In this document: positions 1 to 64,000 of the stretch, one piece after another | Layout: every line of letters starts with the position of its first letter | How positions within the stretch are numbered: position 1 is the first letter of the stretch | Assembly: GCA_023249305.1 (NCBI GenBank) | Contig: JAHFCU010000005.1 | Span: 1 to 64,000 of the forward strand | Reading direction: 5' to 3' | Length of the DNA: 64,000 nt | From: Gemmatimonadota bacterium | GTDB taxonomy: Bacteria > Gemmatimonadota > Gemmatimonadetes > Gemmatimonadales > Gemmatimonadaceae | Translations under genes and position numbers: made by a program | The notes under the pieces: model-generated | The model's input: only the letters and a program-made list of their open reading frames with translations | The model's database searches: none | What the model was told of the DNA's origin: nothing

Positions 1-1
1 G

Positions 2-202
2 ATCTATCGGGCGCTGCACTTCCCGACGGATTACTTCACGGTGCTGTTCGCCATCGCGCGCACGGCCGGCTGGATGGCCCAGTGGGAAGAGCTGCTGCTC
101 GACAAGGAGCAGAAGATCGCCCGTCCACGGCAGATCTACACCGGCTACGGCGACCGGCCGTACAAGTCGGTGCTGGACCACAAGCACCGGATCGCGCGGT
201 AG
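2..202 (+). CDS. gltA: Citrate synthase, C-terminal fragment
   Basis: The window opens inside this gene; 66 codons and a TAG stop remain. The frame contains [10 protein letters not shown], the segment [12 protein letters not shown] and the ending IYTGYG, the usual C-terminal block of bacterial type II citrate synthase, which condenses oxaloacetate and acetyl-CoA in the first TCA step. The catalytic residues lie upstream of the window. The stop codon is followed immediately by a hairpin repeat, and the next gene is convergent, so that hairpin probably ends this transcript. Confidence 0.93.
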
Positions 203-340
203 GATCAGGAATCCGGATTCCGATCCCGGAAATCGATTCTGGATTTCGAGGGACGATTAGGGGCGCCGGTTTACCGGCGCCCCTAATCGATTGTCGGCGA
301 TCAGTATCGCGACCTCTATCGCAATCCGGATTCTAGGTCC
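203..340. repeat. Hairpin repeat, family copy A (bidirectional terminator)
   Basis: This is an intergenic inverted repeat between convergent gltA and mutY. The core is a perfect 16-bp stem (254-269 with 274-289, TTTA loop). Outside it lie looser arms in which GAATCCGGATT occurs at 209-219 and again, inverted, at about 323-333. The same arm motifs and the same GGGGCGCC-type core occur at 18835-19468 and 63731-63893. The right arm carries the mutY stop codon. A role as a transcription terminator in both directions is inferred from structure and position. Confidence 0.8.
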
Positions 341-1005
341 GCACTCGTACAGATGCTTCGCACCGGGCACCGCGAGCAGCGCGCCACCCGTGCGGTGCAC
401 ACCAGCGCCCCGAGTTCCATCAGCGCCTGATTATGCGCCCACGCCGCGCGCCCCGTGCGCGGTAGCACCGCTTCGGCGATCGCCCAGAGCCGCGTGACGT
501 CGCGCGCGCGCTTTGGGCGCAGGTGCGGCGCGAAACAGCGCCGCAGCACACGCGCCACGTTGGTGTCCACGAGTGCGGCGCGCTTCTCATAGGCAAAGTT
601 CGTGACCGCGCCAGCCGTGTAGGCCCCCACGCCCGGCAACTGACGCAACTCGGCTGGCGTCGCCGGCAATGCACCGCCGTACACGTGCGGCTCCTCGCGC
701 ACCACACGGCGCGCCAGCTTGTGTAGGTTGCGCGCCCGGGCGTAGTAGCCCAGCCCGCGCCACGCGGCGAGCACCTGTGACTTGCGTGCCGCCGCCACTG
801 CGGCGAGATCCGGGAAGCGCTCGAGAAAGCGGGCATAGAAGTCGAGCACGCGCGACACCTGCGTCTGCTGAAGCATCAGCTCCGACACGAGGATGCGGTA
901 CGCGTCGCGAGTATCGCGCCACGGCAGCTCGCGCGCGTTGCGCCGGAACCAGGCGCGCAGACGCCGCGAGAACTCGCGGGCGTCGGCCGGTGCCGGACGC
1001 GGCAT
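316..1005 (-). CDS. mutY: Adenine DNA glycosylase MutY, short form
   Basis: This base-excision enzyme removes adenine mispaired with 8-oxoguanine. The 229-residue product has an HhH-GPD fold: the SELMLQQTQ segment contains the catalytic Glu, LPGVGAYTAGA is the helix-hairpin-helix, and VDTNVARV supplies the catalytic Asp. A C-x6-C-x2-C-x5-C set near the end binds the 4Fe-4S cluster. I chose the ATG at 1005 because homology starts just after it; the open frame runs on to 1221. The protein stops soon after the FeS cluster, so the C-terminal NUDIX-like domain of about 110 residues that recognises 8-oxoG is missing. Its last ten or so residues are encoded by the flanking hairpin repeat. It could be another glycosylase of the Nth/MutY family. 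Confidence 0.85.
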   Translation of the reverse strand: MPRPAPADAREFSRRLRAWFRRNARELPWRDTRDAYRILVSELMLQQTQVSRVLDFYARFLERFPDLAAVAAARKSQVLAAWRGLGYYARARNLHKLARRVVREEPHVYGGALPATPAELRQLPGVGAYTAGAVTNFAYEKRAALVDTNVARVLRRCFAPHLRPKRARDVTRLWAIAEAVLPRTGRAAWAHNQALMELGALVCTARVARCSRCPVRSICTSADLESGLR

Positions 1006-1156
1006 GGTTCGGCGATCAGTCGAACGGCGCGGCTTCGGCGAGCGCGGCGAGGCAGGGTGGGAGGCGGGCATGCGCGTGAAAGGTAAGCGCACGCCGCGAC
1101 GCTGTCCCGGCGAGAGCATGTGGTCGATGCAAGGCGCGCTCAGCCTGCTGCGTCCG

Positions 1157-1816
1157 TTACTTCGGGCTCCAAGACGGCGCCGCGGAGAGCAGCCCGCCCC
1201 CGACGATGATCTCGCGCGCAAGCAGCAGGCCGAAGCCGAGACTCAGCGCGCCGGCGGCCAATCGAATGCCGCCGTGCAGGCGCGCCACTCGCTCGCTCGC
1301 ATACATCGCTGGCGCCGCGACAAGCACGGTCACCAGCATCATGCCCGCGATCGTGCCCACGCCGAACACAAACAGATACGCGAACGCCCAGAGCGTCTGC
1401 GGAATCGCTGCCAGCACGAGGATCGCGACCGCCGCCGAGCCGGCGAGGCCGTGCACAGTGCCAATCAGCAGCGGCTTGCGGTGATCGAACTCGTGCGTGT
1501 GGCCGTGCTCATGCGCCGGCGCGCCGCCACGCAGGTTGCTGAAGCCGAGGAAGATGAGCATCAGCGCCACGCCGAATTCGAGCAGCAGCCCGAGGCGCGG
1601 AGGAATCACGAGCCGGAACGCGATGATCACGCCGCCGACGGTGAACACCGTGATGGAGTGTCCGATGCCCCAGAGCACCCCAATCCACGCCGCGCGCCTC
1701 AGCGACCGTTCACGCGCCACAATCGCCGTGACCGCGACCACGTGGTCGGCGTCCGTGGCGTGCCGCAGGCCCAGCATGAACCCGAGGACGGCGGCGGAGA
1801 AGGCGGAGAGCATCAC
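1157..1816 (-). CDS. NicO/NiCoT-type nickel-cobalt transporter
   Basis: This is a 219-residue polytopic membrane protein of the high-affinity nickel permease superfamily (NicO, UreH-like). Near the N-terminus LGLRHATDADHVVAV carries the HX4DH signature that binds metal in the first helix. A His-rich loop (HEHGHTHEFDH, about residues 102-112) follows the third helix, and a second HGLAGSAA motif precedes the later helices. About six membrane segments can be seen. No nickel enzyme genes (urease, hydrogenase) are nearby, so whether Ni2+ or Co2+ is the substrate cannot be told. The cobalamin adenosyltransferase 14 kb away is only weak support for cobalt. Confidence 0.85.
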   Translation of the reverse strand: MMLSAFSAAVLGFMLGLRHATDADHVVAVTAIVARERSLRRAAWIGVLWGIGHSITVFTVGGVIIAFRLVIPPRLGLLLEFGVALMLIFLGFSNLRGGAPAHEHGHTHEFDHRKPLLIGTVHGLAGSAAVAILVLAAIPQTLWAFAYLFVFGVGTIAGMMLVTVLVAAPAMYASERVARLHGGIRLAAGALSLGFGLLLAREIIVGGGLLSAAPSWSPK

Positions 1817-1921
1817 GGGTAGCTTACCGTTTCGACGAAGGCAGGGTCAAGTCACGGCGTAGCAGGCGTTCACCGCGCACCGTGGTTGTCGAGAACGACG
1901 CCCTCCGGCGATCTTTCACCG

Positions 1922-3148
1922 ATGTCGCTTCGAGCCCCGTCGTTCAATCCGTTCCGTGTGCTCTCGCACTCGCCGAACTTCCGGCTCTTCTTCGCCGGGC
2001 AGACGACATCGCTCATCGGCACGTGGATGCAGCAGATCGCGCAGGGCTGGCTCGCGCTCCAGCTCTCGAACGACGCCTTCCTCGTCGGCGTGGTCGCCGC
2101 CGCGGGCACGCTGCCCATCTTGGTGCTCTCGCTGCCCGGCGGCCTGGTGGCCGACCGGTTCCGGCGCCTTCGCATCGTGACGATCGCGCAAGCCCTGCTG
2201 CTCCTCGAGGCCGTGCTGCTCTGGGGGTTCATATGGTCCGGGCACATGACCATCGGCTGGCTCATCGCCATCGCGTTGCTCGGCGGCGTCATCTCGTCGT
2301 TTGAAATACCGGCCCGGCAGTCGCTCTTCATTGAGCTAGTCGGCAAGGAGCACGTGATGGACGCGATCGCGCTGAACTCGAGCGGCTTCAATTTCGCGCG
2401 CATCGTGGGTCCGGCGCTCGCCGCCATCGTCATCGCGCGTGCCGGTATCGCGTGGTGCTTCGGCATCAACGCGCTGTCGTATTTCGCCGTGCTGATGAGC
2501 CTCGCCCTTATCCGGTTGCCGCACCAGCCACCGGCGCCGACCGGGCGAGCGCTCCACGCCCTGGGCGAGGCCTTCACCTATGTGCGCACCCATCGGCAGA
2601 CCGCCGTGCTCATGCAGGTCGTCGCCGTCTACTCGCTGCTCGGTATCCCGGTGCTCACGCTGTTGCCCGTGCTCGCACGTGACGTGCTGGGACTCGGCGC
2701 TGGCGGCTACGGCGCGCTGATGACCTGTGTCGGCATCGGGGCGATGATCGGCGCGCTCAGCGTCGCGGCCGCTGGCGCGCGCCTCAAGCGGCATCGCGCG
2801 CTGCTCGTCACGTCACTCGCCTTCCCGGTCCTCCTCGTCCTCGTCAGCCTCTCGCGCGCCGAGGTTGTCACCGGCGTGCTGCTGTTCGGCGTCGGCTCAT
2901 GCATGGTGGTCAACAGCGCCGTGATCAACGCGCTGCTCCAGTCCGCGTCGCCCGACGCTCTCCGCGGGCGCGTGATCTCGATCTACGTCGCGGTGTACAT
3001 CGGCACCAACCCAATCGGCTCGTTCGTGAGCGGCGCCATCGCGCGCGCGTCGAGCGCCGCGTGGGCGATCGGCGGCATGGCGGCGCTCATGGGCGTGTAC
3101 GCGCTGTGGGCGATTCGCCGCTACCCTGAGCTGCGACACCCGGTCTGA
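1922..3148 (+). CDS. MFS transporter (EntS-like, MFS_3)
   Basis: The protein has 408 residues and about 12 membrane segments. NFRLFFAGQTTSLIGTWMQ at the N-terminus and the GGLVADRFRRRRI-like loop between helices 2 and 3 (here GGLVADRFRRLRI) are typical of the MFS_3/EntS group of drug or siderophore exporters. The substrate is unknown. I chose the ATG at 1922; a TTG 36 bases upstream in the same frame is possible but has no better ribosome site. The gene is divergent from the NicO-type gene and convergent with the molybdopterin oxidoreductase. Confidence 0.88.
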   Translation: MSLRAPSFNPFRVLSHSPNFRLFFAGQTTSLIGTWMQQIAQGWLALQLSNDAFLVGVVAAAGTLPILVLSLPGGLVADRFRRLRIVTIAQALLLLEAVLLWGFIWSGHMTIGWLIAIALLGGVISSFEIPARQSLFIELVGKEHVMDAIALNSSGFNFARIVGPALAAIVIARAGIAWCFGINALSYFAVLMSLALIRLPHQPPAPTGRALHALGEAFTYVRTHRQTAVLMQVVAVYSLLGIPVLTLLPVLARDVLGLGAGGYGALMTCVGIGAMIGALSVAAAGARLKRHRALLVTSLAFPVLLVLVSLSRAEVVTGVLLFGVGSCMVVNSAVINALLQSASPDALRGRVISIYVAVYIGTNPIGSFVSGAIARASSAAWAIGGMAALMGVYALWAIRRYPELRHPV

Positions 3149-3152
3149 GTAA

Positions 3153-3220
3153 ACTGACCAGGGTCAGTCACGTTCGGCGCGCGGCCTACATCGCGCGGCC
3201 TTCATTGCGCGGCCTTCGTT
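3153..3220. repeat. Short hairpin plus three 14-bp tandem repeats
   Basis: In the 72-base gap between the convergent MFS and molybdopterin genes, ACTGACC (3153-3159) pairs with GGTCAGT (3162-3168). It is followed by three direct copies of a 14-mer of the form GCGCGGCCTTCATT at 3179-3192, 3193-3206 and 3207-3220, ending at the stop codon of the minus-strand gene. The small hairpin may help termination; the tandem array has no evident role and could vary in length between strains. Confidence 0.6.
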
Positions 3221-5299
3221 CTACCCCGTCGGTGTGACCTCGACGAGGTTGTCGTAGTACACTGGGCCACCGCCCATATCGGTGGTGCGCTGCGACGTGG
3301 TTTCGTTCGCGTTGTGCCCGTCGCGCGTCAGCTTGCCCCACCAGATGCTGGGCGCCCACGCCACGCCTTCGCGCACGCGGTCGGCGACACGCGCGACGGC
3401 CGTGAATGCGCCGCGGTCGTTGAAGACCACCACCGTGGCGCCTTCCTCGATGCCACGCGCGGCGGCGTCCGTGGGATGGAGTGTCACTTCCGGCTCCGCA
3501 TCAAGGCGCAGCGAGGCGATATTCACGAACGTGCTGTTCAGGAACTGGTGCCGCGGCGACGAGATGAGCATGAGCGGGTACTTCTCGGCGACGTCGGGAA
3601 CAAGCTCCGGCAGTTCGTATGGTGGCGTGAATGCCGGCAGCGGGTCGAGCCCCATGGCTTCCATGCGCGCCGAATAGAACTCACACTTGCCGCTCGGCGT
3701 CGTGAAGCCGCCCTCGGCGTACGGCACGTAGGGTGTCGGCACGTCAAGGCGCACCCACCCATGCGCCATTAGCGCGTCGTATGTGACCGTGGTCATCTTG
3801 GGGTCGGTCGTCGAGAGCGCCTGCCGCAGGAGCGCATCGTCGTCGTCGGCGAACCCCGCGTCGCCGAGCCCCAGGTGCACGGCCAGCTCACGAAAGATCT
3901 GCGTGTTCGGTTTGCACTCGCCCAGCGGCGCGATGGCCGGAGTGTTGAGCGTGGCGTAGTGATGCCCGTAGGCGAAGTGCACATCCCAATGCTCGAGCTG
4001 CGTGGTCGCCGGCAGGACGTAGTCCGCGTAGTCCGCCGTGTCTGTCTGGAAATGCTCGAGTACCACGGTGAACAGGTCGTCGCGCCGCAAACCGGCGAGC
4101 ACGCGGTTGCGGTCCGGCGCGACCGCTGCCGGATTCGAGTTGTACACGACGAGCGCCTGCACCGGCGGCCCGCCGACTCCGGCGTCGGGGAGGGTGAGCG
4201 CGTCGCCGAGCCGGATCATGTTGACGGTGCGAACATCCGGCGAGAGCTCGGGGCGCTCGAGCGCCGCCGTGTTGAACTTGAAGTTCGCGCTGGTGGACAG
4301 CTGCGCACCTCCGCCGGGGCGACGCCAGTGGCCGGTCACCGCCGGCAAGCAGGCGATGGTGCGCACGGCCATTGCCCCACCGCCGTGCCGTTGAAGGCCA
4401 TAGTTGATGCGCAGGAATGCTGCTTTCGCCTGCCCGTAGGCGCGGGCAAGAGCGACGATGCGTTCCTCTGGAATCCCCGTGAGGATGGCGACGCTATCCG
4501 GCGGGTATTGTTCGGCGCGCGCGCGGAGGGCGTCGGCGCCCAGCGTGAACCGCGCGAGGTAGTCGTCATCTTGCAGTCCCTCCGCGAAGATCACGTGCAT
4601 CATCGAGAGCGCGAGCGCTGCGTCGGTGCCCGGCCGGATGGGAAGCCACTCATCGCACTGGTCCGCCGTGCGCGTGCGAATCGGGTCAATGCACACCACG
4701 CGCGCGCCATTCTCACGCGCACGAAGCACGAATGGCCACAGGTGCGCATTCGACGTGAGCGTGTTCGTGCCCCAGAGTACGACCAGATCGCTGTCGGGCA
4801 TGCCCTCCGCGTCCGCTCCGATGTTGGCGCCCACCGTCATGCGCATGCCCCATGCGCCAGCCGTGCTGCAGATCGTCCGGTCGAGCTTGGAAGCGCCGAG
4901 CGCGTGGAAGAAGCGCCGGTCCATGGACTGGGCTTGGAGCATGCCCATGGTGCCCGCGTACGAATACGGCAGAATGGCCTGCGCCCCGTGCGGTCCGTCG
5001 GCGATCGCGCGCAGGTGTTCGGCGATGTCGTGCAGCGCTTCGTCCCACGTCACGCGCACGAACTCGCCGCGTCCCTTGCGACCGACGCGCTTCAGCGGGT
5101 GCAGCAGGCGGTCGGGGTGGTACGTGCGCTCGAGATACCGGTTGACCTTCGCGCAGAGGAAGCCCGCCGTGAACGGATGGTTCGGATCGCCCTGCACCCG
5201 CACCGCGCGGCCGTCCTCCACGGTCGTAATCATCGCGCACGTGTCAGGGCAATCGTGCGGGCAGGCGCCTCGAACAGTCTGGCCGACGGTCTCAGGCAC
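3221..5299 (-). CDS. Molybdopterin-dependent oxidoreductase (bis-MGD, 4Fe-4S)
   Basis: This 692-residue member of the DMSO reductase superfamily starts with a 4Fe-4S site, C13-x3-C17-x3-C21-x27-C49 (CPHDCPDTC, then FLCAK). The molybdopterin domain follows, with RTICSTAG near residue 144 placing a Cys at the usual Mo-ligand position. A C-terminal MGD-binding barrel (SSPRHQFLNS, then ATVVVFNDRG) completes it. There is no Tat signal, so it is probably cytoplasmic. It resembles the YoaE-like class of uncharacterised oxidoreductases, and the substrate is unknown. No partner subunit genes are adjacent. I chose a GTG at 5299 just before the cysteine motif; the open frame extends to 5488 but that part is low in family similarity. 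Confidence 0.82.
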   Translation of the reverse strand: MPETVGQTVRGACPHDCPDTCAMITTVEDGRAVRVQGDPNHPFTAGFLCAKVNRYLERTYHPDRLLHPLKRVGRKGRGEFVRVTWDEALHDIAEHLRAIADGPHGAQAILPYSYAGTMGMLQAQSMDRRFFHALGASKLDRTICSTAGAWGMRMTVGANIGADAEGMPDSDLVVLWGTNTLTSNAHLWPFVLRARENGARVVCIDPIRTRTADQCDEWLPIRPGTDAALALSMMHVIFAEGLQDDDYLARFTLGADALRARAEQYPPDSVAILTGIPEERIVALARAYGQAKAAFLRINYGLQRHGGGAMAVRTIACLPAVTGHWRRPGGGAQLSTSANFKFNTAALERPELSPDVRTVNMIRLGDALTLPDAGVGGPPVQALVVYNSNPAAVAPDRNRVLAGLRRDDLFTVVLEHFQTDTADYADYVLPATTQLEHWDVHFAYGHHYATLNTPAIAPLGECKPNTQIFRELAVHLGLGDAGFADDDDALLRQALSTTDPKMTTVTYDALMAHGWVRLDVPTPYVPYAEGGFTTPSGKCEFYSARMEAMGLDPLPAFTPPYELPELVPDVAEKYPLMLISSPRHQFLNSTFVNIASLRLDAEPEVTLHPTDAAARGIEEGATVVVFNDRGAFTAVARVADRVREGVAWAPSIWWGKLTRDGHNANETTSQRTTDMGGGPVYYDNLVEVTPTG

Positions 5300-5668
5300 G
5301 GAATACAGACGGTGAGGGAGTCCGGGGGTCGGGACGAGAAGCGGGAAATGGCAAGATAGGACGGTGCTGGGCTGATCGGCAGGGAGTTCTGGCGCTCTTC
5401 GATCGCAACTAGTTGCGCAACCGACAGTTAGGCCGTATCTTACAACGCTTGACTCCGGGTCGGTGTTGTGCGTGACGGGACCGCGCACCGTGCCGGGCCG
5501 GAGGCGGAGAGTAACACGCGACGTTTGGCATCGGCATGCGCCCCCTGTCGTTGCGCATTCTATGTGCCTTGACGGGGCGTCCAGTCTCCGTAAATTCCGC
5601 GCGTTCGAGCACTGCGTACCAAGGCGCAGTCTCGCGCCTTTAGTGTCCCTCCTTTGGAGAACTACTCA
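5300..5668. other. Intergenic region, divergent control region
   Basis: This 369-base stretch separates the start of the molybdopterin gene from the start of the small lipoprotein gene. I see no convincing coding sequence. It holds a 10-bp palindrome GTTGCGCAAC (5412-5421), which overlaps a plus-strand pair TTGCGC (5413-5418) / TATCTT (5436-5441) with 17-base spacing, and a better promoter described separately at 5569-5596. Confidence 0.5.
5569..5596 (+). promoter_or_regulatory. Putative sigma-70 promoter for the small lipoprotein
   Basis: TTGACG (5569-5574) and TAAATT (5591-5596) are separated by 16 bases, a near-consensus housekeeping promoter. Transcription would start near 5603, giving a leader of about 65 bases before the ATG at 5669. 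The match is by eye only. Confidence 0.5.
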
Positions 5669-5872
5669 ATGAAGCGCATTGCCCTCGTCGCCGCTGTGCT
5701 CGTTCTGGCCGCCTGCGCCAAGAAGGAAGAGGCCGCCCCGGCCGCTGACGCCGCTGCTCCGGCTGCTGCACCGGCCGCTGCCGCGACCGACACGACCAAG
5801 AAGGATACGACGGCCGCTCCGGCCGCCGCCCCGGCTGCTGCGCCGGCCGCTGCTCCGGCCAAGAAGCCGTAA
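5669..5872 (+). CDS. Small Ala/Pro-rich lipoprotein
   Basis: This is a 67-residue product. A signal peptide MKRIALVAAVLVLAAC ends in the lipobox LAAC, so Cys16 should be lipidated and the protein anchored in a membrane. The mature part is low-complexity: KKEEAAP, then runs of AAP with two Thr/Lys-rich interruptions and a basic KKP end. The ATG at 5669 is preceded by a TTTGGAGA ribosome site, and a hairpin terminator follows, so it is a single-gene unit. The extended Ala-Pro chain might act as a spacer through the periplasm or cell wall. No family function is known to me. Confidence 0.8.
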   Translation: MKRIALVAAVLVLAACAKKEEAAPAADAAAPAAAPAAAATDTTKKDTTAAPAAAPAAAPAAAPAKKP

Positions 5873-5895
5873 TCTCGGTTTCTGCTGATGTGACG

Positions 5896-5919
5896 TGGGC
5901 GCGACGAAAGTCGCGCCCA
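5896..5919. terminator. Bidirectional hairpin terminator
   Basis: A perfect 10-bp GC-rich stem (5896-5905 with 5910-5919) has a GAAA tetraloop. It lies between the lipoprotein gene and the convergent end of the SDR gene, so it can serve both. A T-rich tract is weak on either side. Confidence 0.8.
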
Positions 5920-5969
5920 TGTTCGTTTGCTGGCAATGCAGTTCGCGAAACCTGCGTGTCAGCCCGGCG

Positions 5970-6971
5970 TCACGATGCGCATGCGCGGAACGCTTCGACA
6001 ACAGCCGCCCGCGGGTTAATGCCGCTCGTCCATCCGAGTTCGAGGCGCGCGCGTTCGCTCGAGAACGGATTGTCCTGCAGCAGGAAGTCCAGTGTACGTG
6101 CGTTGAGCAGTGCCGATCCAGGGAAGCGAAGCACGCGCAGCAACGCGCCCGCCGCGACCAGCGCACCCTGGGCCACCGCGCCCGGAATCGGCAGCCAGCG
6201 CACGCGATACTCGAGTCCCTCCTCGGCTGCGTCATAAAACTCACGCACCGTGATCGGCGCGTCGTTGGTGACGTTGTACGCGCGGCCCGCGCCGACTTCG
6301 CTGGTGACCGCGCGTACAGCCACCTCAGCCACGCTGCGGGCATGGACGATCGCCAGCACCGAGCGCCCACTCCCAATGCGCGGCGCGAGCGGCGCACGCA
6401 GCACGGAGGCGACGCGCGGTATGAACTGGCGGTCGCGCGGTCCGTAGATGACGCACGGCCGCACGGCGGTCGCCCACACACGGCCCGCTCGATGCGCGTG
6501 CATCACCAACTCCTCCGACTCGCGCTTGGAGCGTGCGTACCACGCACGTTCGGGAATCGGGACCAGCGGCTGCAACTCCTGCAAGGACGCGCCGTGCGAG
6601 AGGCCAAAGCGACCCTCGGGACCGTAGACGGCCACTGAGCTGAGGTGCAGCAATCGCGCACCAACGCGAGCAGCGGCTTCAACCGCGTTGCGCGTCCCTT
6701 CGATGTTGGGTGGGCGGTACGCCTCCCAGCCGCCGCGTGGCGTGATGGCCGCCGCGCAGTGGAACACATACTGCATGCCCTCCGCCGCGCGCATGAACGC
6801 CGTCCCGTCGCGCGTGTCGCCGTCGAAGAGCTCGACCCCCTGCGACGAGAGCCATCCGGCCCGCGAGCGGTCGCGCACGAGCGCACGCAAGATCCAGCCG
6901 TCGCCGCGCAGCCGTTCGACGAGATGAGAGCCGACCAGTCCCGAGGCTCCCGTAATGAGCGCGACGCTCAT
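5970..6971 (-). CDS. NAD-dependent epimerase/dehydratase (extended SDR)
   Basis: This 333-residue protein has a Rossmann fold: TGASGLVGSH at residues 7-16 is the TGxxGxxG nucleotide site, HCAAAITP lines the cofactor, SSVAVYG carries the catalytic Ser region, and YARSK is the YxxxK catalytic pair. It resembles nucleoside-diphosphate-sugar epimerases and 3-beta-HSD-like reductases. The substrate cannot be read from sequence. It is last in the glycolate operon; its ATG overlaps the stop of ygfZ by 4 bases, so translation is probably coupled. Confidence 0.85.
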   Translation of the reverse strand: MSVALITGASGLVGSHLVERLRGDGWILRALVRDRSRAGWLSSQGVELFDGDTRDGTAFMRAAEGMQYVFHCAAAITPRGGWEAYRPPNIEGTRNAVEAAARVGARLLHLSSVAVYGPEGRFGLSHGASLQELQPLVPIPERAWYARSKRESEELVMHAHRAGRVWATAVRPCVIYGPRDRQFIPRVASVLRAPLAPRIGSGRSVLAIVHARSVAEVAVRAVTSEVGAGRAYNVTNDAPITVREFYDAAEEGLEYRVRWLPIPGAVAQGALVAAGALLRVLRFPGSALLNARTLDFLLQDNPFSSERARLELGWTSGINPRAAVVEAFRACAS

Positions 6972-7972
6972 GCGGGGAACGGCAGCGCCACCAACGTGGC
7001 TGGCATGTCGCCGTCCACCGCGCGCACGATCACCTGGCCGCCGGGCGCGACGTCACGGCGCACCATCGCAAGGGCGATGGGGCCGAGCCGAGGTGAGATG
7101 GCGCGGGAGCGCACATCGCCGACGTCTGCGTCGCCGTCAAACACGCGTGCGTCGGCGGCGATCGCCGCCGCGAGGCGAAGACCGCGCAACACCCGATTGA
7201 CGTGACCGCGGAAGTGCACGCGCGCCACGACCTCCTGTCCGGTGTAGCAGCCCTTGGTGTACGAGATGGCGTCGAGCGTGTCGAGGCCTGCTTCATGGGC
7301 TAACGTCTCGTCGGTCATGTCCGTGCCCCACGCGGGCCGTCCGGCCTCGATGCGCAGCACGTCGAGCGCCGCCGGAGCGGCGGACGCCGCGCCCGACGCC
7401 ACGAGTGCGTCGCGCAAGCGCAGCGCCGTAGCCGAAGCGACGAAGCAGTCGAAGCCATCCACGCCGTAGTCAGCCGCGCGTACGACCATGACGGTCTCGT
7501 CGCCGAACAACACGTCGCAGTTCGCGTACGGCGGCAGGAGGTCGAAGGCGGCGGGCGAGCACGCGAGCGCGTGCGAGACGACCTGCCGTGCATGCGGCCC
7601 GACGACACCCACACACGCGACGGAGGCCGACACGTCGCTGTAGCGGGCGAAGCGCGGATTCACGTACTTGCGCACCATCGCGACGAATCCGGCCGCTGAC
7701 GGCGCCGGAGCATCCACCAGAAAGCCGCCCGCCACGCGATAAAGCACGCGCACGTCGGCGATCACCTTGCCCTTCGGCGTCAGCGCCGCGGCGTATTGGC
7801 CATGTCCTGCTTGCAGTGCGAGGACGTCATTCGTGACGAGCCCCGTGAGCGCGTCTGCCGCGTTCTCGCCCGTAAAGGTCATGCGCAGGCGGTTCGAGCG
7901 GTCCACCACCCCCGCGTCCGTGCGCACCAGCTCGTACTCGGCAAGCGTCGGCGCGGCAATGGGGGCGCTCAT
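6968..7972 (-). CDS. ygfZ: Folate-binding protein YgfZ (FeS cluster maintenance)
   Basis: This 334-residue protein is related to glycine-cleavage T-protein (GcvT fold). The YgfZ signature appears as KGCYTGQEVVAR near residue 245, containing the conserved Cys. YgfZ/IBA57 proteins bind tetrahydrofolate and support certain 4Fe-4S enzymes. Here it sits downstream of glcF, an FeS protein, which makes functional sense. The start is the ATG at 7972, overlapping the stop of the HAD gene by 4 bases. The frame is open further upstream, but that part lies inside the HAD gene. Confidence 0.88.
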   Translation of the reverse strand: MSAPIAAPTLAEYELVRTDAGVVDRSNRLRMTFTGENAADALTGLVTNDVLALQAGHGQYAAALTPKGKVIADVRVLYRVAGGFLVDAPAPSAAGFVAMVRKYVNPRFARYSDVSASVACVGVVGPHARQVVSHALACSPAAFDLLPPYANCDVLFGDETVMVVRAADYGVDGFDCFVASATALRLRDALVASGAASAAPAALDVLRIEAGRPAWGTDMTDETLAHEAGLDTLDAISYTKGCYTGQEVVARVHFRGHVNRVLRGLRLAAAIAADARVFDGDADVGDVRSRAISPRLGPIALAMVRRDVAPGGQVIVRAVDGDMPATLVALPFPA

Positions 7973-8646
7973 GTGCGCCCTCCGCGCGCAAGCGATCGCA
8001 TCTCGTCGAACGAGAGGCCGGACAGTGTTGGGTAGTACGCGTCGGCCTCCATGGCGTGATGTACGGGAAGCGGACCCACGGCGACGGTGCGCACCCCGGC
8101 GGCGCGCGCCGACCGGATGCCCGGACGCGCATCCTCGAACGCGAGTGTGTCCCCTGCGGCGACCGACGCCGTCCGCGACAGCTTCTCGAGCGCCAGCACG
8201 TACGGGGCGGGCGACGGTTTGCCTTCGACCCGGTCGTCGGCCGTGACCACGCACGTGAAGACGTCGGCGAGTCCGGCGAGTGTGAGCACAAAATCCACAT
8301 CGCGGCGCGCGGCGCGCGTTACTAGCGCTAAGCGCGCCTGCGTGCGCAGCGCCTGCACGAGCGCGAGACCGCCCGGTTGCATGAGCAGGCCGCGGCTGAT
8401 GCGTTCCATGAATGACCGCTCGGCGCGCAGCCGCACGACCTCCGCCGCCACCGGATCGTCGGCGCCGCCGAGTACTCGCCGCGCGGCATGCACGGCGGCG
8501 TCCACGGCGAGCCCATGGCAGTGCTCCGTCCATGTCTCATCGTCGAGCGAAAGTCCATCCACGAGCAGCGCCTCGCGCAGCGCGCCAACGCGATGCGGCG
8601 TCGTGTCCGCGAGGATGCCTTCGAACTCGAGGAAGACGACGTGCAT
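7969..8646 (-). CDS. HAD-like protein with altered catalytic motif I
   Basis: This 225-residue protein has the haloacid dehalogenase fold with a helical cap. Motif II Thr110 (LALVTRA), motif III Lys143 (EGKPSPAPY) and motif IV Glu171-Asp172 (AFEDARPG) are present. Motif I should read DxDG but reads E7-F-E9-G, so both the nucleophile and the acid/base Asp are Glu. Its position directly after glcF suggests descent from phosphoglycolate phosphatase, which makes glycolate for GlcDEF. With Glu at position 7 a normal aspartyl-phosphate is unlikely, so it may be inactive, slow or regulatory. It overlaps ygfZ by 4 bases and abuts glcF. Confidence 0.85.
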   Translation of the reverse strand: MHVVFLEFEGILADTTPHRVGALREALLVDGLSLDDETWTEHCHGLAVDAAVHAARRVLGGADDPVAAEVVRLRAERSFMERISRGLLMQPGGLALVQALRTQARLALVTRAARRDVDFVLTLAGLADVFTCVVTADDRVEGKPSPAPYVLALEKLSRTASVAAGDTLAFEDARPGIRSARAAGVRTVAVGPLPVHHAMEADAYYPTLSGLSFDEMRSLARGGRT

Positions 8647-9924
8647 TCAGCGCTCCGCGGCCGCGTAGCTTTCGTCCAGCAACTCGATGGGGTGCCGCGC
8701 CACCGCGCCGCGCCCGTCGCGCACCAACCCGGCGCCGATCTGCATCAGGCAGCCGGGATTGCCCGTGGCCACGATCGGCGCGCCGGTGGCCGCGATGCAA
8801 TCCATCTTGGCCGCGAGCACGCGTTGCGATACGCCGGGCTCGATGAGGTTGAATATGCCCGCGCTGCCGCAGCACTGCTCGCGGTCCTCGAGCGGCACGA
8901 GTTCGAGTTCTGGAATCGCGGCCAGCACCTTGAGCGGCGGTGCGCTCAACTTCTGCGCGTGCTCGAGGTGGCAGGGCGCGTCGTACGTGATGCGACGGCG
9001 GATCGGCGCTCCCTCGCGCGGACCGGCAGCGGCGAGCAGTTCGCTGGCGTCGCGTACGCGGGCGCCGAATGCTCGGGCGCGCTCGCGCCAAGCCGGATCA
9101 TTGGCGAGCAGCTGGCCGTACTCCTTCATCATCGCGCCGCAGCCGGCCGAGTTTGACGCGACAAACTCGGCGCCGCTCGCTTCGAACGCCGCGATATTCG
9201 TCCGCGCAAGACGGCGCGCAGTCTCGGCGTCGCCGGCATGGACGTGCAGCGCGCCGCAGCACTGCTGGCCGGGCGCGGCGCGCAGGGCGTACCCGTTGGC
9301 GGCAAGCACGCGCTCGGTGGCGCGATTGACCTCGGCGAAAAGTCCTTCCATCACGCAGCCGTCGAGCGTCGCCACCGTCGCGCGCGTCGCCGCGGCGCGC
9401 GGCGTCCACGCCGGTGTCGCGTTGCGCGCCGTCGAGGCGAGCATCGCGAAGGGAAAGCCCAGCGAGCCCGGCAGGCGGGCAAGCTCCGCGGCGATGCCCG
9501 TGTCGCGCGCCAGGCGCGCGAACCAGAGTGCGACGCGTAGCGCCGACGGGCGCGCGAAGATCCACAAGATGAAGCGCGCAAGGATTGGCAGCGGTCGCAT
9601 CGCAGCCAGCGTCTCACGGGCCACTTCAAGCAGATGGCCATAGGGCACGCCGCTCGGGCACGCCGATTCGCACCCGCGGCAGCCGAGGCAGCGGCTCAGA
9701 TGCGTGGACACATCCGGGTCATCGAGCGCAACGCGTCCTTCCAGCGCCGCGCGCATGAGGACGAGGCGGCCGCGCGGCGAGTCGTTCTCGTCCGCCAACG
9801 CCAGATAGGTCGGGCACGCCTGCAGGCAGAAGCCGCAGTGCACACAGCTGTCGAGGCCGACACGCGCGTGGGCGAGCGGTGACGTGAGATCAGTGGGAAA
9901 GACCGGGGCGGCGAGCGAGCTCAT
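8647..9924 (-). CDS. glcF: Glycolate oxidase iron-sulfur subunit
   Basis: This 425-residue protein is the electron-transfer subunit of glycolate oxidase/dehydrogenase. Two 4Fe-4S ferredoxin motifs lie near the N-terminus (CVHCGFCLQACP and CLGCRGCESACP). Two CCG domains follow (GQQCCG, then EDREQCCGSAG). It would pass electrons from GlcD/E to the membrane quinone pool. The start at 9924 overlaps glcE by 4 bases. Confidence 0.94.
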   Translation of the reverse strand: MSSLAAPVFPTDLTSPLAHARVGLDSCVHCGFCLQACPTYLALADENDSPRGRLVLMRAALEGRVALDDPDVSTHLSRCLGCRGCESACPSGVPYGHLLEVARETLAAMRPLPILARFILWIFARPSALRVALWFARLARDTGIAAELARLPGSLGFPFAMLASTARNATPAWTPRAAATRATVATLDGCVMEGLFAEVNRATERVLAANGYALRAAPGQQCCGALHVHAGDAETARRLARTNIAAFEASGAEFVASNSAGCGAMMKEYGQLLANDPAWRERARAFGARVRDASELLAAAGPREGAPIRRRITYDAPCHLEHAQKLSAPPLKVLAAIPELELVPLEDREQCCGSAGIFNLIEPGVSQRVLAAKMDCIAATGAPIVATGNPGCLMQIGAGLVRDGRGAVARHPIELLDESYAAAER

Positions 9925-10790
9925 CCCATGATCCCCGGGTTGAGGATTCCAGCCGGATCGAATGCGCGGCGCACGCTCTCATTCAACGCGCGCACTTCGG
10001 CACTCAACCCTCGCCGCGGCGCGCGCGGGCGCGGGGCGGCGCGAAGCGCCGCCCACGCCGCGCCGTCGCGCGGATGCGTGACGCCGTGCGTTTGCACGGC
10101 CGAGCGCGCCGCGGCCACGTAGCCCGCGTTCCCCGCGAGGCGCACGAGCACACCGCCTTCCGTCACCTCGCACGCGATCGGCGGCGTCGCGCCGCGGCGT
10201 AGCGCAAGCTGCACGTCCGTTGCACGCGGCGCGTCCGCCGGCACGAACCAGGTCTCGTCCACGGCGGGTCGTGCGCGGAGCCGCAGGCTCACCCGTGTGA
10301 TCGCGCCGAGCGAACCCCACGCCCCCGTCATCAACCGCACGAGATCGAATCCGGCGACGTTCTTCACCACCTTGCCGCCGGGGCGCAGCACCTTGCCCGT
10401 GCCGTCCGCGCATTCGAGACCGAGCACGAGGTCGCGAGGATATCCGAGTGCGTGCGAATACGGTCCGCCGGTTGCGGTCGCAATCGTCGCCCCCACCGAT
10501 CCCGCATCGCGGCCCCACGGACCGAGCGGGCACCACTGGTTGTGCGCCGCGGTCGTCGCGTCGAGCTCGGCGACCGTTGTTGCCGCGCCGACAGTGATCG
10601 TGAGATCGCCGGGCTCGTATTCGATGATCCCGCCGAACGCGTCGAGATGTAGCAGTTCCGCTTTCGCTTCCACGGGCGCGCCATCGTCGAGCCACGTGCC
10701 GTGGGCGATCAGGCGCAGCGCGCGGTGTTGACTCGCCGATTCAGTGATGAGAGACGACAGTTCACTGACGGAGGAAGGCCGCAGCGTCAT
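9921..10790 (-). CDS. glcE: Glycolate oxidase FAD-binding subunit
   Basis: This 289-residue protein of the FAD_binding_4 (PCMH) class is a shortened paralogue of GlcD. The FAD fold shows as ITVGAATTVAEL, PLGPWGRDAGSVGATIAT and GGKVVKNVAGFDLVRL, and it lacks the long C-terminal oxidase domain, as usual for GlcE (about 350 residues in E. coli). It acts with GlcD and GlcF. Overlaps of 4 bases at both ends place it in one translated unit with them. Confidence 0.92.
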   Translation of the reverse strand: MTLRPSSVSELSSLITESASQHRALRLIAHGTWLDDGAPVEAKAELLHLDAFGGIIEYEPGDLTITVGAATTVAELDATTAAHNQWCPLGPWGRDAGSVGATIATATGGPYSHALGYPRDLVLGLECADGTGKVLRPGGKVVKNVAGFDLVRLMTGAWGSLGAITRVSLRLRARPAVDETWFVPADAPRATDVQLALRRGATPPIACEVTEGGVLVRLAGNAGYVAAARSAVQTHGVTHPRDGAAWAALRAAPRPRAPRRGLSAEVRALNESVRRAFDPAGILNPGIMG

Positions 10791-12250
10791 GCGCCGCGTT
10801 CCGCGGCGCCGGACGTGGTGACGGCGCGGTCTCCTATCTCCCTTCTTCCATCACCCATCAGCGTGTTCGGTTTCCGCTCCCGGCAATACCGGATCGGCAC
10901 CACCTTCCCGGGGTTCGCACGCCGCTCGGGGTCGAACACGTCGCGCAATCGGCACATGCCATCGAGCGTGTCGGGTGTGAACAGCGCATCCATATAAGAG
11001 AGCTTGTCGAGCCCGACGCCGTGCTCGCCGGTAATCGTGCCGCCCGCCGCGATGCATGAGTGCATGATCGCCCGCATCGCGAGATGCACGCGCGCCGCCT
11101 CATCGCGGTCACCGGCGTCATATGGAATGTTCGGGTGCAAGTTGCCGTCACCCGCGTGGAAGACATTGCAAACCCGCACACGATTCTCCGCACCGATGGC
11201 CGTGATGCGCGCAAGCAGCGCCGGCAACTTGGTGCGCGGCACGACCGCGTCCTGCACGACGAGATGCGGTGCGATGCGTCCCATCGCGCCAAACGCCTTC
11301 TTGCGGCCCTGCCACAACTTGGCGCGCGCCGCAGGCTCGGTAGCCACGCGCACGGCGCGCGCGCCGTGCGTGCGGCAAATGCGCTGCACGGCGTCGACAT
11401 CCTCGTCGAGGCCAGCCGCGGCTCCGTCAACCTCGACGAGCAGCACGGCCGCCGCGTCGGTCGGGTAGCCCGCGGCGTAGATGCTCGCTTCCACTGCGCC
11501 GACCGTTGCCTGGTCCATCATCTCGAGTGCCGCCGGCAGGATGCCCGCCGCGATGATCGCGGAGACGGTTTGCGCGGCATCGTCAATGCTTGTGAAGTCA
11601 GCGAGCAGCGTCACCACGCGCTCGGGGTTTGGCGTCAGCTTCACCGTCAGTTCGAGCGCGACGCCGAAGCATCCCTCGCTGCCGACGAATGCGCCGAGCA
11701 AGTCGTATCCTGCATCGTCCGCATCGAGCTCCACCACGGTGCCGTCGGGAAGCGCCACCTTTGCCGCCACCACGTGATTCAGCGTCACTCCGTACTTTAG
11801 GCAGTGCGGGCCGCCGGCATTCTCAGCGAGGTTGCCGCCGAGCGTGCATGCGGTCTGGCTCGACGGGTCGGGAGCGTAGTGGAGGCCGAACGGTGTGGCC
11901 GCCTTCGTGAGCGTTGTGTTGACCACGCCCGGTTCCACGCGCGCGACGCGACGCACTTCATCGATGGCAATGATGCGCTTGAGGCGCTGCAGGCCGAGCA
12001 GCACCACACCGTCGGCCAAGGCGCCGCCGCTCAGCCCGGTGCCAGCGCCGCGCGGCACGAACGGCACGCCGTGCCGGGCGAGTTCGCGCACGACCGCCAA
12101 CGCCTCGTCGGACGACGCGGGGAAGACGGCCAGCGAGGGCGTGCGGTGATAACCCGGCAGGCCGTCCGATTCATACACGAGCAGTTCAGCGGCGCGCTCG
12201 AGCACGTGCTTGTCGCCGACGATGGCGCGAAGAGAGGAGGCAAGGCTCAC
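10787..12250 (-). CDS. glcD: Glycolate oxidase catalytic subunit
   Basis: This 487-residue FAD enzyme oxidises glycolate to glyoxylate. The PCMH domain shows PRGAGTGLSGGAL and CTLGGNLAENAGG; the C-terminal oxidase domain shows HAGDGNLHPNI and GEHGVGLDK. I chose a GTG at 12250, where similarity begins; the open frame runs to 12325. It is the first gene of glcDEF-HAD-ygfZ-SDR, so the promoter should lie in the 208-base gap shared with the divergent secreted protein gene. No GntR-type regulator is beside it. Confidence 0.93.
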   Translation of the reverse strand: MSLASSLRAIVGDKHVLERAAELLVYESDGLPGYHRTPSLAVFPASSDEALAVVRELARHGVPFVPRGAGTGLSGGALADGVVLLGLQRLKRIIAIDEVRRVARVEPGVVNTTLTKAATPFGLHYAPDPSSQTACTLGGNLAENAGGPHCLKYGVTLNHVVAAKVALPDGTVVELDADDAGYDLLGAFVGSEGCFGVALELTVKLTPNPERVVTLLADFTSIDDAAQTVSAIIAAGILPAALEMMDQATVGAVEASIYAAGYPTDAAAVLLVEVDGAAAGLDEDVDAVQRICRTHGARAVRVATEPAARAKLWQGRKKAFGAMGRIAPHLVVQDAVVPRTKLPALLARITAIGAENRVRVCNVFHAGDGNLHPNIPYDAGDRDEAARVHLAMRAIMHSCIAAGGTITGEHGVGLDKLSYMDALFTPDTLDGMCRLRDVFDPERRANPGKVVPIRYCRERKPNTLMGDGRREIGDRAVTTSGAAERGA

Positions 12251-12458
12251 GTACAATAATCTACAGTGTGATTTCGGCTTTCGGACCACGGACACTGATG
12301 CGTGATACGGAGAACGAATCGGCATCTACCATTACGGCGCAGCACGGCGGCGTCTGTCGAGCGAGAGCGGCTATCACACGGCGGGCCTGATCGGCAAGTT
12401 TGAACGGTCTCCCAAGCGCTGACGCGCTGACCGCAGTGCGCTTTCACTCCACCTTCCG

Positions 12459-13778
12459 ATGCGCATCTCGCCTACTCTTGTTCTTTCGCTCACGATGCTT
12501 GCCGCGGCTTCGACAGGCGCGCAGCGGCTGCCCCCGGTGCGACCGCTCGGACCCATCACCGAGGTCTCGCCCGCCGACTTGCTCGGCTCCGTGAGCATGG
12601 TGCGACCGCTCCCGAACGGCGGCGTCATCGTCAACGACATCACGCGTCGGCAACTCCTCCTGCTTGACGCCCAGTTCAAGAGGCTGAAGACCATCGCCGA
12701 CACCACGGCGGCAACGGACAACACCTACGGTGCGACCATCTGCGGCTTGTTCGTGTTTCGGGGAGATTCGTCGCTGTTCCTCGACTCGCGATCGCTCACG
12801 ATGCTGGTGATTGACGCGAAGGGCGAAGTGGCGCGCGTGATGGCCGTGCCGAACCCGGACGACGCGTCCTTGATGATCGGCGGACCGTTCGGCACCCCTA
12901 GCCTCGATGCGCAGGGGCGTATCGTGTATCGGGGCCACGCGGAGTCGGGAGGGAACGATTTTCGCGCGCGGCGAACGGAAGCACCCGTGACCGCGGCCAG
13001 CTTCATTGACAGCGCAGCCATCCATCGCATCGCCATCGCGACGCGTGAACGCGCAACGCTCACCTATCTCACGATCTCCAAGCCTGTTATTTCGAACCTC
13101 CAGGATGCCACGGGCCGGATTACGGGCACGTCCTTTCTCACGACGCCGCTGCCCGTGGTGGACGACTGGGCGCTGATGCCTGATGGCCGAGTGGCGGTGG
13201 TGCGTGGCGCGGACTATCACGTCGACTGGCTGGGACTCGACGGCCGCTGGACAACGACCGCGAAGATCCCGCACAACTGGCAGCGGCTGGATGATGACGC
13301 CAAGGAACGCGTGATCGATTCCTCGAGGGTTGAGGCAGAGAAGGAACGGGAGTCATTCAAGAAGCGCGTCGATAACCTCGCGGGCAACACGAACGCGTTG
13401 ATGAGCGCGGTTGCCGGGCCCAGCTTTAGTACTGGCGTCACACTCACTTTCTCGCGGGCGGACGCCACCAGCGGTCGTCCGAGGGTTGAGGTGACCGTAC
13501 CCATCGTTCGCATCGCAGCGGCGAAGGACCTTCCCGACTACCGCCCTGCCTTCCGCATGGGCGCGGCACGCGCTGATGTCGAGGGCAATCTGTGGGTTCG
13601 CACGACCGCACCAAGCGACGCGGGCCCGATCTACGATGTGATCAACGGCAAGGGCGAACTGACTGATCGCGTGAAACTGCCGTACGGTCGCGTGATCTCC
13701 GGCTTCGGGCCGGGCGTGGTGTACATGGGCGTGCAGGATGACAAGGGCGCACGGCTGGAAATGGCGAGGATCAAGTAG
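12459..13778 (+). CDS. Secreted protein, probable 6-bladed beta-propeller
   Basis: This 439-residue protein has an N-terminal signal peptide ending about AASTGAQ (residue 22). The mature part has repeated short strands with patterns such as GGVIVNDITRRQLLLLDAQ, SLFLDSRSLTMLVIDAKG and GNLWVRTTAP, typical of a six-bladed propeller such as the NHL or TolB-like class. A Lys/Glu-rich helical insertion lies about residues 284-310. I do not recognise a specific family or function. It is a single-gene unit with a strong terminator 28 bases after the stop, and convergent with the sigma factor gene. Confidence 0.7.
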   Translation: MRISPTLVLSLTMLAAASTGAQRLPPVRPLGPITEVSPADLLGSVSMVRPLPNGGVIVNDITRRQLLLLDAQFKRLKTIADTTAATDNTYGATICGLFVFRGDSSLFLDSRSLTMLVIDAKGEVARVMAVPNPDDASLMIGGPFGTPSLDAQGRIVYRGHAESGGNDFRARRTEAPVTAASFIDSAAIHRIAIATRERATLTYLTISKPVISNLQDATGRITGTSFLTTPLPVVDDWALMPDGRVAVVRGADYHVDWLGLDGRWTTTAKIPHNWQRLDDDAKERVIDSSRVEAEKERESFKKRVDNLAGNTNALMSAVAGPSFSTGVTLTFSRADATSGRPRVEVTVPIVRIAAAKDLPDYRPAFRMGAARADVEGNLWVRTTAPSDAGPIYDVINGKGELTDRVKLPYGRVISGFGPGVVYMGVQDDKGARLEMARIK

Positions 13779-13805
13779 CGATTCGAAATCCGGAATGAAA
13801 TGAAA

Positions 13806-13842
13806 CGAAACGCCCGAGTCCATTCTGGACTCGGGCGTTTCG
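13806..13842. terminator. Bidirectional hairpin terminator
   Basis: A perfect 17-bp stem (13806-13822 with 13826-13842) with a TTC loop, ending in GTTTCG on one side and flanked by AAAC on the other, lies between the convergent propeller and sigma factor genes. It should stop transcripts from both. Confidence 0.9.
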
Positions 13843-13878
13843 TCGTTCCCGACCTCGAACCGGGAAGACCCGGCGTCG

Positions 13879-14772
13879 TCAGCTCACGTTAGCCCAGAAG
13901 CCGGCGAGCGATCTTCCCTCGGGTGACGCGCGCAGCTTCTCGAACGCGCGCTCACGAATCTGGCGGATGCGCTCGCGCGTCACACCCATCAGCGCGCCGA
14001 TCTTCTCGAGCGTCATCGCCTCGGCGCCCTCATCAAGCCCGTAGTACAGGTTGAGAATCTTGCGCTCGCGCGGCGTCAGGTAGCGCGTGAAGACGCGCAC
14101 GATCGTCTCGCGCATCAACTTGTAGTCGGTGACTTCCTCGATCTCGGCGCCATCGGCACCCGAGAATCGCTCGCCCAGCGTGCACGCCTCGCGATCGCTG
14201 CGATCGACCGGCGCGTCGAGCGAGAGCTCGGTGGCCGACATCTGCTTTGACGCGCGCACCTGTTCGGGCGTCTCCTCAAGCAGGCGGCCGATCTCGTTGT
14301 CCGTTGGGTCGCGGCGCAGCACCTGCGCCAACACCGTCTCGGCGCGCGACAGCCGGATGAGTTGCGAGTTCTGGTTGAGCGGGATGCGCACGGAGCGTGT
14401 CTGCTCGGCCAGCGCCTTCAGCACCGCTTGGCGTACCCACCACACCGCGTACGAGATGAACTTGACGCCTTGGTCGGGATCAAACTTGCGGACCGCCTTT
14501 AGCAGGCCCTCGTTTCCGATGGCGACGAGTTCGGACAGGTCGAGGCCGTGTCCCTGGTACTTTTTCACATAGGAGATGACGAACCGGAGATTGGCCGTCA
14601 CGAGCCGCTCCGCCGCGGCTTCGTCCCCTTTCTGCGCCAGGCGCGCCAGTCGCCGCTCCTCGGCGGCATCGGAAATCAGGGGGAGCTTCTGAATATCCTG
14701 CAGGTACTGGTCGAAGGCGGTGGAAGGAGACGAACGAAAGAACCCCTTGGTCTTATGCTCCGTCTGCTGCAT
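13879..14772 (-). CDS. Sigma-70 family factor, RpoD/SigA-like
   Basis: This 297-residue RNA polymerase sigma factor has region 1.2 (AFDQYLQDIQKLPLIS), region 2 (LVTANLRFVISYVKKYQG, SELVAIGNEGLLKAVRKFD, FISYAVWWVRQAVLKALA), region 3 (RIPLNQNSQL) and region 4 (YLTPRERKILNLYYGL, then GVTRERIRQIRERAFEKLR). Region 1.1 is absent, as in the short primary or RpoS-like sigma factors of Bacteroidota and Gemmatimonadota. An Arg in region 2.4 positions fits -10 recognition of the housekeeping type. I chose ATG 14772; the frame extends to 14880 but the promoter-like elements lie in that stretch. It may be the main or a second primary-type sigma factor. Confidence 0.88.
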   Translation of the reverse strand: MQQTEHKTKGFFRSSPSTAFDQYLQDIQKLPLISDAAEERRLARLAQKGDEAAAERLVTANLRFVISYVKKYQGHGLDLSELVAIGNEGLLKAVRKFDPDQGVKFISYAVWWVRQAVLKALAEQTRSVRIPLNQNSQLIRLSRAETVLAQVLRRDPTDNEIGRLLEETPEQVRASKQMSATELSLDAPVDRSDREACTLGERFSGADGAEIEEVTDYKLMRETIVRVFTRYLTPRERKILNLYYGLDEGAEAMTLEKIGALMGVTRERIRQIRERAFEKLRASPEGRSLAGFWANVS

Positions 14773-14850
14773 TACGCACCCCGTTACGACATTGGGCGTG
14801 GAACGGGCGCCGCCGAGACGTCCCGTTAGAATGAGCTTGCAGGGACGGTC

Positions 14851-14880
14851 AGCATAGAATTGGGTGCAAGCTTCGGTCAA
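14851..14880 (-). promoter_or_regulatory. Putative sigma-70 promoter for the sigma factor gene
   Basis: On the minus strand TTGACC (14880-14875) and TATGCT (14856-14851) are 18 bases apart. The expected start near 14844 leaves a leader of about 70 bases before ATG 14772. This supports the shorter start for the sigma gene. Confidence 0.55.
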
Positions 14881-15030
14881 CAGCCAAATTTCGTGCCATT
14901 TACCCGCAGCAGGTGCGGTACGGGTCTATCACATTATTCCACAATGAGTTGATGAACACTGCGGAAATGTGATTTGGGTCATCTGTTTACCGTCGCCCTT
15001 GACGCCGGTGACCAAATTATTGCCGGCCAG

Positions 15031-15069
15031 AGCCCATCGCGAGAGTCCATCGCGAGAGCCTATCGCGAA
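15031..15069. repeat. Three 13-bp tandem repeats at the 3' end of aroB
   Basis: Three near-identical direct copies of AGCCCATCGCGAG (15031-15043, 15044-15056, 15057-15069) cover the aroB stop codon, with a decayed fourth copy inside the last codons. They could vary by slippage and would alter only the last residues of AroB. Confidence 0.6.
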
Positions 15070-16136
15070 GCCTCGATCGCGGCCCGGACTAGACGCTCCT
15101 CCATCGGCAGTGCGAAGCGACCGTCGGCAGCATTCATCTCGCCGAGCCGCATCGGCAGTGCGTACTCGGCTGCGCCGGCGCGGGCCTTCTTGTCACCTCG
15201 CGCGAGTGTGAGGATCGCGTCCGCATCGAACGACGGCCCAATGCGCACAGGCAGTCCAAGCGATGCACAGAGCGCCTGAACTTCGTCGGCAAGCCCGGGC
15301 AGCGTCCACTCCGCGAGTTCACCGAGGCGCGCTTCGACGATCATGCCCGCAGCCACAGCCTCGCCGTGGAGCATCTTGTAATCGCTCAGATGCTCGATGG
15401 CGTGACCGATGGTATGCCCGAAGTTGAGAATTCGCCGGCGACCGCCTTCGCGCTCATCACTTGCGACCACGTCCACCTTGACGCGAATGCTGCCAAGGAC
15501 GAGGCGCTCAGACGTCTCAGCCGCGATCGAGGGGTCAAGCAAGCCCGCGGCATGCGCAGCGATCCAATGGAAGTACGCCTCGTCGGCAATGACGCCGTGC
15601 TTGATGGCCTCGGCCATGCCGGCGCGGCGGTGTTCAGCGGGGAGTGTGTGCAGCGCGAGCGGGTCGATGATGACGGCTGCAGGCTGATGAAACGCGCCGA
15701 CGAGGTTCTTGCCGTGCCGCGTGTCCACTCCCGTCTTTCCGCCGATGGCGGCGTCAATCATCGCGACGAGCGATGTGGGGATGTGCACGACTGGAACGCC
15801 GCGCAGGTAGGTCGCGGCGACGAAGCCGGCGAGGTCGCCGCACACGCCGCCGCCCACAGCGACGACGACCGTGTCGCGCCCAAGCTGGCGCATCAGCAGT
15901 TCGTCGGTGAGCGCCGCCCATTGCGCGCGCGTCTTGCTCGTCTCGCCGGCGGGGAAGGTGAGCAACTCTGCGCCAAGTGCCGACGCCACGGGGGCCGCGT
16001 AGAGCGGCGCGACGTTGGCGTCGGCGATGACGACTGGCCGACGACCGTCGGCGCACGCGCGCACGAGGGCTGCCGCATCCGCGAGCGCCCCGGCGCGCAC
16101 CACGATGCGCGCGCCGTGGAGAGCGAGTTCGCTCAC
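15060..16136 (-). CDS. aroB: 3-dehydroquinate synthase
   Basis: This 358-residue enzyme makes 3-dehydroquinate from DAHP, the second step of the shikimate pathway, using NAD and a divalent metal. Clear motifs are VGGGVCGDLAGFVAAT (NAD site), IPTSLVAMIDAAIGGKTGVD, the metal-binding AEAIKHG, and NFGHTIGHAIEH with the two metal-ligand His residues. The start overlaps the stop of the adenosyltransferase gene by 4 bases. Confidence 0.96.
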   Translation of the reverse strand: MSELALHGARIVVRAGALADAAALVRACADGRRPVVIADANVAPLYAAPVASALGAELLTFPAGETSKTRAQWAALTDELLMRQLGRDTVVVAVGGGVCGDLAGFVAATYLRGVPVVHIPTSLVAMIDAAIGGKTGVDTRHGKNLVGAFHQPAAVIIDPLALHTLPAEHRRAGMAEAIKHGVIADEAYFHWIAAHAAGLLDPSIAAETSERLVLGSIRVKVDVVASDEREGGRRRILNFGHTIGHAIEHLSDYKMLHGEAVAAGMIVEARLGELAEWTLPGLADEVQALCASLGLPVRIGPSFDADAILTLARGDKKARAGAAEYALPMRLGEMNAADGRFALPMEERLVRAAIEASR

Positions 16137-16684
16137 CAGGTCACTTCGCCTGCGCCCGCGCGGCGGTTGGCCACGCGCGCAAGCACGAAGAGCAAGTCGG
16201 ACAGCCGGTTCAGGTAGACGATCACCACCTGCGGGACCTCGACGTCATGCTGCAACCGCACGACGGCGCGCTCGGCGCGCCGGCAGACGGTGCGCGCGAC
16301 GTGCAGCGCGGCCGCTTTCGGCGTGCCGCCCGGCATGATGAACGCCGTGAGCGGCTCGAGCTCTTCCTCTCCGTCGTCGATCGAGCGCTCCATTTGCGCG
16401 ATGCGCTCGTCGGAGATGCGCGCCTTCGCCAGCTGCTCCTTCATCTTCTCGAGGTCCGGCGTGGAGAGCAACGCGCCGATGGAGAAGAGGTCGCGCTGGA
16501 TCGGCGCGAGGACTTCGTCCACGCGCGGCATCATCTCGACGGAACGCGCCTGGCCGATGCACGCGTTCAACTCGTCGATCTCTCCGTAGGCTTCGACGCG
16601 CGGGTGATCCTTGCCGACGCGGCCGCCGCCGAAGAGGCCGGTGTCGCCTTCGTCACCCGTGCGCGTGTAGATCTTGAGGGTCAT
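16133..16684 (-). CDS. Cob(I)alamin adenosyltransferase, PduO type
   Basis: This 183-residue enzyme adenosylates cob(I)alamin to make coenzyme B12. The N-terminal signature TRTGDEGDTGLFGG binds ATP, followed by HPRVEAYGEIDELNA. The later RRAERAVVRL and LNRLSDLLFVLAR helices are typical of the trimeric PduO fold. It lies between a Ser/Thr kinase gene and aroB on the same strand; no B12-dependent enzyme is in the window. Confidence 0.93.
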   Translation of the reverse strand: MTLKIYTRTGDEGDTGLFGGGRVGKDHPRVEAYGEIDELNACIGQARSVEMMPRVDEVLAPIQRDLFSIGALLSTPDLEKMKEQLAKARISDERIAQMERSIDDGEEELEPLTAFIMPGGTPKAAALHVARTVCRRAERAVVRLQHDVEVPQVVIVYLNRLSDLLFVLARVANRRAGAGEVTW

Positions 16685-16725
16685 CGATGAAAGATAGCGA
16701 AGGGAGGCGCCGAGCCGCCGCGCGG

Positions 16726-17778
16726 CTAGTTGAAGCCCAGAATGCGCCGCACGAGTGATGGACGGCTGCGCGCCGCGGGCGCGAGCTGGCCGCTCGTGGC
16801 GGACGTGGGCGCTTGTTCGGTGGGTGGGCGGTAGCTGTCGGGGAAGAGCGCGGCGAGGTGCGCCTGCAGACGCTCGGGCGAGCCCGTTTCGCGGTGCGTG
16901 ACACAGAACTGGTCGAGCACACGTCCAAAGTCCGCGGCGCTCGGACGGTCGGCGGGACCCTTGCTTAGGGCGGCGCGAAGCAGCGCCGTGAGCGACGGGT
17001 CAATGCCCGGAATGTGACGGGCGACGTCGGGAACGGGCGCGACGACAACTTCGTCAATGGCGGCGTCCGTCGCGTCCTCGGTAAAGAGCGGATGCAGCGC
17101 GAGCAGCTCGAAGAGCACGATGCCCATGGCGAAGATGTCGCTGCGCGCATCCACGTGCCCGCCGAGGATCTGCTCGGGGCTCATGTAGTGCTTCTTGCCC
17201 ATCATGAGCGGGCGACGGGCGGCGGGGTCAACCATCGTCTTCGCCTTTGCAATCCCGAAGTCGGCGAGCTTCACGTGCCCATCCCACGTGAGCAGCACAT
17301 TGCCGGGTGAGACGTCGCGGTGCACGATGTCGAGGCGACGTCCAGTGCGGTCGACGAAGTTGTGCGCAAAGTCGAGCGCGCGGCAGAGGCGGCTCGCGAT
17401 GTAGGCGGCGAGCGCGGGGGTCATCGGCGTCGCCAGCTGGCGGTGGCGGTCAATGAGCGCGCGCAGCGTCACGCCCTTGATGAACTCCATCGCGATGAAG
17501 TACTCGCCGTCAATCTGGCCGAGTTGGTAGATCTGCACGATGTTGCCGTGCACGAGGTCGGCGGAGAGCTTGGCCTCGTCAATGAACAGCTGGAGCCACT
17601 CCGGCTGCGCGGCGTAGCGGTCGTGGATGATCTTGAGGGCGATCTGCTTGGTGAAGCCCGCGGGACCGATCTGTTCGGCTTCGTACACGGTGGCCATGCC
17701 ACCGCGCGCGACGCGCCGGAGCACGCGAAACTGGCCGGCGTATTCGAAGACGCGCCCCTCGTTGTCCATGGCGGGCAT
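16726..17778 (-). CDS. Serine/threonine protein kinase (PknB-like)
   Basis: This is a 350-residue soluble kinase. The Gly-loop appears as VARGGMATVYEAE, the ATP-anchoring Lys in IALKIIHD, the catalytic loop as HRDVSPGNVLL, DFG as LADFGIAKA, and APE as YMSPEQILGG. The kinase domain fills about residues 15-280. A basic, Pro/Ser-rich tail follows and no transmembrane helix is visible. A start at 17778 or 17769 (MPAMDNE or MDNE) is likely; the frame extends to 17856. It is divergent from the ferredoxin reductase gene and 41 bases upstream of the adenosyltransferase gene. Confidence 0.9.
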   Translation of the reverse strand: MPAMDNEGRVFEYAGQFRVLRRVARGGMATVYEAEQIGPAGFTKQIALKIIHDRYAAQPEWLQLFIDEAKLSADLVHGNIVQIYQLGQIDGEYFIAMEFIKGVTLRALIDRHRQLATPMTPALAAYIASRLCRALDFAHNFVDRTGRRLDIVHRDVSPGNVLLTWDGHVKLADFGIAKAKTMVDPAARRPLMMGKKHYMSPEQILGGHVDARSDIFAMGIVLFELLALHPLFTEDATDAAIDEVVVAPVPDVARHIPGIDPSLTALLRAALSKGPADRPSAADFGRVLDQFCVTHRETGSPERLQAHLAALFPDSYRPPTEQAPTSATSGQLAPAARSRPSLVRRILGFN

Positions 17779-17824
17779 GGGGCTCCGGGTTGATTTCAGT
17801 GGCCGCGCATTGCGACCTTTACGA

Positions 17825-18841
17825 ATGCGGCACGAACTGCGGGATCTGACGATCATCGGCGCTGGCCCGACAGGGCTCTTCGCGCTCTTCTACGCTGGCA
17901 TGCGCGGCGCCACCGCGCAAATCGTGGACGCCCTCGACCAGCCCGGCGGGCAGCTCGCGGCGCTCTATCCGGAGAAGCTCATCTTTGACGTCGCTGGGTT
18001 CCCGGAAGTGCTCGCGAAAGACCTCGTGCACGCGCTCGAACGGCAGGCCGCGCGGTTCGGGCAGCCGATCCATCTCGGGCAGGTGGTGCAGGCGCTTGAT
18101 GCGGAGGACGGGCACTTGGTCCTGCGCACCGAGTCGGATGAGTTTCCCACGAAGACCATCCTAGTTGCGGCGGGGATCGGCGCGTTCTCGCCGCGGCGTC
18201 TGCCGCAGGCGTGCGCCGCGCCGTGGTACGGGAACGGGATCGAGGAGCATGTGCTCGACCCCACACGCGTCGCGGGGCGGCATGTGGTGATCATCGGCGG
18301 CGGCGACAGCGCCTTCGACTGGGCGCACCAGCTGCAGGGGCGCGCCGCGTCAGTGACGCTCGTGCACCGCAGCAACCGGTTCCGCGCACACCACGCGACC
18401 GTGGAGGCAGTGCAGGCCGACGTCGCGGCGGGCCGCACGGCGATGTATACGTTCCACGAACTGCACGAAGTCCACGCGGTGGACGGCCGAATCCACGAGC
18501 TCGAGCTGCGCGACGTGAAGGCAAAGACGACCGTACGCGTACGCTGCGACGTGGTGCTTCCGATGCTTGGCTTTGTAAGCGACCTCGGCGCGATCGCGCA
18601 CTGGGGGCTGACGCTCGTGAAGCACGAGATCGTCGTGAACTCGCACATGGAGACGGGGCGCGAGGGGATCTACGCGGCCGGGGACATCGCGACGTATCCC
18701 GGGAAACTCAAGCTGATCGCGACCGGATTCGGCGAGGCGGCGGTGGCGGTGAACGAGGCCGTGCACCACGTATATCCCGGAAAGAAGATTGACCCGGGGC
18801 ATTCGTCGAACATGGCGGTCTTTGGACAGAAAGACGATTGA
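17825..18841 (+). CDS. Ferredoxin-NADP+ reductase, thioredoxin-reductase-like (type 2)
   Basis: This 338-residue flavoprotein has an N-terminal FAD site, IIGAGPTGLFALFYAG, and an NADPH site, VVIIGGGDSAFDWA. The C-terminal FAD segment is GIYAAGDIATYPGKLKLI. No CxxC pair is present between the domains, which distinguishes this YumC-like FNR group from thioredoxin reductase. It would move electrons between NADPH and ferredoxin or flavodoxin. I chose ATG 17825; the open frame upstream overlaps the divergent kinase. The stop codon lies in the left arm of the repeat element that follows. Confidence 0.9.
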   Translation: MRHELRDLTIIGAGPTGLFALFYAGMRGATAQIVDALDQPGGQLAALYPEKLIFDVAGFPEVLAKDLVHALERQAARFGQPIHLGQVVQALDAEDGHLVLRTESDEFPTKTILVAAGIGAFSPRRLPQACAAPWYGNGIEEHVLDPTRVAGRHVVIIGGGDSAFDWAHQLQGRAASVTLVHRSNRFRAHHATVEAVQADVAAGRTAMYTFHELHEVHAVDGRIHELELRDVKAKTTVRVRCDVVLPMLGFVSDLGAIAHWGLTLVKHEIVVNSHMETGREGIYAAGDIATYPGKLKLIATGFGEAAVAVNEAVHHVYPGKKIDPGHSSNMAVFGQKDD

Positions 18842-19468
18842 GGATATGGATTCAGGATTGCGATTTAGGATTCAGATCCAGGATTGCGATGGACGATGGG
18901 GGCGCGTGTGAGCGCGCCTCGTCGCGCGTCGGTATGCGCGAGGCGCATCGCCTTGATGGCTGTCAACAGCTGGCGGCGGACCTGCACGAGCAGGTCTCGA
19001 TACTCGGCGCGCGGGGACCACGGCGTTTCGCCGAGCGCGTCAATCCACGCCAGCGCCTCGCGCACGGACCCGAGCGCGTAGGAGTAGAACCGGGCGCGAT
19101 CGCTGTTCGCGCCCCGAGAGTATCCCTCAGCGATGTTCGCGGCGACCGAACAGACTGCACGGACGAATTGGTGCGCGACATGGTGGGACACCCGCGAGCC
19201 CAATCGCGAGACATCGGTCGAGCATCGCGCACCGAGGTACGTGGCCATGCGGAACATCCGGGTGCGCCAGAGCGGGTCTCCGGAGTAAGCCTCCGGCGGG
19301 GTGGCCTCGAAGGCCTCAAAACCAAGCACGGGAAGCGTCATGCCCGACGCTACGCGCGCGACCCTCTCGCTCTGTCAGCGATTCAACGCGGCTGACGTCG
19401 TTCAATCGCGAATCGCAATCCGAAATCGTGATCTTATGTCCCGATCCTGAATCCAAGTCCTAATTCGG
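18835..19468. mobile_element. Repeat family copy B: inverted arms around a four-helix-bundle gene
   Basis: The left arm (about 18835-18918) and the right arm (about 19400-19468) are imperfect inverted copies; TGGATTCAGGAT at 18847-18858 is matched exactly by its inverse at 19444-19455. The left arm contains the same ordered blocks as the bare repeats at 203-340 and 63731-63893: a GATTGAGGAT edge, GATTCAGGATTGCGAT, then CGATGGGGGCGC, with a small GGCGCG/CGCGCC hairpin at 18901-18918. Between the arms is a minus-strand gene for a four-helix-bundle protein. Mobility is inferred; I see no target-site duplication or transposase. Confidence 0.6.
18865..19341 (-). CDS. Four-helix-bundle protein (23S rRNA IVS / Avd-like family)
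   Basis: The 158-residue product has the family pattern of intervening-sequence proteins (TIGR02436, PF05635-like): WRTRMFRMA in helix 1, then HHVAHQFVRAVCSVAANIAEGYSRG with the near-invariant NIAEG, RFYSYALGSVREALAWID, and a final helix LLVQVRRQLLTAIKAMRL. The family is known from insertions in 23S rRNA genes and from Avd accessory proteins of diversity-generating retroelements; a general biochemical role is not established. No rRNA or reverse transcriptase is nearby. The last 13 or so residues (from APIVHRN) and the stop are encoded by the left repeat arm. The gene runs against both neighbours, which suggests it arrived as a unit. Confidence 0.82.
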   Translation of the reverse strand: MTLPVLGFEAFEATPPEAYSGDPLWRTRMFRMATYLGARCSTDVSRLGSRVSHHVAHQFVRAVCSVAANIAEGYSRGANSDRARFYSYALGSVREALAWIDALGETPWSPRAEYRDLLVQVRRQLLTAIKAMRLAHTDARRGALTRAPIVHRNPGSES

Positions 19469-19471
19469 TTG

Positions 19472-19485
19472 TTGACAACTATAAG
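19472..19485 (+). promoter_or_regulatory. Promoter-like elements after the repeat, before tamA-like gene
   Basis: TTGACA (19472-19477) lies directly after the right repeat arm, and TATAAG (19480-19485) follows. They are too close to form one promoter. TTGACA could serve as -35 with AGAAAT near 19495, giving a transcript with almost no leader for the GTG at 19508. This is weak evidence that the tam genes are started from the repeat boundary. Confidence 0.25.
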
Positions 19486-19507
19486 AGCACGCACAGAAAT
19501 TTCTTCG

Positions 19508-21754
19508 GTGCGCCGCCTCATTCTCGCCCTCCTGTTCCCGGCTGCCCTGCACGCGCAGGACATCGTCTGCGACAAGGGCGACACCGAAGTGCTGCGGCTC
19601 GAGTTCACGGGCAACGCGTCGTTCCCGTCGGCAATGCTCGCGAACGGCATTGCCACGACGCCGTCGACGTGGGCACGGCGCTGGCTGCACCTCTTCGGCA
19701 CGCGCTATTGCCTGGATCCGGCGGAGCTGCCGCGCGACGTCCTGCGGCTCGTCGTCTTCTACCGCAACCACGGCTTCCTCGACGCGGCGGTGGACACCGT
19801 CGTGACGCACCCGAGCCCGGCGCAGGCGGCGATACGGTTTGCCATTACCGAGGGGCCGCCGACGCGCGTCCGCGCGCTGTGGATCACGGGGCTCGAGACG
19901 GTGCCGACGCGCGAAGCGATCGAGCGCTCGCTCCCGTTGCGCATCGGCGGCCCATTCGACCGCCTCGCGCTCGCCGCCGCGCGCGACACGCTCGCGCGGC
20001 GGCTGCGCAACAGCGGGTATCCCGACGCCGATGTGCTCGTGAACTACGAGACCGACGCGGAGCAGCGCACAGCCGCGGTGACCTTCGCGGCGATGCCGGG
20101 CGCGCGCTCGCGCATCGGCGCGGTCGCGGTGCAAGTGCGCCCCTACCGGGCGGCGCCGAAAGTGGACACCGCCGTCGTGCGCCGGCTCACCGGCCTCACG
20201 GGCGGCAGTTGGTACCGGCAGCAGGACCTGGAGCGCGCGAAGCGCACGCTCTACGGGACGCAGTTGTTCTCGCAGGTAGCGGTGGAGCCCGACACGGGCG
20301 TGGCGCGCGCCGATTCTGCGGTGCGCGTCGCAGTGCGCGTGGCGGAAGGGCCGATGCAGAGCGCGCGCGTGGGCGGCGGCTGGGGAACGCTCGACTGCTT
20401 CCGCGCGTACGGCGACTACTCGCACCTGAACGTCGGCGGGAGCGCGACGCGCGTGGACCTGCGAGCCCGCGTCTCGAAGATCGGCGTCGGACGGCCGCTC
20501 GACGGATTCGAACAGCTCTGCTCCAGCGACGCGCGCGCCGACGCATTTGGCGGCGACCTCAACTACTCCACCGGCGTGACGATCACGCCGCCGGTCTCGG
20601 CGCGCGCGGCGGTGCAGCCGTCGCTTACGCTGTTCAGCGAGCGTCGTTCGGAGTACAACGCCTACCTGCGCACGACGCCGATCGGCGGCGCGCTGTCGCT
20701 GGCGCGCAGCACGGGGCACCGGACGCAGAACGCGTCGTACACGCTCGAGTACGGCGATACCAGGTCCTCACCCGCGTTCCTGTGCGCGGTGTTCAACCTC
20801 TGCGCCGATGCCGATCAAGCGGCGCTGCTGCGCCGGCAGCGGCTCGCGGTGCTCGGCGTGTCGTTCACCGACGAGAAGACCGACAACCCGACGAGTCCGC
20901 GCCGTGGCACCGTCCTGCGTGGCGAAGTGCGCCACGCGTCGCAGGAGGTGGGTTCGGACAGCCGGCTGCAGTTCACGCGGTTCACCCTTGACGGCGCCGC
21001 CTACCTGCCACTGGGCACGGACGTCGTGCTCGCGGCGCGGCTGCGTGTCGGTGCGGTGCTCGGGCCGATCTCGCTCGGCTCGGCGGGCGACGCATATGTA
21101 CCCGTGCAGGAGCGGCTCTACGCCGGCGGCGCGACGACGGTGCGCGGCTTCCGCCAGAACGAACTCGGACCGGTAGTCTACAACACGGCCGCGTACGACA
21201 CCGTGCGCGCGGACGGCACACACGGCGGCGACCCCGCCGATCCGACGCAAGTGGTCTACTTCCGCGCCAATCCGGCGACGGCGGGCGGACGCACGATTCC
21301 GACAGGCGGGAACGCGATGCTCGTTGCGAATCTCGAGGCGCGTGTGCGAAGCCCGGTGCTCGCCGATGTATTGCAGCTCGCGTTCTTCGCCGACGCGGGA
21401 CGCGTGTGGAACAGCGGCACTGCGACCTCGCTCAACCTTGGCGCGGTGCAGTGGACGCCCGGCGTCGGTGCGCGTGTGCGCACGCTTGTCGGGCTCATTC
21501 GGGTGGACATCGGCTACAACCCGTATCAGCGTGCGTCGGGTGCGGCGTACTTCGACACGCCGATCGCGGTGGGCGGGCAGCTCTTCTGTGTGAGCCCGTC
21601 GAACATGCTGCGCGTGACAAAGGCCGCGGCGGGCTCGGCGACGGGCCAACTGCAGCAGGCCACGGGCGGCTGCGCGTCGGACTTCACGCCGCCGCGCGAG
21701 CGGAGCGTACTGAAGCGGCTCGCGTTCCAGTTCTCCATCGGCCAGGCGTTCTAG
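19508..21754 (+). CDS. Omp85-family outer-membrane protein, TamA/BamA-like
   Basis: This 748-residue protein has a signal peptide ending at LHAQ. POTRA-like repeats follow: the pattern beta-alpha-alpha-beta can be seen around VLRLEFTGNASFP, AIRFAITEGPPTRVRALWITG and VTFAAMPGARSRIGAVAVQ. A C-terminal 16-strand barrel (bacterial surface antigen D15) occupies about residues 290-748, with RLYAGGATTVRGFRQNELG as the conserved RGF motif of strand loop L6. It ends in a Phe, as outer-membrane barrels do. The start is a GTG at 19508. A single base separates it from the downstream tamB gene, so I read it as the outer-membrane half of a TAM-like pair. Confidence 0.9.
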   Translation: MRRLILALLFPAALHAQDIVCDKGDTEVLRLEFTGNASFPSAMLANGIATTPSTWARRWLHLFGTRYCLDPAELPRDVLRLVVFYRNHGFLDAAVDTVVTHPSPAQAAIRFAITEGPPTRVRALWITGLETVPTREAIERSLPLRIGGPFDRLALAAARDTLARRLRNSGYPDADVLVNYETDAEQRTAAVTFAAMPGARSRIGAVAVQVRPYRAAPKVDTAVVRRLTGLTGGSWYRQQDLERAKRTLYGTQLFSQVAVEPDTGVARADSAVRVAVRVAEGPMQSARVGGGWGTLDCFRAYGDYSHLNVGGSATRVDLRARVSKIGVGRPLDGFEQLCSSDARADAFGGDLNYSTGVTITPPVSARAAVQPSLTLFSERRSEYNAYLRTTPIGGALSLARSTGHRTQNASYTLEYGDTRSSPAFLCAVFNLCADADQAALLRRQRLAVLGVSFTDEKTDNPTSPRRGTVLRGEVRHASQEVGSDSRLQFTRFTLDGAAYLPLGTDVVLAARLRVGAVLGPISLGSAGDAYVPVQERLYAGGATTVRGFRQNELGPVVYNTAAYDTVRADGTHGGDPADPTQVVYFRANPATAGGRTIPTGGNAMLVANLEARVRSPVLADVLQLAFFADAGRVWNSGTATSLNLGAVQWTPGVGARVRTLVGLIRVDIGYNPYQRASGAAYFDTPIAVGGQLFCVSPSNMLRVTKAAAGSATGQLQQATGGCASDFTPPRERSVLKRLAFQFSIGQAF

Positions 21755-21755
21755 C

Positions 21756-24700
21756 GTGGGCCGCCGCCGCTACGTCGCCCTCGCCAGCGCGATCGCGATC
21801 CTGATGATGGGGTCGGCGCTCGCCGCCGCTCTCGGCGGACTGACGCAGTCGGCGCGCGGGCGTGAGTGGATTCGCGCGCAAGTGGAGCGGACGCTGGCGG
21901 GAGCGACGCGGGGCAAGATCCACATCGGTGCGCTCGGCGGGAGCTTCGTCACCGGGCTGACGATCGACTCGCTCGAGCTGCGCGAGCCGAACGACTCGCT
22001 CTTCCTTGCTACCGGCCCGCTGCGCGTCACGTACGACCCGCGCGACATCGTGGACGGAGTGATCTACCTGCGCTCGCTCGACGTGCAGCGTCCATACATC
22101 CGCATCCAGAAGCGCAACGACGAGTGGAACTACCGCTCGATCTTCCCGGCGAGCGGCGCCCCGAGTGCGGAGCCGCGCCGCGGGTTCGGGAGCCGCGTCT
22201 CGCTGGCGAACGTCCGCGTGCGCGGAGGGCGCTTCCGTCTGGAACTGCCGTGGACACCCGACGATTCGCTGCACGGCACGCGGCGCGACAGCGCCATCAC
22301 AGAGGCGCTCGCCGACAGCTCGCGCGGCGTGCGGCGCCTCGGGCCCAATGAGTACGAGAAGGAGTTCCGCTGGAGCGCCATCGCAGCGCAGCTCGCCCAC
22401 GTGCACCTCGCCGATCCCGACACGGCGGGTCATCACATCGAGATCGCGCGCCTCGACATGATCGAGACCTTCCCGCCGTTCACCATCCGCAATGCGCGGG
22501 GCACTGTGTGGCGGCGCGGCGACTCGCTGTGGATCGACGTGCCGCGCTTCGACCTGCCCGGCTCGACCGGCCACCTCAAGGGCAAGACGTGGTGGGGGAG
22601 CGACCTGCCAATGCGCTACGACATCCACGTGCACGGCGACTCGGTGTCCATGCGCGACATCGCGTGGGTCTGGGATGGACTGCCGGCCACGGGCGGCGGC
22701 CGTCTGGACCTGCACATCAAGAACGAGCGCGACCTGCACGTCATGGACTACGTGCTGCAGAACATGGATGTGCGCTCGATGAACTCGCGGTTGCGCGGCA
22801 GCATGACGTTCGGCGTCGGCGGCCCGGTGCTGATCGTGAAGGACGTGGCGCTCGAGGCGATGCCGATCGACTTCCGGTTGATCGAGCAATTCAACGGCCA
22901 GCCGCTGCCGCTGCCGTGGCGCGGCGCGATCACGGGAACGGTGCGGGCGCGCGGCGGGCCGGTGAATCGGTGGAAGCTCGACGACGGGCGCTTCACCTTC
23001 GCCGATGCCAACGTACCCGGCGCGATCACGCGCGGGACGATGCGCGGCGAGCTCGACATCCTGTTCCCGGCGTTCACGTCGTTCCGCGGCACCACGGTGG
23101 AACTCGCGCAGCTCGACCTGCGGACGCTGCAGGCGCTCGACACGTCGTTTGTGCGCTTGAACGGCACCATCGCGGGGCGCACCGTGCTCGATTCGTCGTG
23201 GCTCGACGTGCGCTTCACGGACGGCGACTTCACGCACCGCGATGGCGACAGTCCGGTATCGCATTTCAGGGGCTCCGGGCGCGTCACGTGGGGTGAGCAG
23301 GCGATGACGTACGACGTCGCGCTCGCCGCGTTCCCGCTCTCGCTGACGGCCATCGGACGGTCGTATGCGCACATGCCGGCGCGCGGCGATTACAGCGGTC
23401 CGCTGCGCGTGAAGGGCACTCCCGACAACCTCACCGTCGTCGCCGACCTCGTGGGCGACGCCGGGCGGCTTGAAGTCGATGGCACGTTCGATGTCTCGTT
23501 CCCTGGCTACCGCGCGTCGGCGCGCGGCGGCGCGACGGGGCTCGATCTGCGGCGCTTCCTCGGGAACAACGACCTGCCGACGACCTCGCTGGCGCTGCGC
23601 TGGTCGTCCGATCTCATGGGCGACTCGCTCGCCGACCTGCGCGGCGCAGCGTCCCTGCGGATCGACCGCTCGCTCGTGGACAGCGTGCGCGTCTTTGGCG
23701 GCGACGCGCGCGTGCGATTCCTCGCGGGCACGATGGCGGTGGACTCACTGCGCGTCGAGAGCGCGGCGCTCGCGGCGCAGGCGCGCGGGCGGCTCGCGCT
23801 CGCGTCCGGACGCGCCGGCGACTCGGTGTCGTTCCGCGTGGTGCTCGATTCGCTCGGCGGCTTCCGGCGTGCGCTCACGCGCCTCACCGAAACAGACACC
23901 GCCTCCGCCGGCGCGTCGGAGGTCAACGCCGACACGTCGGCGCTCGACGGCGTGTTGCGCGTGGACGGTGCCGTGTCGGGCGCGTGGCCGGCGCTGCGAC
24001 TCGACGCGTCAGCCCGCGGCAGCGGCCTGCAGGTGTGGGGCACGCGCGTGCGCGACCTCGACGTGAACGCGCGGCTCACCGGGCCGTCTGATTCACTGCG
24101 CGGTGTGGTGCGAGCGCACCTCGAGGGCGTGAGCGTCGGCGGCGTGAGTCTCACGTCGCTCACCTCCGCCTTCGATCTGCTTGGCGCCGGGCGCGCCGCC
24201 GCCGACCTGAAAGCGGAGTTCGCCAATGGCGCGTTTGCCGGCGCACACGCTGATGTGGCGCGGTCGCGCGACACCACCGATGTGCGGTTCGACCGCTTGC
24301 GCATCTCGACCAGTGAGAATGACTGGGCCCTGCTGACTCCAGCGCGCGTGCTGCACGCGAGCGCAGGCTGGAGCGTCGATTCCGTGGTGCTTGTGGGCCG
24401 CGCGGCGGGACGCCTGTCGCTTCGCGGCGCCTTCCCCGACCGGTCCGCGGTGTCGGCTCGCTTCGACGCCAGCGACCTGCCGCTCAGCGACCTCGGCGAT
24501 CTTCTCCAGTCGTCGGGGCCGATGCGCGGCAGCCTCTCGCTCACGGCGGCGATGACCGGCACGCGCGACGCGCCGCAGATGTCGCTCGACGCCGCGTTGC
24601 GCGACGCGATGCTGGCGGGGGTCAATGTCGAGAACGCACGCGCCTCGGGACGATACGCCGACCGTGTGCTCGAGACATCGCTGCGCACGATGCGCGGACC

Positions 24701-26315
24701 GGTCACCGCACTGCGACTCGACGTCTCGCTTCCGGTGGACCTGTCGTTGCGCGCCGTGCCGAGCCGCGTGCTGATGGACGCGCCCCTGCGCGCCCGCGTG
24801 CGCTCAGACTCCGCCGGTGTCGCGATGCTCGAGACGCTTACGCACGAGATCACGCACGCGCAGGGCGCGCTCGCGTTGGACTTGACGGTCGGCGGCACGC
24901 TCAACGCGCCGACGGCAACGGGCGCCCTGAAGGTGAGCGGCGGCGGCTTCGACGTGCCGGGGCTGCAGACCGCATGGCGCGACGTGAACCTGGATGTTGC
25001 GTTCCTCGGCGACTCAGTCGCGCTGCGCAACGTCACCGCCCGCAGTGGCGATGCGCGGGGGAGCCGCGCGTCGCTCAACGGCTGGCTCGGTCTGCGCGAC
25101 ATCAAGGACCCGCGCTTCGACCTGCAGCTCAGCGCGCAGAACTTCAACGTGATCGCCAAGCCGCGAGTGGCGGACTTGGATCTTTCCGGCGACCTGCGCG
25201 TGGCTGGCGCGAAGAGCGCCTCGTCGCTCACTGGGGCGCTGACCGTGGATCGCGGCACGATCTACATCCCGGATATCTTCGCGAAGGACCTCATCTCGCT
25301 CGACGACCTTGAGATGATCGACACCGCGGCGCTCGCCGATCACGGGATCTTGCCGCGCACGCCGTCGCGCGTCGTGGAGAACCTCACGGTGCACGACGTG
25401 CCGCTTACGATGGGACGCGACGTCAACCTGCGCTCGAGTGAAGCGAACATTACGCTCGGCGGCGCGGTGAGCATCACGAGCGCACGCGTGCAGCGCGGGC
25501 GCAACACCGGCCGCTACCAACTGGCGCTCACCGGCAACTTGCAGACGGTGCGCGGATCGTACCGCCTCAACGCCGGACCCGTGCTCCGCACGTTCGACGT
25601 CGAAGGCGGCGAAGTGCGGTTCCGCGGCGATCCCGACCCGAACCTCGCCGAGATGGATATTCGCGCCCTCCACACGGTGCGTACTTTCTCGCAGAACTCG
25701 GCGCGGCAGGACGTGCGGGTGCGCGTGAACATCGGCGGAACGCTCGGCTCGCCGCGCGCGACTTTCTCGACGCCCGATTCCAACCGTGTCTCGGATAGCG
25801 ACATCCTGAGCTATCTGATCACGGGCGGGCCGAGCAACGAGATCCTCGGGGGCCGCAACAGCGACGTGCGCACGACGGCGGCGCGCGTCGTGCTCTCGTC
25901 ATTCGGCAGCGTGATCGGGAGCAAAGTGCCGACGGGCCTCTGCACCGACGCGCAGTTCACCGCGGCGAGCCTCGATCAGTACACCGGCGGCCTGCGCGAT
26001 GTGGGCAGCAGCATCCTCAGTGGCTCGCGCTTCAACTGCGCCAGGCAGCTCACCGAGCACGCGTTCGTGCGGCTCGACGCCGGATTGTGCAGCATTGGCC
26101 AGTTGCTCGGGCAGGGCGGGTCGTTCGATCCGCTCACGCTCACCGACGCAATGGGACTCAAGCTGGACTACCGGTTCAACTACGGCGTCTCCGTATCGGC
26201 CGGTCTCGACCCCTCTACGAGCGCGGCGCTCTGCACACGCGACGCGGTGGTGCGTGGCTTTGCGCCGACACCCCGGCAGTTCGGATTCGACCTCTTCCGC
26301 GCGTGGCAGTTCTAG
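21756..26315 (+). CDS. tamB: Translocation and assembly module protein TamB (AsmA-like)
   Basis: This very large 1519-residue protein begins with an N-terminal signal anchor (VALASAIAILMMGSALAAAL). It has a long run of repetitive beta-strands forming the hydrophobic groove typical of TamB and other AsmA-like bridge proteins. The conserved DUF490 domain lies at the C-terminus, visible as YRLNAGPVLRTFDVEGGEV, FSTPDSNRVSDSDILSYLITG and a barrel-like end. TamB spans the periplasm from the inner membrane to the Omp85 partner; the family is linked to barrel assembly and phospholipid transport. GTG start at 21756. Confidence 0.92.
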   Translation: MGRRRYVALASAIAILMMGSALAAALGGLTQSARGREWIRAQVERTLAGATRGKIHIGALGGSFVTGLTIDSLELREPNDSLFLATGPLRVTYDPRDIVDGVIYLRSLDVQRPYIRIQKRNDEWNYRSIFPASGAPSAEPRRGFGSRVSLANVRVRGGRFRLELPWTPDDSLHGTRRDSAITEALADSSRGVRRLGPNEYEKEFRWSAIAAQLAHVHLADPDTAGHHIEIARLDMIETFPPFTIRNARGTVWRRGDSLWIDVPRFDLPGSTGHLKGKTWWGSDLPMRYDIHVHGDSVSMRDIAWVWDGLPATGGGRLDLHIKNERDLHVMDYVLQNMDVRSMNSRLRGSMTFGVGGPVLIVKDVALEAMPIDFRLIEQFNGQPLPLPWRGAITGTVRARGGPVNRWKLDDGRFTFADANVPGAITRGTMRGELDILFPAFTSFRGTTVELAQLDLRTLQALDTSFVRLNGTIAGRTVLDSSWLDVRFTDGDFTHRDGDSPVSHFRGSGRVTWGEQAMTYDVALAAFPLSLTAIGRSYAHMPARGDYSGPLRVKGTPDNLTVVADLVGDAGRLEVDGTFDVSFPGYRASARGGATGLDLRRFLGNNDLPTTSLALRWSSDLMGDSLADLRGAASLRIDRSLVDSVRVFGGDARVRFLAGTMAVDSLRVESAALAAQARGRLALASGRAGDSVSFRVVLDSLGGFRRALTRLTETDTASAGASEVNADTSALDGVLRVDGAVSGAWPALRLDASARGSGLQVWGTRVRDLDVNARLTGPSDSLRGVVRAHLEGVSVGGVSLTSLTSAFDLLGAGRAAADLKAEFANGAFAGAHADVARSRDTTDVRFDRLRISTSENDWALLTPARVLHASAGWSVDSVVLVGRAAGRLSLRGAFPDRSAVSARFDASDLPLSDLGDLLQSSGPMRGSLSLTAAMTGTRDAPQMSLDAALRDAMLAGVNVENARASGRYADRVLETSLRTMRGPVTALRLDVSLPVDLSLRAVPSRVLMDAPLRARVRSDSAGVAMLETLTHEITHAQGALALDLTVGGTLNAPTATGALKVSGGGFDVPGLQTAWRDVNLDVAFLGDSVALRNVTARSGDARGSRASLNGWLGLRDIKDPRFDLQLSAQNFNVIAKPRVADLDLSGDLRVAGAKSASSLTGALTVDRGTIYIPDIFAKDLISLDDLEMIDTAALADHGILPRTPSRVVENLTVHDVPLTMGRDVNLRSSEANITLGGAVSITSARVQRGRNTGRYQLALTGNLQTVRGSYRLNAGPVLRTFDVEGGEVRFRGDPDPNLAEMDIRALHTVRTFSQNSARQDVRVRVNIGGTLGSPRATFSTPDSNRVSDSDILSYLITGGPSNEILGGRNSDVRTTAARVVLSSFGSVIGSKVPTGLCTDAQFTAASLDQYTGGLRDVGSSILSGSRFNCARQLTEHAFVRLDAGLCSIGQLLGQGGSFDPLTLTDAMGLKLDYRFNYGVSVSAGLDPSTSAALCTRDAVVRGFAPTPRQFGFDLFRAWQF

Positions 26316-27217
26316 GCGGGCGCGTGGGGCTGGTGGTGAATCCTGCGTCGCGCGACGGCGCGCATGCGGAAGCGCCGGTCGTGCGCGCCCTCGCCGCGGC
26401 GGGGATTCGGCCCTCGATTGAACGCACGCGAGAGGCAGGCGACGGCGTGCGCGCCGCGCGCGAGCTCGCGCCGTCGCACGACTGCCTGCTCGTGCTCGGT
26501 GGTGACGGCACGGTCATGGAAGCCGCCACGGGGCTGGCCGACGCCGGTTCGACCGCACCCCTCGGTATTCTCCCAGGCGGCACGGGGAACCAGCTCGCGC
26601 GCGCGCTGTCGGTGCCGATGTCACCGACGCGTGCCGTGGCGCGCCTGCTGGCTGGCGAAGCGCGCGCCATTGACTGCGGCCTCCTGAACGGACGGCGACG
26701 CGTGGGCATCGGGGTTGGTCTCGGGCTCGACGCGGCGATGATCGCCGGCGCGCGCGGTCCGCTCAAACGGATATTGGGCGTCGGATCGTACGTCGTCAGC
26801 GCCTTGAGGGTGGCCGCGCGTCCGCGGCGCTTTGCGGTGCGCGCCGAGGTCGATGGACGCGTCATCGAACGCGAATGTTCGGTGGCGATGGCGCTCAACC
26901 TCGGACACATGTTCAACGGCATGCTCGAGGGAGCACCGGGCACGTCGCTCGTGGACGGGCGACTCGATCTCGCGCTCCTCGACGCGCGACACCTCGCCGA
27001 CTTCCTCGACTTCTCGCTCACGGAGTCGCTGCTGCGGCGGCGTCGCCCGGACCCGCGCTGGACGTTTGCCAGCGGCCGCCAAATCGTCCTCGAGACGCAG
27101 GACGCGACGGTGCCGGCGCAGGTGGACGGAGACCTCATCCCGGCCGAGCGCTTTGAGCTGATTGTGCTGCCGAATGCGCTCCATCTCCTCGTTCCCGCAG
27201 GCGGCCGGATCATATAG
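26303..27217 (+). CDS. Diacylglycerol/sphingosine kinase-like lipid kinase (YegS/DgkB)
   Basis: This protein of about 304 residues has the DAGK catalytic domain: GLVVNPASRDG near the N-terminus, the nucleotide site LVLGGDGTVMEAA and the GILPGGTGNQLARAL segment. The C-terminal domain shows NLGHMFNGMLEGAP and VDGRLDLALLD. It would phosphorylate a lipid such as diacylglycerol. The start is a GTG at 26303, inside the last 13 bases of tamB, or at 26324; either way it is translationally linked to tamB. A lipid kinase after tamAB fits a role in envelope lipid handling, which is inference. Confidence 0.88.
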   Translation: MAVLGGRVGLVVNPASRDGAHAEAPVVRALAAAGIRPSIERTREAGDGVRAARELAPSHDCLLVLGGDGTVMEAATGLADAGSTAPLGILPGGTGNQLARALSVPMSPTRAVARLLAGEARAIDCGLLNGRRRVGIGVGLGLDAAMIAGARGPLKRILGVGSYVVSALRVAARPRRFAVRAEVDGRVIERECSVAMALNLGHMFNGMLEGAPGTSLVDGRLDLALLDARHLADFLDFSLTESLLRRRRPDPRWTFASGRQIVLETQDATVPAQVDGDLIPAERFELIVLPNALHLLVPAGGRII

Positions 27218-27376
27218 AAGCGCCTGGCGACGCGCTCCGCTGGGCGAGCATGCGCCGTCGAAACCGTCTGGGACACGCCGGCCACCCTCCCCCTATCCAG
27301 CGCCAGCCAATTGCTGTATGGATTATGGACAGTGCAAGTGGACTGTAAGTTCTCGTGTCACCGTCCAAAACCCATC

Positions 27377-30300
27377 GTGGCTGACCCTCTGACTCCAAGC
27401 CGGTCTGGCTCGACATCGCTCGACGAGCGGTTGCGCGACGTCTTGCGCGAACTGCCCCGCGAGCGCGCCGCGCTGCTCGAAGGCATGCTGCAGGAGCGAG
27501 ATCGTCTGGTTGTGGCGGCCGAGCGACGAGCCGAGCGGGTACAGCGCCTGCACGAGGCCGCCTCTTCGCTGCTGCGGACGCTTGACCGTGAAGAACTCGA
27601 ACTGGAGGTGGCGCTGCAGTTGCTCCGCGTGATTCCCGCCGACGGTGTGGTGATTGCACGGCCGCCGACGGCGACAGGCGAGGCACCAGAAGTGCACGTG
27701 CATGTCACGCCGGATGGGCAGGCGCCGCTGGACACTGCGTCGCACATGGCCACGGCGTTCGCGGAGGTCGTTCGCTCGGGTCGGGCGTCGCGCATAGACA
27801 ATCGAGGGGAGGGCCCGACTGCGCTAATGGCGGTGCCGATCATGCAGGGGTTCCGGCTCGTGGGGCTGATCGGCGCGTATGCGAACCAGTCCGGTGCGTT
27901 CAGCGACGACGACCAGGATGCCTCCCAGACGCTGGCGACGCACGCCGCGACGGCCCTCGTGAACGCCGCGCTCTACGAGCAGAGCGAACGCGAGCGACGG
28001 CAGAGCGGCGCCCTGGCATCGCTGGCGCAGGCCCTGGGATCGGCGACGCGCCTGCCGGACGTGCTGCGCCTCGCGCTTCGGCATGCCATCGCACTCTTCA
28101 GTGTCGAGGGGGCGGACATCGCGCTGCGGCGCGACGAGTTTCTGCAGATCGTGTCGGCCGAGGGGTGCACACGTTCGCTGCAAGGCATGTTCCTGCCGAT
28201 GAACGCCTCGGTCTCGGGGCGGTCGGCCCGCGAGGCGCGCGTGATCACCGTCAACGACGTGACGGCGGACCCCGACGTGTTTGAGCCGTCGCGTCGGCTC
28301 GCGTCCGTGCGACGGAGCCTCATGGCGCCCATGCTGTCGGAGGGTCAGGCGGTCGGCGTCCTGAGCCTCGTCAATCGCGACCGGCCGTTCGACGCCGAGG
28401 ACGCGCGCATGCTCCAGCAGTTCGCGTCGCAGGTGGCGGTGGCGATTGTGAACGCGCGACTCTACGAGGAAGCCGCGGACGCGCAGCGGGAGATCAGCGC
28501 GGCCTTTGAAGCGATTGGCGACGGCATCGTCGTGCTCGATGCGGACGGGCGCATCGTACGCCACAACGCGCGCTTTCTCGAACTCGCGGGTGTGCCAGGC
28601 GACGACAACGCGCGCGGCCGCGACTTCTACGACGCCGTGCTGCATGAGTCGCACGAGCTTTCTGAGACGAGTGCCGTTGGCCAGGCGATCTTCAGCGCGC
28701 GCTCGGCGCGGGAGCAGTTGCGCTCGGCATGGAACGGTCGCGTGCTCGAGGTCCTCGCGGCCCCCCAAGCGGTGACCGGGGGCGCGGTGGTTTCGGTGAA
28801 CGACATGACTGAGCTGCACATGCTGGATGCGCAGCACCGACTGGTGGTGGAGAACACGACGGACGCGCTCCTCATCACGTCGGCGGAGGGCGTCGTGGAG
28901 TTCGCCAACCCGGCTGCACGTCGGCTCTTCGGATCGAGCACGACGCTCGAGAGCGCACGGATTGGCGGACTCGTCCCTGCGAGCGAAGCGACCGTCTGGG
29001 CTGAGGCAATCGGACGGTCGCGCCGCGGCGAGGCCGCGCGCCTTGACGGCTCCGTGCTGCAGGCTGAGGGAGAGCGCCGCCGCGTGTCGGTGCGCCTCGC
29101 CCCCATGGTGGACGAGCACCGCGTGAGCCGGCTGGTGATCACGCTGCGCGACGTGACGGACGAAGTGCAGGCGCGTGACGAGGTGCTCGTCGCCAACGCG
29201 CGGTATCGCGACCTCGTGGAGATGGCCGCCGACGCGATCGTCACGCTCGACATGGCCGGCATGCTCACCTCGGTGAATCCGGCGACGGAGCACCTGACAG
29301 GATTTGAACGCGGACAGATCCTCGGACGCCCGTACTCTGCGTTTCTCGAACCGGCGGAGGCCGCCGAGGTGGAGGGTGCATTCGCCGCTGCGGTGGGCGG
29401 CCGGGTGCAGCGTGTCGAGCTGCATTTTGTCCGCTCCGATGCGGTGCGGCGATTGATCGGGGTCTCGTTCTCGGCCATGCGGCGCGCCGGCGTGGTGGTG
29501 GGCGTGATGGCCGTGGCGCGCGACGTCACCGAGGAGCGCGAACAGGCGGCCGCGCTCGTGCGCGCGGAGGCGCGGTACTTGCGGCTGGTTGAAGCGGCGG
29601 AGGACGCCATCGCAACGGTGGATGAGGAAGGGAACCTCACATCACTGAACCGCGCCCTTGAGGTCGTTTCCGGCAAGAAGCGCGACGAACTGATCGGCCG
29701 GCCCTTCGTGGAAATCCTCGACGAACCGGAGTGGCCGGCGATGTGGCAGGCGTTCGTCGCCGCGCTGGCGGGCGAGCGCGTGCGCCGCACGATCCGCTTC
29801 ACGCGTCCGGGCGGCGTGCGCGGCTATGCGACGCTGCTTGCCGCCCCCGTCATCGAGAACGGGCGCGTGTCGGGGGTGCTCGCAATCGCGCGCGACGTCA
29901 CGGACGAGCGCCTGCTGCTTGAACAGGCTATTCGCCAGGACCGCATGGTGGCGATGGGCGAGCTCGTCGGCGGCGTGGCGCACGAGGTGAACTCGCCGCT
30001 CACGAGCATCCTGGCGTACGCGCAGGTACTCGAGCGCGGCGTGGGAGGCGAGGACGCAACGCGCGCTCTCGAGACGATCTCTCGCGAGGCCAAGCGCGCG
30101 TCGCGCATCGTGGGCAAGCTGCTCGCCTTCGGCCGACAGGGCCACGCGGAGCGGATTCCGAGCGACGTCAATCAGGCGTTGCGCGACACGATTGACCTGC
30201 GGCGCTACGCGCTGCGCATGCAGGAGATCAAGCTGTCGGTCTCGCTCATGGCCGATCCGCCGTTCGTGATAGCTGATCCCTTCCAGTTGCAGCAGGTGTT

Positions 30301-30619
30301 CATCAACCTGTTGTCCAACGCCGAGCAGGCGGTCGCGCACCAGCCGGGCGAGCGCAACATCACGGTGACCACCGAGGTGCGCGGCGCCGCGTTTGTCGTG
30401 ACGATCGGTGACAACGGACAGGGCATCGCGCCGGAAGCGCTGCCGCACATTTTCAATCCTTTCTTCACCACCAAGCCGCGCGGAGCGGGAACCGGCCTCG
30501 GCCTGTCCATCTCCGACGGCATCATCCGCGAGCATCGTGGCGTGCTGCGGGCCCGGTCAGCGCCGGGCCAGGGCGCGACCTTCGAAGTCGAGTTGCCGCT
30601 CACCCCATCTACCTCCTGA
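27377..30619 (+). CDS. Cytoplasmic hybrid-sensing histidine kinase (GAF2-PAS4-HisKA-HATPase)
   Basis: This protein of about 1080 residues has no membrane helix. A short coiled segment is followed by two GAF domains (about 60-205 and 220-375; each ends in ALVNAALYEQ or AIVNARLYEE), then four PAS domains (about 385-490, 495-615, 620-740, 745-865; typical AADAIVTLDMAG, FANPAARRLFG, VARDVTEE). The HisKA box is GGVAHEVNSPL with phospho-acceptor His869. The HATPase domain shows NLLSNAEQA, GDNGQGI and GTGLGLSI. I chose a GTG at 27377; the frame opens at 27311. It is three bases ahead of the NtrC-like regulator, its likely partner. Confidence 0.9.
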   Translation: MADPLTPSRSGSTSLDERLRDVLRELPRERAALLEGMLQERDRLVVAAERRAERVQRLHEAASSLLRTLDREELELEVALQLLRVIPADGVVIARPPTATGEAPEVHVHVTPDGQAPLDTASHMATAFAEVVRSGRASRIDNRGEGPTALMAVPIMQGFRLVGLIGAYANQSGAFSDDDQDASQTLATHAATALVNAALYEQSERERRQSGALASLAQALGSATRLPDVLRLALRHAIALFSVEGADIALRRDEFLQIVSAEGCTRSLQGMFLPMNASVSGRSAREARVITVNDVTADPDVFEPSRRLASVRRSLMAPMLSEGQAVGVLSLVNRDRPFDAEDARMLQQFASQVAVAIVNARLYEEAADAQREISAAFEAIGDGIVVLDADGRIVRHNARFLELAGVPGDDNARGRDFYDAVLHESHELSETSAVGQAIFSARSAREQLRSAWNGRVLEVLAAPQAVTGGAVVSVNDMTELHMLDAQHRLVVENTTDALLITSAEGVVEFANPAARRLFGSSTTLESARIGGLVPASEATVWAEAIGRSRRGEAARLDGSVLQAEGERRRVSVRLAPMVDEHRVSRLVITLRDVTDEVQARDEVLVANARYRDLVEMAADAIVTLDMAGMLTSVNPATEHLTGFERGQILGRPYSAFLEPAEAAEVEGAFAAAVGGRVQRVELHFVRSDAVRRLIGVSFSAMRRAGVVVGVMAVARDVTEEREQAAALVRAEARYLRLVEAAEDAIATVDEEGNLTSLNRALEVVSGKKRDELIGRPFVEILDEPEWPAMWQAFVAALAGERVRRTIRFTRPGGVRGYATLLAAPVIENGRVSGVLAIARDVTDERLLLEQAIRQDRMVAMGELVGGVAHEVNSPLTSILAYAQVLERGVGGEDATRALETISREAKRASRIVGKLLAFGRQGHAERIPSDVNQALRDTIDLRRYALRMQEIKLSVSLMADPPFVIADPFQLQQVFINLLSNAEQAVAHQPGERNITVTTEVRGAAFVVTIGDNGQGIAPEALPHIFNPFFTTKPRGAGTGLGLSISDGIIREHRGVLRARSAPGQGATFEVELPLTPSTS

Positions 30620-30622
30620 CCG

Positions 30623-31975
<1,353 letters not shown>

Positions 31976-31988
31976 GAGGAGCCGAGCG

Positions 31989-32183
31989 ATGACCGAGCAC
32001 GATGCCATGATCTGCCGCGCCTGCGGGCGCGAGGAACGCGCCTCCGAAGGGTACCCGTGCCAGGAGTGCGGCACGTTCATCTGCAACATGTGCGAGATGA
32101 AAGGCGTCGTGCGATGCCGTGCGTGCGCGGCCAAGGGGCCGCCACGCGAGGGGGATCCCGTGCCGGCATCGGCGTCGCGATGA
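31989..32183 (+). CDS. Small zinc-ribbon-like protein
   Basis: This 64-residue protein has four CxxC-type knuckles: CRAC, CQEC, CNMC and CRAC, enough for two zinc sites in a B-box or RING-like arrangement. A GAGGAG ribosome site stands before ATG 31989. It lies 13 bases after the NtrC-like gene, and its stop overlaps the start of the P1 peptidase gene by 4 bases. I do not recognise a family; a protein- or RNA-contact role is possible. Confidence 0.75.
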   Translation: MTEHDAMICRACGREERASEGYPCQECGTFICNMCEMKGVVRCRACAAKGPPREGDPVPASASR

Positions 32184-33145
32184 GCGAAGCCAGTCACGGC
32201 GCTGACCTGCGCCGCTTTGGCATCGCAGTCGGGCACGCGGCCGACGCCGCGGGCGCGACGGGGTGCACAGTGGTGCGTGGCGTCGAGTCAGCGTTGCGCG
32301 GCGCCTGCTCGGTGTTTGGCCGGGCGACGGGGACGCGCGAGCTCGCGCTGCTCGAACCCGGCCACCTCGTGGATCGAGTGGACGCCGTGCTGATAACTGG
32401 CGGCTCGGCCTACGGGTTGGCCGCGGCGGACGGTGTGATGCGTTGGATGGAAGAGCACGGACGCGGGTTTCCCGTTGGCGCCGGCGTCGTGCCGATCGTG
32501 CCGGCGGCCGTGCTCTTCGACCTTCAGCCGCTGGGCCGTTTCGATGCTCGCCCCACACCGCAGATGGGATATGCGGCGTGCGAGGGCGCGACGGCGCAGG
32601 GGGTGGCCGAGGGAAACGTCGGGGCTGGCACAGGGCTCACCGTCGGGAAGGCGCTGGGTCCGACCGCGTGCATGAAGGGCGGCCTTGGGATCGCCGTTGC
32701 CGCGGCGCACGGAGCGGCCGCATGCGCCGTCGCGGCGGTGAACGCCTTTGGTGACGTGTGCGACGCGACGGGGCGCGTGATTGCGGGGGCGCGCCGCGAT
32801 GGCGGCTTCGCGCAGGCGGAGCGCGTGCTCTCCGAGCGCGGACTTGCGGCCGCCTTTGACGGCGCGCACAACACGACCGTGGCGGTCGTGGTGGTGGATG
32901 GCGTCCTCGACAAGCTCGCGTTGCAAGGCGTGGCACGCGCGACGGGCGCTGCACTACACCGGCGTGTGCGGCCCGCGGGCTCGATGCTCGACGGCGACGT
33001 GATCTTCGCGCTGGGCCCGCTCACGGGTGCGGCGGCCGATCCCGTGCGTGCCGAGATGTTGGCGGTCGCCGCGCTCGAGCAGGCCATCGAACGCGCCGTG
33101 CGCACCGCCGCGGGCCGCGACAGCGTGCCCGGACTCGCGGACTAA
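32180..33145 (+). CDS. P1 family peptidase (DmpA/NylC-like, S58)
   Basis: This 321-residue enzyme belongs to the self-cleaving N-terminal nucleophile aminopeptidases. LITGGSAYGLAAADGVMRW, GNVGAGTGLTVGK and MKGGLG are conserved family blocks. The self-cleavage and nucleophile site is most likely Asn231-Thr232 in AHNTTVAVV, and DGDVIFAL follows near the C-terminus as in other members. The natural substrate (D-aminopeptides, beta-peptides or amides) cannot be told. The ATG at 32180 overlaps the zinc-ribbon gene stop. Confidence 0.87.
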   Translation: MSEASHGADLRRFGIAVGHAADAAGATGCTVVRGVESALRGACSVFGRATGTRELALLEPGHLVDRVDAVLITGGSAYGLAAADGVMRWMEEHGRGFPVGAGVVPIVPAAVLFDLQPLGRFDARPTPQMGYAACEGATAQGVAEGNVGAGTGLTVGKALGPTACMKGGLGIAVAAAHGAAACAVAAVNAFGDVCDATGRVIAGARRDGGFAQAERVLSERGLAAAFDGAHNTTVAVVVVDGVLDKLALQGVARATGAALHRRVRPAGSMLDGDVIFALGPLTGAAADPVRAEMLAVAALEQAIERAVRTAAGRDSVPGLAD

Positions 33146-33570
33146 GAGACGAGTCCGCCGGCAGGCATCGGCGCCACGGTGCCGCCAACGTGCACGTGCA
33201 GTCCGACCTCGGCCTCGACCTCGCTGTCGAGTTCGATGCGCATGAGGTGCACGCCCGCCTCGGCGATCGGGAGGTCAATGGCCGCGATGACCGGGATATC
33301 CACCTCGAGGACACCGGGCGGAGGTGCGTGGACCTCGACCGCACCGTTGGACGACCAGATTTCCTCGCCGGCGGGCGAGACCCAGGTCAGCACAAGCGCG
33401 TGCGTTCCGGCGTCATCAGGGCTGGCTTTCATGCGCACGACGAGCGTGGCGCGCGGATGCACCGCCGGAACGCTCGCGACGTGCAGGGCATCGAAGACGC
33501 CGAGCACGTTCAACTTTCCCTCTTGCGAGAGGTTGGCGGCGTCGGCGAAGAGGGCGAAGGAGCAATACAT
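33142..33570 (-). CDS. DUF6941-like protein of unknown function
   Basis: This 142-residue protein starts MYCSFALFADAANLSQEGKLNV, a pattern I associate with the widespread DUF6941 family. The rest is beta-rich, with HPRATLVVRMKAS and an IPVIAAIDLPI segment, suggesting a compact beta-sandwich. There is no signal peptide or membrane helix. It is convergent with the P1 peptidase gene, overlapping by 4 bases. Function is unknown. Confidence 0.7.
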   Translation of the reverse strand: MYCSFALFADAANLSQEGKLNVLGVFDALHVASVPAVHPRATLVVRMKASPDDAGTHALVLTWVSPAGEEIWSSNGAVEVHAPPPGVLEVDIPVIAAIDLPIAEAGVHLMRIELDSEVEAEVGLHVHVGGTVAPMPAGGLVS

Positions 33571-33655
33571 GCGGAGAAGTTACGACGGGGACGCACGGGC
33601 GGCGAGCATCGCGGCTGCGCGGCCGATGCTCCGCGGGTCGATTAGCTTTTCACTG

Positions 33656-34267
33656 ATGACTCCGATGCGCGTTCGAGTGGCCCTTGCGGCGGCGGCGCTG
33701 ACGGCGATGGCATGCGCCGAACCCCGGCCGAGGCACGGCGTGTCGCTCGAACCAGCGGTGCCGCGCCCATCGTTCACGCTCACCGACACGCGCGGGTTGC
33801 CGTTCGAGTTCGCCAAGGAGACGCGCGGACTGCTGACGTTTCTGTTCTTCGGCTACACGAACTGCCCTGACGTCTGTCCCGTGCATGTGGCGAACGTCGC
33901 CGCGGTGCTGCGGAGGCTGCCCTTCGAGGACCAGCGCAAGGCAAGGTTCGTGTTTGTCACGACGGATCCCGGGCGCGACTCGCTCCCGGTGCTGCGGCGC
34001 TGGCTCGACCAGTTCGATGCGTCGTTCATCGGCCTGCGTGGCGAAGACGCGGAAGTCGCGCGAGTCATGAGCGCCATCGGTCTGCCGCCAGCCGTGCGCA
34101 GCGTGGCCGGTCCTGACGGCCGCTACGAGGTGGGACATCCCGCGACCGTGATCGTGTTCACGGCCGACGACTCGGCGCACGTGCTGTACCCGTTTGGCAC
34201 GCGGCAGATCGACTGGGCGGAGGACATTCCACGGTTGCTGCGCGTGCGTCCGCGCACGGGAGACTGA
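33656..34267 (+). CDS. SCO1/SenC-type copper chaperone
   Basis: This 203-residue thioredoxin-fold protein has an N-terminal hydrophobic signal (residues 4-19) with a possible but weak lipobox, TAMAC. The copper site is the CxxxC of NCPDVCPV and the distant His of EVGHPATVIVF. It loads copper into the CuA centre of cytochrome c oxidase. It is two bases ahead of ctaG, which has a matching role. The ATG at 33656 is my choice; another ATG lies 9 bases on. Confidence 0.92.
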   Translation: MTPMRVRVALAAAALTAMACAEPRPRHGVSLEPAVPRPSFTLTDTRGLPFEFAKETRGLLTFLFFGYTNCPDVCPVHVANVAAVLRRLPFEDQRKARFVFVTTDPGRDSLPVLRRWLDQFDASFIGLRGEDAEVARVMSAIGLPPAVRSVAGPDGRYEVGHPATVIVFTADDSAHVLYPFGTRQIDWAEDIPRLLRVRPRTGD

Positions 34268-34269
34268 TC

Positions 34270-35115
34270 ATGCAATGGTGGTGTTCGGCATCGGGAAAGC
34301 CGTGGACGTGGGATCCGCAGTACTACGTGGGCGTGTGGCTGGTGGTCGCGGTCCTCGCCGTCGCCTTCCACGCGCTGTCGCGGCGCGCCCGCGCGCTCGG
34401 AGAATCGCGGCTTGTGTACTGGGGTGGCTGGAGCGCGGTGGGCCTCGTGTGGCAGGTGCTCGACTGGCCGATCGGACCGCTCGCCGCAGGCTACCTGGCG
34501 AGTGCGCACGCCGTACAGTTCCTCTCGCTGGCGCTGGTCGCGCCGCCGCTGATGCTCCTCGCGGTGCGCCGGCCCGTGGCGGCGAGTATGACGAACATGG
34601 GGGGCGAGGGCGCCATGCACCGCGCGCTCGAGTTCGTGACGCACCCCGTCGTCGCCGGCGTGGTCTTCAACCTCGTGGCGATCACCACGCACGTGCCGGC
34701 CGTGGTGGACGCTCTGATGCCCACGCAGGCCGGTGCGTTTGTGATCGATCTCGCATGGCTGGCCGGTGGCCTCGTGCTGTGGTGGCCCGTCATCGTGCAC
34801 GCGCCGCGGCGGCCCTGGTTCAGCGTGCCGGTCGCGATGCTCTATCTGTTCCTCGCGACGCTGTTCCACACGGGGATCGCGATGGTGATGCTGATCCGCG
34901 AATTCCCGATGTACGGCATCTACGAACTGGCGCCGCCGTGGCCGGTCTGGTCGCCGCTCGAGGATCAACACCTGGCGGGCGGCGTGATGGAGCTGGCGGG
35001 CGCGGCGGTGATCTTCGGCATCATCACCGTGATGTTCTTCCGGTGGAGCGGCGGCGTCTCGGGCGAGGCCGCGCCCCCGGCGCCCCCGGCGCCCCCGGCG
35101 CCGCCGCGGGATTAG
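34270..35115 (+). CDS. ctaG: Cytochrome c oxidase assembly protein, caa3 CtaG type
   Basis: This 281-residue membrane protein has about seven helices. PWTWDPQYYVGVWLV begins it, the FLSLALVAPPLMLLA block and HAVQF lie in the middle, and LFHTGIAMVMLI is late. It matches the Bacillus-type caa3_CtaG family that works with Sco in maturation of the oxidase. The C-terminal tail is a run of (APP) units encoded by a 9-base direct repeat (about 35071-35103). The oxidase genes themselves are not in the window. Confidence 0.88.
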   Translation: MQWWCSASGKPWTWDPQYYVGVWLVVAVLAVAFHALSRRARALGESRLVYWGGWSAVGLVWQVLDWPIGPLAAGYLASAHAVQFLSLALVAPPLMLLAVRRPVAASMTNMGGEGAMHRALEFVTHPVVAGVVFNLVAITTHVPAVVDALMPTQAGAFVIDLAWLAGGLVLWWPVIVHAPRRPWFSVPVAMLYLFLATLFHTGIAMVMLIREFPMYGIYELAPPWPVWSPLEDQHLAGGVMELAGAAVIFGIITVMFFRWSGGVSGEAAPPAPPAPPAPPRD

Positions 35116-35125
35116 TTTTCGCCCG

Positions 35126-36019
35126 ATGTCCACGAACGTCGCGCACCCGCATCACCGGGCTTGGGTCACCGATTCTCTGCTCCTCCTGATGGCCACGATC
35201 TGGGGGGTCAACTTCTCGGTGGTGAAGTTCGGGCTGCGCTTCATGGACCCGCTCGCGTTCAATGCGGTGCGCGTCATGCTCGCCGGCGGCACGCTCATGG
35301 TCATCGCGCGGGCGCTGCGACTCCCCCTGCCACCACGCCGACAACTGTGGGCGCTGCTCGGCCTCGGCGTACTAGGACACGGCGTGTACCAGGCCCTCTT
35401 CATCGAGGGGATCGCGCGCACGCGCGCCGGCAACGCCTCGTTGGTCATGGCGGTGACACCGGTGCTGATCGCCGTATTCGGCCGCCTGCGCGGCATCGAG
35501 AAGCTGCACGCGCGCGCCTATGCGGGGATCGCGCTTTCGGTAAGTGGCATCGGCGTGGTGATGAGCGGCACGGCCGCGGCGCGCTCCGGCGACGCGTCGC
35601 TCTTCGGTGACGGGCTGATCCTCCTGTCGTCGGCGAGCTGGGCGACCTACACCGTGCTGCTCAAGCCGTACACGCACCACGTGGATGGCGTGCAAGTCTC
35701 GGCGCTCACGCTCGTGGGCGGCGCGGTGCCGCTCTGTCTGTTCGCCGTGCCGTCGCTGGCGCGCACGGAGTGGACGGCGCTGCCGGTGTCGGCGTGGCTG
35801 TCGGTGTGCTACGGCGCGCTCTTCGCACTCGTGATCGCGTATCTCATTTGGTATCGCGGCATCAGGCTCATTGGCCCGACGCGCACGTCGATGTTCAGCA
35901 ACCTGCAGCCCATTATCGCCGTGCTCGTCGCGTGGGCGGCGCTGGGTGAGGTGCCGACCGCGGCGCAAGGAGCGGGCGCCGCGGCGGTGATGGCGGGCCT
36001 CCTGCTCACGCGCGCATGA
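35126..36019 (+). CDS. EamA/DMT-family transporter
   Basis: This 297-residue protein has ten predicted helices in two EamA repeats: the first begins LLMATIWGVNFSVVKFGL, and the second begins LLSSASWATYTVLLKPY. Such proteins export metabolites such as amino acids or nucleobases; the substrate is unknown. It lies 10 bases after ctaG, and its stop overlaps the HAD gene start by 4 bases. Confidence 0.88.
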   Translation: MSTNVAHPHHRAWVTDSLLLLMATIWGVNFSVVKFGLRFMDPLAFNAVRVMLAGGTLMVIARALRLPLPPRRQLWALLGLGVLGHGVYQALFIEGIARTRAGNASLVMAVTPVLIAVFGRLRGIEKLHARAYAGIALSVSGIGVVMSGTAAARSGDASLFGDGLILLSSASWATYTVLLKPYTHHVDGVQVSALTLVGGAVPLCLFAVPSLARTEWTALPVSAWLSVCYGALFALVIAYLIWYRGIRLIGPTRTSMFSNLQPIIAVLVAWAALGEVPTAAQGAGAAAVMAGLLLTRA

Positions 36020-36711
36020 CTCGCGTCGTGCTCTTCGACATCGATGGGACGCTGCTCGCGAGCGGCGGCGTCGGCCGTCGCGCCATGGAAGGAGCGCTGC
36101 GGGCGCACTTCGGAACGATCGGCCCGACGCATTACCGTTACGACGGCAAGACCGACCGGCAAATCGTTCGCGAGTCCATGCGGCATGCTGGGTTCACCGA
36201 CGCCGACGTTGACGCGCGCATGGAGTCGTTGCTGGCCGACTATCTCGCTCGGCTCGAGCATACCGTAATCACCGGCGACCACGGCGTACGCACACACCTC
36301 GGCGTCCCGGCGCTGCTCGACGCGCTCGACGCACGCGACGACGTGCTGTTGGGCCTGCTCACGGGGAATCTCGCGCCGGGGGCGGCGCTGAAGTTGCGCG
36401 CGGCGGGACTCGCACCGGAACGCTTCCGCGTGGGCGCGTTCGGGTCGGACCACGAACAGCGCACGGAACTGCCGATTATTGCGCAACGGCGCGCGTCGGC
36501 GCTGCTTGGCAGCGACGTGGCCGGCGAAGCGGTCGTTATCATTGGCGACACGCCGGCTGACGTGGAATGCGGACGTGGCATCGGTGCTCGCGCAGTGGCG
36601 GTGGCAACAGGTCACTTCACGGTAACGGACCTCGCGGCGTATGGGCCGCACGCGGTGGTCGAGGACTTCACCGAGCTAGATGCGGCAATGCGCGCGATCT
36701 GCGATGCGTGA
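36016..36711 (+). CDS. HAD-superfamily hydrolase
   Basis: This 231-residue phosphatase-like protein has intact motif I, LFDIDGTLL, with nucleophile Asp8. Motif II is LGLLTGN, and motif IV appears as IIGDTPADVECGRG. A helical cap (about 20-90) puts it in the phosphoglycolate phosphatase/beta-phosphoglucomutase subfamily. The substrate is unknown. It may supply the phosphoglycolate phosphatase activity that the glc-operon HAD seems to lack; that is speculation. Confidence 0.87.
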   Translation: MTRVVLFDIDGTLLASGGVGRRAMEGALRAHFGTIGPTHYRYDGKTDRQIVRESMRHAGFTDADVDARMESLLADYLARLEHTVITGDHGVRTHLGVPALLDALDARDDVLLGLLTGNLAPGAALKLRAAGLAPERFRVGAFGSDHEQRTELPIIAQRRASALLGSDVAGEAVVIIGDTPADVECGRGIGARAVAVATGHFTVTDLAAYGPHAVVEDFTELDAAMRAICDA

Positions 36712-37297
36712 AGTCGAACTGAAGGCCGTCGCCGCGGATCCCGCGACGCTGCGCGGGCGGCTGCTCGCGGCCGGTGCGCGCGAACTGTTCCGCGGCACGC
36801 TGTCGGACTGCCGCTACGACCTGCCGTCGCGCGACCTTCTCGCCAAGGACCACGTGCTGCGCCTGCGCGTGTCGGAGGACGCAGCCGGACGGCACGCGGT
36901 GCTCGACTGGAAGGGACCGACGGGCTACGACACGGGCTACAAGGTGCGCGACGAAATCTCGACGCCGTGCGGCGACGGCGCCGCGATGGCCGACATTCTC
37001 GAACGCATGGGCTACGTGGTGATCCGCGAGATTGACCGCGACATCGAGACGTACGAGGTGGCGGGGGCATCGCTGCGCATCGAACGTTATCCGCGCATGG
37101 ATGTGCTCGTGGAGGTGGAAGGGGCGCCCGAGGCGATCGAGGCGGCCATCACGCTCGCCGGCCTCTCGCGCAGCGACTTCTCGAGCGAGCGACTACCCGA
37201 GTTCATCCTCCGCTATGAAGCGCGAATGGGCGAGCGCGCCGCCATCTGCCGGAGCGAACTGGCGGGCGAGTATCGCTACAGCACCTTTGACGCGTGA
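36704..37297 (+). CDS. CYTH-domain protein (class IV adenylate cyclase / triphosphatase type)
   Basis: This 197-residue protein opens with the CYTH signature ExExK (REVELKA). Alternating charged strands follow: RLRVSED, HAVLDWKGP, RDEIST, REIDRDIETYEV and EVEGAPEAI, as in the triphosphate tunnel fold. Such proteins bind or cleave triphosphates or polyphosphate, and some are class IV (CyaB-like) adenylate cyclases. ATG 36704 overlaps the HAD gene by 8 bases. A CHAD-domain gene, the usual partner domain of CYTH, is about 7 kb downstream. Confidence 0.85.
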   Translation: MREVELKAVAADPATLRGRLLAAGARELFRGTLSDCRYDLPSRDLLAKDHVLRLRVSEDAAGRHAVLDWKGPTGYDTGYKVRDEISTPCGDGAAMADILERMGYVVIREIDRDIETYEVAGASLRIERYPRMDVLVEVEGAPEAIEAAITLAGLSRSDFSSERLPEFILRYEARMGERAAICRSELAGEYRYSTFDA

Positions 37298-37301
37298 CGC
37301 C

Positions 37302-39956
37302 GTGAGCGACAGCGCCCCCGACTACGTGCTCCCTGAGCTCACGCGATCTCTGCGCGCGCTTGGCGCCGCGCGCTGGCTACGCGACGCCGACCACGCGCGC
37401 TTCTTCACACCATTGCTGACGGCGCGCCGCAGCGCGGCGCGCGTGCGCACCGCTGAGGGACAGGTGGCCGCGTTCCAGGCCGACAGACTGCGGCGCGCGC
37501 TGGCCGACGCGGTGGACCAGATGGCGGCGGGCCGCCACCCGCGGTCAGCGCCTGACCGCCGCGCGTTCGTCGCGCGCATCACCGATGCGGGCGCTGGCGT
37601 GTGGCAGTCGCTCGACACGCTCGAGCAGCGCGGCGAGGCGCTGACCGCGGCGGGAACGGACGCGCGCGCCGGCGCGTGGAACGCGTGGCTGGCCGCACTG
37701 CAACAGCTCTTCCTCGCCGCCGACGCCTGGTGGATGGCGATCGTGGAGCAGCGCGACGGCTCGCGACCGCGCGGCACTGGCACACCGCGCGCGCTCGGCG
37801 CCGCACTGCTGCTGGCCCTCGCGCCCGCCGGGCTTCGGGCGCAGCAACATCTCACGTATCGCGTCACGGGCGCGCCGACGGAGGCGTTGCGCGCTGCGGG
37901 TTTCGATGTCGTCGGCATCGAAGGCACTGCATCTCTTGTCGTCGCCGAGCCCGTGGAGTTGGCGCGGCTGCAGGCAACCGGCGCGCTGGCGCAACTCGTC
38001 ACGGCTCCACGCACCGACCAACGCCGCCTGATGCAGCTGCGCGCGGTCGCGACGTCCACCACGGTGTATCGGTCGTATGACGACCCGCGGCGCGGCATCC
38101 GCGCGTGGGTTGATTCGCTGGCGGCATCGAATACGCGCGTCAGCGTGGACACCGTGGGGCGAACGTTCGAGGATCGCCCCATTCTCGCCGTGAAGATCGG
38201 GCCGCGAGGCGATTCACCGGCGCGCCCTAATGTGCTCTTCATCGCGACGCACCATGCCCGCGAGTGGGCGGCAACGGAGATGGCGCTACGCCTCATCCGA
38301 CGGTTGGCGACAGCGACCGACGCGCGCACCGACTCACTCGTGAACCAGCGCGACATCTGGATCGTGCCGGTCGTGAACCCCGACGGCTACGAGTTCACGT
38401 TCACGACCGACCGGCTGTGGCGTAAGAACCGCCGGCCGATGGCGGGCGGTGCGATCGGCGTTGACCTCAATCGCAACCACAGCACCAACTGGGGCCTCGA
38501 CAATCTCGGCTCGTCGCCGGATCCGCCGGCGGAGATCTATCGCGGGCCGTCGCCGGCGTCCGAGCCAGAAGTGAGCGCGCTGCAGGCATGGCACGCGCTG
38601 CACCCGCCGGTCATCTCGGTGTCCTACCACTCGTACGCGGGCCTGCTGCTCATTCCACCGGGTGCGCGCAGTGGGATTCTACCAGGGGACCTCGACGTGT
38701 ATCGCGTGCTCGCCGGCACCAACGCGCGTCCGGCCGTCCGTGACCATTTGCCGGGTTCGATGCGCACCTTTTACTCGCCGTCGCCGGCGTGGATGTTGTA
38801 TCCGACGAACGGTGAGTACACCGACTGGGCGAGCGCCACCTTCGGAACGATCAGCATCAGCCCTGAAGTTTCGAGCGGCTACGGTCCCAGCGGTTACTAC
38901 GGCTTCGAGTTCCCAGACGACGAGACGCTGCTGCAGCAGTTGTTCACCGACAACCTGCCCTTTGCGCTCGATGCGATCGAGATGGCGCGAACCCCGAGTG
39001 CGTATTTGAGTCCCTCGACGGGGCTGCGCGCCGAGCGCTGGGTGTTGGAGAGCGGGACGCAGCCGCTGCGCGTGCGCGCTCCGGCGTCAGCGGTCGCGAG
39101 CGCGACGCTCACCGCGGCGGGACAGCCGGTGAGCATTGGCGTTGACTCGGTGGCCGGCGGCCTGTACGCGCGCCGGCTCATCGCTCAGGGCTCGGCCGCC
39201 GCCCGGCCGGCGACGATCGTCGCGTCATCCGGTACGGAGCGCGTGACGTGGACGCTGCTCGCCGCCGCGGGCGCGGAGAGTGGGGACACAACGTGGAAGC
39301 TTACGGGCTTCACCACCGACACGTCGCAGCGCTTCATCGGGCGTGCCGCCTACCGGAGCAACGGCAGCAGCGAGATGCGCTCGTCGCTGTTCGCGGTGCC
39401 CTACTACGCGGACACGGTGAGTCTCACCTTCTGGACGACGCACTCCGGCGACGGCTTCTCGGAGATTCCGTATGGCCTGGTTCGCGTCTCGACCGACAGC
39501 GGACGCACGTGGTCCGTCGTCGCGCGGCTCCAGGGAGCGGGAACCGCGTGGTATCCTCAGGATGTGCGCGTAGGCGGCCTGCGCGGCACGCAGGTGATGC
39601 TGTCGTTCCAGTCGCTGAACATGCCGTGGTGGCTTGATGAGGTGGCGGTGTTCGCCAACGGCGCGCCGTCGGCGACGAACAGCAGCGGCGCCGCAGCGCG
39701 GATGCTGCCGTCGGCGAACCCGGTGCGCGGCAACACCGTCACGTTCACGTGGCCGTTCGCGGGCAAGAGCGGACGCCTCATCGTATATGATCTCACCGGT
39801 CGTGCGGTATGGAGCCATGACATCGCGAGCACGGCGGACGACGTGACCTGGGACCTGACTCAACGTCAGGTGCCGAATGGCGCATATCTGGTGCTTGCCC
39901 AAAGCGGGGGCGCGCATGCACGGTTGAGGCTGTTCGTCGCGCGGGAGGCGCCGTGA
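37302..39956 (+). CDS. M14 zinc carboxypeptidase with N-terminal helical domain
   Basis: The open frame from GTG 37302 encodes 884 residues. Residues 1-140 are helical, Ala/Arg-rich and without a signal. At about 155-180 comes a typical signal peptide, GAALLLALAPAGLRAQQ, with an in-frame ATG at 37734 just ahead of it. The M14 domain follows: zinc ligands HHAREWAATE (HxxE) and VSYHSY, catalytic Glu in ISISPEVSSG, substrate Arg in LNRNHSTNW. A beta-rich region and a FlgD/T9SS-like C-terminal domain (ANPVRGNTVTF, YDLTGRAVW) complete it. Either one fused protein is made, or translation of the secreted enzyme starts at 37734 and the first 144 codons belong to a second gene that lost its stop. Confidence 0.82.
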   Translation: MSDSAPDYVLPELTRSLRALGAARWLRDADHARFFTPLLTARRSAARVRTAEGQVAAFQADRLRRALADAVDQMAAGRHPRSAPDRRAFVARITDAGAGVWQSLDTLEQRGEALTAAGTDARAGAWNAWLAALQQLFLAADAWWMAIVEQRDGSRPRGTGTPRALGAALLLALAPAGLRAQQHLTYRVTGAPTEALRAAGFDVVGIEGTASLVVAEPVELARLQATGALAQLVTAPRTDQRRLMQLRAVATSTTVYRSYDDPRRGIRAWVDSLAASNTRVSVDTVGRTFEDRPILAVKIGPRGDSPARPNVLFIATHHAREWAATEMALRLIRRLATATDARTDSLVNQRDIWIVPVVNPDGYEFTFTTDRLWRKNRRPMAGGAIGVDLNRNHSTNWGLDNLGSSPDPPAEIYRGPSPASEPEVSALQAWHALHPPVISVSYHSYAGLLLIPPGARSGILPGDLDVYRVLAGTNARPAVRDHLPGSMRTFYSPSPAWMLYPTNGEYTDWASATFGTISISPEVSSGYGPSGYYGFEFPDDETLLQQLFTDNLPFALDAIEMARTPSAYLSPSTGLRAERWVLESGTQPLRVRAPASAVASATLTAAGQPVSIGVDSVAGGLYARRLIAQGSAAARPATIVASSGTERVTWTLLAAAGAESGDTTWKLTGFTTDTSQRFIGRAAYRSNGSSEMRSSLFAVPYYADTVSLTFWTTHSGDGFSEIPYGLVRVSTDSGRTWSVVARLQGAGTAWYPQDVRVGGLRGTQVMLSFQSLNMPWWLDEVAVFANGAPSATNSSGAAARMLPSANPVRGNTVTFTWPFAGKSGRLIVYDLTGRAVWSHDIASTADDVTWDLTQRQVPNGAYLVLAQSGGAHARLRLFVAREAP

Positions 39957-40336
39957 TTGTCGGGGTGGGCTTCGACCTGGTCGACATCGAACGCGTGGAG
40001 CGCCTGCTGCACGGCAAGGGCGACCGCGCGCTTGCGCGCTTGTTCATGGATCGCGAAGTGGCCTACGCCACGGCCCGCGCGCGCCCGGCGATGCATCTCG
40101 CGGCGCGGCTCGCCGCGAAGGAAGCGGCATTCAAGGCACTCGCCGGCAGCGAGAGCGCGCGGCTGATCGGGTGGAAGGACATCGAGGTGATCTCGCGGCC
40201 CGGACACGCCCCCGAACTCGTGCTTCACGGACGCGCGCAACAGCGCGCCGAAGTCCTTGGCGTGCGGCGCCACTGGCTGACGCTCTCGCACAGCGACACG
40301 ACGGCTGGCGCGGTGGTGGTGTTGGAAACGGACTAG
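39953..40336 (+). CDS. acpS: Holo-[acyl-carrier-protein] synthase
   Basis: This 127-residue enzyme transfers 4'-phosphopantetheine from CoA to ACP for fatty-acid synthesis. The motifs are VGVGFDLVDIERVE (Asp metal ligand) near the start and ARLAAKEAAFKAL (the KEA helix) in the middle, with LSHSDTTAGAVVV at the end. GTG start at 39953 overlapping the carboxypeptidase stop by 4 bases. Confidence 0.95.
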   Translation: MIVGVGFDLVDIERVERLLHGKGDRALARLFMDREVAYATARARPAMHLAARLAAKEAAFKALAGSESARLIGWKDIEVISRPGHAPELVLHGRAQQRAEVLGVRRHWLTLSHSDTTAGAVVVLETD

Positions 40337-40351
40337 CGCCGCCGCCGCGGG

Positions 40352-41197
40352 CTACGCCCGTGAGCGAGCGTAGATGCCCGGCTTGCCTTCGCCCACGTCG
40401 CGACGCATCTGCATCCACACCAGGCCGCCGACCGCGAAGCACAGCGCTATCGACTGCGCGAGTGTAAGCGGACCCATGAAACGGTCATCTTTGGCGCGGA
40501 AGAATTCCACGATGAACCGTTCGAGGCCGGCCATCACGCAGTAAAGGCCGAACAGCCATCCCTCGGCGTGCCGATGATCGCGCAGCTTCCACAAGATCCA
40601 GAAGATCGCCAGACCCATGGCGACCTCGTAGAGCTGCGTGGGGTGCACGGCGATCACCTCGAGCGGCGGCCGCCCCGCGAGCGTCTTCACCCCGAACTGC
40701 TCGACGAGGTTCTGCACGGTGGACGGCGGATAGCCGTTGGGGAACATCACCGCCCAGCGCGAGTCCCACGGACGGCCGTAGTCGTCACCGACGGCCCAGC
40801 AGCCCGTGCGGCCAATCGCATAGGCAGCCGCGAGCCCGGCGGCCGACACGTCGCTGATGCGCGAGAACGGCTGGTGCCGCCACCGAATCACGGCGGCCGA
40901 GGCGAGTATGCCGCCCACGAGCCCGCCCCAAAACACGAAACCCGCGGTGTGCAGCAGCGCATGCGGGTCACGGTACAGGATGGCGTAGTAGATCTTGGCG
41001 CCGAGCAATCCGCCGACCACGGCGCCGACGAGCACGTCGGCCAGGATTTCGCCGTCGTGTCCCCGCCGCACTAACTCCACCTGCGCCACGAACTGCGCCA
41101 TCAAGAACGCGAGCAGCATGGCGACGCCGAACCCGGTCAGCGTCAGCGGGCCGAGGTGCAGCTCGAAGGGGTAGACGACGATAGCGGCGGAGGTCAT
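40352..41197 (-). CDS. lgt: Prolipoprotein diacylglyceryl transferase
   Basis: This 281-residue, seven-helix inner-membrane enzyme attaches diacylglycerol to the lipobox Cys of prolipoproteins, needed for the several lipoproteins in this window. The Lgt signature is GRTGCWAVGDDYG; AVHPTQLYE carries the conserved His region, and GLERFIVEFFR is late. It is convergent with acpS with a 15-base gap. Confidence 0.94.
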   Translation of the reverse strand: MTSAAIVVYPFELHLGPLTLTGFGVAMLLAFLMAQFVAQVELVRRGHDGEILADVLVGAVVGGLLGAKIYYAILYRDPHALLHTAGFVFWGGLVGGILASAAVIRWRHQPFSRISDVSAAGLAAAYAIGRTGCWAVGDDYGRPWDSRWAVMFPNGYPPSTVQNLVEQFGVKTLAGRPPLEVIAVHPTQLYEVAMGLAIFWILWKLRDHRHAEGWLFGLYCVMAGLERFIVEFFRAKDDRFMGPLTLAQSIALCFAVGGLVWMQMRRDVGEGKPGIYARSRA

Positions 41198-41276
41198 GCG
41201 GGGAAGATACTCAGTGGCGACGTGTAGACGCGACGTTCAGGCTGCGGCTCGCCTTGGGGAGCGTGCGAGGACATGA

Positions 41277-42158
41277 TCAGCCGTCCGCCTGCGGCATCGC
41301 GCGCCCGACCACGATGGAGATGTTGTCGCTGCCGCCACCGTCGAGCGCGTCCTGCAGCAGCGCCTCGCAGACTTGTCGCGCCGACGTCATGGTGCGCAAA
41401 CGCTCGGCGATCTGCTCGTCGCTGACATGCTTGGTCAGCCCATCGCTGCAGAGCAGGTGCACATGGTTCCAGTCGTTCTCGATGGCGGTCACCACGGGCG
41501 ACGCCTCGGGCCCGCCGATGGCGCTCGAGAGCACGTGCCTCCAGCGCTCGTGCCCTGGATCCGACCGCCGGATGACGCCCGCGGAAATCAACTCCTCGGC
41601 AACCGTCTGGTCGCGCGAAACTTGATGCAGCGTGCCATGGCGCAGCGTGTAGAAGCGGCTGTCGCCGACTTGGAGGACATATGCTCGGGGCCAGACGCCA
41701 AGAAACGCGGTGAGCGTGGTCGCCATGCCCGCGCGATCATCCACAGCGCCGCGCTGGGTCAGCCTGGCGTGGACGCGCATTGCCCCTTCCTGGAGCACAT
41801 GCGTGAACTCCGCGTCGTCGTTGGGATCGGCCGAGTAGTAACAGTGCACCGAGCGCGTGAGGTAGGCGGCGATGCCGTCGAGCGCAAACCGGCTCGCTTC
41901 TTCGCCGCCCACGCTGCCACCGACACCATCGGCCACCATCGCGAGAAAGGCGAGACGGTCGGTGTCGCTCGCGCTGAGGGTTCCTGCCGGGATGCTCGTC
42001 TGATGAACGGTGAGCTGCTTGTACAGCGAAGCAATGAGAAAGTGATCCTGATTCTCCTTGCGCACCTTGCCCACATGCGTGACGCCGAAGACATCCAGTT
42101 CGGTGTCCCGCGGCTTGCGCGGGATGCCACCGGTTGGGCTTTCACGAATGGGCATCAT
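41277..42158 (-). CDS. PP2C-type protein phosphatase
   Basis: This 293-residue Ser/Thr phosphatase (PPM/PrpC class) has the metal-binding motifs GKVRKENQDHF, MVADGVGGSVGGEEAS, VGDSRFYTLR, LLCSDGLTKHV and GGSDNISIVV, all in order. It could oppose the Ser/Thr kinase at 16.7-17.8 kb. ATG 42158 (MMPIRE) is preceded by GGAG; the open frame extends further upstream without support. Confidence 0.93.
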   Translation of the reverse strand: MMPIRESPTGGIPRKPRDTELDVFGVTHVGKVRKENQDHFLIASLYKQLTVHQTSIPAGTLSASDTDRLAFLAMVADGVGGSVGGEEASRFALDGIAAYLTRSVHCYYSADPNDDAEFTHVLQEGAMRVHARLTQRGAVDDRAGMATTLTAFLGVWPRAYVLQVGDSRFYTLRHGTLHQVSRDQTVAEELISAGVIRRSDPGHERWRHVLSSAIGGPEASPVVTAIENDWNHVHLLCSDGLTKHVSDEQIAERLRTMTSARQVCEALLQDALDGGGSDNISIVVGRAMPQADG

Positions 42159-42274
42159 CGGGATCTCCGGGGGACGAGAGATTCGCTCACCGCCGGAAAA
42201 TACGACGAATACTCGGCGCAAGGCCAGCCAAGATTGGGCCGCTCGGTGCGGAGGGCCGCGCGCCGGATGCGAAG

Positions 42275-42814
42275 CTACGGCTGCGGCGGGGCGAGGATGC
42301 CCCAGAGGGCGACGTCCTCGGCGACGCCCCAGCGGTAGAAGTGTCGCCGCAGTGTGCCCTCGTGCTGCATGCCCGCCTTGGCCATGACGCGGCCGGAGGC
42401 CGGGTTGCGCGTCATGTGGTGCGCGTAGATCCGTTCAACTCCGACATGGCTGAAGCCCCACGCGATCATCGCACGCGCGGCCTCCGTGGCGTACCCGCGT
42501 CCCCAGAATGGAAGGCCGATCCAGTACCCAAGCTCCGCGCGGCGCTGCGCCAGCTCAATGCGCATCGAGATGGCGCCGATGAGCCCCGCTTCGGCCTCAG
42601 TGACGGCGAGCGTGGCGCTCTCGTGGCGCGTCCACGCGCCCTCGTGTGTGGCAATCCACGACACGGCTGCGCCATCTGGATACGGATGTGGAATGGACAG
42701 CGTCGTGTCGGCCACCTCGCGTGTGCCGGCAAGCCGCTGCACGGAGGTGGCGTCGCTGAGCTGGAACGGCCGGAGCACAAGCCGTGCGGTCGCGAGCGTC
42801 GGGAGCTTGCGCAT
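42275..42814 (-). CDS. GNAT acetyltransferase, RimJ-like
   Basis: This 179-residue protein matches the Acetyltransf_3 group: TARLVLRPFQLSDA at the start, ELGYWIGLPFWGRGYATEAARA with the acetyl-CoA loop, and RIYAHHMTRNPASGRVMAKAGM near the end. It probably acetylates a protein N-terminus or small amine. It overlaps the upstream gene by one base (TGATG). Confidence 0.9.
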   Translation of the reverse strand: MRKLPTLATARLVLRPFQLSDATSVQRLAGTREVADTTLSIPHPYPDGAAVSWIATHEGAWTRHESATLAVTEAEAGLIGAISMRIELAQRRAELGYWIGLPFWGRGYATEAARAMIAWGFSHVGVERIYAHHMTRNPASGRVMAKAGMQHEGTLRRHFYRWGVAEDVALWGILAPPQP

Positions 42815-43323
42815 CAGGGCTTGCTGGGCTCGTTCAGCGGGTCGAAGATGCGCACCGTGGTGACCATCCGCGCGCTGCGCGTTCCGTGCAAGTCCGTCGG
42901 GACGATGAACTGGAACGGACCTGCGGTCGGCGAAAGCGGCGCGCTATCTCGTTCGAACGCGACGTAGACGCGCGTGGGGCCGAGCTTGGGTTCGATCTCC
43001 GCCGCCGAGAAGACAGCAACATATCCGTCGCTGGCGAGGGCGACGACAATCCAACCGGCGTGGCCAAGCCGCAGCGAATCGATGGGCGAGGCGGCAGCAG
43101 CCATCACGTCGAGCAGCCGCACAGCGCGATAGCGCACTGTGGGCGCGCCGTGAATGGAGAGGCTGACGGTGTCGGTTGGGAGACGTTTGAGGACGTCGAG
43201 CGATAGCGTCACGGACGGACGTCCATCGCGATCAACGCGTAACGCCTTTTCTTGGGCTGAGAGCGTGGCGCCAGCCAGGAGGCACGCCGCAGCGGTGAGT
43301 AGTGAAAGTGGTGTGCGGAACAT
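42814..43323 (-). CDS. Secreted molybdopterin-oxidoreductase-fold protein, no Mo-ligand Cys
   Basis: This 169-residue protein has a signal peptide ending about LSAQ (residue 23). The rest resembles the short YedY/sulfite-oxidase-type fold seen in many small secreted proteins: LSLDVLKRLP, VRYRAVRLLDVMAAA, SDGYVAVFSAAEIEP and GPFQFIVPTDLHGTRSARMV. The only Cys is in the signal peptide, so molybdenum cannot be bound in the usual way. It may bind pterin or something else. It is followed at once by the GNAT gene. Confidence 0.65.
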   Translation of the reverse strand: MFRTPLSLLTAAACLLAGATLSAQEKALRVDRDGRPSVTLSLDVLKRLPTDTVSLSIHGAPTVRYRAVRLLDVMAAAASPIDSLRLGHAGWIVVALASDGYVAVFSAAEIEPKLGPTRVYVAFERDSAPLSPTAGPFQFIVPTDLHGTRSARMVTTVRIFDPLNEPSKP

Positions 43324-43378
43324 GGCGCGAAAGATGCTGCCTCTCACACCGCGATGAAAGCGCCTTCGCGGCGCGACG

Positions 43379-43600
43379 TTACTGGCCGAGCAGCAGCTGC
43401 GCGCGCTCGAGTTCAGGCGAGGGCACGAAGAGGGTGACACCGCCGGCGACCGGGCCGAGGAAGCCGGGCCCGAACATGCCGCCCTGCACGGCCTTCACGA
43501 GCACCGGTATTCCCTCTTCTTCGAGTTGCGCGCGGGCCATGTCGGCGTCGAACCCGTTTGGATAGTTGGCGAGCGGCACGAAGCGGGCTTCGTCGGACAT
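43379..43600 (-). CDS. DUF2007-type small protein
   Basis: This 73-residue protein opens FVPLANYPNGFDADMARAQLEEEGIPV, the DUF2007 (putative signal-transducing, PII-like fold) pattern, and ends ELERAQLLLGQ. It is soluble. GAGGAA before ATG 43600 is a good ribosome site. Its function is unknown; such domains may bind partner proteins or membranes. Confidence 0.8.
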   Translation of the reverse strand: MSDEARFVPLANYPNGFDADMARAQLEEEGIPVLVKAVQGGMFGPGFLGPVAGGVTLFVPSPELERAQLLLGQ

Positions 43601-43739
43601 CGAGGTTCCTCGGTTAGGACGCCGACTGAAAGATCGCGCACGGGCGCACGGGTTGAAAGCGTGCGCGCGAGTGGCGCGATTGCGTCACTCGCTGACCTCC
43701 ACTACGCTACGATCACCGCCCCCTGTTCGGGAGTCCCCC

Positions 43740-44642
43740 ATGTCCATTCGTCCCGTCAAGCGCATCGTCGAGTCCGTGCCCACCATCGAAGGCGCCGGCG
43801 TACGCCTGCGCCGCGCCTTCGGTTTCGGCGACACCAGTGACACCGATCCGTTCCTGCTGTTCGATGACTTTCGCGGCGACCGGCCGGCGGACTACCTCGC
43901 GGGCTTCCCATGGCACCCGCATCGCGGCATCGAGACGATCACCTACGTACTCGCCGGCGAAGTAGCTCACGGCGACAGCCTCGGCAACCACGGCACACTT
44001 GGCACCGGGGACGTGCAATGGATGACGGCAGGGCGGGGGATCCTACACCAGGAGATGCCAACTGGCGACACGCAGGGGCGCATGCACGGCTTCCAGTTGT
44101 GGGCCAACCTGCCCTCGGCAATGAAGATGACAGCGCCGAGGTATCAGGACGTGGGCGCGAAGGACATTCCATCGGTCACGGACGACGACGGCACGTCCGT
44201 GCGCGTGGTCTGCGGCGAGTTCTGGGGGAAGCGCGGGCCGGTGGACGGTATTGCGGCGGAGCCGCAGTACCTTGACGTGTGGGTACCGCCGGGAGTGCGA
44301 AAGGCACTCAAGGTGGACACTCATCGCAGTGCGTTCGCCTATGTCTTCGAGGGCGAGGGCAACTTCTGCGGCGCGTCCGCGCCCTTTGGCGTGCTCACCG
44401 AGAAGGACATTGACGAAAATGTCGCACGCGAGATGACGGGAAACCGCTCGCTCGTGCTCTTCGACGGTGGCGATGAAGTCGTCGTGCAGGCCGGCGAGCG
44501 CGGGATCCGTTTCCTGCTCGTGTCAGGCGCGCCGATCAAGGAACCTGTAGCCTGGTACGGGCCGATCGTGATGAACACGAAGCAAGAGCTTCAGGTCGCG
44601 CTGGAAGAACTGCGCGCCGGGACGTTTATCCGCGAACGCTGA
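43740..44642 (+). CDS. Pirin-family protein
   Basis: This 300-residue bicupin has FPWHPHRGIETITYVLAG with the metal-binding His pair, GDVQWMTAGRGILHQEMP with the third His and Glu, and an oligomerising C-terminal cupin. Pirins bind Fe and some act as quercetinases or redox sensors. ATG 43740 is chosen by homology. The 3' end overlaps the convergent CHAD gene by 17 bases. Confidence 0.92.
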   Translation: MSIRPVKRIVESVPTIEGAGVRLRRAFGFGDTSDTDPFLLFDDFRGDRPADYLAGFPWHPHRGIETITYVLAGEVAHGDSLGNHGTLGTGDVQWMTAGRGILHQEMPTGDTQGRMHGFQLWANLPSAMKMTAPRYQDVGAKDIPSVTDDDGTSVRVVCGEFWGKRGPVDGIAAEPQYLDVWVPPGVRKALKVDTHRSAFAYVFEGEGNFCGASAPFGVLTEKDIDENVAREMTGNRSLVLFDGGDEVVVQAGERGIRFLLVSGAPIKEPVAWYGPIVMNTKQELQVALEELRAGTFIRER

Positions 44643-45711
44643 GGCTCAAGGTGGCGCTCGTGGCGGTGTTAGTGGTGTTAGCGGCGGTGTTGACGCCGAA
44701 GTTGCTCTTGAGCATAGCGGCGGCCTTCGCCGCCGCTCGTCGCACCCGCCTCGCGCGTGGACGCTCGAGCCGCGCAGGCAGACGCTCGAGGACGCGCCAC
44801 GCCGCCGCGGCGGCAGGGGACGCGAGCAGGTCGAGCCCGCGGCGGAACGCGGCCAGCTCATGGCGCCGTACGGCCGCGCGCAGCGCGCGCAGGTCGCGGA
44901 GGGCAGGGCGTCCCGACGAGGGGCGCCTCCCACGGCGACGCGGTACGAGCAACGGCCCAAACCGCTCGGCGAACACATGCGCATCGTGCAGGTCGCCGAA
45001 CGCGTCCTGCAACAGGCGGAGGAATCGAAGCGTGCGCACCAGCGCCGGCGTCGGCAGGTCCACGGCTTCCACGAGATAGCGCAGCCGCTTGACTTTGATG
45101 CGCGCGCGATGGATCGCGGTCACCTGCGTTCGATGCTCGACGCGATCGAGCGCGCGGCGTGCCGCGCTGACATGGTGTGCGAGCACCGGCGCGAGGTGCG
45201 CGCCGAGCGTTTCGGTTGATTCGTCGGCCTTGGAGCTGTCGGCGGGCGCGAACGCGCCCGCGATCGCAGCCGAGAGAGCGGGCCACTGCTTCGCGGATCG
45301 CTCCTGCAGGTGCTTGCGCTCGGTCGCGTACGTGGCGAGGCGTTGGGCGGCGAGCCACTGCGCGGCGCGCGCGGCGGGCGCCGTGAACGGCTCGCCGGGA
45401 GCCGTCAGCCATTGCCATTCTACCTGCGCGTCGCGCGCGGCGCCCGCACACCGGGCGAACCGGCGCAGCGCCAAACGGTCGCGGCGCGGCAGATCCGCGT
45501 GCAGGAGGTCACCCGTGGCTCGAATCCAGCTGCGAAGCCGGCGCAGCGCCACGCGGAAGTCGTGCACTTCTTCGTTTCCGACGGTCGCGGCGGCGTCCGC
45601 TCGCTTGGTGACGAGAAATGGCGCGGCCTTGTCGATCGCCCGCTCAAGACGCAGCCGGGCGACGGCGCGCGCGGCTTCGCGCGCGGGCTGGGCGAGCAGC
45701 CCGCGCTCCAC
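44626..45711 (-). CDS. CHAD-domain protein
   Basis: This 361-residue, highly basic helical protein has the paired CHAD motifs with conserved His and basic residues: EEVHDFRVALRRLRSWIRA near residue 48 and IHRARIKVKRLRYLVEA near 200. CHAD domains bind polyphosphate and are linked to polyP granules. GTG start at 45711. It lies 26 bases after the S41 protease gene, so the two may share a transcript. Confidence 0.9.
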   Translation of the reverse strand: MERGLLAQPAREAARAVARLRLERAIDKAAPFLVTKRADAAATVGNEEVHDFRVALRRLRSWIRATGDLLHADLPRRDRLALRRFARCAGAARDAQVEWQWLTAPGEPFTAPAARAAQWLAAQRLATYATERKHLQERSAKQWPALSAAIAGAFAPADSSKADESTETLGAHLAPVLAHHVSAARRALDRVEHRTQVTAIHRARIKVKRLRYLVEAVDLPTPALVRTLRFLRLLQDAFGDLHDAHVFAERFGPLLVPRRRGRRPSSGRPALRDLRALRAAVRRHELAAFRRGLDLLASPAAAAAWRVLERLPARLERPRARRVRRAAAKAAAMLKSNFGVNTAANTTNTATSATLSLSVRG

Positions 45712-45737
45712 GGGCGCACGGCGTTGGGTGCGTCGCC

Positions 45738-48700
45738 TCAGCGGATCAGCTTCAGCAGGGCCGCCACCGCCGCCTCGAGTTGCTGGTCCTTGCCGCGGCT
45801 GACCGCCTGATACTCGTTCATCACCCGGATGTCGGGTTCGGTCTGCAGGTTCTCAAGGTACTTGCCCGTGATCGCGTCCTTCACCCCCACACCCGGCACG
45901 CCCCAGCGCAGTCCGTCGGCCAGCATTTCCCACCCGGAAAATGTGCACGTACCCGGCACGGGCATGCCGACCAAGGGGCCGAGTTGCTGCGCCTTGTAGG
46001 CGTACGCGAAGCAGTGGCCGTCGCTGTAGTTCGCCTCATTCGCCAGCGCCACGCTGGGCTTGCTCCAGCGGAAGTTCGGTTCGTAGCCCGTGGCGCGCGT
46101 GTCGGTGGTGTAGTCGAAGAACTTCTTGCCGCTCAGAAACATCGCGAGATCGGCCACGAGGTCGCCGCCGCCATTGAAGCGCGTGTCCACCACCACACCC
46201 TTGCGCGTGGCGTACTTGCCCATGACGTCCTCGACCGTCGTGCGCATCGCGCCGTCGTTCATGCCGGGAATGTGCACGTAGCCAAGCTGCCCGTTGCTCA
46301 GCCGATCCACTTCGGCGGCGTTGCGCCGCACCCAGCGCGCGTAGAGCAGGCGGTTCTCCTCGGCGGGCGCCACCGGCTTCACGACGACCTCGGACTTCGT
46401 CGCGCCATCGGCGAGCGCGAGCAGCACGTTCTTGCTTGCCTTGCGGTTCAGGAACTGCGCCAAGTCGCTCGCCGGCGTGACTGGCTGGCCGTCTACTGCT
46501 TCGATGATCATCCCTGGCTTCACGTTCAAGCCGGCCTTGTCGAGCGGGCCGTCCTTGATGACCTCGTCAATCTTCACGCCGGCGCCGGCATACGTCTGGT
46601 CGAGGAAGACACCGAGCGATGCCGTGGCGTCGTCGGTCGGCGATGATGACGAGAACGTCGCGCCGCTGTGGCTGATGTTCAGCTCGCCGAGCATCTCGGC
46701 GAGCATTTCGGCGAATTCGTACTGCGTGCCGATGTGCGGCAGGTACTTGGCGTAGACCGGCCGGATTGCCTGCCAGTCGATGCCATGGTAGCCCTTGCTG
46801 TAGAACGTGTCGCGCACCTTGCGCCACACATGGTCGAACATCGCCTCACGCTCGGCGTTCACGTCGAGCGTCATCTCGCCGCTCAGCGGCACTGCGTCGC
46901 GCTTGGCGGCCACCGGATCAATCTTCGCGATCGCGCCGTCGGCGAGCAGGAAGATGCTCTTCTGCTCGCTGTCCCACGCCATGCTCCCGCCATTGGCGTT
47001 CAGCGCGAGCACCTGCTTGGTCTCCTTGGTGCGCAGGTTCGTGGACCACAGGTTCATTCCCTTCTCGAACCGCGCGAGGTAGTACAGCGTCTCGCCGTCC
47101 TTGCTGACGAGCGCATCGCCGAGCGACGACGAGTGGATGGTGAGGCGCGCCTTGCGTGTCTCGATGCCATCAAAATCGAACTTGAGCGGCTCGACCTTTG
47201 CCGCCGAATCCGTCTTCGCCTTCGCTGTGTCCGCCTTGGCCTTGGAGGTGTCGGGCTTGGGCTTTGCCTTGTCCTCCAGCTCCTTCACGAGGGCGTACTC
47301 TTCCTTCGTGAGCCGGAAGCGGTCCCATGCGTCCTTGGTGAAGAACATCGCGTAGGCGTCTCGCTGGGCGGCGCCCGACTGTGCGACCGCCTTGAGACCG
47401 TCGCGGTTGCTCATCCAGAGCATCGCCTTGCCGCCGAGGATCCATTTGGCGTCGCCGTCGTCGAAACCGCTCTGCGTGAGGTTGATGACGCTCCCCTTGC
47501 CGTCGGTCGCCACGAGGCCGACCTCACCTGGGGCGATGCCTGGCACGCTGAGGTCGAATAGCATCCACTTGCTGTCGGGACTCCAGGCGAACTGCTGGCT
47601 GGGAGTGTTGGCGAAGATTGACTTGTCGTCGAGCAGCGTGCGCGACTGTTTCGCCGCGAGGTTCAGCACGCGGAGCGTGTTGCGGTCCTCGACGAACGCG
47701 AGCTCCTTGCCGTCAGGTGAGAAGACCGGCTGGTAGTTCTGGTGTTCGTTGGCGATGAGCGGCGCCTCGCGCACGACCGTCGAGGCGTAGAAGTACGGCT
47801 CGGCGTCGCGCGTGCGGCGGGCTTCGAAGATCGCCCACTTGCCGTCGCGCTCAGAGGCATAGACGAGCGCCTTGCCGTCGGGCGAGAAGCGGACGCCCGT
47901 TTCGGTGGCCGGCGTGTTCGTGACGCGCTTCGTCACGCCGCCTTCAACGCTCGCGACGAACACGTCGCCGCGGAAGACGAACGCCACTTCCTTGCCGCTG
48001 GGTGCGACGGTCATTTCGCGCGCGCCGCCCGTGACGGCGACGACAGCGTCGCCGTTGGCTTTTGCATCCGCGGCGATGGTCACCGGAACCCGCTGTGGCT
48101 GGGCGCCCGGCTTCATCGTGTAAAGTTGGCCGTCGTGTCCGAATGCGAGCGTGCCGTTGTCTGTGATGCTGAGAAAGCGAACCGGCAGTCCCTTGAACGA
48201 CGTCACCTGCTGCGACTTGCCGCCGGCGAGCGGCATCTTGTGGACGTTGATGGTGCCGCTTTCCTCGCTGAGGTAGTAGAACGCCTTGTCGCCTTCGGCG
48301 AAGACGGGTTGGCGATCTTCGCCCGCGAAGGTCGTGATTTGGCGGTGTGCCCCGGTCTTCACGTCATACACCCAGATGTCGCGTGCCACCGACGACACGT
48401 GATGTTTGCGCCACACGTTTTCGCGACCCTTGTTGTCGGTGTAGATGAGCAGTTGCCCGTCGCGGCTGTAGCGTGCGTCATCGGCGGGCGTCGTGAGCAC
48501 CTGCACGGGGCGTCCGCCGGAGGCCGGTACCGTCCAGAGCTCCGGCATCGAGGCGGCGGAATACTGCCTGTTGGACGCTGCGTCCATGCGCGCGCCGCCG
48601 AAGAGCACCGACTTGTCGCCGGGCGTGAAACTGTACGGGTACTCGTTGGCCGAGTGGTACGTGAGGCGCTGCGCCTCGCCGCCGGTGGCTGGCATGACGT

Positions 48701-48977
48701 AAATGTCGAAGTTGCCGTGCCGGTCGCTCGCAAACGCAATGCGCGTGCCGTCGCGGCTCCAGACCGGCATGAAATCCTGTGCCGGGTGCTGGGTGAGCTG
48801 TGTGGCTGCGCCGCCGGATGCAGGCACGCGCCAAAGGTCGCCGCGATACGTGAAGACGATCGTCTGCTGGTCGGGCGAGATCGCCGGATAACGCATCCAG
48901 CCGGGGGTGTTCTGGGCGGCGACAGACGTGGTGACTACTGCAAACGCCGCGATGGCGGCGAGCTTCCGGGCGGACAT
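45738..48977 (-). CDS. Tricorn-like S41 protease with WD40-like propeller and PDZ
   Basis: This 1079-residue secreted protein has a signal peptide (ending SVAAQ, residue 22). The first ~600 residues form TolB/PD40 propeller repeats (AISPDQQTIVFTYRG, PVWSRDGTRIAFASD, RFSPDGKALVYASERDG). A Lys/Ala/Asp linker at about 570-595 (KPKPDTSKAKADTAKAKTD) joins it to the protease half: a tricorn C1 region with NISHSG (catalytic His near 769), PDZ (GPLDKAGLNVKPGMIIEAVDG), and an S41 domain with nucleophile Ser in NEANYSDG (near 984) and Glu in LQTEPDIRV. It should degrade peptides in the periplasm. Confidence 0.93.
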   Translation of the reverse strand: MSARKLAAIAAFAVVTTSVAAQNTPGWMRYPAISPDQQTIVFTYRGDLWRVPASGGAATQLTQHPAQDFMPVWSRDGTRIAFASDRHGNFDIYVMPATGGEAQRLTYHSANEYPYSFTPGDKSVLFGGARMDAASNRQYSAASMPELWTVPASGGRPVQVLTTPADDARYSRDGQLLIYTDNKGRENVWRKHHVSSVARDIWVYDVKTGAHRQITTFAGEDRQPVFAEGDKAFYYLSEESGTINVHKMPLAGGKSQQVTSFKGLPVRFLSITDNGTLAFGHDGQLYTMKPGAQPQRVPVTIAADAKANGDAVVAVTGGAREMTVAPSGKEVAFVFRGDVFVASVEGGVTKRVTNTPATETGVRFSPDGKALVYASERDGKWAIFEARRTRDAEPYFYASTVVREAPLIANEHQNYQPVFSPDGKELAFVEDRNTLRVLNLAAKQSRTLLDDKSIFANTPSQQFAWSPDSKWMLFDLSVPGIAPGEVGLVATDGKGSVINLTQSGFDDGDAKWILGGKAMLWMSNRDGLKAVAQSGAAQRDAYAMFFTKDAWDRFRLTKEEYALVKELEDKAKPKPDTSKAKADTAKAKTDSAAKVEPLKFDFDGIETRKARLTIHSSSLGDALVSKDGETLYYLARFEKGMNLWSTNLRTKETKQVLALNANGGSMAWDSEQKSIFLLADGAIAKIDPVAAKRDAVPLSGEMTLDVNAEREAMFDHVWRKVRDTFYSKGYHGIDWQAIRPVYAKYLPHIGTQYEFAEMLAEMLGELNISHSGATFSSSSPTDDATASLGVFLDQTYAGAGVKIDEVIKDGPLDKAGLNVKPGMIIEAVDGQPVTPASDLAQFLNRKASKNVLLALADGATKSEVVVKPVAPAEENRLLYARWVRRNAAEVDRLSNGQLGYVHIPGMNDGAMRTTVEDVMGKYATRKGVVVDTRFNGGGDLVADLAMFLSGKKFFDYTTDTRATGYEPNFRWSKPSVALANEANYSDGHCFAYAYKAQQLGPLVGMPVPGTCTFSGWEMLADGLRWGVPGVGVKDAITGKYLENLQTEPDIRVMNEYQAVSRGKDQQLEAAVAALLKLIR

Positions 48978-49031
48978 GTGGGAATATCGGCAAGAGGAAG
49001 TGCGCGCCGAGTAGGAATTGCGCGTTCACAG

Positions 49032-49061
49032 ATTGTAGCCGTTCGGTTAGGGCGTGAGCAA
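49032..49061 (-). promoter_or_regulatory. Putative promoter for the S41 protease gene
   Basis: On the minus strand TTGCTC (49061-49056) and TACAAT (49037-49032) are 18 bases apart, a reasonable sigma-70 pair. Transcription would start near 49025, leaving a leader of about 48 bases. Confidence 0.5.
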
Positions 49062-49129
49062 GCGAAGGCCTTATAGATGAAATCGGCGAGCGGTCTCGGC
49101 AGGCAAGCACACGGCGGCATCCCACGGCA

Positions 49130-49165
49130 AGGCGGCCCGCGCGAAAGTGCTCGCGCGGGCCGCCT
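49130..49165 (-). terminator. Strong hairpin terminator after susD
   Basis: A perfect 15-bp GC-rich stem (49130-49144 with 49151-49165) with a 6-base loop, 25 bases after the susD stop on the minus strand. It would end the susC-susD transcript ahead of the S41 gene, which has its own promoter. Confidence 0.85.
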
Positions 49166-49190
49166 GTATGCTTGGATGACGCGTTCGATG

Positions 49191-50792
49191 CTACGGGCAG
49201 CGCGGCATCGCTATCGGACAGGCTTCTGGTGTCGGAGCAGGTGCGCTGCCTTCGCCCCCGCCACCGTACGTGTAGAGATCCTGGCGCAGCACGCCAAGCT
49301 CACGTCCCGGCACCGGCAGGTGGAGCAGCGTGTTCTCAGGCAGCGTCTGCCAGCCGCGGGCGTCCAGGAATGCAATGACGCCGGAAACGCCAAAGCCCTC
49401 GATCCGCTTCTCGTAGCGAAGCGCATCCCACAGGCTGCCGCACGCGCCGCTGAGCTTGCGAGGCACGCAGCCCGGGGTGTCCGGCGGTCCGTCAATCGTC
49501 ACCGGCGGTAGCTGGCCGTTGGCGATGCGCGTCTTGTTGATGAGCGGCACGGCTTCGGCAGCGCGGCCCAGCCGGATGAGCGCCTCGGCCTTGAGCAGGT
49601 CCATCTCGGCGACCGTCATGGCCACCTGCGCGCCGTTCTCCCACGTCGTGCCGGTGCCGTTGCGCAAATAGTAGTACCACGAAAACCGCCATGTGCCGCG
49701 TGATGCCGTGAAGATGTCGTTCTTGTTATAGCCGACGTAGATGCCCGGCGACGCCGGACCTGTGGTCCCCTGAATGCGTCGGTCCTTCGTGTTCATCTGG
49801 AAGCCCACGCGCGACGTGAGCGGCGTGTTCACCCAGTTGACGTATCCGTTGGTCGAATCGGCCGGGCCGATCAGGTCGTACGCCGGCCGGCCGAAATCGC
49901 TCGGACGCCCGACGGTGCGCAGGCGCGCCACAAGCCGCTTCCAGTCATCCCACAGGATGAGCGACTGGGCCGTCGGGGTGAAATCCGCCTTGATGCCGGC
50001 GTCGACGCGCTGGATGACCGCGTTCCAGTTGACCGTGGCACGCTCGGCGCGCGTGCGCGCCGAGTACACGAGCAAGCGGGCGGCGAACGAGTTGGCGAGC
50101 TGGACGAACTGGTCCCGCGTCATGGCGGTATACAGCCAGCTGTCCAATGGCAGCGTGAAGTTGAACTTGTTGGCGACGGCGATCGCCGTGTCCAGCTGCA
50201 TGATCGCCGCAGCCGTCACTTCCTTGTACGTCTTGAACTGCGGGTTCTTGAGCGTGTCGAGATCGACCTTCTCGTCGACCATGAAGGCCTTGTCGAAGTA
50301 CAGGCCCAAGTAGCCATATGAGAGCCCCTGCATGAACTTGCCCACCGCCTTGGTGCGCATCGTACGCAGGGTGTCCACCACAATCACGCCGCGGTCAACC
50401 GCGAACAGCGCATCGTTGACCGATGAGATGGTGCGATAGAGCGCATACCACGGTCCCTCCGTGACCTGGTTGCGCGCGTTCACGGGGCTATTGTTCCACG
50501 GCGTGCGGGGAATGGCGGAAAGTTCGAGCTGGCCGAAGTCGGCGAAACCCGACGTGACTTCCATGGCCATGGTCGAGAACGCCCACGCCGGATAGTCGTC
50601 GTGGCCGGCCACCGGCCACCACGTACGGAACGCCGACGCGACGAACGTCTCGGAAGCGGTCGGCTGCTGCGTGGCGCGGATCGCGTCAGGGAGGTTGGGG
50701 TTCGTGACCGCGAGTTCCTGGCACGACGCCAGGGCGAGTGCGAGCACCGGGATCAGCGTCCGCAGGCGGAGGCGATTCTGAGTCGTTTGCAT
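49191..50792 (-). CDS. SusD/RagB-family outer-membrane lipoprotein
   Basis: This 533-residue substrate-binding partner of the SusC-type channel has a lipoprotein signal ending LALASC (Cys24). The SusD helical repeats show in the YALYRTISSVNDALFAVDRG, YGYLGLYFDKAF and MTVAEMDLLKAEALIRLGRAAEAVPLINKTR parts. The C-terminus has a Gly-rich GGGGEGS end and two Cys that could bridge. Carbohydrate or peptide uptake is likely; the substrate is not evident. It lies 15 bases after the susC gene. Confidence 0.92.
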   Translation of the reverse strand: MQTTQNRLRLRTLIPVLALALASCQELAVTNPNLPDAIRATQQPTASETFVASAFRTWWPVAGHDDYPAWAFSTMAMEVTSGFADFGQLELSAIPRTPWNNSPVNARNQVTEGPWYALYRTISSVNDALFAVDRGVIVVDTLRTMRTKAVGKFMQGLSYGYLGLYFDKAFMVDEKVDLDTLKNPQFKTYKEVTAAAIMQLDTAIAVANKFNFTLPLDSWLYTAMTRDQFVQLANSFAARLLVYSARTRAERATVNWNAVIQRVDAGIKADFTPTAQSLILWDDWKRLVARLRTVGRPSDFGRPAYDLIGPADSTNGYVNWVNTPLTSRVGFQMNTKDRRIQGTTGPASPGIYVGYNKNDIFTASRGTWRFSWYYYLRNGTGTTWENGAQVAMTVAEMDLLKAEALIRLGRAAEAVPLINKTRIANGQLPPVTIDGPPDTPGCVPRKLSGACGSLWDALRYEKRIEGFGVSGVIAFLDARGWQTLPENTLLHLPVPGRELGVLRQDLYTYGGGGEGSAPAPTPEACPIAMPRCP

Positions 50793-50807
50793 TTGCCTGT
50801 CCTCGCC

Positions 50808-53800
50808 TCAGAAGGTGATTTCGATGCTGCCGGTGAACGTCCGGTAGCGCGGATAGTCGAAGCTGTCGATCCTGGTCAGGGCGTTAGTGCCCACTTCCGG
50901 ATCGTAGCCCTTGTACTTGGTGCTCGTGTACAGGTTGCGGCCGATGAGCGCGAGCGACAAACCACGCGCGCCGAGCGGCTGCAGGTAGCCGAGCATCTTG
51001 CCGGTGACGCGGTACCGCAGCGACATCTCGCGCAGCTTGACGAACCCCGCATCCTCCACGAAGTAGTCGGTCGGATCGGCGGCCGAGTAGAGTGCGATGT
51101 AGTACTCGATCGGCTTCTTCAGTTCCTGCTTCCTGCCGGTCTGGTCGACGTCGCGGCTCTTCGCCCACTGGTACATGCGTTGGTTGGTTTGGTTGTACGC
51201 ATCGCCGCCCACTGAAGCATCGATGAGCGTCGAGAACTCGAGGTTCCGCCAGTTCATCGTGCTGGCGACGCCCCACTTAAAGTCGGGGAGGCCGTTGCCC
51301 ATCTTGAGCACGGCCGCGCTGCCGGTGGCGTCGCGGCGCAGGATCGGCATGCCCCAGCTGAACGACGACGTGCCGATGGTCGCGCTGGTCCCCCAGCCAC
51401 CGGTGGCGACTTCGCCCTCGGTGTACTTCTTCGGGTTGCCGCTGGCGTCGAGGCCCACCCACACGAGCAGTCCTTCGTCGTTGCGCACGAACTGGTTCGC
51501 GCTCGACTGCACATCGGCCGGCAGGTACGCGGTGTCCTTGAGGAATTGGAACCCATACATGTCGTGCAGGCTGACGCCCTTGCACCGGAACCCGATAGTC
51601 TGCGTCACGAAGCACGAGCGGTCGAACTCGGTGATCTCGTTCCGCGAGCGGTCGAACACCAAGCTCGCCTTCCACGAGAAGTTCGGGCGCTTGATCAGCT
51701 GCGCCTCGAGCGTCGCCTCGATGGACTTGCCTTCCACCGTGCCGGCGTTCTGCCACTGCTGGCCGTAGCCGTAGAAGCCGGCGAGCGGCACTTGGATCAG
51801 CTGGTCGGTCGTGATGGTTCTGGCGAAGGACAGCTGCACCCCGAAGCGCTGTTTGATGATGGCGTCGATGCCCAGCTCGGTCTCCGTGGAGTTCTCCGGG
51901 CGCAGGTCGTTGTTGCCGAGGTTCTGCTTGGTGACGCCGCCCGCCGAGGTGAACGTGTACGTCTCGTACTGGTCGGCGAAGTTCGGGCGCCCGCCGGCCG
52001 TGCCGCGCGAGGCGCGCAGCTTGAACTCGTTGATTGTCTCCGCCCACGGCCACCAGCGTTCCTGCCCCATGCGCCACGCACCACTGACTCGGTAGTAGCT
52101 GTTCCACCGATTGGCGGCGCCGAACAGCGAACTGCCGTCGCGGCGAATCAGCCCATCGCCGATGTACTTGCCGGCGTAATCGCCGCCGAGCGTCACGAAG
52201 TAGCCGCTCGCCTTGATCGTCTCGACGCTCGACTCGACGAAACGGGTCTTGGCGTTATTGAGGCTGCGCACGCCCGGCACGGCGAAGTCCTGGCCGTCGG
52301 AGGTCGTTAGCTCGTTGGTTTCGCTCTCGAGCAGCACGCGCGCCGTCGAGCGAAGCGTCAGGTCGCCGAACTTGCGCATCACGTTCGCGCTCGCCTCGGA
52401 ATTGAGCGTGTTGGTGGTGCCGGAGAACTCGGAGATGTTGCCGATGCCGCCCGTGGCGTATCCCTCCGTCTTCACCCCTTGGTCGAGGAAGAAGTTCAGC
52501 CGCCGGTCGGAGCGGTCATAGCTGATCGCCGCGTCGAAGCTGAGCCACTCCCGCGGGGTGTAGCGCGCGGAGAGGCTGCCCTGCGTGCGGGCGCGCTTGC
52601 GCTGGCGGTCCTCGGTGGAGAGCACGTAGAGCGGATTCTCCTCGCGCCCTTCGGGGTCCGGCTGGTACAGGTACGGCGTGCCGTCCGGATCCGGTGTGAG
52701 GAGGTTGGCGTCCGGCGCCTGGTTGATAAGGTCGAAGAAGGTGTCGCCGTACAGCTCCTGCCGATCGGTCTGGCTGTGGTACGCACTGAAGGAAATCTTC
52801 AGCACGTCCAGCGGCGTGTGGTCGAGATTGAACCGGAGGTCCTTCTGGTCGAAGCGCCCCTTGTTCAGCACGACGCCGTCCTCGCGCGAGCTGCCGAGCG
52901 AGAGGAACCAGTTGGTGCGTGCGCTGGTTTGCGCGATGTTGATTGAGTTCTTGTAGAACTGTCCCGGGTCGAAGAACAGGTCGACGGGGTCATAGACCTT
53001 GTCCGCGTACGCGACGTCCTGGAAGCGCTGCCAGACGGGTCGCGCCACGCGCAGCGCCCGCAGCACCACCTTCCCCGTGGCGTCTATATACTGGCCGCTC
53101 GCGTCCGTCTGATAGTAGTGGTAGCGCGCCCAGCCCATCTTGCCGCCCAGGCTGTTGGAGCCCATCTCGGAGCGGAGGCTGTAGCGGGTGGCTGCCTCGC
53201 CGGTGCCGGTGCCGCGTTTGGTGCGGATCTGGATCACGCCGGACGCCGCGCGCGAGCCGTACAGCGACGCCGCGGACGCGCCCTTCACCACCTCGATGCT
53301 CTCGATGTCCGCGGCGTCGAGGTCGGCGCTCGAACCGCCGAACGCCTGCGACTGAATGACGCCATCCACTACAACGAGGGGGGCGTTCCCCTTGTTGATG
53401 CTCGTCGGGGCGCGGAGGATGATGTTCGTGCCGCTTCCCGGTTGGCCGAGCGGAACCACCGTGACGCCCGCGACCTTGCCCTGAATGGACTCCAGGGCGT
53501 TGGTGGACGGCACCGTGAGCTCGGCGATCTCCACCTTGCCGACGGTGAAAGGCACGCGGGTGCCGGACGTCGGATCGACGAGGCCGGTCGTGACGACAGC
53601 CTGCAGCGTCAGCGCCGCCTCGCGGAGTTTGAGATCGACCGTGGCGACACCGTTTGCCGGCACGTTCACGCCGCGCACGACGGCGGGCAAGTAGCCGATG
53701 CGTCGTGCCTCGACCACCCTGGAGCCCGCGGGCACGTTCAGCACGTTGTACCGACCACGCGCATCGGACACCGCTCCGCCGCGCACGCCGACGACGGTGA

Positions 53801-53981
53801 CCTGGACGTCACTGAGCGCACGGCCCGTCGCGGAGTCTGCCACCGTGCCGCTGATGCGGCCTGTACCTTGCGCGACAGCAGTGCGCGCGGGGGTCAGCAG
53901 GGCAAGCGAAGTCGCGAGGCACGCGGCTATCCGTGCGAGCGCCGAGAAGTGCCCACGGATACGGCACGAAAGAAAAATCAT
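50808..53981 (-). CDS. SusC/RagA-type TonB-linked outer-membrane transporter
   Basis: This 1057-residue TonB-dependent channel has a signal peptide ending about VAQG (residue 38). A carboxypeptidase-like regulatory domain (SGTVADSATGRALSDVQV) is followed by the plug (PLVVVDGVI, DIESIEVVKGASAASLYGSRAASGVIQI, the SusC signature) and a 22-strand barrel ending in the terminal Phe. Nutrient import needs TonB and the SusD lid from the next gene. GGAGGAC stands before ATG 53981. The open frame extends upstream without support. Confidence 0.95.
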   Translation of the reverse strand: MIFLSCRIRGHFSALARIAACLATSLALLTPARTAVAQGTGRISGTVADSATGRALSDVQVTVVGVRGGAVSDARGRYNVLNVPAGSRVVEARRIGYLPAVVRGVNVPANGVATVDLKLREAALTLQAVVTTGLVDPTSGTRVPFTVGKVEIAELTVPSTNALESIQGKVAGVTVVPLGQPGSGTNIILRAPTSINKGNAPLVVVDGVIQSQAFGGSSADLDAADIESIEVVKGASAASLYGSRAASGVIQIRTKRGTGTGEAATRYSLRSEMGSNSLGGKMGWARYHYYQTDASGQYIDATGKVVLRALRVARPVWQRFQDVAYADKVYDPVDLFFDPGQFYKNSINIAQTSARTNWFLSLGSSREDGVVLNKGRFDQKDLRFNLDHTPLDVLKISFSAYHSQTDRQELYGDTFFDLINQAPDANLLTPDPDGTPYLYQPDPEGREENPLYVLSTEDRQRKRARTQGSLSARYTPREWLSFDAAISYDRSDRRLNFFLDQGVKTEGYATGGIGNISEFSGTTNTLNSEASANVMRKFGDLTLRSTARVLLESETNELTTSDGQDFAVPGVRSLNNAKTRFVESSVETIKASGYFVTLGGDYAGKYIGDGLIRRDGSSLFGAANRWNSYYRVSGAWRMGQERWWPWAETINEFKLRASRGTAGGRPNFADQYETYTFTSAGGVTKQNLGNNDLRPENSTETELGIDAIIKQRFGVQLSFARTITTDQLIQVPLAGFYGYGQQWQNAGTVEGKSIEATLEAQLIKRPNFSWKASLVFDRSRNEITEFDRSCFVTQTIGFRCKGVSLHDMYGFQFLKDTAYLPADVQSSANQFVRNDEGLLVWVGLDASGNPKKYTEGEVATGGWGTSATIGTSSFSWGMPILRRDATGSAAVLKMGNGLPDFKWGVASTMNWRNLEFSTLIDASVGGDAYNQTNQRMYQWAKSRDVDQTGRKQELKKPIEYYIALYSAADPTDYFVEDAGFVKLREMSLRYRVTGKMLGYLQPLGARGLSLALIGRNLYTSTKYKGYDPEVGTNALTRIDSFDYPRYRTFTGSIEITF

Positions 53982-54239
53982 GATGTCCTCCGACCACGGT
54001 TGAAGCCGGGGGGACGGTAGCGAATGTAGCGAACCCTGGAGCGTTCCGAAAGCAAGGGTGTGCAACCGCGCGTGCGCCACCGGACGCTGGCGAGCACCTT
54101 GCGGTCGATGCGGTCCTCGGCGCCCTTGCCCGAGGTGCAGCGCTGGCGAGGATCGTGCAGACCAGCACGAGCACGGGGCCAACGCACGACGAGCCCCCTG
54201 TTGCCAGGGAGCCCGCCGGACGTGACGCTGTTCTGCTGC
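53982..54239. other. Intergenic region between susC and the susD fragment
   Basis: No credible gene. It contains a possible -10 (TACATT on the minus strand near 54026) for susC and an imperfect GC-rich hairpin near 54195-54225 that could end the preceding minus-strand fragment. Nothing else is seen. Confidence 0.4.
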
Positions 54240-54705
54240 TTACTGATGCAGGTTCGGGTTGGATGCGTACTCGTTGTCGCTTATCTGGAGGCATTTGTTG
54301 CGCCCGGTCAGGAGGGTGTCGGTTCCTTCTGCGAACCAGCGCCGCATATCCCAAAGCCGCCGCGCCTCGAGCCAGACGGTCGCGCCGCGCTCGCTCTGCA
54401 CGAGCGTCCATGCCGCCGCGGTGGTGGTAGGCGCGGTGAGCGGCGCGAGCCCCGTGTACGTGACGCGCGCCTGATTGAGGAGCGTCGTCATGCCGGCGAT
54501 GTCGCCGCCGCGCAGACTCGCTTCCGCCCGGAGCACCAGCAGCTCCTGGCCCACCCCGAGCGGAACCGGGGAACTGAGCGCCGTGAGCTTCTGCTGGAAG
54601 AAGTTCGTCTTGCCGTCCCGTGCTTTGGCCACGGCGGTGCCGCTCTTGACCGTATCCCACGGCACGCGCGGGTCTTTGAACACCGTAGCCCAGTACGTGC
54701 CTCAG
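54240..54705 (-). pseudogene. Fragment of a second SusD/RagB-like protein
   Basis: The reading frame encodes about 155 residues resembling the C-terminal third of a SusD protein: GTYWATVFKDPRVPWDTV, QELLVLRAEASLRGGD, ARLWDMRRW-type (LEARRLWDMRRWFAEG) and a normal TAA end. Similarity begins right after an in-frame TGA near 54706, and there is no upstream portion, signal peptide or SusC neighbour. It differs in subgroup from the intact SusD next door. I read it as the remnant of a deleted second sus locus. An assembly join at about 54706 is an alternative. Confidence 0.7.
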
Positions 54706-54825
54706 ACCGTCACTTCCTTTCGCACGTGGCGAATGTCGAGTACGATTCGGCGGGAGGGCTACACGCCGACTCACACACTCTAACGTATGAGCCGGGACGA
54801 GCGCGGATAAGGGCGCGGCGCGCGG

Positions 54826-54939
54826 TCAACCGAAGAGCTGAATCGCGCGCAGGCCGAGCAGAATAAGCATCGCGATCAGATACACTCGCAGCACCCACAG
54901 CGCGACGCGCACCGTGCGGGTCTGCTCAACGCGCGGCAT
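54826..54939 (-). CDS. 37-residue single-pass membrane protein
   Basis: This tiny gene begins ATG 54939 behind a perfect GGAGGA ribosome site four bases away, and ends TGA. The product starts MPRVEQTRTVRVAL, then has a hydrophobic helix (LWVLRVYLIAMLILLGL) and a short end AIQLFG; basic residues before the helix place the N-terminus inside. It lies 36 bases downstream of the MgtE-N/CBS gene on the same strand. Small proteins of this type often bind and tune a transporter; that role is inferred from position. Confidence 0.65.
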   Translation of the reverse strand: MPRVEQTRTVRVALWVLRVYLIAMLILLGLRAIQLFG

Positions 54940-54975
54940 CGCGTCCTCCGCGCATCATCCTCACCGGCGCACGGC

Positions 54976-56241
54976 TCATCGCCGCACATCCTTGTACCCG
55001 ATCACGCCCAGCAAGTGATCGCTCGCGTCCACGACCGGCAGCATGCGCCAGCTGTACTTCTCGAACATCTCCTCGACGTCTTGCTCCACCGCCTCGGAGT
55101 CCACGGTCACTGCGGGCGACACCATGAGGTCCTCGAGCGTCGCCGTCGGGTTCGCCAGGACCAACTCCCGCAGATCCACCACGCCCATGAGCACGTGCTC
55201 CGTCTCCGTGACGACGTAGACATACGTCACCATGTCGGCATCGGCCCCTGACGTGCGAATCCGCTCGATCGCCTCGGCGGCGGTCGTCTGCTTCGGCATG
55301 CCGAGGAAGTGCTGAGACACGAGCGTGCCCGCCTTCGCCTCGCTCGTGCCGAGAATGTGGCGCACACGGTCGGCTTGTTCGCGCGGCACCTGCGCCAGCA
55401 TCTCATTGCGATCGTCGAGCGAAAGGGCCGAGAGCAGGTCGGCCATTTCGCCGACAGTCATCTCCGACAGGATGGACTTGGCGCGGTCGGGCGTCAGGTC
55501 TTCGACGATCTGCCGCTGCGCCCGCGGCTCGGTCTCGAGCAGCGTCTCCGCGGCCTTCTCGGCGTCGAGCTCCGAGAAGATGGCCTCCTGCTCGCGCCCG
55601 GAGAGCTCCTCGAGCGCGTCGGCGAGGTCCTCGCTGGGTAGTTCCTTCATTTGTTCGCGGGCGAGCGACAGCGACACCTTGTCCACATTCGTCGCATCCT
55701 CGATGGACAGCGGCTGCACGTAACTCCACGAGATGCAGCGGTCCTTGCCGAATGCGAGAAAGCCAAGGCCCCACTTGCGCAGGAACCCGTTGAGCGAGAC
55801 ATCAACGTGCGCGATGATCATGCGCCCGTGGCTGCTGAGGAGGTGCACGTCGTTCACGAGCTCCACCTTGCGGCCGTCCATGTCGATGATGGTGCGCCCG
55901 ATGAGGTGCTCGCTCAGTAGGATCCACCCCGGCTGGTCCACGAACGACGGATACCGGTCGGCCCCGCCGTCAGGCGGCATCACGACGATCGCCTGCGGAT
56001 CAATGCGCATCACGCGGTCCCACGGCACGAACTCGTTTGCGAGGCCGCGGCGATGTGCCACCACGAGGCCGACCGCCTCGGGGAACGGCTCGGCGAGCCG
56101 GAAAACAAGGTCCTCGAGCGTGCAGATCTTAAGGTCGGGACGCGACACGGACACGGCGCGGTCGAGCAGCGCCGAGAAGAAGTGCAGTTGGTAGTCCGCG
56201 CCGCGGGGCGCGTGATCCAGCGAACTGGAGGTGGCGGTCAT
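54976..56241 (-). CDS. MgtE N-terminal/CBS domain regulatory protein
   Basis: This soluble protein of 421 residues has a variable N-terminal part, a PRC-barrel-like segment (LIGRTIIDMDGRKVELVNDVHLL, about 110-170), an MgtE-N superhelix (LPSEDLADALEELSGREQEAIFSEL, 200-290) and two CBS domains (300-420; AEAIERIRTSGAD and WRMLPVVDASDHLLGVIGYKD). In MgtE channels these cytosolic domains sense Mg2+ and gate the pore, but here the pore domain is absent. ATG 56241 follows GGGAG; a GTG at 56256 is in frame. The Nramp-like transporter gene ends just upstream, so this may be its regulatory partner. Confidence 0.85.
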   Translation of the reverse strand: MTATSSSLDHAPRGADYQLHFFSALLDRAVSVSRPDLKICTLEDLVFRLAEPFPEAVGLVVAHRRGLANEFVPWDRVMRIDPQAIVVMPPDGGADRYPSFVDQPGWILLSEHLIGRTIIDMDGRKVELVNDVHLLSSHGRMIIAHVDVSLNGFLRKWGLGFLAFGKDRCISWSYVQPLSIEDATNVDKVSLSLAREQMKELPSEDLADALEELSGREQEAIFSELDAEKAAETLLETEPRAQRQIVEDLTPDRAKSILSEMTVGEMADLLSALSLDDRNEMLAQVPREQADRVRHILGTSEAKAGTLVSQHFLGMPKQTTAAEAIERIRTSGADADMVTYVYVVTETEHVLMGVVDLRELVLANPTATLEDLMVSPAVTVDSEAVEQDVEEMFEKYSWRMLPVVDASDHLLGVIGYKDVRR

Positions 56242-56256
56242 GAGGTCAGCTCCCAC

Positions 56257-57588
56257 CTACCTGAAGAGTTCCGGGAAGATCACCGAGAGCGCGTACGCCG
56301 TGGACACGACGAGAACGAGCCCGGTGATGGTCCAATTGGCGACGTTCTGGGTGGGCGTGTTCACGTGCTCGCCCATGAGCGGTTTGTCGTTGAGCAGCAG
56401 GATCAGGAAGACGAGCGCCGAAGGGAGCAGCACCACCGCGACCACCTGCACGAAGATCGTGATCGCGTCCTGTACGTGCGTGCTTGCCACCAGCGAGACC
56501 ACGCCGGCCGTCACGAGCATCGTAAAGTACGCCACGTAGAACCACGGCGCTTCGCGCACGCTCTCATTGAGCGAGTGGGCCCAGCCGAAGACTTCACCCA
56601 ATGACCAGCTCGTGGCGAGCGAAATACAGAGTGCGCCCAGCAGGCCCGCGTCGAACAAGCCGACGGCGAACAGCCCCTTGGCCCACAGCCCCCACTTGCC
56701 AGCCATCACTTCGGGCATGCGATTCGCCGTCTCGGCCGCGGACTCGATGACGATCTGGCCGCCGGGATGATGATGGAACGCCGCTGCGGTCGCAATGACG
56801 ATGAACGCGCCGACGCCGCACGTGAGGAGCGCGCCGACAAGCGTGTCGATCTTGCCGTACTTGATGTCCTTGATGTCCATCCCCTTGTCCACCACGGCCG
56901 ACTGCTGGAAGAAGATCTGCCACGGCGTGATGGTGGTGCCGATGTTCGCCATGATGAGCGTGAACACGGCGCTTGCCCCGAGCATAGGGCCGAAGTTCAG
57001 GTTCGGATGGTAAATGCCGCGCGCCACGCTCTCCCAGCCGTCGGCGACATTATGCGTGCGCATCGCCCAGATGGCGGCGGGGATGTACACCATGTTGAAC
57101 AGGCAGAAGAACAGCGTGATGCGCTCGAACGTCCAGTAGCGGCCCGTGAAGACGATCGCCATCAGGAGCAGCGACACCCCCGTGAACGTGATCCACTCCG
57201 GGATGCCGAAGATGCGCGCCGCCTGCGTCATGCCGATGTACTCGGTGACGAGCGTCAGCCAGTTGATGAGTGCGAGGTTGAAGACGGCGAACCAGCCCCA
57301 TCCCCTGCCGAATCCATCGAAGATCGCCTCGGCGTGCCCGCGCTTAGTGACGGCGCCGAGCCGCACCGTCATCTCCTGGATGTAATAGGCCATGGGCACG
57401 AGCAGGACGAAGGCCCAGAGCATGTTGAAGCCCGTCTTGGCACCGGTGGACGCGTAGGTGGAGATGCCGCCCGCGTCGTTATCGGCGACCATCGTGATCA
57501 CGCCCGGGCCGATGACGGCCAGCAGCATCACCCAGCGCCGCTTCAGGCGCGACAGGCGGTGAATGAGCTTGCTGATCCAGTAGTTCAC
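56257..57588 (-). CDS. Nramp-related divalent metal transporter with altered TM1/TM6 motifs
   Basis: This 443-residue membrane protein has about 11 helices with the LeuT-fold Nramp pattern (GPGVITMVADNDAGGI in TM1, MADIGTTITPWQIFFQQ-type TM6 region here ANIGTTITPWQ). In classical Mn/Fe Nramp proteins TM1 reads DPGN and TM6 has a conserved Met (MPH). Here DPGN becomes DNDAGG, and the Met is replaced in TPW. These changes match Nramp-related Mg2+ transporters, which lost the soft-metal ligand. With the MgtE-N/CBS neighbour, magnesium is my best guess. Confidence 0.85.
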   Translation of the reverse strand: MNYWISKLIHRLSRLKRRWVMLLAVIGPGVITMVADNDAGGISTYASTGAKTGFNMLWAFVLLVPMAYYIQEMTVRLGAVTKRGHAEAIFDGFGRGWGWFAVFNLALINWLTLVTEYIGMTQAARIFGIPEWITFTGVSLLLMAIVFTGRYWTFERITLFFCLFNMVYIPAAIWAMRTHNVADGWESVARGIYHPNLNFGPMLGASAVFTLIMANIGTTITPWQIFFQQSAVVDKGMDIKDIKYGKIDTLVGALLTCGVGAFIVIATAAAFHHHPGGQIVIESAAETANRMPEVMAGKWGLWAKGLFAVGLFDAGLLGALCISLATSWSLGEVFGWAHSLNESVREAPWFYVAYFTMLVTAGVVSLVASTHVQDAITIFVQVVAVVLLPSALVFLILLLNDKPLMGEHVNTPTQNVANWTITGLVLVVSTAYALSVIFPELFR

Positions 57589-57703
57589 GGATGGCCCTCG
57601 CAGGACGCGTCACGGTGCTGACTGAGGACCTTCGCCGCCCCCGGCCTGCCTTCTGGGCCAATTATAGTCGCGGTTGCTTGAGAGGGAACCCGCGGTGCGC
57701 GTG

Positions 57704-58759
<1,056 letters not shown>

Positions 58760-58763
58760 GGCC

Positions 58764-59318
58764 TCAGGGCGCTTCCTCGTCGAGCAGGCCGCGGACGAGC
58801 TTGAGGTTGGCTTCCGAGTTCCACATCGCCGCGCCGATCACGCGCTTTCGAATGACGCCGTCCTTGCCGATCAAGAACGTCTCGGGGATGCCGCTCGTCT
58901 GGTAGTCGCGTTCGATCTTGCCGCTTCCCTCATGCAGGATCTCGAACGTCAGCTTGCGCTCCGCGACGAACGTGCGGATGGCATCCTCGAAACCGGGATC
59001 ATCCACGCTCACGGCCACGACGTGCAGACCCTTGGCGCCGAGGGAATCGTACAGCGCCTGGATACTCGGCATCTCCTGCTTGCACGGGCCGCACCACGTG
59101 GCCCACATGTTCAGGAGCACCACCTGGCCGCGATAGTCGGTGATGTTCTTGGTTTTCGGCGTGCCGCTCGCCATGGTGGCTGCCTGAAACTCCGGTGCGT
59201 GCGAGCCGGGTGCCACAGGAAAGAGGTCGGCGCCAAATGTCCGCACCGCGGCGTAGAGCCCAAGTGCGAGCGCCGCGCCGACGCTCGCGACAATCGCCCA
59301 CTGGCGGCGCGCAGTCAC
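58764..59318 (-). CDS. TlpA/ResA-like thiol-disulfide oxidoreductase
   Basis: This 184-residue protein is anchored by an N-terminal helix (IVASVGAALALGLYAAV) with a periplasmic thioredoxin domain. The active site is WATWCGPCKQEMP, with cis-Pro in GIPETFLIG. It probably reduces disulfides in cytochrome c maturation or copper-site assembly. It overlaps rpe by 4 bases. Confidence 0.9.
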   Translation of the reverse strand: MTARRQWAIVASVGAALALGLYAAVRTFGADLFPVAPGSHAPEFQAATMASGTPKTKNITDYRGQVVLLNMWATWCGPCKQEMPSIQALYDSLGAKGLHVVAVSVDDPGFEDAIRTFVAERKLTFEILHEGSGKIERDYQTSGIPETFLIGKDGVIRKRVIGAAMWNSEANLKLVRGLLDEEAP

Positions 59319-59989
59319 GCCGATTCCGCGCAGCGCGCACGCAGCGCGCGAACTTCAGCCGCCGGATCGGCGGCGCCAAAGACGGCGTTGCCCGCGACAA
59401 ACGTGTCGGCGCCGGCGCGCCAACAGGCGGCGATGGTCTCGCGCGCGATGCCGCCGTCCACTTCGAGCACGGCACGGCTCCGCGCCGCGTCGAGCAGCGC
59501 GCGGGCGCGCCGGATCTTGTCGAGCGAGGCGGGAATGAACGCTTGGCCGCCGAAGCCCGGATTCACGGTCATCACGAGCAGCAGGTCGAGATCGGCGGCG
59601 ACTTCGCGCACACCTTCCAACGGCGTGGCGGGATTGAGCGCGACGCCCGCCTGACAGCCGAGCTCCTTGATGACAGCGAGCTGCCGGTGCAAGTGCGGCG
59701 CGGCTTCAGCGTGAATCGTCAGCACCGACGCGCCGGCCTTGGCGAATGACTCGAGATACTTCTCGGGCTCGACGACCATCAAGTGCACGTCGAGCGGTAG
59801 TTTCGTCGCGCGAGCGCACGTCTCGATGATCTTCGCGCCGAAGGTGAGGTTCGGCACGAAGACGCCGTCCATCACGTCAATGTGCAGCCAGTCAGCGCCG
59901 CCGGCCTCGATCATCGCGAGCTGGTCGGTGAGCTTGGCAAAGTCGACGCCCAGCAGGGACGGGGCGATGCGCACGGTGGCGGCGCTCAT
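59315..59989 (-). CDS. rpe: Ribulose-phosphate 3-epimerase
   Basis: This 224-residue TIM-barrel enzyme interconverts ribulose-5-P and xylulose-5-P. The motifs are APSLLGVDFAKL, HIDVMDGVFVPNLTFG (metal His/Asp), DVHLMV, MTVNPGFGGQ and VDGGI. ATG 59989 overlaps rsmB by 4 bases. The frame is open upstream inside rsmB. Confidence 0.96.
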   Translation of the reverse strand: MSAATVRIAPSLLGVDFAKLTDQLAMIEAGGADWLHIDVMDGVFVPNLTFGAKIIETCARATKLPLDVHLMVVEPEKYLESFAKAGASVLTIHAEAAPHLHRQLAVIKELGCQAGVALNPATPLEGVREVAADLDLLLVMTVNPGFGGQAFIPASLDKIRRARALLDAARSRAVLEVDGGIARETIAACWRAGADTFVAGNAVFGAADPAAEVRALRARCAESA

Positions 59990-61329
59990 GCGGGGCTCCG
60001 GAGTCTCGCGCCGAAGGCGCCATCGGCGCCGTGCGCATGCGGCAGCACGCGCAGGAATCCGTGGTCCATGGTATCGGCGGGTACTGCACCGTCGGGCGGC
60101 GGCTCGAGCCGCCAGCCGGGGTGCGTCGAAAGGAAGGCCTCCACCTGCACCTCGTTCTCCTCGGGTTCGAGGGAGCACGTGGAGTAGATCAGCAGTCCGC
60201 CCGGCCGCACGAGCGCGGCGGCCGAGCGCAGCAGGTCGCGCTGCGCCATCGCCGTGACGGCGAGGTCACTCATTCGCAGCCGCCAGCGGGCGTCCGGATG
60301 CCGCCGGAATGTCCCGGTCCCTGTACACGGGGAATCCAGAAGCACCGCGTCCACCGGAGTCATGGCCGGTTGCTTCGCGTCAAACGCCACGGGAGAGACG
60401 TTGGCGAGGTCGAGGCGCAGCTTTGTTGCCGCGAGCCGCGTGAGCCGCGTGGGCGAGATGTCTGCACTGACCACGAGCGCGGCCTGCCGGGCAAGTTCGA
60501 CAGTCTTGCCGCCGGGGGCGGCGCAGAGGTCGGCCACTACCGAGCCCACGGGAATGGCCGCGTACCGCGTGACGAGTGTCGCGGCGGGATCCTGCACAAA
60601 ACAACATCCCTGCGTGAACGCGCCCAGCGCGGAGATCATCGCGGGTGCGGCAAGGCGAATGGAGTCGGCAACCAACGGTGCATCGTCCACCGGCACGCCG
60701 TCGCTCTCGAGCATCGCTTCCAGCTGCTCGCGCACCAGCCCCCACGGCCGCACGATGACGGGCGCCTCGCGGTTGTTGGCCTCGAGGAGGGCGCGCGTTG
60801 CGTCGGGTCCAAACCGGGCTGCCCAACGTGCCACGAGCCAGCGTGGGTGCGAGAACTCCGTGGCCAATGCCTCAACGGGATCGGTAGGCAGGTCTGCCCC
60901 CAGCGACGACCGCTCACGGTCGAGGCGGCGCAAGACAGCGTTGACGAGCTTGCTCGCGCCGAGGCCATGGCGCTGCTTCGCCAGCTCGACAGTCTGCGCG
61001 ATGGCCGCGTACGCGGGGACGCTCCCCATTTCCAGCAGTTGGTACGACCCCAGCCGCAGCAAGTCGGCCAGGTCGCCATCGAGGCGCGCCAGCCCACCCC
61101 GAACACGCGCCGACAGCGCGTGGTCGAGCCAGCCGCGCCGCCGGAGCATGCCGTAGACGAGTTCCTGCGTCCACCGGCGGTCCCGGGTATCGAGCGTGTT
61201 CGCGCGCCGATCAAAGGCCGCGTCGAGCAGGACACCTGACCGGAGGTCCGCGCAGATGTCCGCGGCGGCCCGGCGCGCGTCCGTAACCGGCGTGCTCGTG
61301 GGGGCCGAGGTGTGGCTGCGGTGTGTCAC
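59986..61329 (-). CDS. rsmB: 16S rRNA m5C967 methyltransferase
   Basis: This 447-residue enzyme has an N-terminal NusB-like domain (RRAAADICADLRSG, ELVYGMLRRR) and a C-terminal SAM methyltransferase: VADLCAAPGGKTVEL, DSPCTGTGTFRRHPD (motif IV Cys) and YSTCSLEPEENE (motif VI nucleophile Cys). It usually sits next to fmt; here an RCC1-type lipoprotein gene separates them. It heads rsmB-rpe-tlpA-tsaD on the minus strand. Confidence 0.95.
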   Translation of the reverse strand: MTHRSHTSAPTSTPVTDARRAAADICADLRSGVLLDAAFDRRANTLDTRDRRWTQELVYGMLRRRGWLDHALSARVRGGLARLDGDLADLLRLGSYQLLEMGSVPAYAAIAQTVELAKQRHGLGASKLVNAVLRRLDRERSSLGADLPTDPVEALATEFSHPRWLVARWAARFGPDATRALLEANNREAPVIVRPWGLVREQLEAMLESDGVPVDDAPLVADSIRLAAPAMISALGAFTQGCCFVQDPAATLVTRYAAIPVGSVVADLCAAPGGKTVELARQAALVVSADISPTRLTRLAATKLRLDLANVSPVAFDAKQPAMTPVDAVLLDSPCTGTGTFRRHPDARWRLRMSDLAVTAMAQRDLLRSAAALVRPGGLLIYSTCSLEPEENEVQVEAFLSTHPGWRLEPPPDGAVPADTMDHGFLRVLPHAHGADGAFGARLRSPA

Positions 61330-61355
61330 GGGATGGGGCGGCGGGCGGAAGACCC

Positions 61356-61361
61356 TGTATA
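61356..61361 (+). promoter_or_regulatory. TATAAT box in the rsmB/RCC1 intergenic region
   Basis: A perfect TATAAT (61356-61361) lies 165 bases before the lipoprotein start, flanked by CCCTG and CAGGG. A matching -35 is not obvious. It could drive the plus-strand lipoprotein gene with a long leader. A strong AAGGAGGTG site near 61449-61457 inside that leader has no good ORF. Confidence 0.3.
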
Positions 61362-61525
61362 ATAGCAGGGGCGGGTGCCGGACGCCCCCGGTCAGACCGT
61401 TACCTCGTGACCATCCGGCCCGTCTACAGGGAGCAGCGAATTGGCACCGAAGGAGGTGTCCGTTTGCCGCGCGCCTATTGGAATACGATATTCGTCTCCC
61501 CCGTCCTTCTCAGCACGGAGTGCGA

Positions 61526-63727
61526 ATGCACGGCCGCAAGCTCGTCACCACTGGAACCGCTGCGACGCTCGCCATCCTCGCCCTCATCGGCGGGTGCGGC
61601 GAGGCGACAACGGGTCCTACCTCGGTGCAGCCACAGGACTTCGCCGCCGCCCTGAAGCTCATCTCAGGCAACCAGCAAAACGGCTCGGTCGGCGCTCCGC
61701 TTTCAGAACTGCTCTCGGTCAAGGTCGTTGATGCCGGCGGCCAGCCCGTCACAGGCGCCACGGTGTTGTGGCAGGTGCGCGGCGGCGGTGGGGCAATCAA
61801 CCCGGCCGCATCCACTTCGTCGAGTACGGGCCTCACGACCGTCGTGTGGACGCTCGGCACGACGCTCGGTGCAAACAAGGCGGTTGCGATCTTGCAGGGG
61901 AATTACGTGCTCGACAGCGCCGTGTTTACCGCGACCGCAGGCGTCGGTCCGGCGTCGCGGTTCACGCTCACATCGGGCAATGCACAGACGGGCCGAGTGG
62001 CATCGCAGCTCGCGCAGGCGCTGACCATCAACGTGAAAGACCAGTACGGGTACGCGGTGTCCGGCAAGAAGGTGACGTGGGCGACCGCGCTGTTCAGCGG
62101 CACGGTAACGCCAGTCACCACCGACACCACAGATGCATCCGGCAACGCGAGCGCCAACTGGCTGCTCGGCGCTTCGGCGGGCATCACGCAGACGGCGACG
62201 GCGACGATCACCGGGCTCGCTCCGATTTCGTTCACCGCGACGGCCACGCCCGACACCTCACGTGTGATGACGCTCGTGGCGGGAAACGCCCAGACGGCGG
62301 CGGCTGGTGCGACGCTCGGCACCTCGCTGACGGTGAGCGTCGCTGACCGCTTCGGCAACGTGATTGCGAACGACACGGTTCTGTTCAACGACTCACTCAC
62401 CGCCGGTAGCACCGTGAGCCCCGCGACGGTCTACACCGACGCAGCCGGCCGGGCCAGCTCGACGTGGACGCTCGGCAATCGGCTGGGCGCGCAAGTGGCG
62501 CGTGCGCGGGTGCGTCCCACGGTCAAGGCGACGTTCAACGCGACAGCCACCGCGCAGTTTGCGCAGGTCTACGCGGGGAACTACTTCACGTGTGGCGTCA
62601 CGGTCGGCGATCGCGCGTTCTGCTGGGGCTTCGGCGAAGACGGCCAGCGCGGCATCGTCGCCGCGAAGTCGGCGAACGCACCGGGCGCCGGCGTGACGAC
62701 GACCGACACGCTCGCCGGGCCGTTCCCGACCTGGCGACAAATCGGTGCCGGCTCGAGCTATGTGTGCGGCATCAGCATCGCGCGGCAGCTGTACTGCTGG
62801 GGACGCCTGTCCAGCGCGACGCAGGTGAACATGCCGACGCTCAAGGTGTTTTCGGGCAACGTCCTTTCGTTCGTGAGTGTCAGCACAGCGGAAACGCACA
62901 GTTGCGTGCTGACCACAGACGGGCAGCTCGGCTGCACGGGATCGAACGCGCGCGGGCAGCTCGGCGATGGCTCGTACGCCGACCAAATGAGCGACTACGC
63001 GAATGTCACCACGGTTGCGCCGAATGCGCGACTGCCATGGTCTGCTATGGCGGTGGGCGGATCGCACACGTGCGCCTTCCCGCGCTTCAGTCCGACGGAC
63101 TCGGTCAATACGCTGCGCCCGTGGTGCTGGGGCGCGAACGGATCTGGGCAGCTTGGCAACCGCACCGTGACCATTGATTCGACGATTCCGCGGGGCGTGG
63201 ACATGACCGGCCTGACGCAGGTGTGGGACACCACAAGCTTGGTTGCCGGCGCCGCGCACACATGCGCGCTCGACATCTCGAGGGCAGCATACTGCTGGGG
63301 CTCCAACGGCTACGGCCAACTGGGCGGCGGCTCGACACTGGCGCGTGATTCCGTGCCGATGGCCGTGGCGGGCGGATACGCGTTCGCAAAGCTCTATGCC
63401 GGCGAGTACCACACGTGCGGCATCACGACGGCTGGGGCCGCCTACTGCTGGGGCCGGAACACCTCGGGCCAGCTCGGCGACGGCACGACGACGAACCAAT
63501 CAGCCCCCGTGGCCGTCAACAGCGGCCTGACGTGGCGCTCGCTCGCGCTGGGCGAGCTGCACTCGTGCGGCGTGGCTTCGCCGACAGGACAGGGCAGCGG
63601 CACGCAGGCGGGCGCCGGCGTAGTGTATTGCTGGGGCGACAACGAGTATGGGCAGCTCGGCATCGGACTGTCTGGGACCAACGGCGCGCCGCTACTCTCA
63701 CCGCAGAAGGTGACAGGACAACCGTAA
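61526..63727 (+). CDS. RCC1-repeat lipoprotein with Ig-like (Big_1) domains
   Basis: This 733-residue lipoprotein has signal lipobox LIGGC (Cys24). Three Ig-like beta-sandwich domains follow (about 35-345), each with a phrase like GNQQNGSVGAPLSELLSVKV and VKDQYGYAVSGKKVTW. A seven-bladed RCC1-type propeller follows from about 350 to 730, with repeats such as AGAAHTCALDISRAAYCWGSNGYGQLGGG. Each blade carries a paired HTC...YCWG, suggesting disulfide-stabilised blades. GGAG stands before ATG 61526. A surface binding or adhesion role is likely. Confidence 0.88.
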   Translation: MHGRKLVTTGTAATLAILALIGGCGEATTGPTSVQPQDFAAALKLISGNQQNGSVGAPLSELLSVKVVDAGGQPVTGATVLWQVRGGGGAINPAASTSSSTGLTTVVWTLGTTLGANKAVAILQGNYVLDSAVFTATAGVGPASRFTLTSGNAQTGRVASQLAQALTINVKDQYGYAVSGKKVTWATALFSGTVTPVTTDTTDASGNASANWLLGASAGITQTATATITGLAPISFTATATPDTSRVMTLVAGNAQTAAAGATLGTSLTVSVADRFGNVIANDTVLFNDSLTAGSTVSPATVYTDAAGRASSTWTLGNRLGAQVARARVRPTVKATFNATATAQFAQVYAGNYFTCGVTVGDRAFCWGFGEDGQRGIVAAKSANAPGAGVTTTDTLAGPFPTWRQIGAGSSYVCGISIARQLYCWGRLSSATQVNMPTLKVFSGNVLSFVSVSTAETHSCVLTTDGQLGCTGSNARGQLGDGSYADQMSDYANVTTVAPNARLPWSAMAVGGSHTCAFPRFSPTDSVNTLRPWCWGANGSGQLGNRTVTIDSTIPRGVDMTGLTQVWDTTSLVAGAAHTCALDISRAAYCWGSNGYGQLGGGSTLARDSVPMAVAGGYAFAKLYAGEYHTCGITTAGAAYCWGRNTSGQLGDGTTTNQSAPVAVNSGLTWRSLALGELHSCGVASPTGQGSGTQAGAGVVYCWGDNEYGQLGIGLSGTNGAPLLSPQKVTGQP

Positions 63728-63730
63728 CTA

Positions 63731-63893
63731 CGATTGAGGATTTGGACTCAGGATTGCGATTCAGGATTCGGATTCAAGACTGCGATGTACGATGGGGCGC
63801 CTGGCTCAGCCGGGCGCCCCATTCGCTTTGCATCGCTAATCGCAATCCGAAGTCACAATCCTCAATCGCAATCCTGAGTCCAAGTCCTGAATC
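63731..63893. repeat. Hairpin repeat, family copy C (bidirectional terminator)
   Basis: This sits between the stop codons of the RCC1 lipoprotein and convergent fmt. The outer arm is 20 bp perfect (63742-63761 with 63864-63883, TTGGACTCAGGATTGCGATT), and the inner stem is 10 bp perfect (63792-63801 with 63813-63822, ATGGGGCGCC). The left edge CGATTGAGGAT is shared with copy B at 18835. The fmt stop codon lies at the right edge. It is well placed to end both transcripts. Confidence 0.85.
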
Positions 63894-64000
63894 AGATCCA
63901 CACATCGCCGACTGCCATCCCACGTCCTTTCATCCACTCCCGCGCCGTCATGCGTCGCTTCCCGGCGGGATGCACTTCCTTGATCGCCACGGCGCCTGAT
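63892..64000 (-). CDS. fmt: Methionyl-tRNA formyltransferase, C-terminal fragment
   Basis: Only 35 codons and a TGA stop lie in the window. The frame reads AIKEVHPAGKRRMTAREWMKG, like the C-terminal domain end of Fmt (xxEVQPAGKRRMSAxEFLRG). Fmt formylates the initiator methionyl-tRNA. Linkage with rsmB, from which it is separated by the RCC1-type gene, supports this. The stop codon is in the repeat edge. Confidence 0.75.
   Translation of the reverse strand, partial: SGAVAIKEVHPAGKRRMTAREWMKGRGMAVGDVWI

Follow-up and report, generated by a model that had tools for sequence, protein, structure and literature searches.

Here we report that a gene for a four-helix-bundle protein of the S23/IVP family, lying between two protein genes of a bacterial draft genome and enclosed by inverted repeat arms, probably belongs to a mobile element of the IVS type that lives outside rRNA, encodes no transposase, inserts at gene ends and has bare derivatives. 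An IVS-type element living outside rRNA is undescribed within the literature searched, where none of the titles and abstract openings covered (subscription journals lying mostly outside the search) joins non-rRNA S23 genes with repeat arms. A wider reading, which we hold tentatively and stop a little short of calling probable, is that there is a bacteria-wide mobile class whose sole protein, a non-catalytic S23/IVP bundle, recognises its own arms and, together with a host polymerase, drives both itself and hundreds of gene-less heptamer hairpins; the rRNA IVS and the GGGAATC heptamers of Xanthomonas, and perhaps other heptamer families, would then be members. Linking S23/IVP proteins with dispersed heptamers gives both of them a testable role, that of a minimal mobile unit without a transposase of its own, and provides a natural system for following arm sequence and protein side by side.

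The window, by which we mean the whole 64,000-nucleotide stretch of DNA that was analysed, comprises bases 1-64000 of contig C48 of a 2.5 Mb draft genome. Its relevant features are these:

17834-18841 (start approximate), plus strand: upstream neighbour, a pyridine-nucleotide oxidoreductase gene.
18835-18897, plus strand: left inverted arm, 63 nt, with a 13-nt tandem unit of the CGATTCAGGATTG type.
18865-19341, minus strand: S23/IVP four-helix-bundle gene, 158 aa (PF05635, TIGR02436, AlphaFold, Foldseek).
18900-18918, strand not applicable: GC-rich inner stem-loop adjoining the left arm, from sequence.
19405-19467, minus strand: right inverted arm, 63 nt, which pairs with the left arm by covariation.
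19469-21754, plus strand: downstream neighbour, an Omp85 family protein gene with a conserved TTGACAAC box at its start.
201-340 (ends by eye): bare hairpin with a similar 13-nt-type unit, beginning directly after a stop codon.
63727-63898: bare hairpin with a 13-nt-type unit and a GC-rich inner stem, just past a stop codon.

The initial annotation had described the gene as enclosed by the arms of a dispersed hairpin repeat, and this description stands. TGGATTCAGGAT occurs exactly at 18847-18858 on the plus strand and again, inverted, at 19444-19455 on the minus strand, and with at most two mismatches it has 6 matches in the window against 1.41 expected, a count reached by 0 of 100 shuffles; CGATGGGGGCGC was seen by eye only beside the left arm. 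Over their full length the arms are 71% complementary, with a degenerate 13-nt unit and a spacing of 13 in the match list, and the same kind of blocks recurs, as had been noticed, in the two bare hairpins at about 201-340 and at 63727-63898. The gene runs on the minus strand against plus-strand neighbours on either side, and its last residues and TAA stop codon lie inside the left arm, both in agreement with the earlier description; the TGA stop of the oxidoreductase gene (18839-18841) lies inside the same arm. Folding the window's arm-gene-arm unit as RNA gives a minimum-free-energy structure of -313.4 kcal/mol (z -6.6 over 20 shuffles) in which the arms pair, and the bare hairpin at 63727-63898 also folds stably (-109.7 kcal/mol, z -14.6). 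The strict arm score of the window copy is 13, below the cut-off of 16 used in the survey described below, which places its arms among the decayed ones, and their pairing rests on the 71% match together with covariation among orthologues. A chance palindrome was considered and rejected, since 0 of 100 shuffles reach the match count of the window and arms are tied to S23 loci and not to control loci.

The protein has PF05635 (23S_rRNA_IVP) as its sole domain at E <= 0.001 (1.4e-13, 51.4 bits against a curated cut-off of 33.8), with no transposase domain at that threshold, and it matches TIGR02436, named 'four helix bundle protein', at 6.6e-16. Its AlphaFold model (pLDDT 87.7) has four long helices. 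By Foldseek and profile comparison it belongs to the fold of the S23 family, the closest solved structures being Xcc0516 (2gsc; profile match 2.5e-34), BT_0352 of the S23 family (2rld) and, weakly, Avd (4dwl; Foldseek probability 0.99, E 0.26), beside a further weak match to the DGR ribonucleoprotein 8ub7 (0.94, E 0.78). The four-helix identity read from the letters alone was recovered by both family models, and the fold match to Avd is weak. A toroidal pentamer is stated for the Xanthomonas S23 protein, and the function of S23/IVP proteins is given as unsettled, in the portion of the literature drawn on here (PMC4990558). The genes are under purifying selection, with a median dN/dS of 0.15-0.23 over five S23 groups of the genus at synonymous differences of about 0.6, where the value of 0.23 belongs to the third genus group, which included two non-orthologous loci (L006 and L108).

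The copy in the window is an old one, passed on vertically. The oxidoreductase is present in all 11 genomes of the genus, the S23 element stands behind it in 10 of them, and the TTGACAAC box is present in all 11 relatives aligned or read. Genome G003 (87% complete) has no S23 gene at the site, where 205 nt with a GC-rich hairpin within separate the stop codon from the promoter box. Most S23 elements of the genus are found at orthologous sites, and the window element and at least four others remain there. Recent mobility of the window copy was accordingly rejected, and because this copy occupies one site in 10 of 11 species, the mobility argued for below is that of the class and not of the window copy.

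At orthologous sites the arms pair and change together. At three of five genus sites, a species' own arms complement each other significantly better than arms taken across species: the window site (p 1e-4, and 2e-4 on repeat, with n=10), a second (p 5e-5, n=11) and a third (p 0.009, from its 7 true orthologues). The other two gave no significant result (p 0.09 and 0.31, n=5 each). RNAalifold, applied to ten orthologues of the window site, pairs the arms independently: over 48 arm pairs, 90.0% of cells are paired against at most 55.8% in slid controls, a percentage that is favoured by deriving the structure from the tested alignment itself; 15 of the 48 pairs have changed on both sides, against 8.8 when shuffled, and the covariation of 0.265, against 0.145 shuffled, is reached by 0 of 500 shuffles. 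The arm stem at the window site is backed by covariation across ten species; the small hairpin at 18900-18918 is also present in this consensus fold, with several pairs broken. At one genus site the unit varies by species (GGATGGC, AGACGGG, AGACGGT, GGTAGAT, GGCAGAT and others) and the two arms of a species mostly agree, no arms being found there in one species (L105); whole tandem units, such as GGATGGC, AGACGGT and GGCAGAT at one site, change jointly in both arms. This pattern suits copying over point-by-point compensation, and could be had neutrally if template switching between inverted arms during replication homogenised them with no role for the protein. We think such a neutral account possible, though on balance unlikely, for it leaves unexplained both the occurrence of the arms around S23 genes and the co-occurrence of repeat arrays with the S23 gene, and neutral template switching can in any case act jointly with the mobile element that we favour.

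Two further observations concern elements of the genus. At the window site, two species (L248 in G007 and L246 in G009) have expanded arms with new 13-nt variants, which suggests recent repeat turnover. At one orthologous site, the flanks of L118 (G005) correspond to those of L098, L102, L115 and L122 with the two sides of the S23 gene exchanged, a pattern that looks like an inversion of the interior between its arms or an insertion in the opposite orientation.

Arms around S23 genes extend far beyond the genus. The window genome itself has four PF05635 matches, of which three have inverted arms of different units (about 13, 11 and 7 nt, by eye) and the fourth, in contig C43, has no arms; PF05635 is found in 37 of 41 close genomes and in 82 of 150 genomes of a phylum sample. 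The arm score measured how well the 400-nt stretches on either side of the gene complement each other (match 1, mismatch -2, gap -3/-2). The cut-off of at least 16 was reached by 58 of the 78 named and 40 of the 49 phylum loci, 98 of 127 in all, and missed by 29; the corresponding figures are 1 of 26 for loci of the single control family (DinB) and 3.3% for mispaired flanks. These survey loci are best-scoring matches and no random sample, three named loci repeat phylum loci, and 4 of 53 phylum, 2 of 80 named and 4 of 30 control loci were left out for short flanks or missing coordinates. The titles of the named loci give Acidobacteria, Chloroflexi, Proteobacteria, Planctomycetes, Bacteroidota, Firmicutes and others, so that homologues with arms occur both in the phylum sample and in other phyla, and the arms are no chance feature of one gene. 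Tandem arrays stand on both flanks of 36 of the 78 named and 23 of the 49 phylum loci (59 of 127) and of 0 of the 26 controls, with a dominant period of 7 and with 8, 9, 11, 13 and 14 among others.

Arms at the same cut-off were found at 28 of 40 further loci of the same genus, in 13 of 15 plasmid S23 loci (two near-duplicate pairs included), and in 28 of 37 loci from the order of a Dyella genome and four further genomes, where 5 of 42 were dropped as short and some repeat named loci. Pooled with known duplicates removed, 127 of 162 elements are armed, and the arms of 118 of these 127 are G-rich reading inward. In 59 of 110 elements the S23 stop codon is situated inside the arm or no more than 14 nt from the arm's inner edge; in 42 it comes before this and in 9 beyond. 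That unit lengths not divisible by 3 serve to close all reading frames was tried as an idea and found weak, all three frames being closed in only 22 and 27 of 102 cases; the mean number of frames closed by stops is 1.24 in inward arms, against 1.08 shuffled, and 1.24 in outward arms, against 0.59. A search with one query protein gave no S23 match in phages. No arms were found at L296 of Nostoc HK-01, nor in one orthologous group of the genus (L100, L106, L112, L114 and L132), whose PF05635 matches lie in long open frames of 201-604 aa and which is possibly a domesticated or fused form. Two S23 loci, L053 and L059, have long inverted matches (about 78 and 147 nt) without obvious tandem repetition.

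Gene-less units are spread through the window's genome. With at most three mismatches GGATTCAGGATTNNGATT matches this genome 127 times and its reversed pattern 9 times, and with at most two it has 49 matches, at 32 places; other arms elsewhere in the genome stand directly after stop codons, and several gene-less units were seen as hairpins, in keeping with the bare derivatives suggested by the initial annotation. Dispersed units co-occur with the S23 gene in two samples. In the genus, 13-mer units are scarcest in G003, the gene-less genome, which has 2 where the other ten have 14-88, a comparison that involves one such genome and a reversed-pattern control of 0-17. A count of AGGNNNN arrays (30 of 32 genomes) was discarded, its reversed-pattern control being unclean because GGA recurs in AGGATTC units. 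In contig C40 of genome G000, at about 27169-27290 (L004), an arm of 13-nt units lies close to an array of TCTGTTGTTC, the kind of unit that flanks another S23 gene of the same genome, and the two together are possibly a mosaic bare hairpin.

The case for mobility comes from present and absent alleles on cyanobacterial plasmids. The element of Trichormus variabilis ATCC 29413 is missing, by 428-431 nt, from six plasmids of relatives at 97% identity, and with three empty plasmids aligned this site is clean almost to the base, the only such site, the other 'empty' alleles differing by a few to about 50 nt. Elements of Calothrix NIES-22, Aulosira NIES-50 and Nostoc ATCC 53789 have element-free alleles at about 90-92%; overall, flank identity to the empty alleles is 97% in Trichormus and about 90-95% elsewhere, and 90-98% on cyanobacterial plasmids. 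The Nostoc C052 element is absent in Nostoc C057, where about 50 nt of other sequence stands, and Nostoc ATCC 53789 has by eye an apparent bare hairpin at this site; one cyanobacterial plasmid site thus has full, bare-hairpin (by eye) and element-free alleles. Beyond this, three unrelated contexts hold elements that are 78-83% identical to one another, those of Trichormus, Aulosira and Nostoc ATCC 53789, and the identity ends at the arm tips. At the compared sites the variable unit contains the S23 gene alone and no transposase, and elements are about 420-710 nt in the cases measured. By eye, the start of the insertion coincides with the upstream stop codon, or is a few bases away from it, in four of five cases; in the fifth, in Aulosira, the insertion shortens the upstream gene. 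The candidate target duplications at two of the five sites (GTAAT and TTCTA) are only suggestive. Within the genus, the S23 group with 11-nt units has one shared site in seven distinct loci and two other places (L006 and L108), whose flanks match neither the shared site nor each other.

Since present and absent alleles exist and one element stands at three unrelated sites, we conclude that the class is mobile. The initial annotation had treated mobility as inference, and for the class the plasmid alleles now bear it out, empty sites being found in relatives both on these plasmids and in G003, the one genome without the gene among the 11 of the genus; together with arms tied to S23 genes and with the dispersed units, they also favour its proposal of an autonomous element made of a protein, structured ends and bare derivatives. 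One might instead suppose a non-mobile autoregulated gene, its stem controlling S23 expression and its sites differing through deletions, and the purifying selection, the covariation, the vertical inheritance in the genus and the existence of a partly deleted remnant all agree with that; the presence of one element at three unrelated sites, all of which also have element-free alleles, and of units at 32 places of the window's genome nevertheless renders it very improbable. The remnant (L302, on plasmid pC052_E of Nostoc sp. C052) is an internally deleted element with one arm and part of the gene left, at a site where relatives carry the full element or none. On plasmid pNsp_c of Nostoc sp. ATCC 53789, a different S23 element (L311) with AAAGGGG-type arms lies near the site that on pNsp_a of the same strain holds another S23 element.

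Dispersed heptamer repeats provide a second setting in which arm units and S23 genes meet. In the order of the Dyella genome, taken to be Xanthomonadales, PF05635 is found in 74 of 200 genomes, and five S23 loci (L341, L343, L344, L351 and L352) have arms of the GGGAATC or GGGATTC type, with three of their proteins matching Xcc0516 at 2e-40 to 1e-33. Arrays of GGGAWTC, defined as three units with one mismatch allowed, occur in 12 of 20 S23-positive and 0 of 20 S23-negative genomes of this one order (Fisher 4.5e-5, which ignores kinship), where the positives were chosen, 5 of them for GGGAWTC-type arms, and the negatives were the first 20 listed; without those five the figures are 7 of 15 against 0 of 20 (p 0.001). 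The five GGGAWTC-armed genomes have 75-188 array matches each. In the other seven array-positive genomes, three of which have only 3-4 matches, the fetched S23 locus has a different arm unit, so that unit and gene are not matched one to one. The GGGAATC heptamers described from two Xanthomonas genomes form 70 and 75 inverted pairs, placed beside stop codons or overlapping them (PMC4692102), and are the same type of repeat as the arms around S23 genes in the order of the Dyella genome. For dispersed heptamer repeats that study gives the source as not known and reports no association with mobile elements, and its text makes no mention of S23, 23S or four helix (PMC4692102); the elements described here are a possible source for the heptamer repeats of some bacteria. 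The GGGGA(C/T)T heptamers of Nostoc form few inverted pairs, and the plasmids carry no such repeats (PMC4692102), so we do not make the link in their case.

Against this background, the hairpins might also be no more than terminators or mRNA stabilisers, ordinary structures of a 3' end that repeat slippage has enlarged, with S23 genes inside some of them by chance, as their start right after stop codons, their GC-rich inner stems and the vertical inheritance of the window element would allow. The association of arms with S23 genes, but not with DinB genes, in many phyla, the gain and loss of arm-gene-arm as a single unit, and GGGAWTC arrays seen only in S23-positive genomes already disfavour this explanation, which we regard as improbable.

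How a transposase-less element would spread can be sketched in outline. The unit consists of arm, S23 gene and arm and nothing else, the arms being inverted and often tandem repeats, G-rich inward and able to pair into a long stem, and it inserts at or beside the end of a gene; gene-less units are dispersed over the genome. As RNA, such a stem with the gene in its loop would be a natural substrate of RNase III. By analogy with the 23S rRNA IVS, an RNase III-like enzyme may cut the paired stem, and an insert close to the end of a gene could be removed from the transcript in this way, which would make insertions in transcripts tolerable. The oligomeric four-helix protein probably binds the arms and may help to copy or maintain them. 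The unit encodes no copying enzyme, which counts against a mobile element, and since neither polymerase nor transposase is encoded, copying would have to use a host enzyme, perhaps a reverse transcriptase acting in trans, perhaps replication with template switching, where switching at the fork would also account for the joint change of entire units in the two arms. The same S23 protein would serve the bare hairpins as its non-autonomous copies, a view that the co-occurrence data support and do not prove.

Among known systems, REP/REPIN-RAYT has a gene-carrying master copy and many bare palindromic copies, RAYT being a Y1-type transposase. The likeness lies in one gene-carrying copy plus many bare copies, but the gene here encodes a four-helix bundle in which no transposase domain was found. 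Classical IS/MITE families likewise have a transposase in the full-length copy, whereas the compared units here hold the S23 gene only. Avd of DGRs has a related four-helix fold, with a weak Foldseek match; beside the annotated plasmid elements no reverse transcriptase is named. The fold matches to Avd and to 8ub7, weak as they are, and the stable hairpin RNA would suit a system in which an Avd-like protein passes the hairpin RNA to a reverse transcriptase whose gene lies elsewhere, the element being a retroelement parasite. The features annotated within 2-2.5 kb of 14 plasmid elements name no reverse transcriptase, in a gene table that is incomplete and has many entries marked 'hypothetical', and we rate such a system as rather doubtful.

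The IVS of 23S rRNA is among the known systems closest to the element proposed here. In Coxiella, the IVS is described as a 428-nt hairpin with an S23-family ORF, terminal inverted repeats and a 28-bp stem, with tandem heptamers (GACAGAT) in strain-variable number upstream of the ORF; it is excised by RNase III, and older work proposed that IVS are mobile (PMC4990558). The window unit is similar in having terminal inverted repeats that form a stem around an S23 ORF. It is not in 23S rRNA, no Rfam match at the gathering threshold being found in the 64 kb window, and the elements here differ further in standing between protein genes, in having arm units that vary from element to element and in having dispersed gene-less relatives.

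Genes of the same family as the window gene have also been recorded in CRISPR loci, where 18 23S_rRNA_IVP genes were found in cas loci and treated as a CRISPR-associated function (PMC3936711). The arms found here suggest the insertion of an element; S23 genes inside cas and conjugation operons would then be explained as insertions. In two type I-D loci, L289 (plasmid pANA02 of Anabaena sp. 90) and L295 (plasmid pPg_01 of Pseudanabaena galeata), an S23 gene lies between cas6 and cas4 with heptamer-type inverted repeats in the flanks, the best inverted match being up to 343 nt from the gene match.
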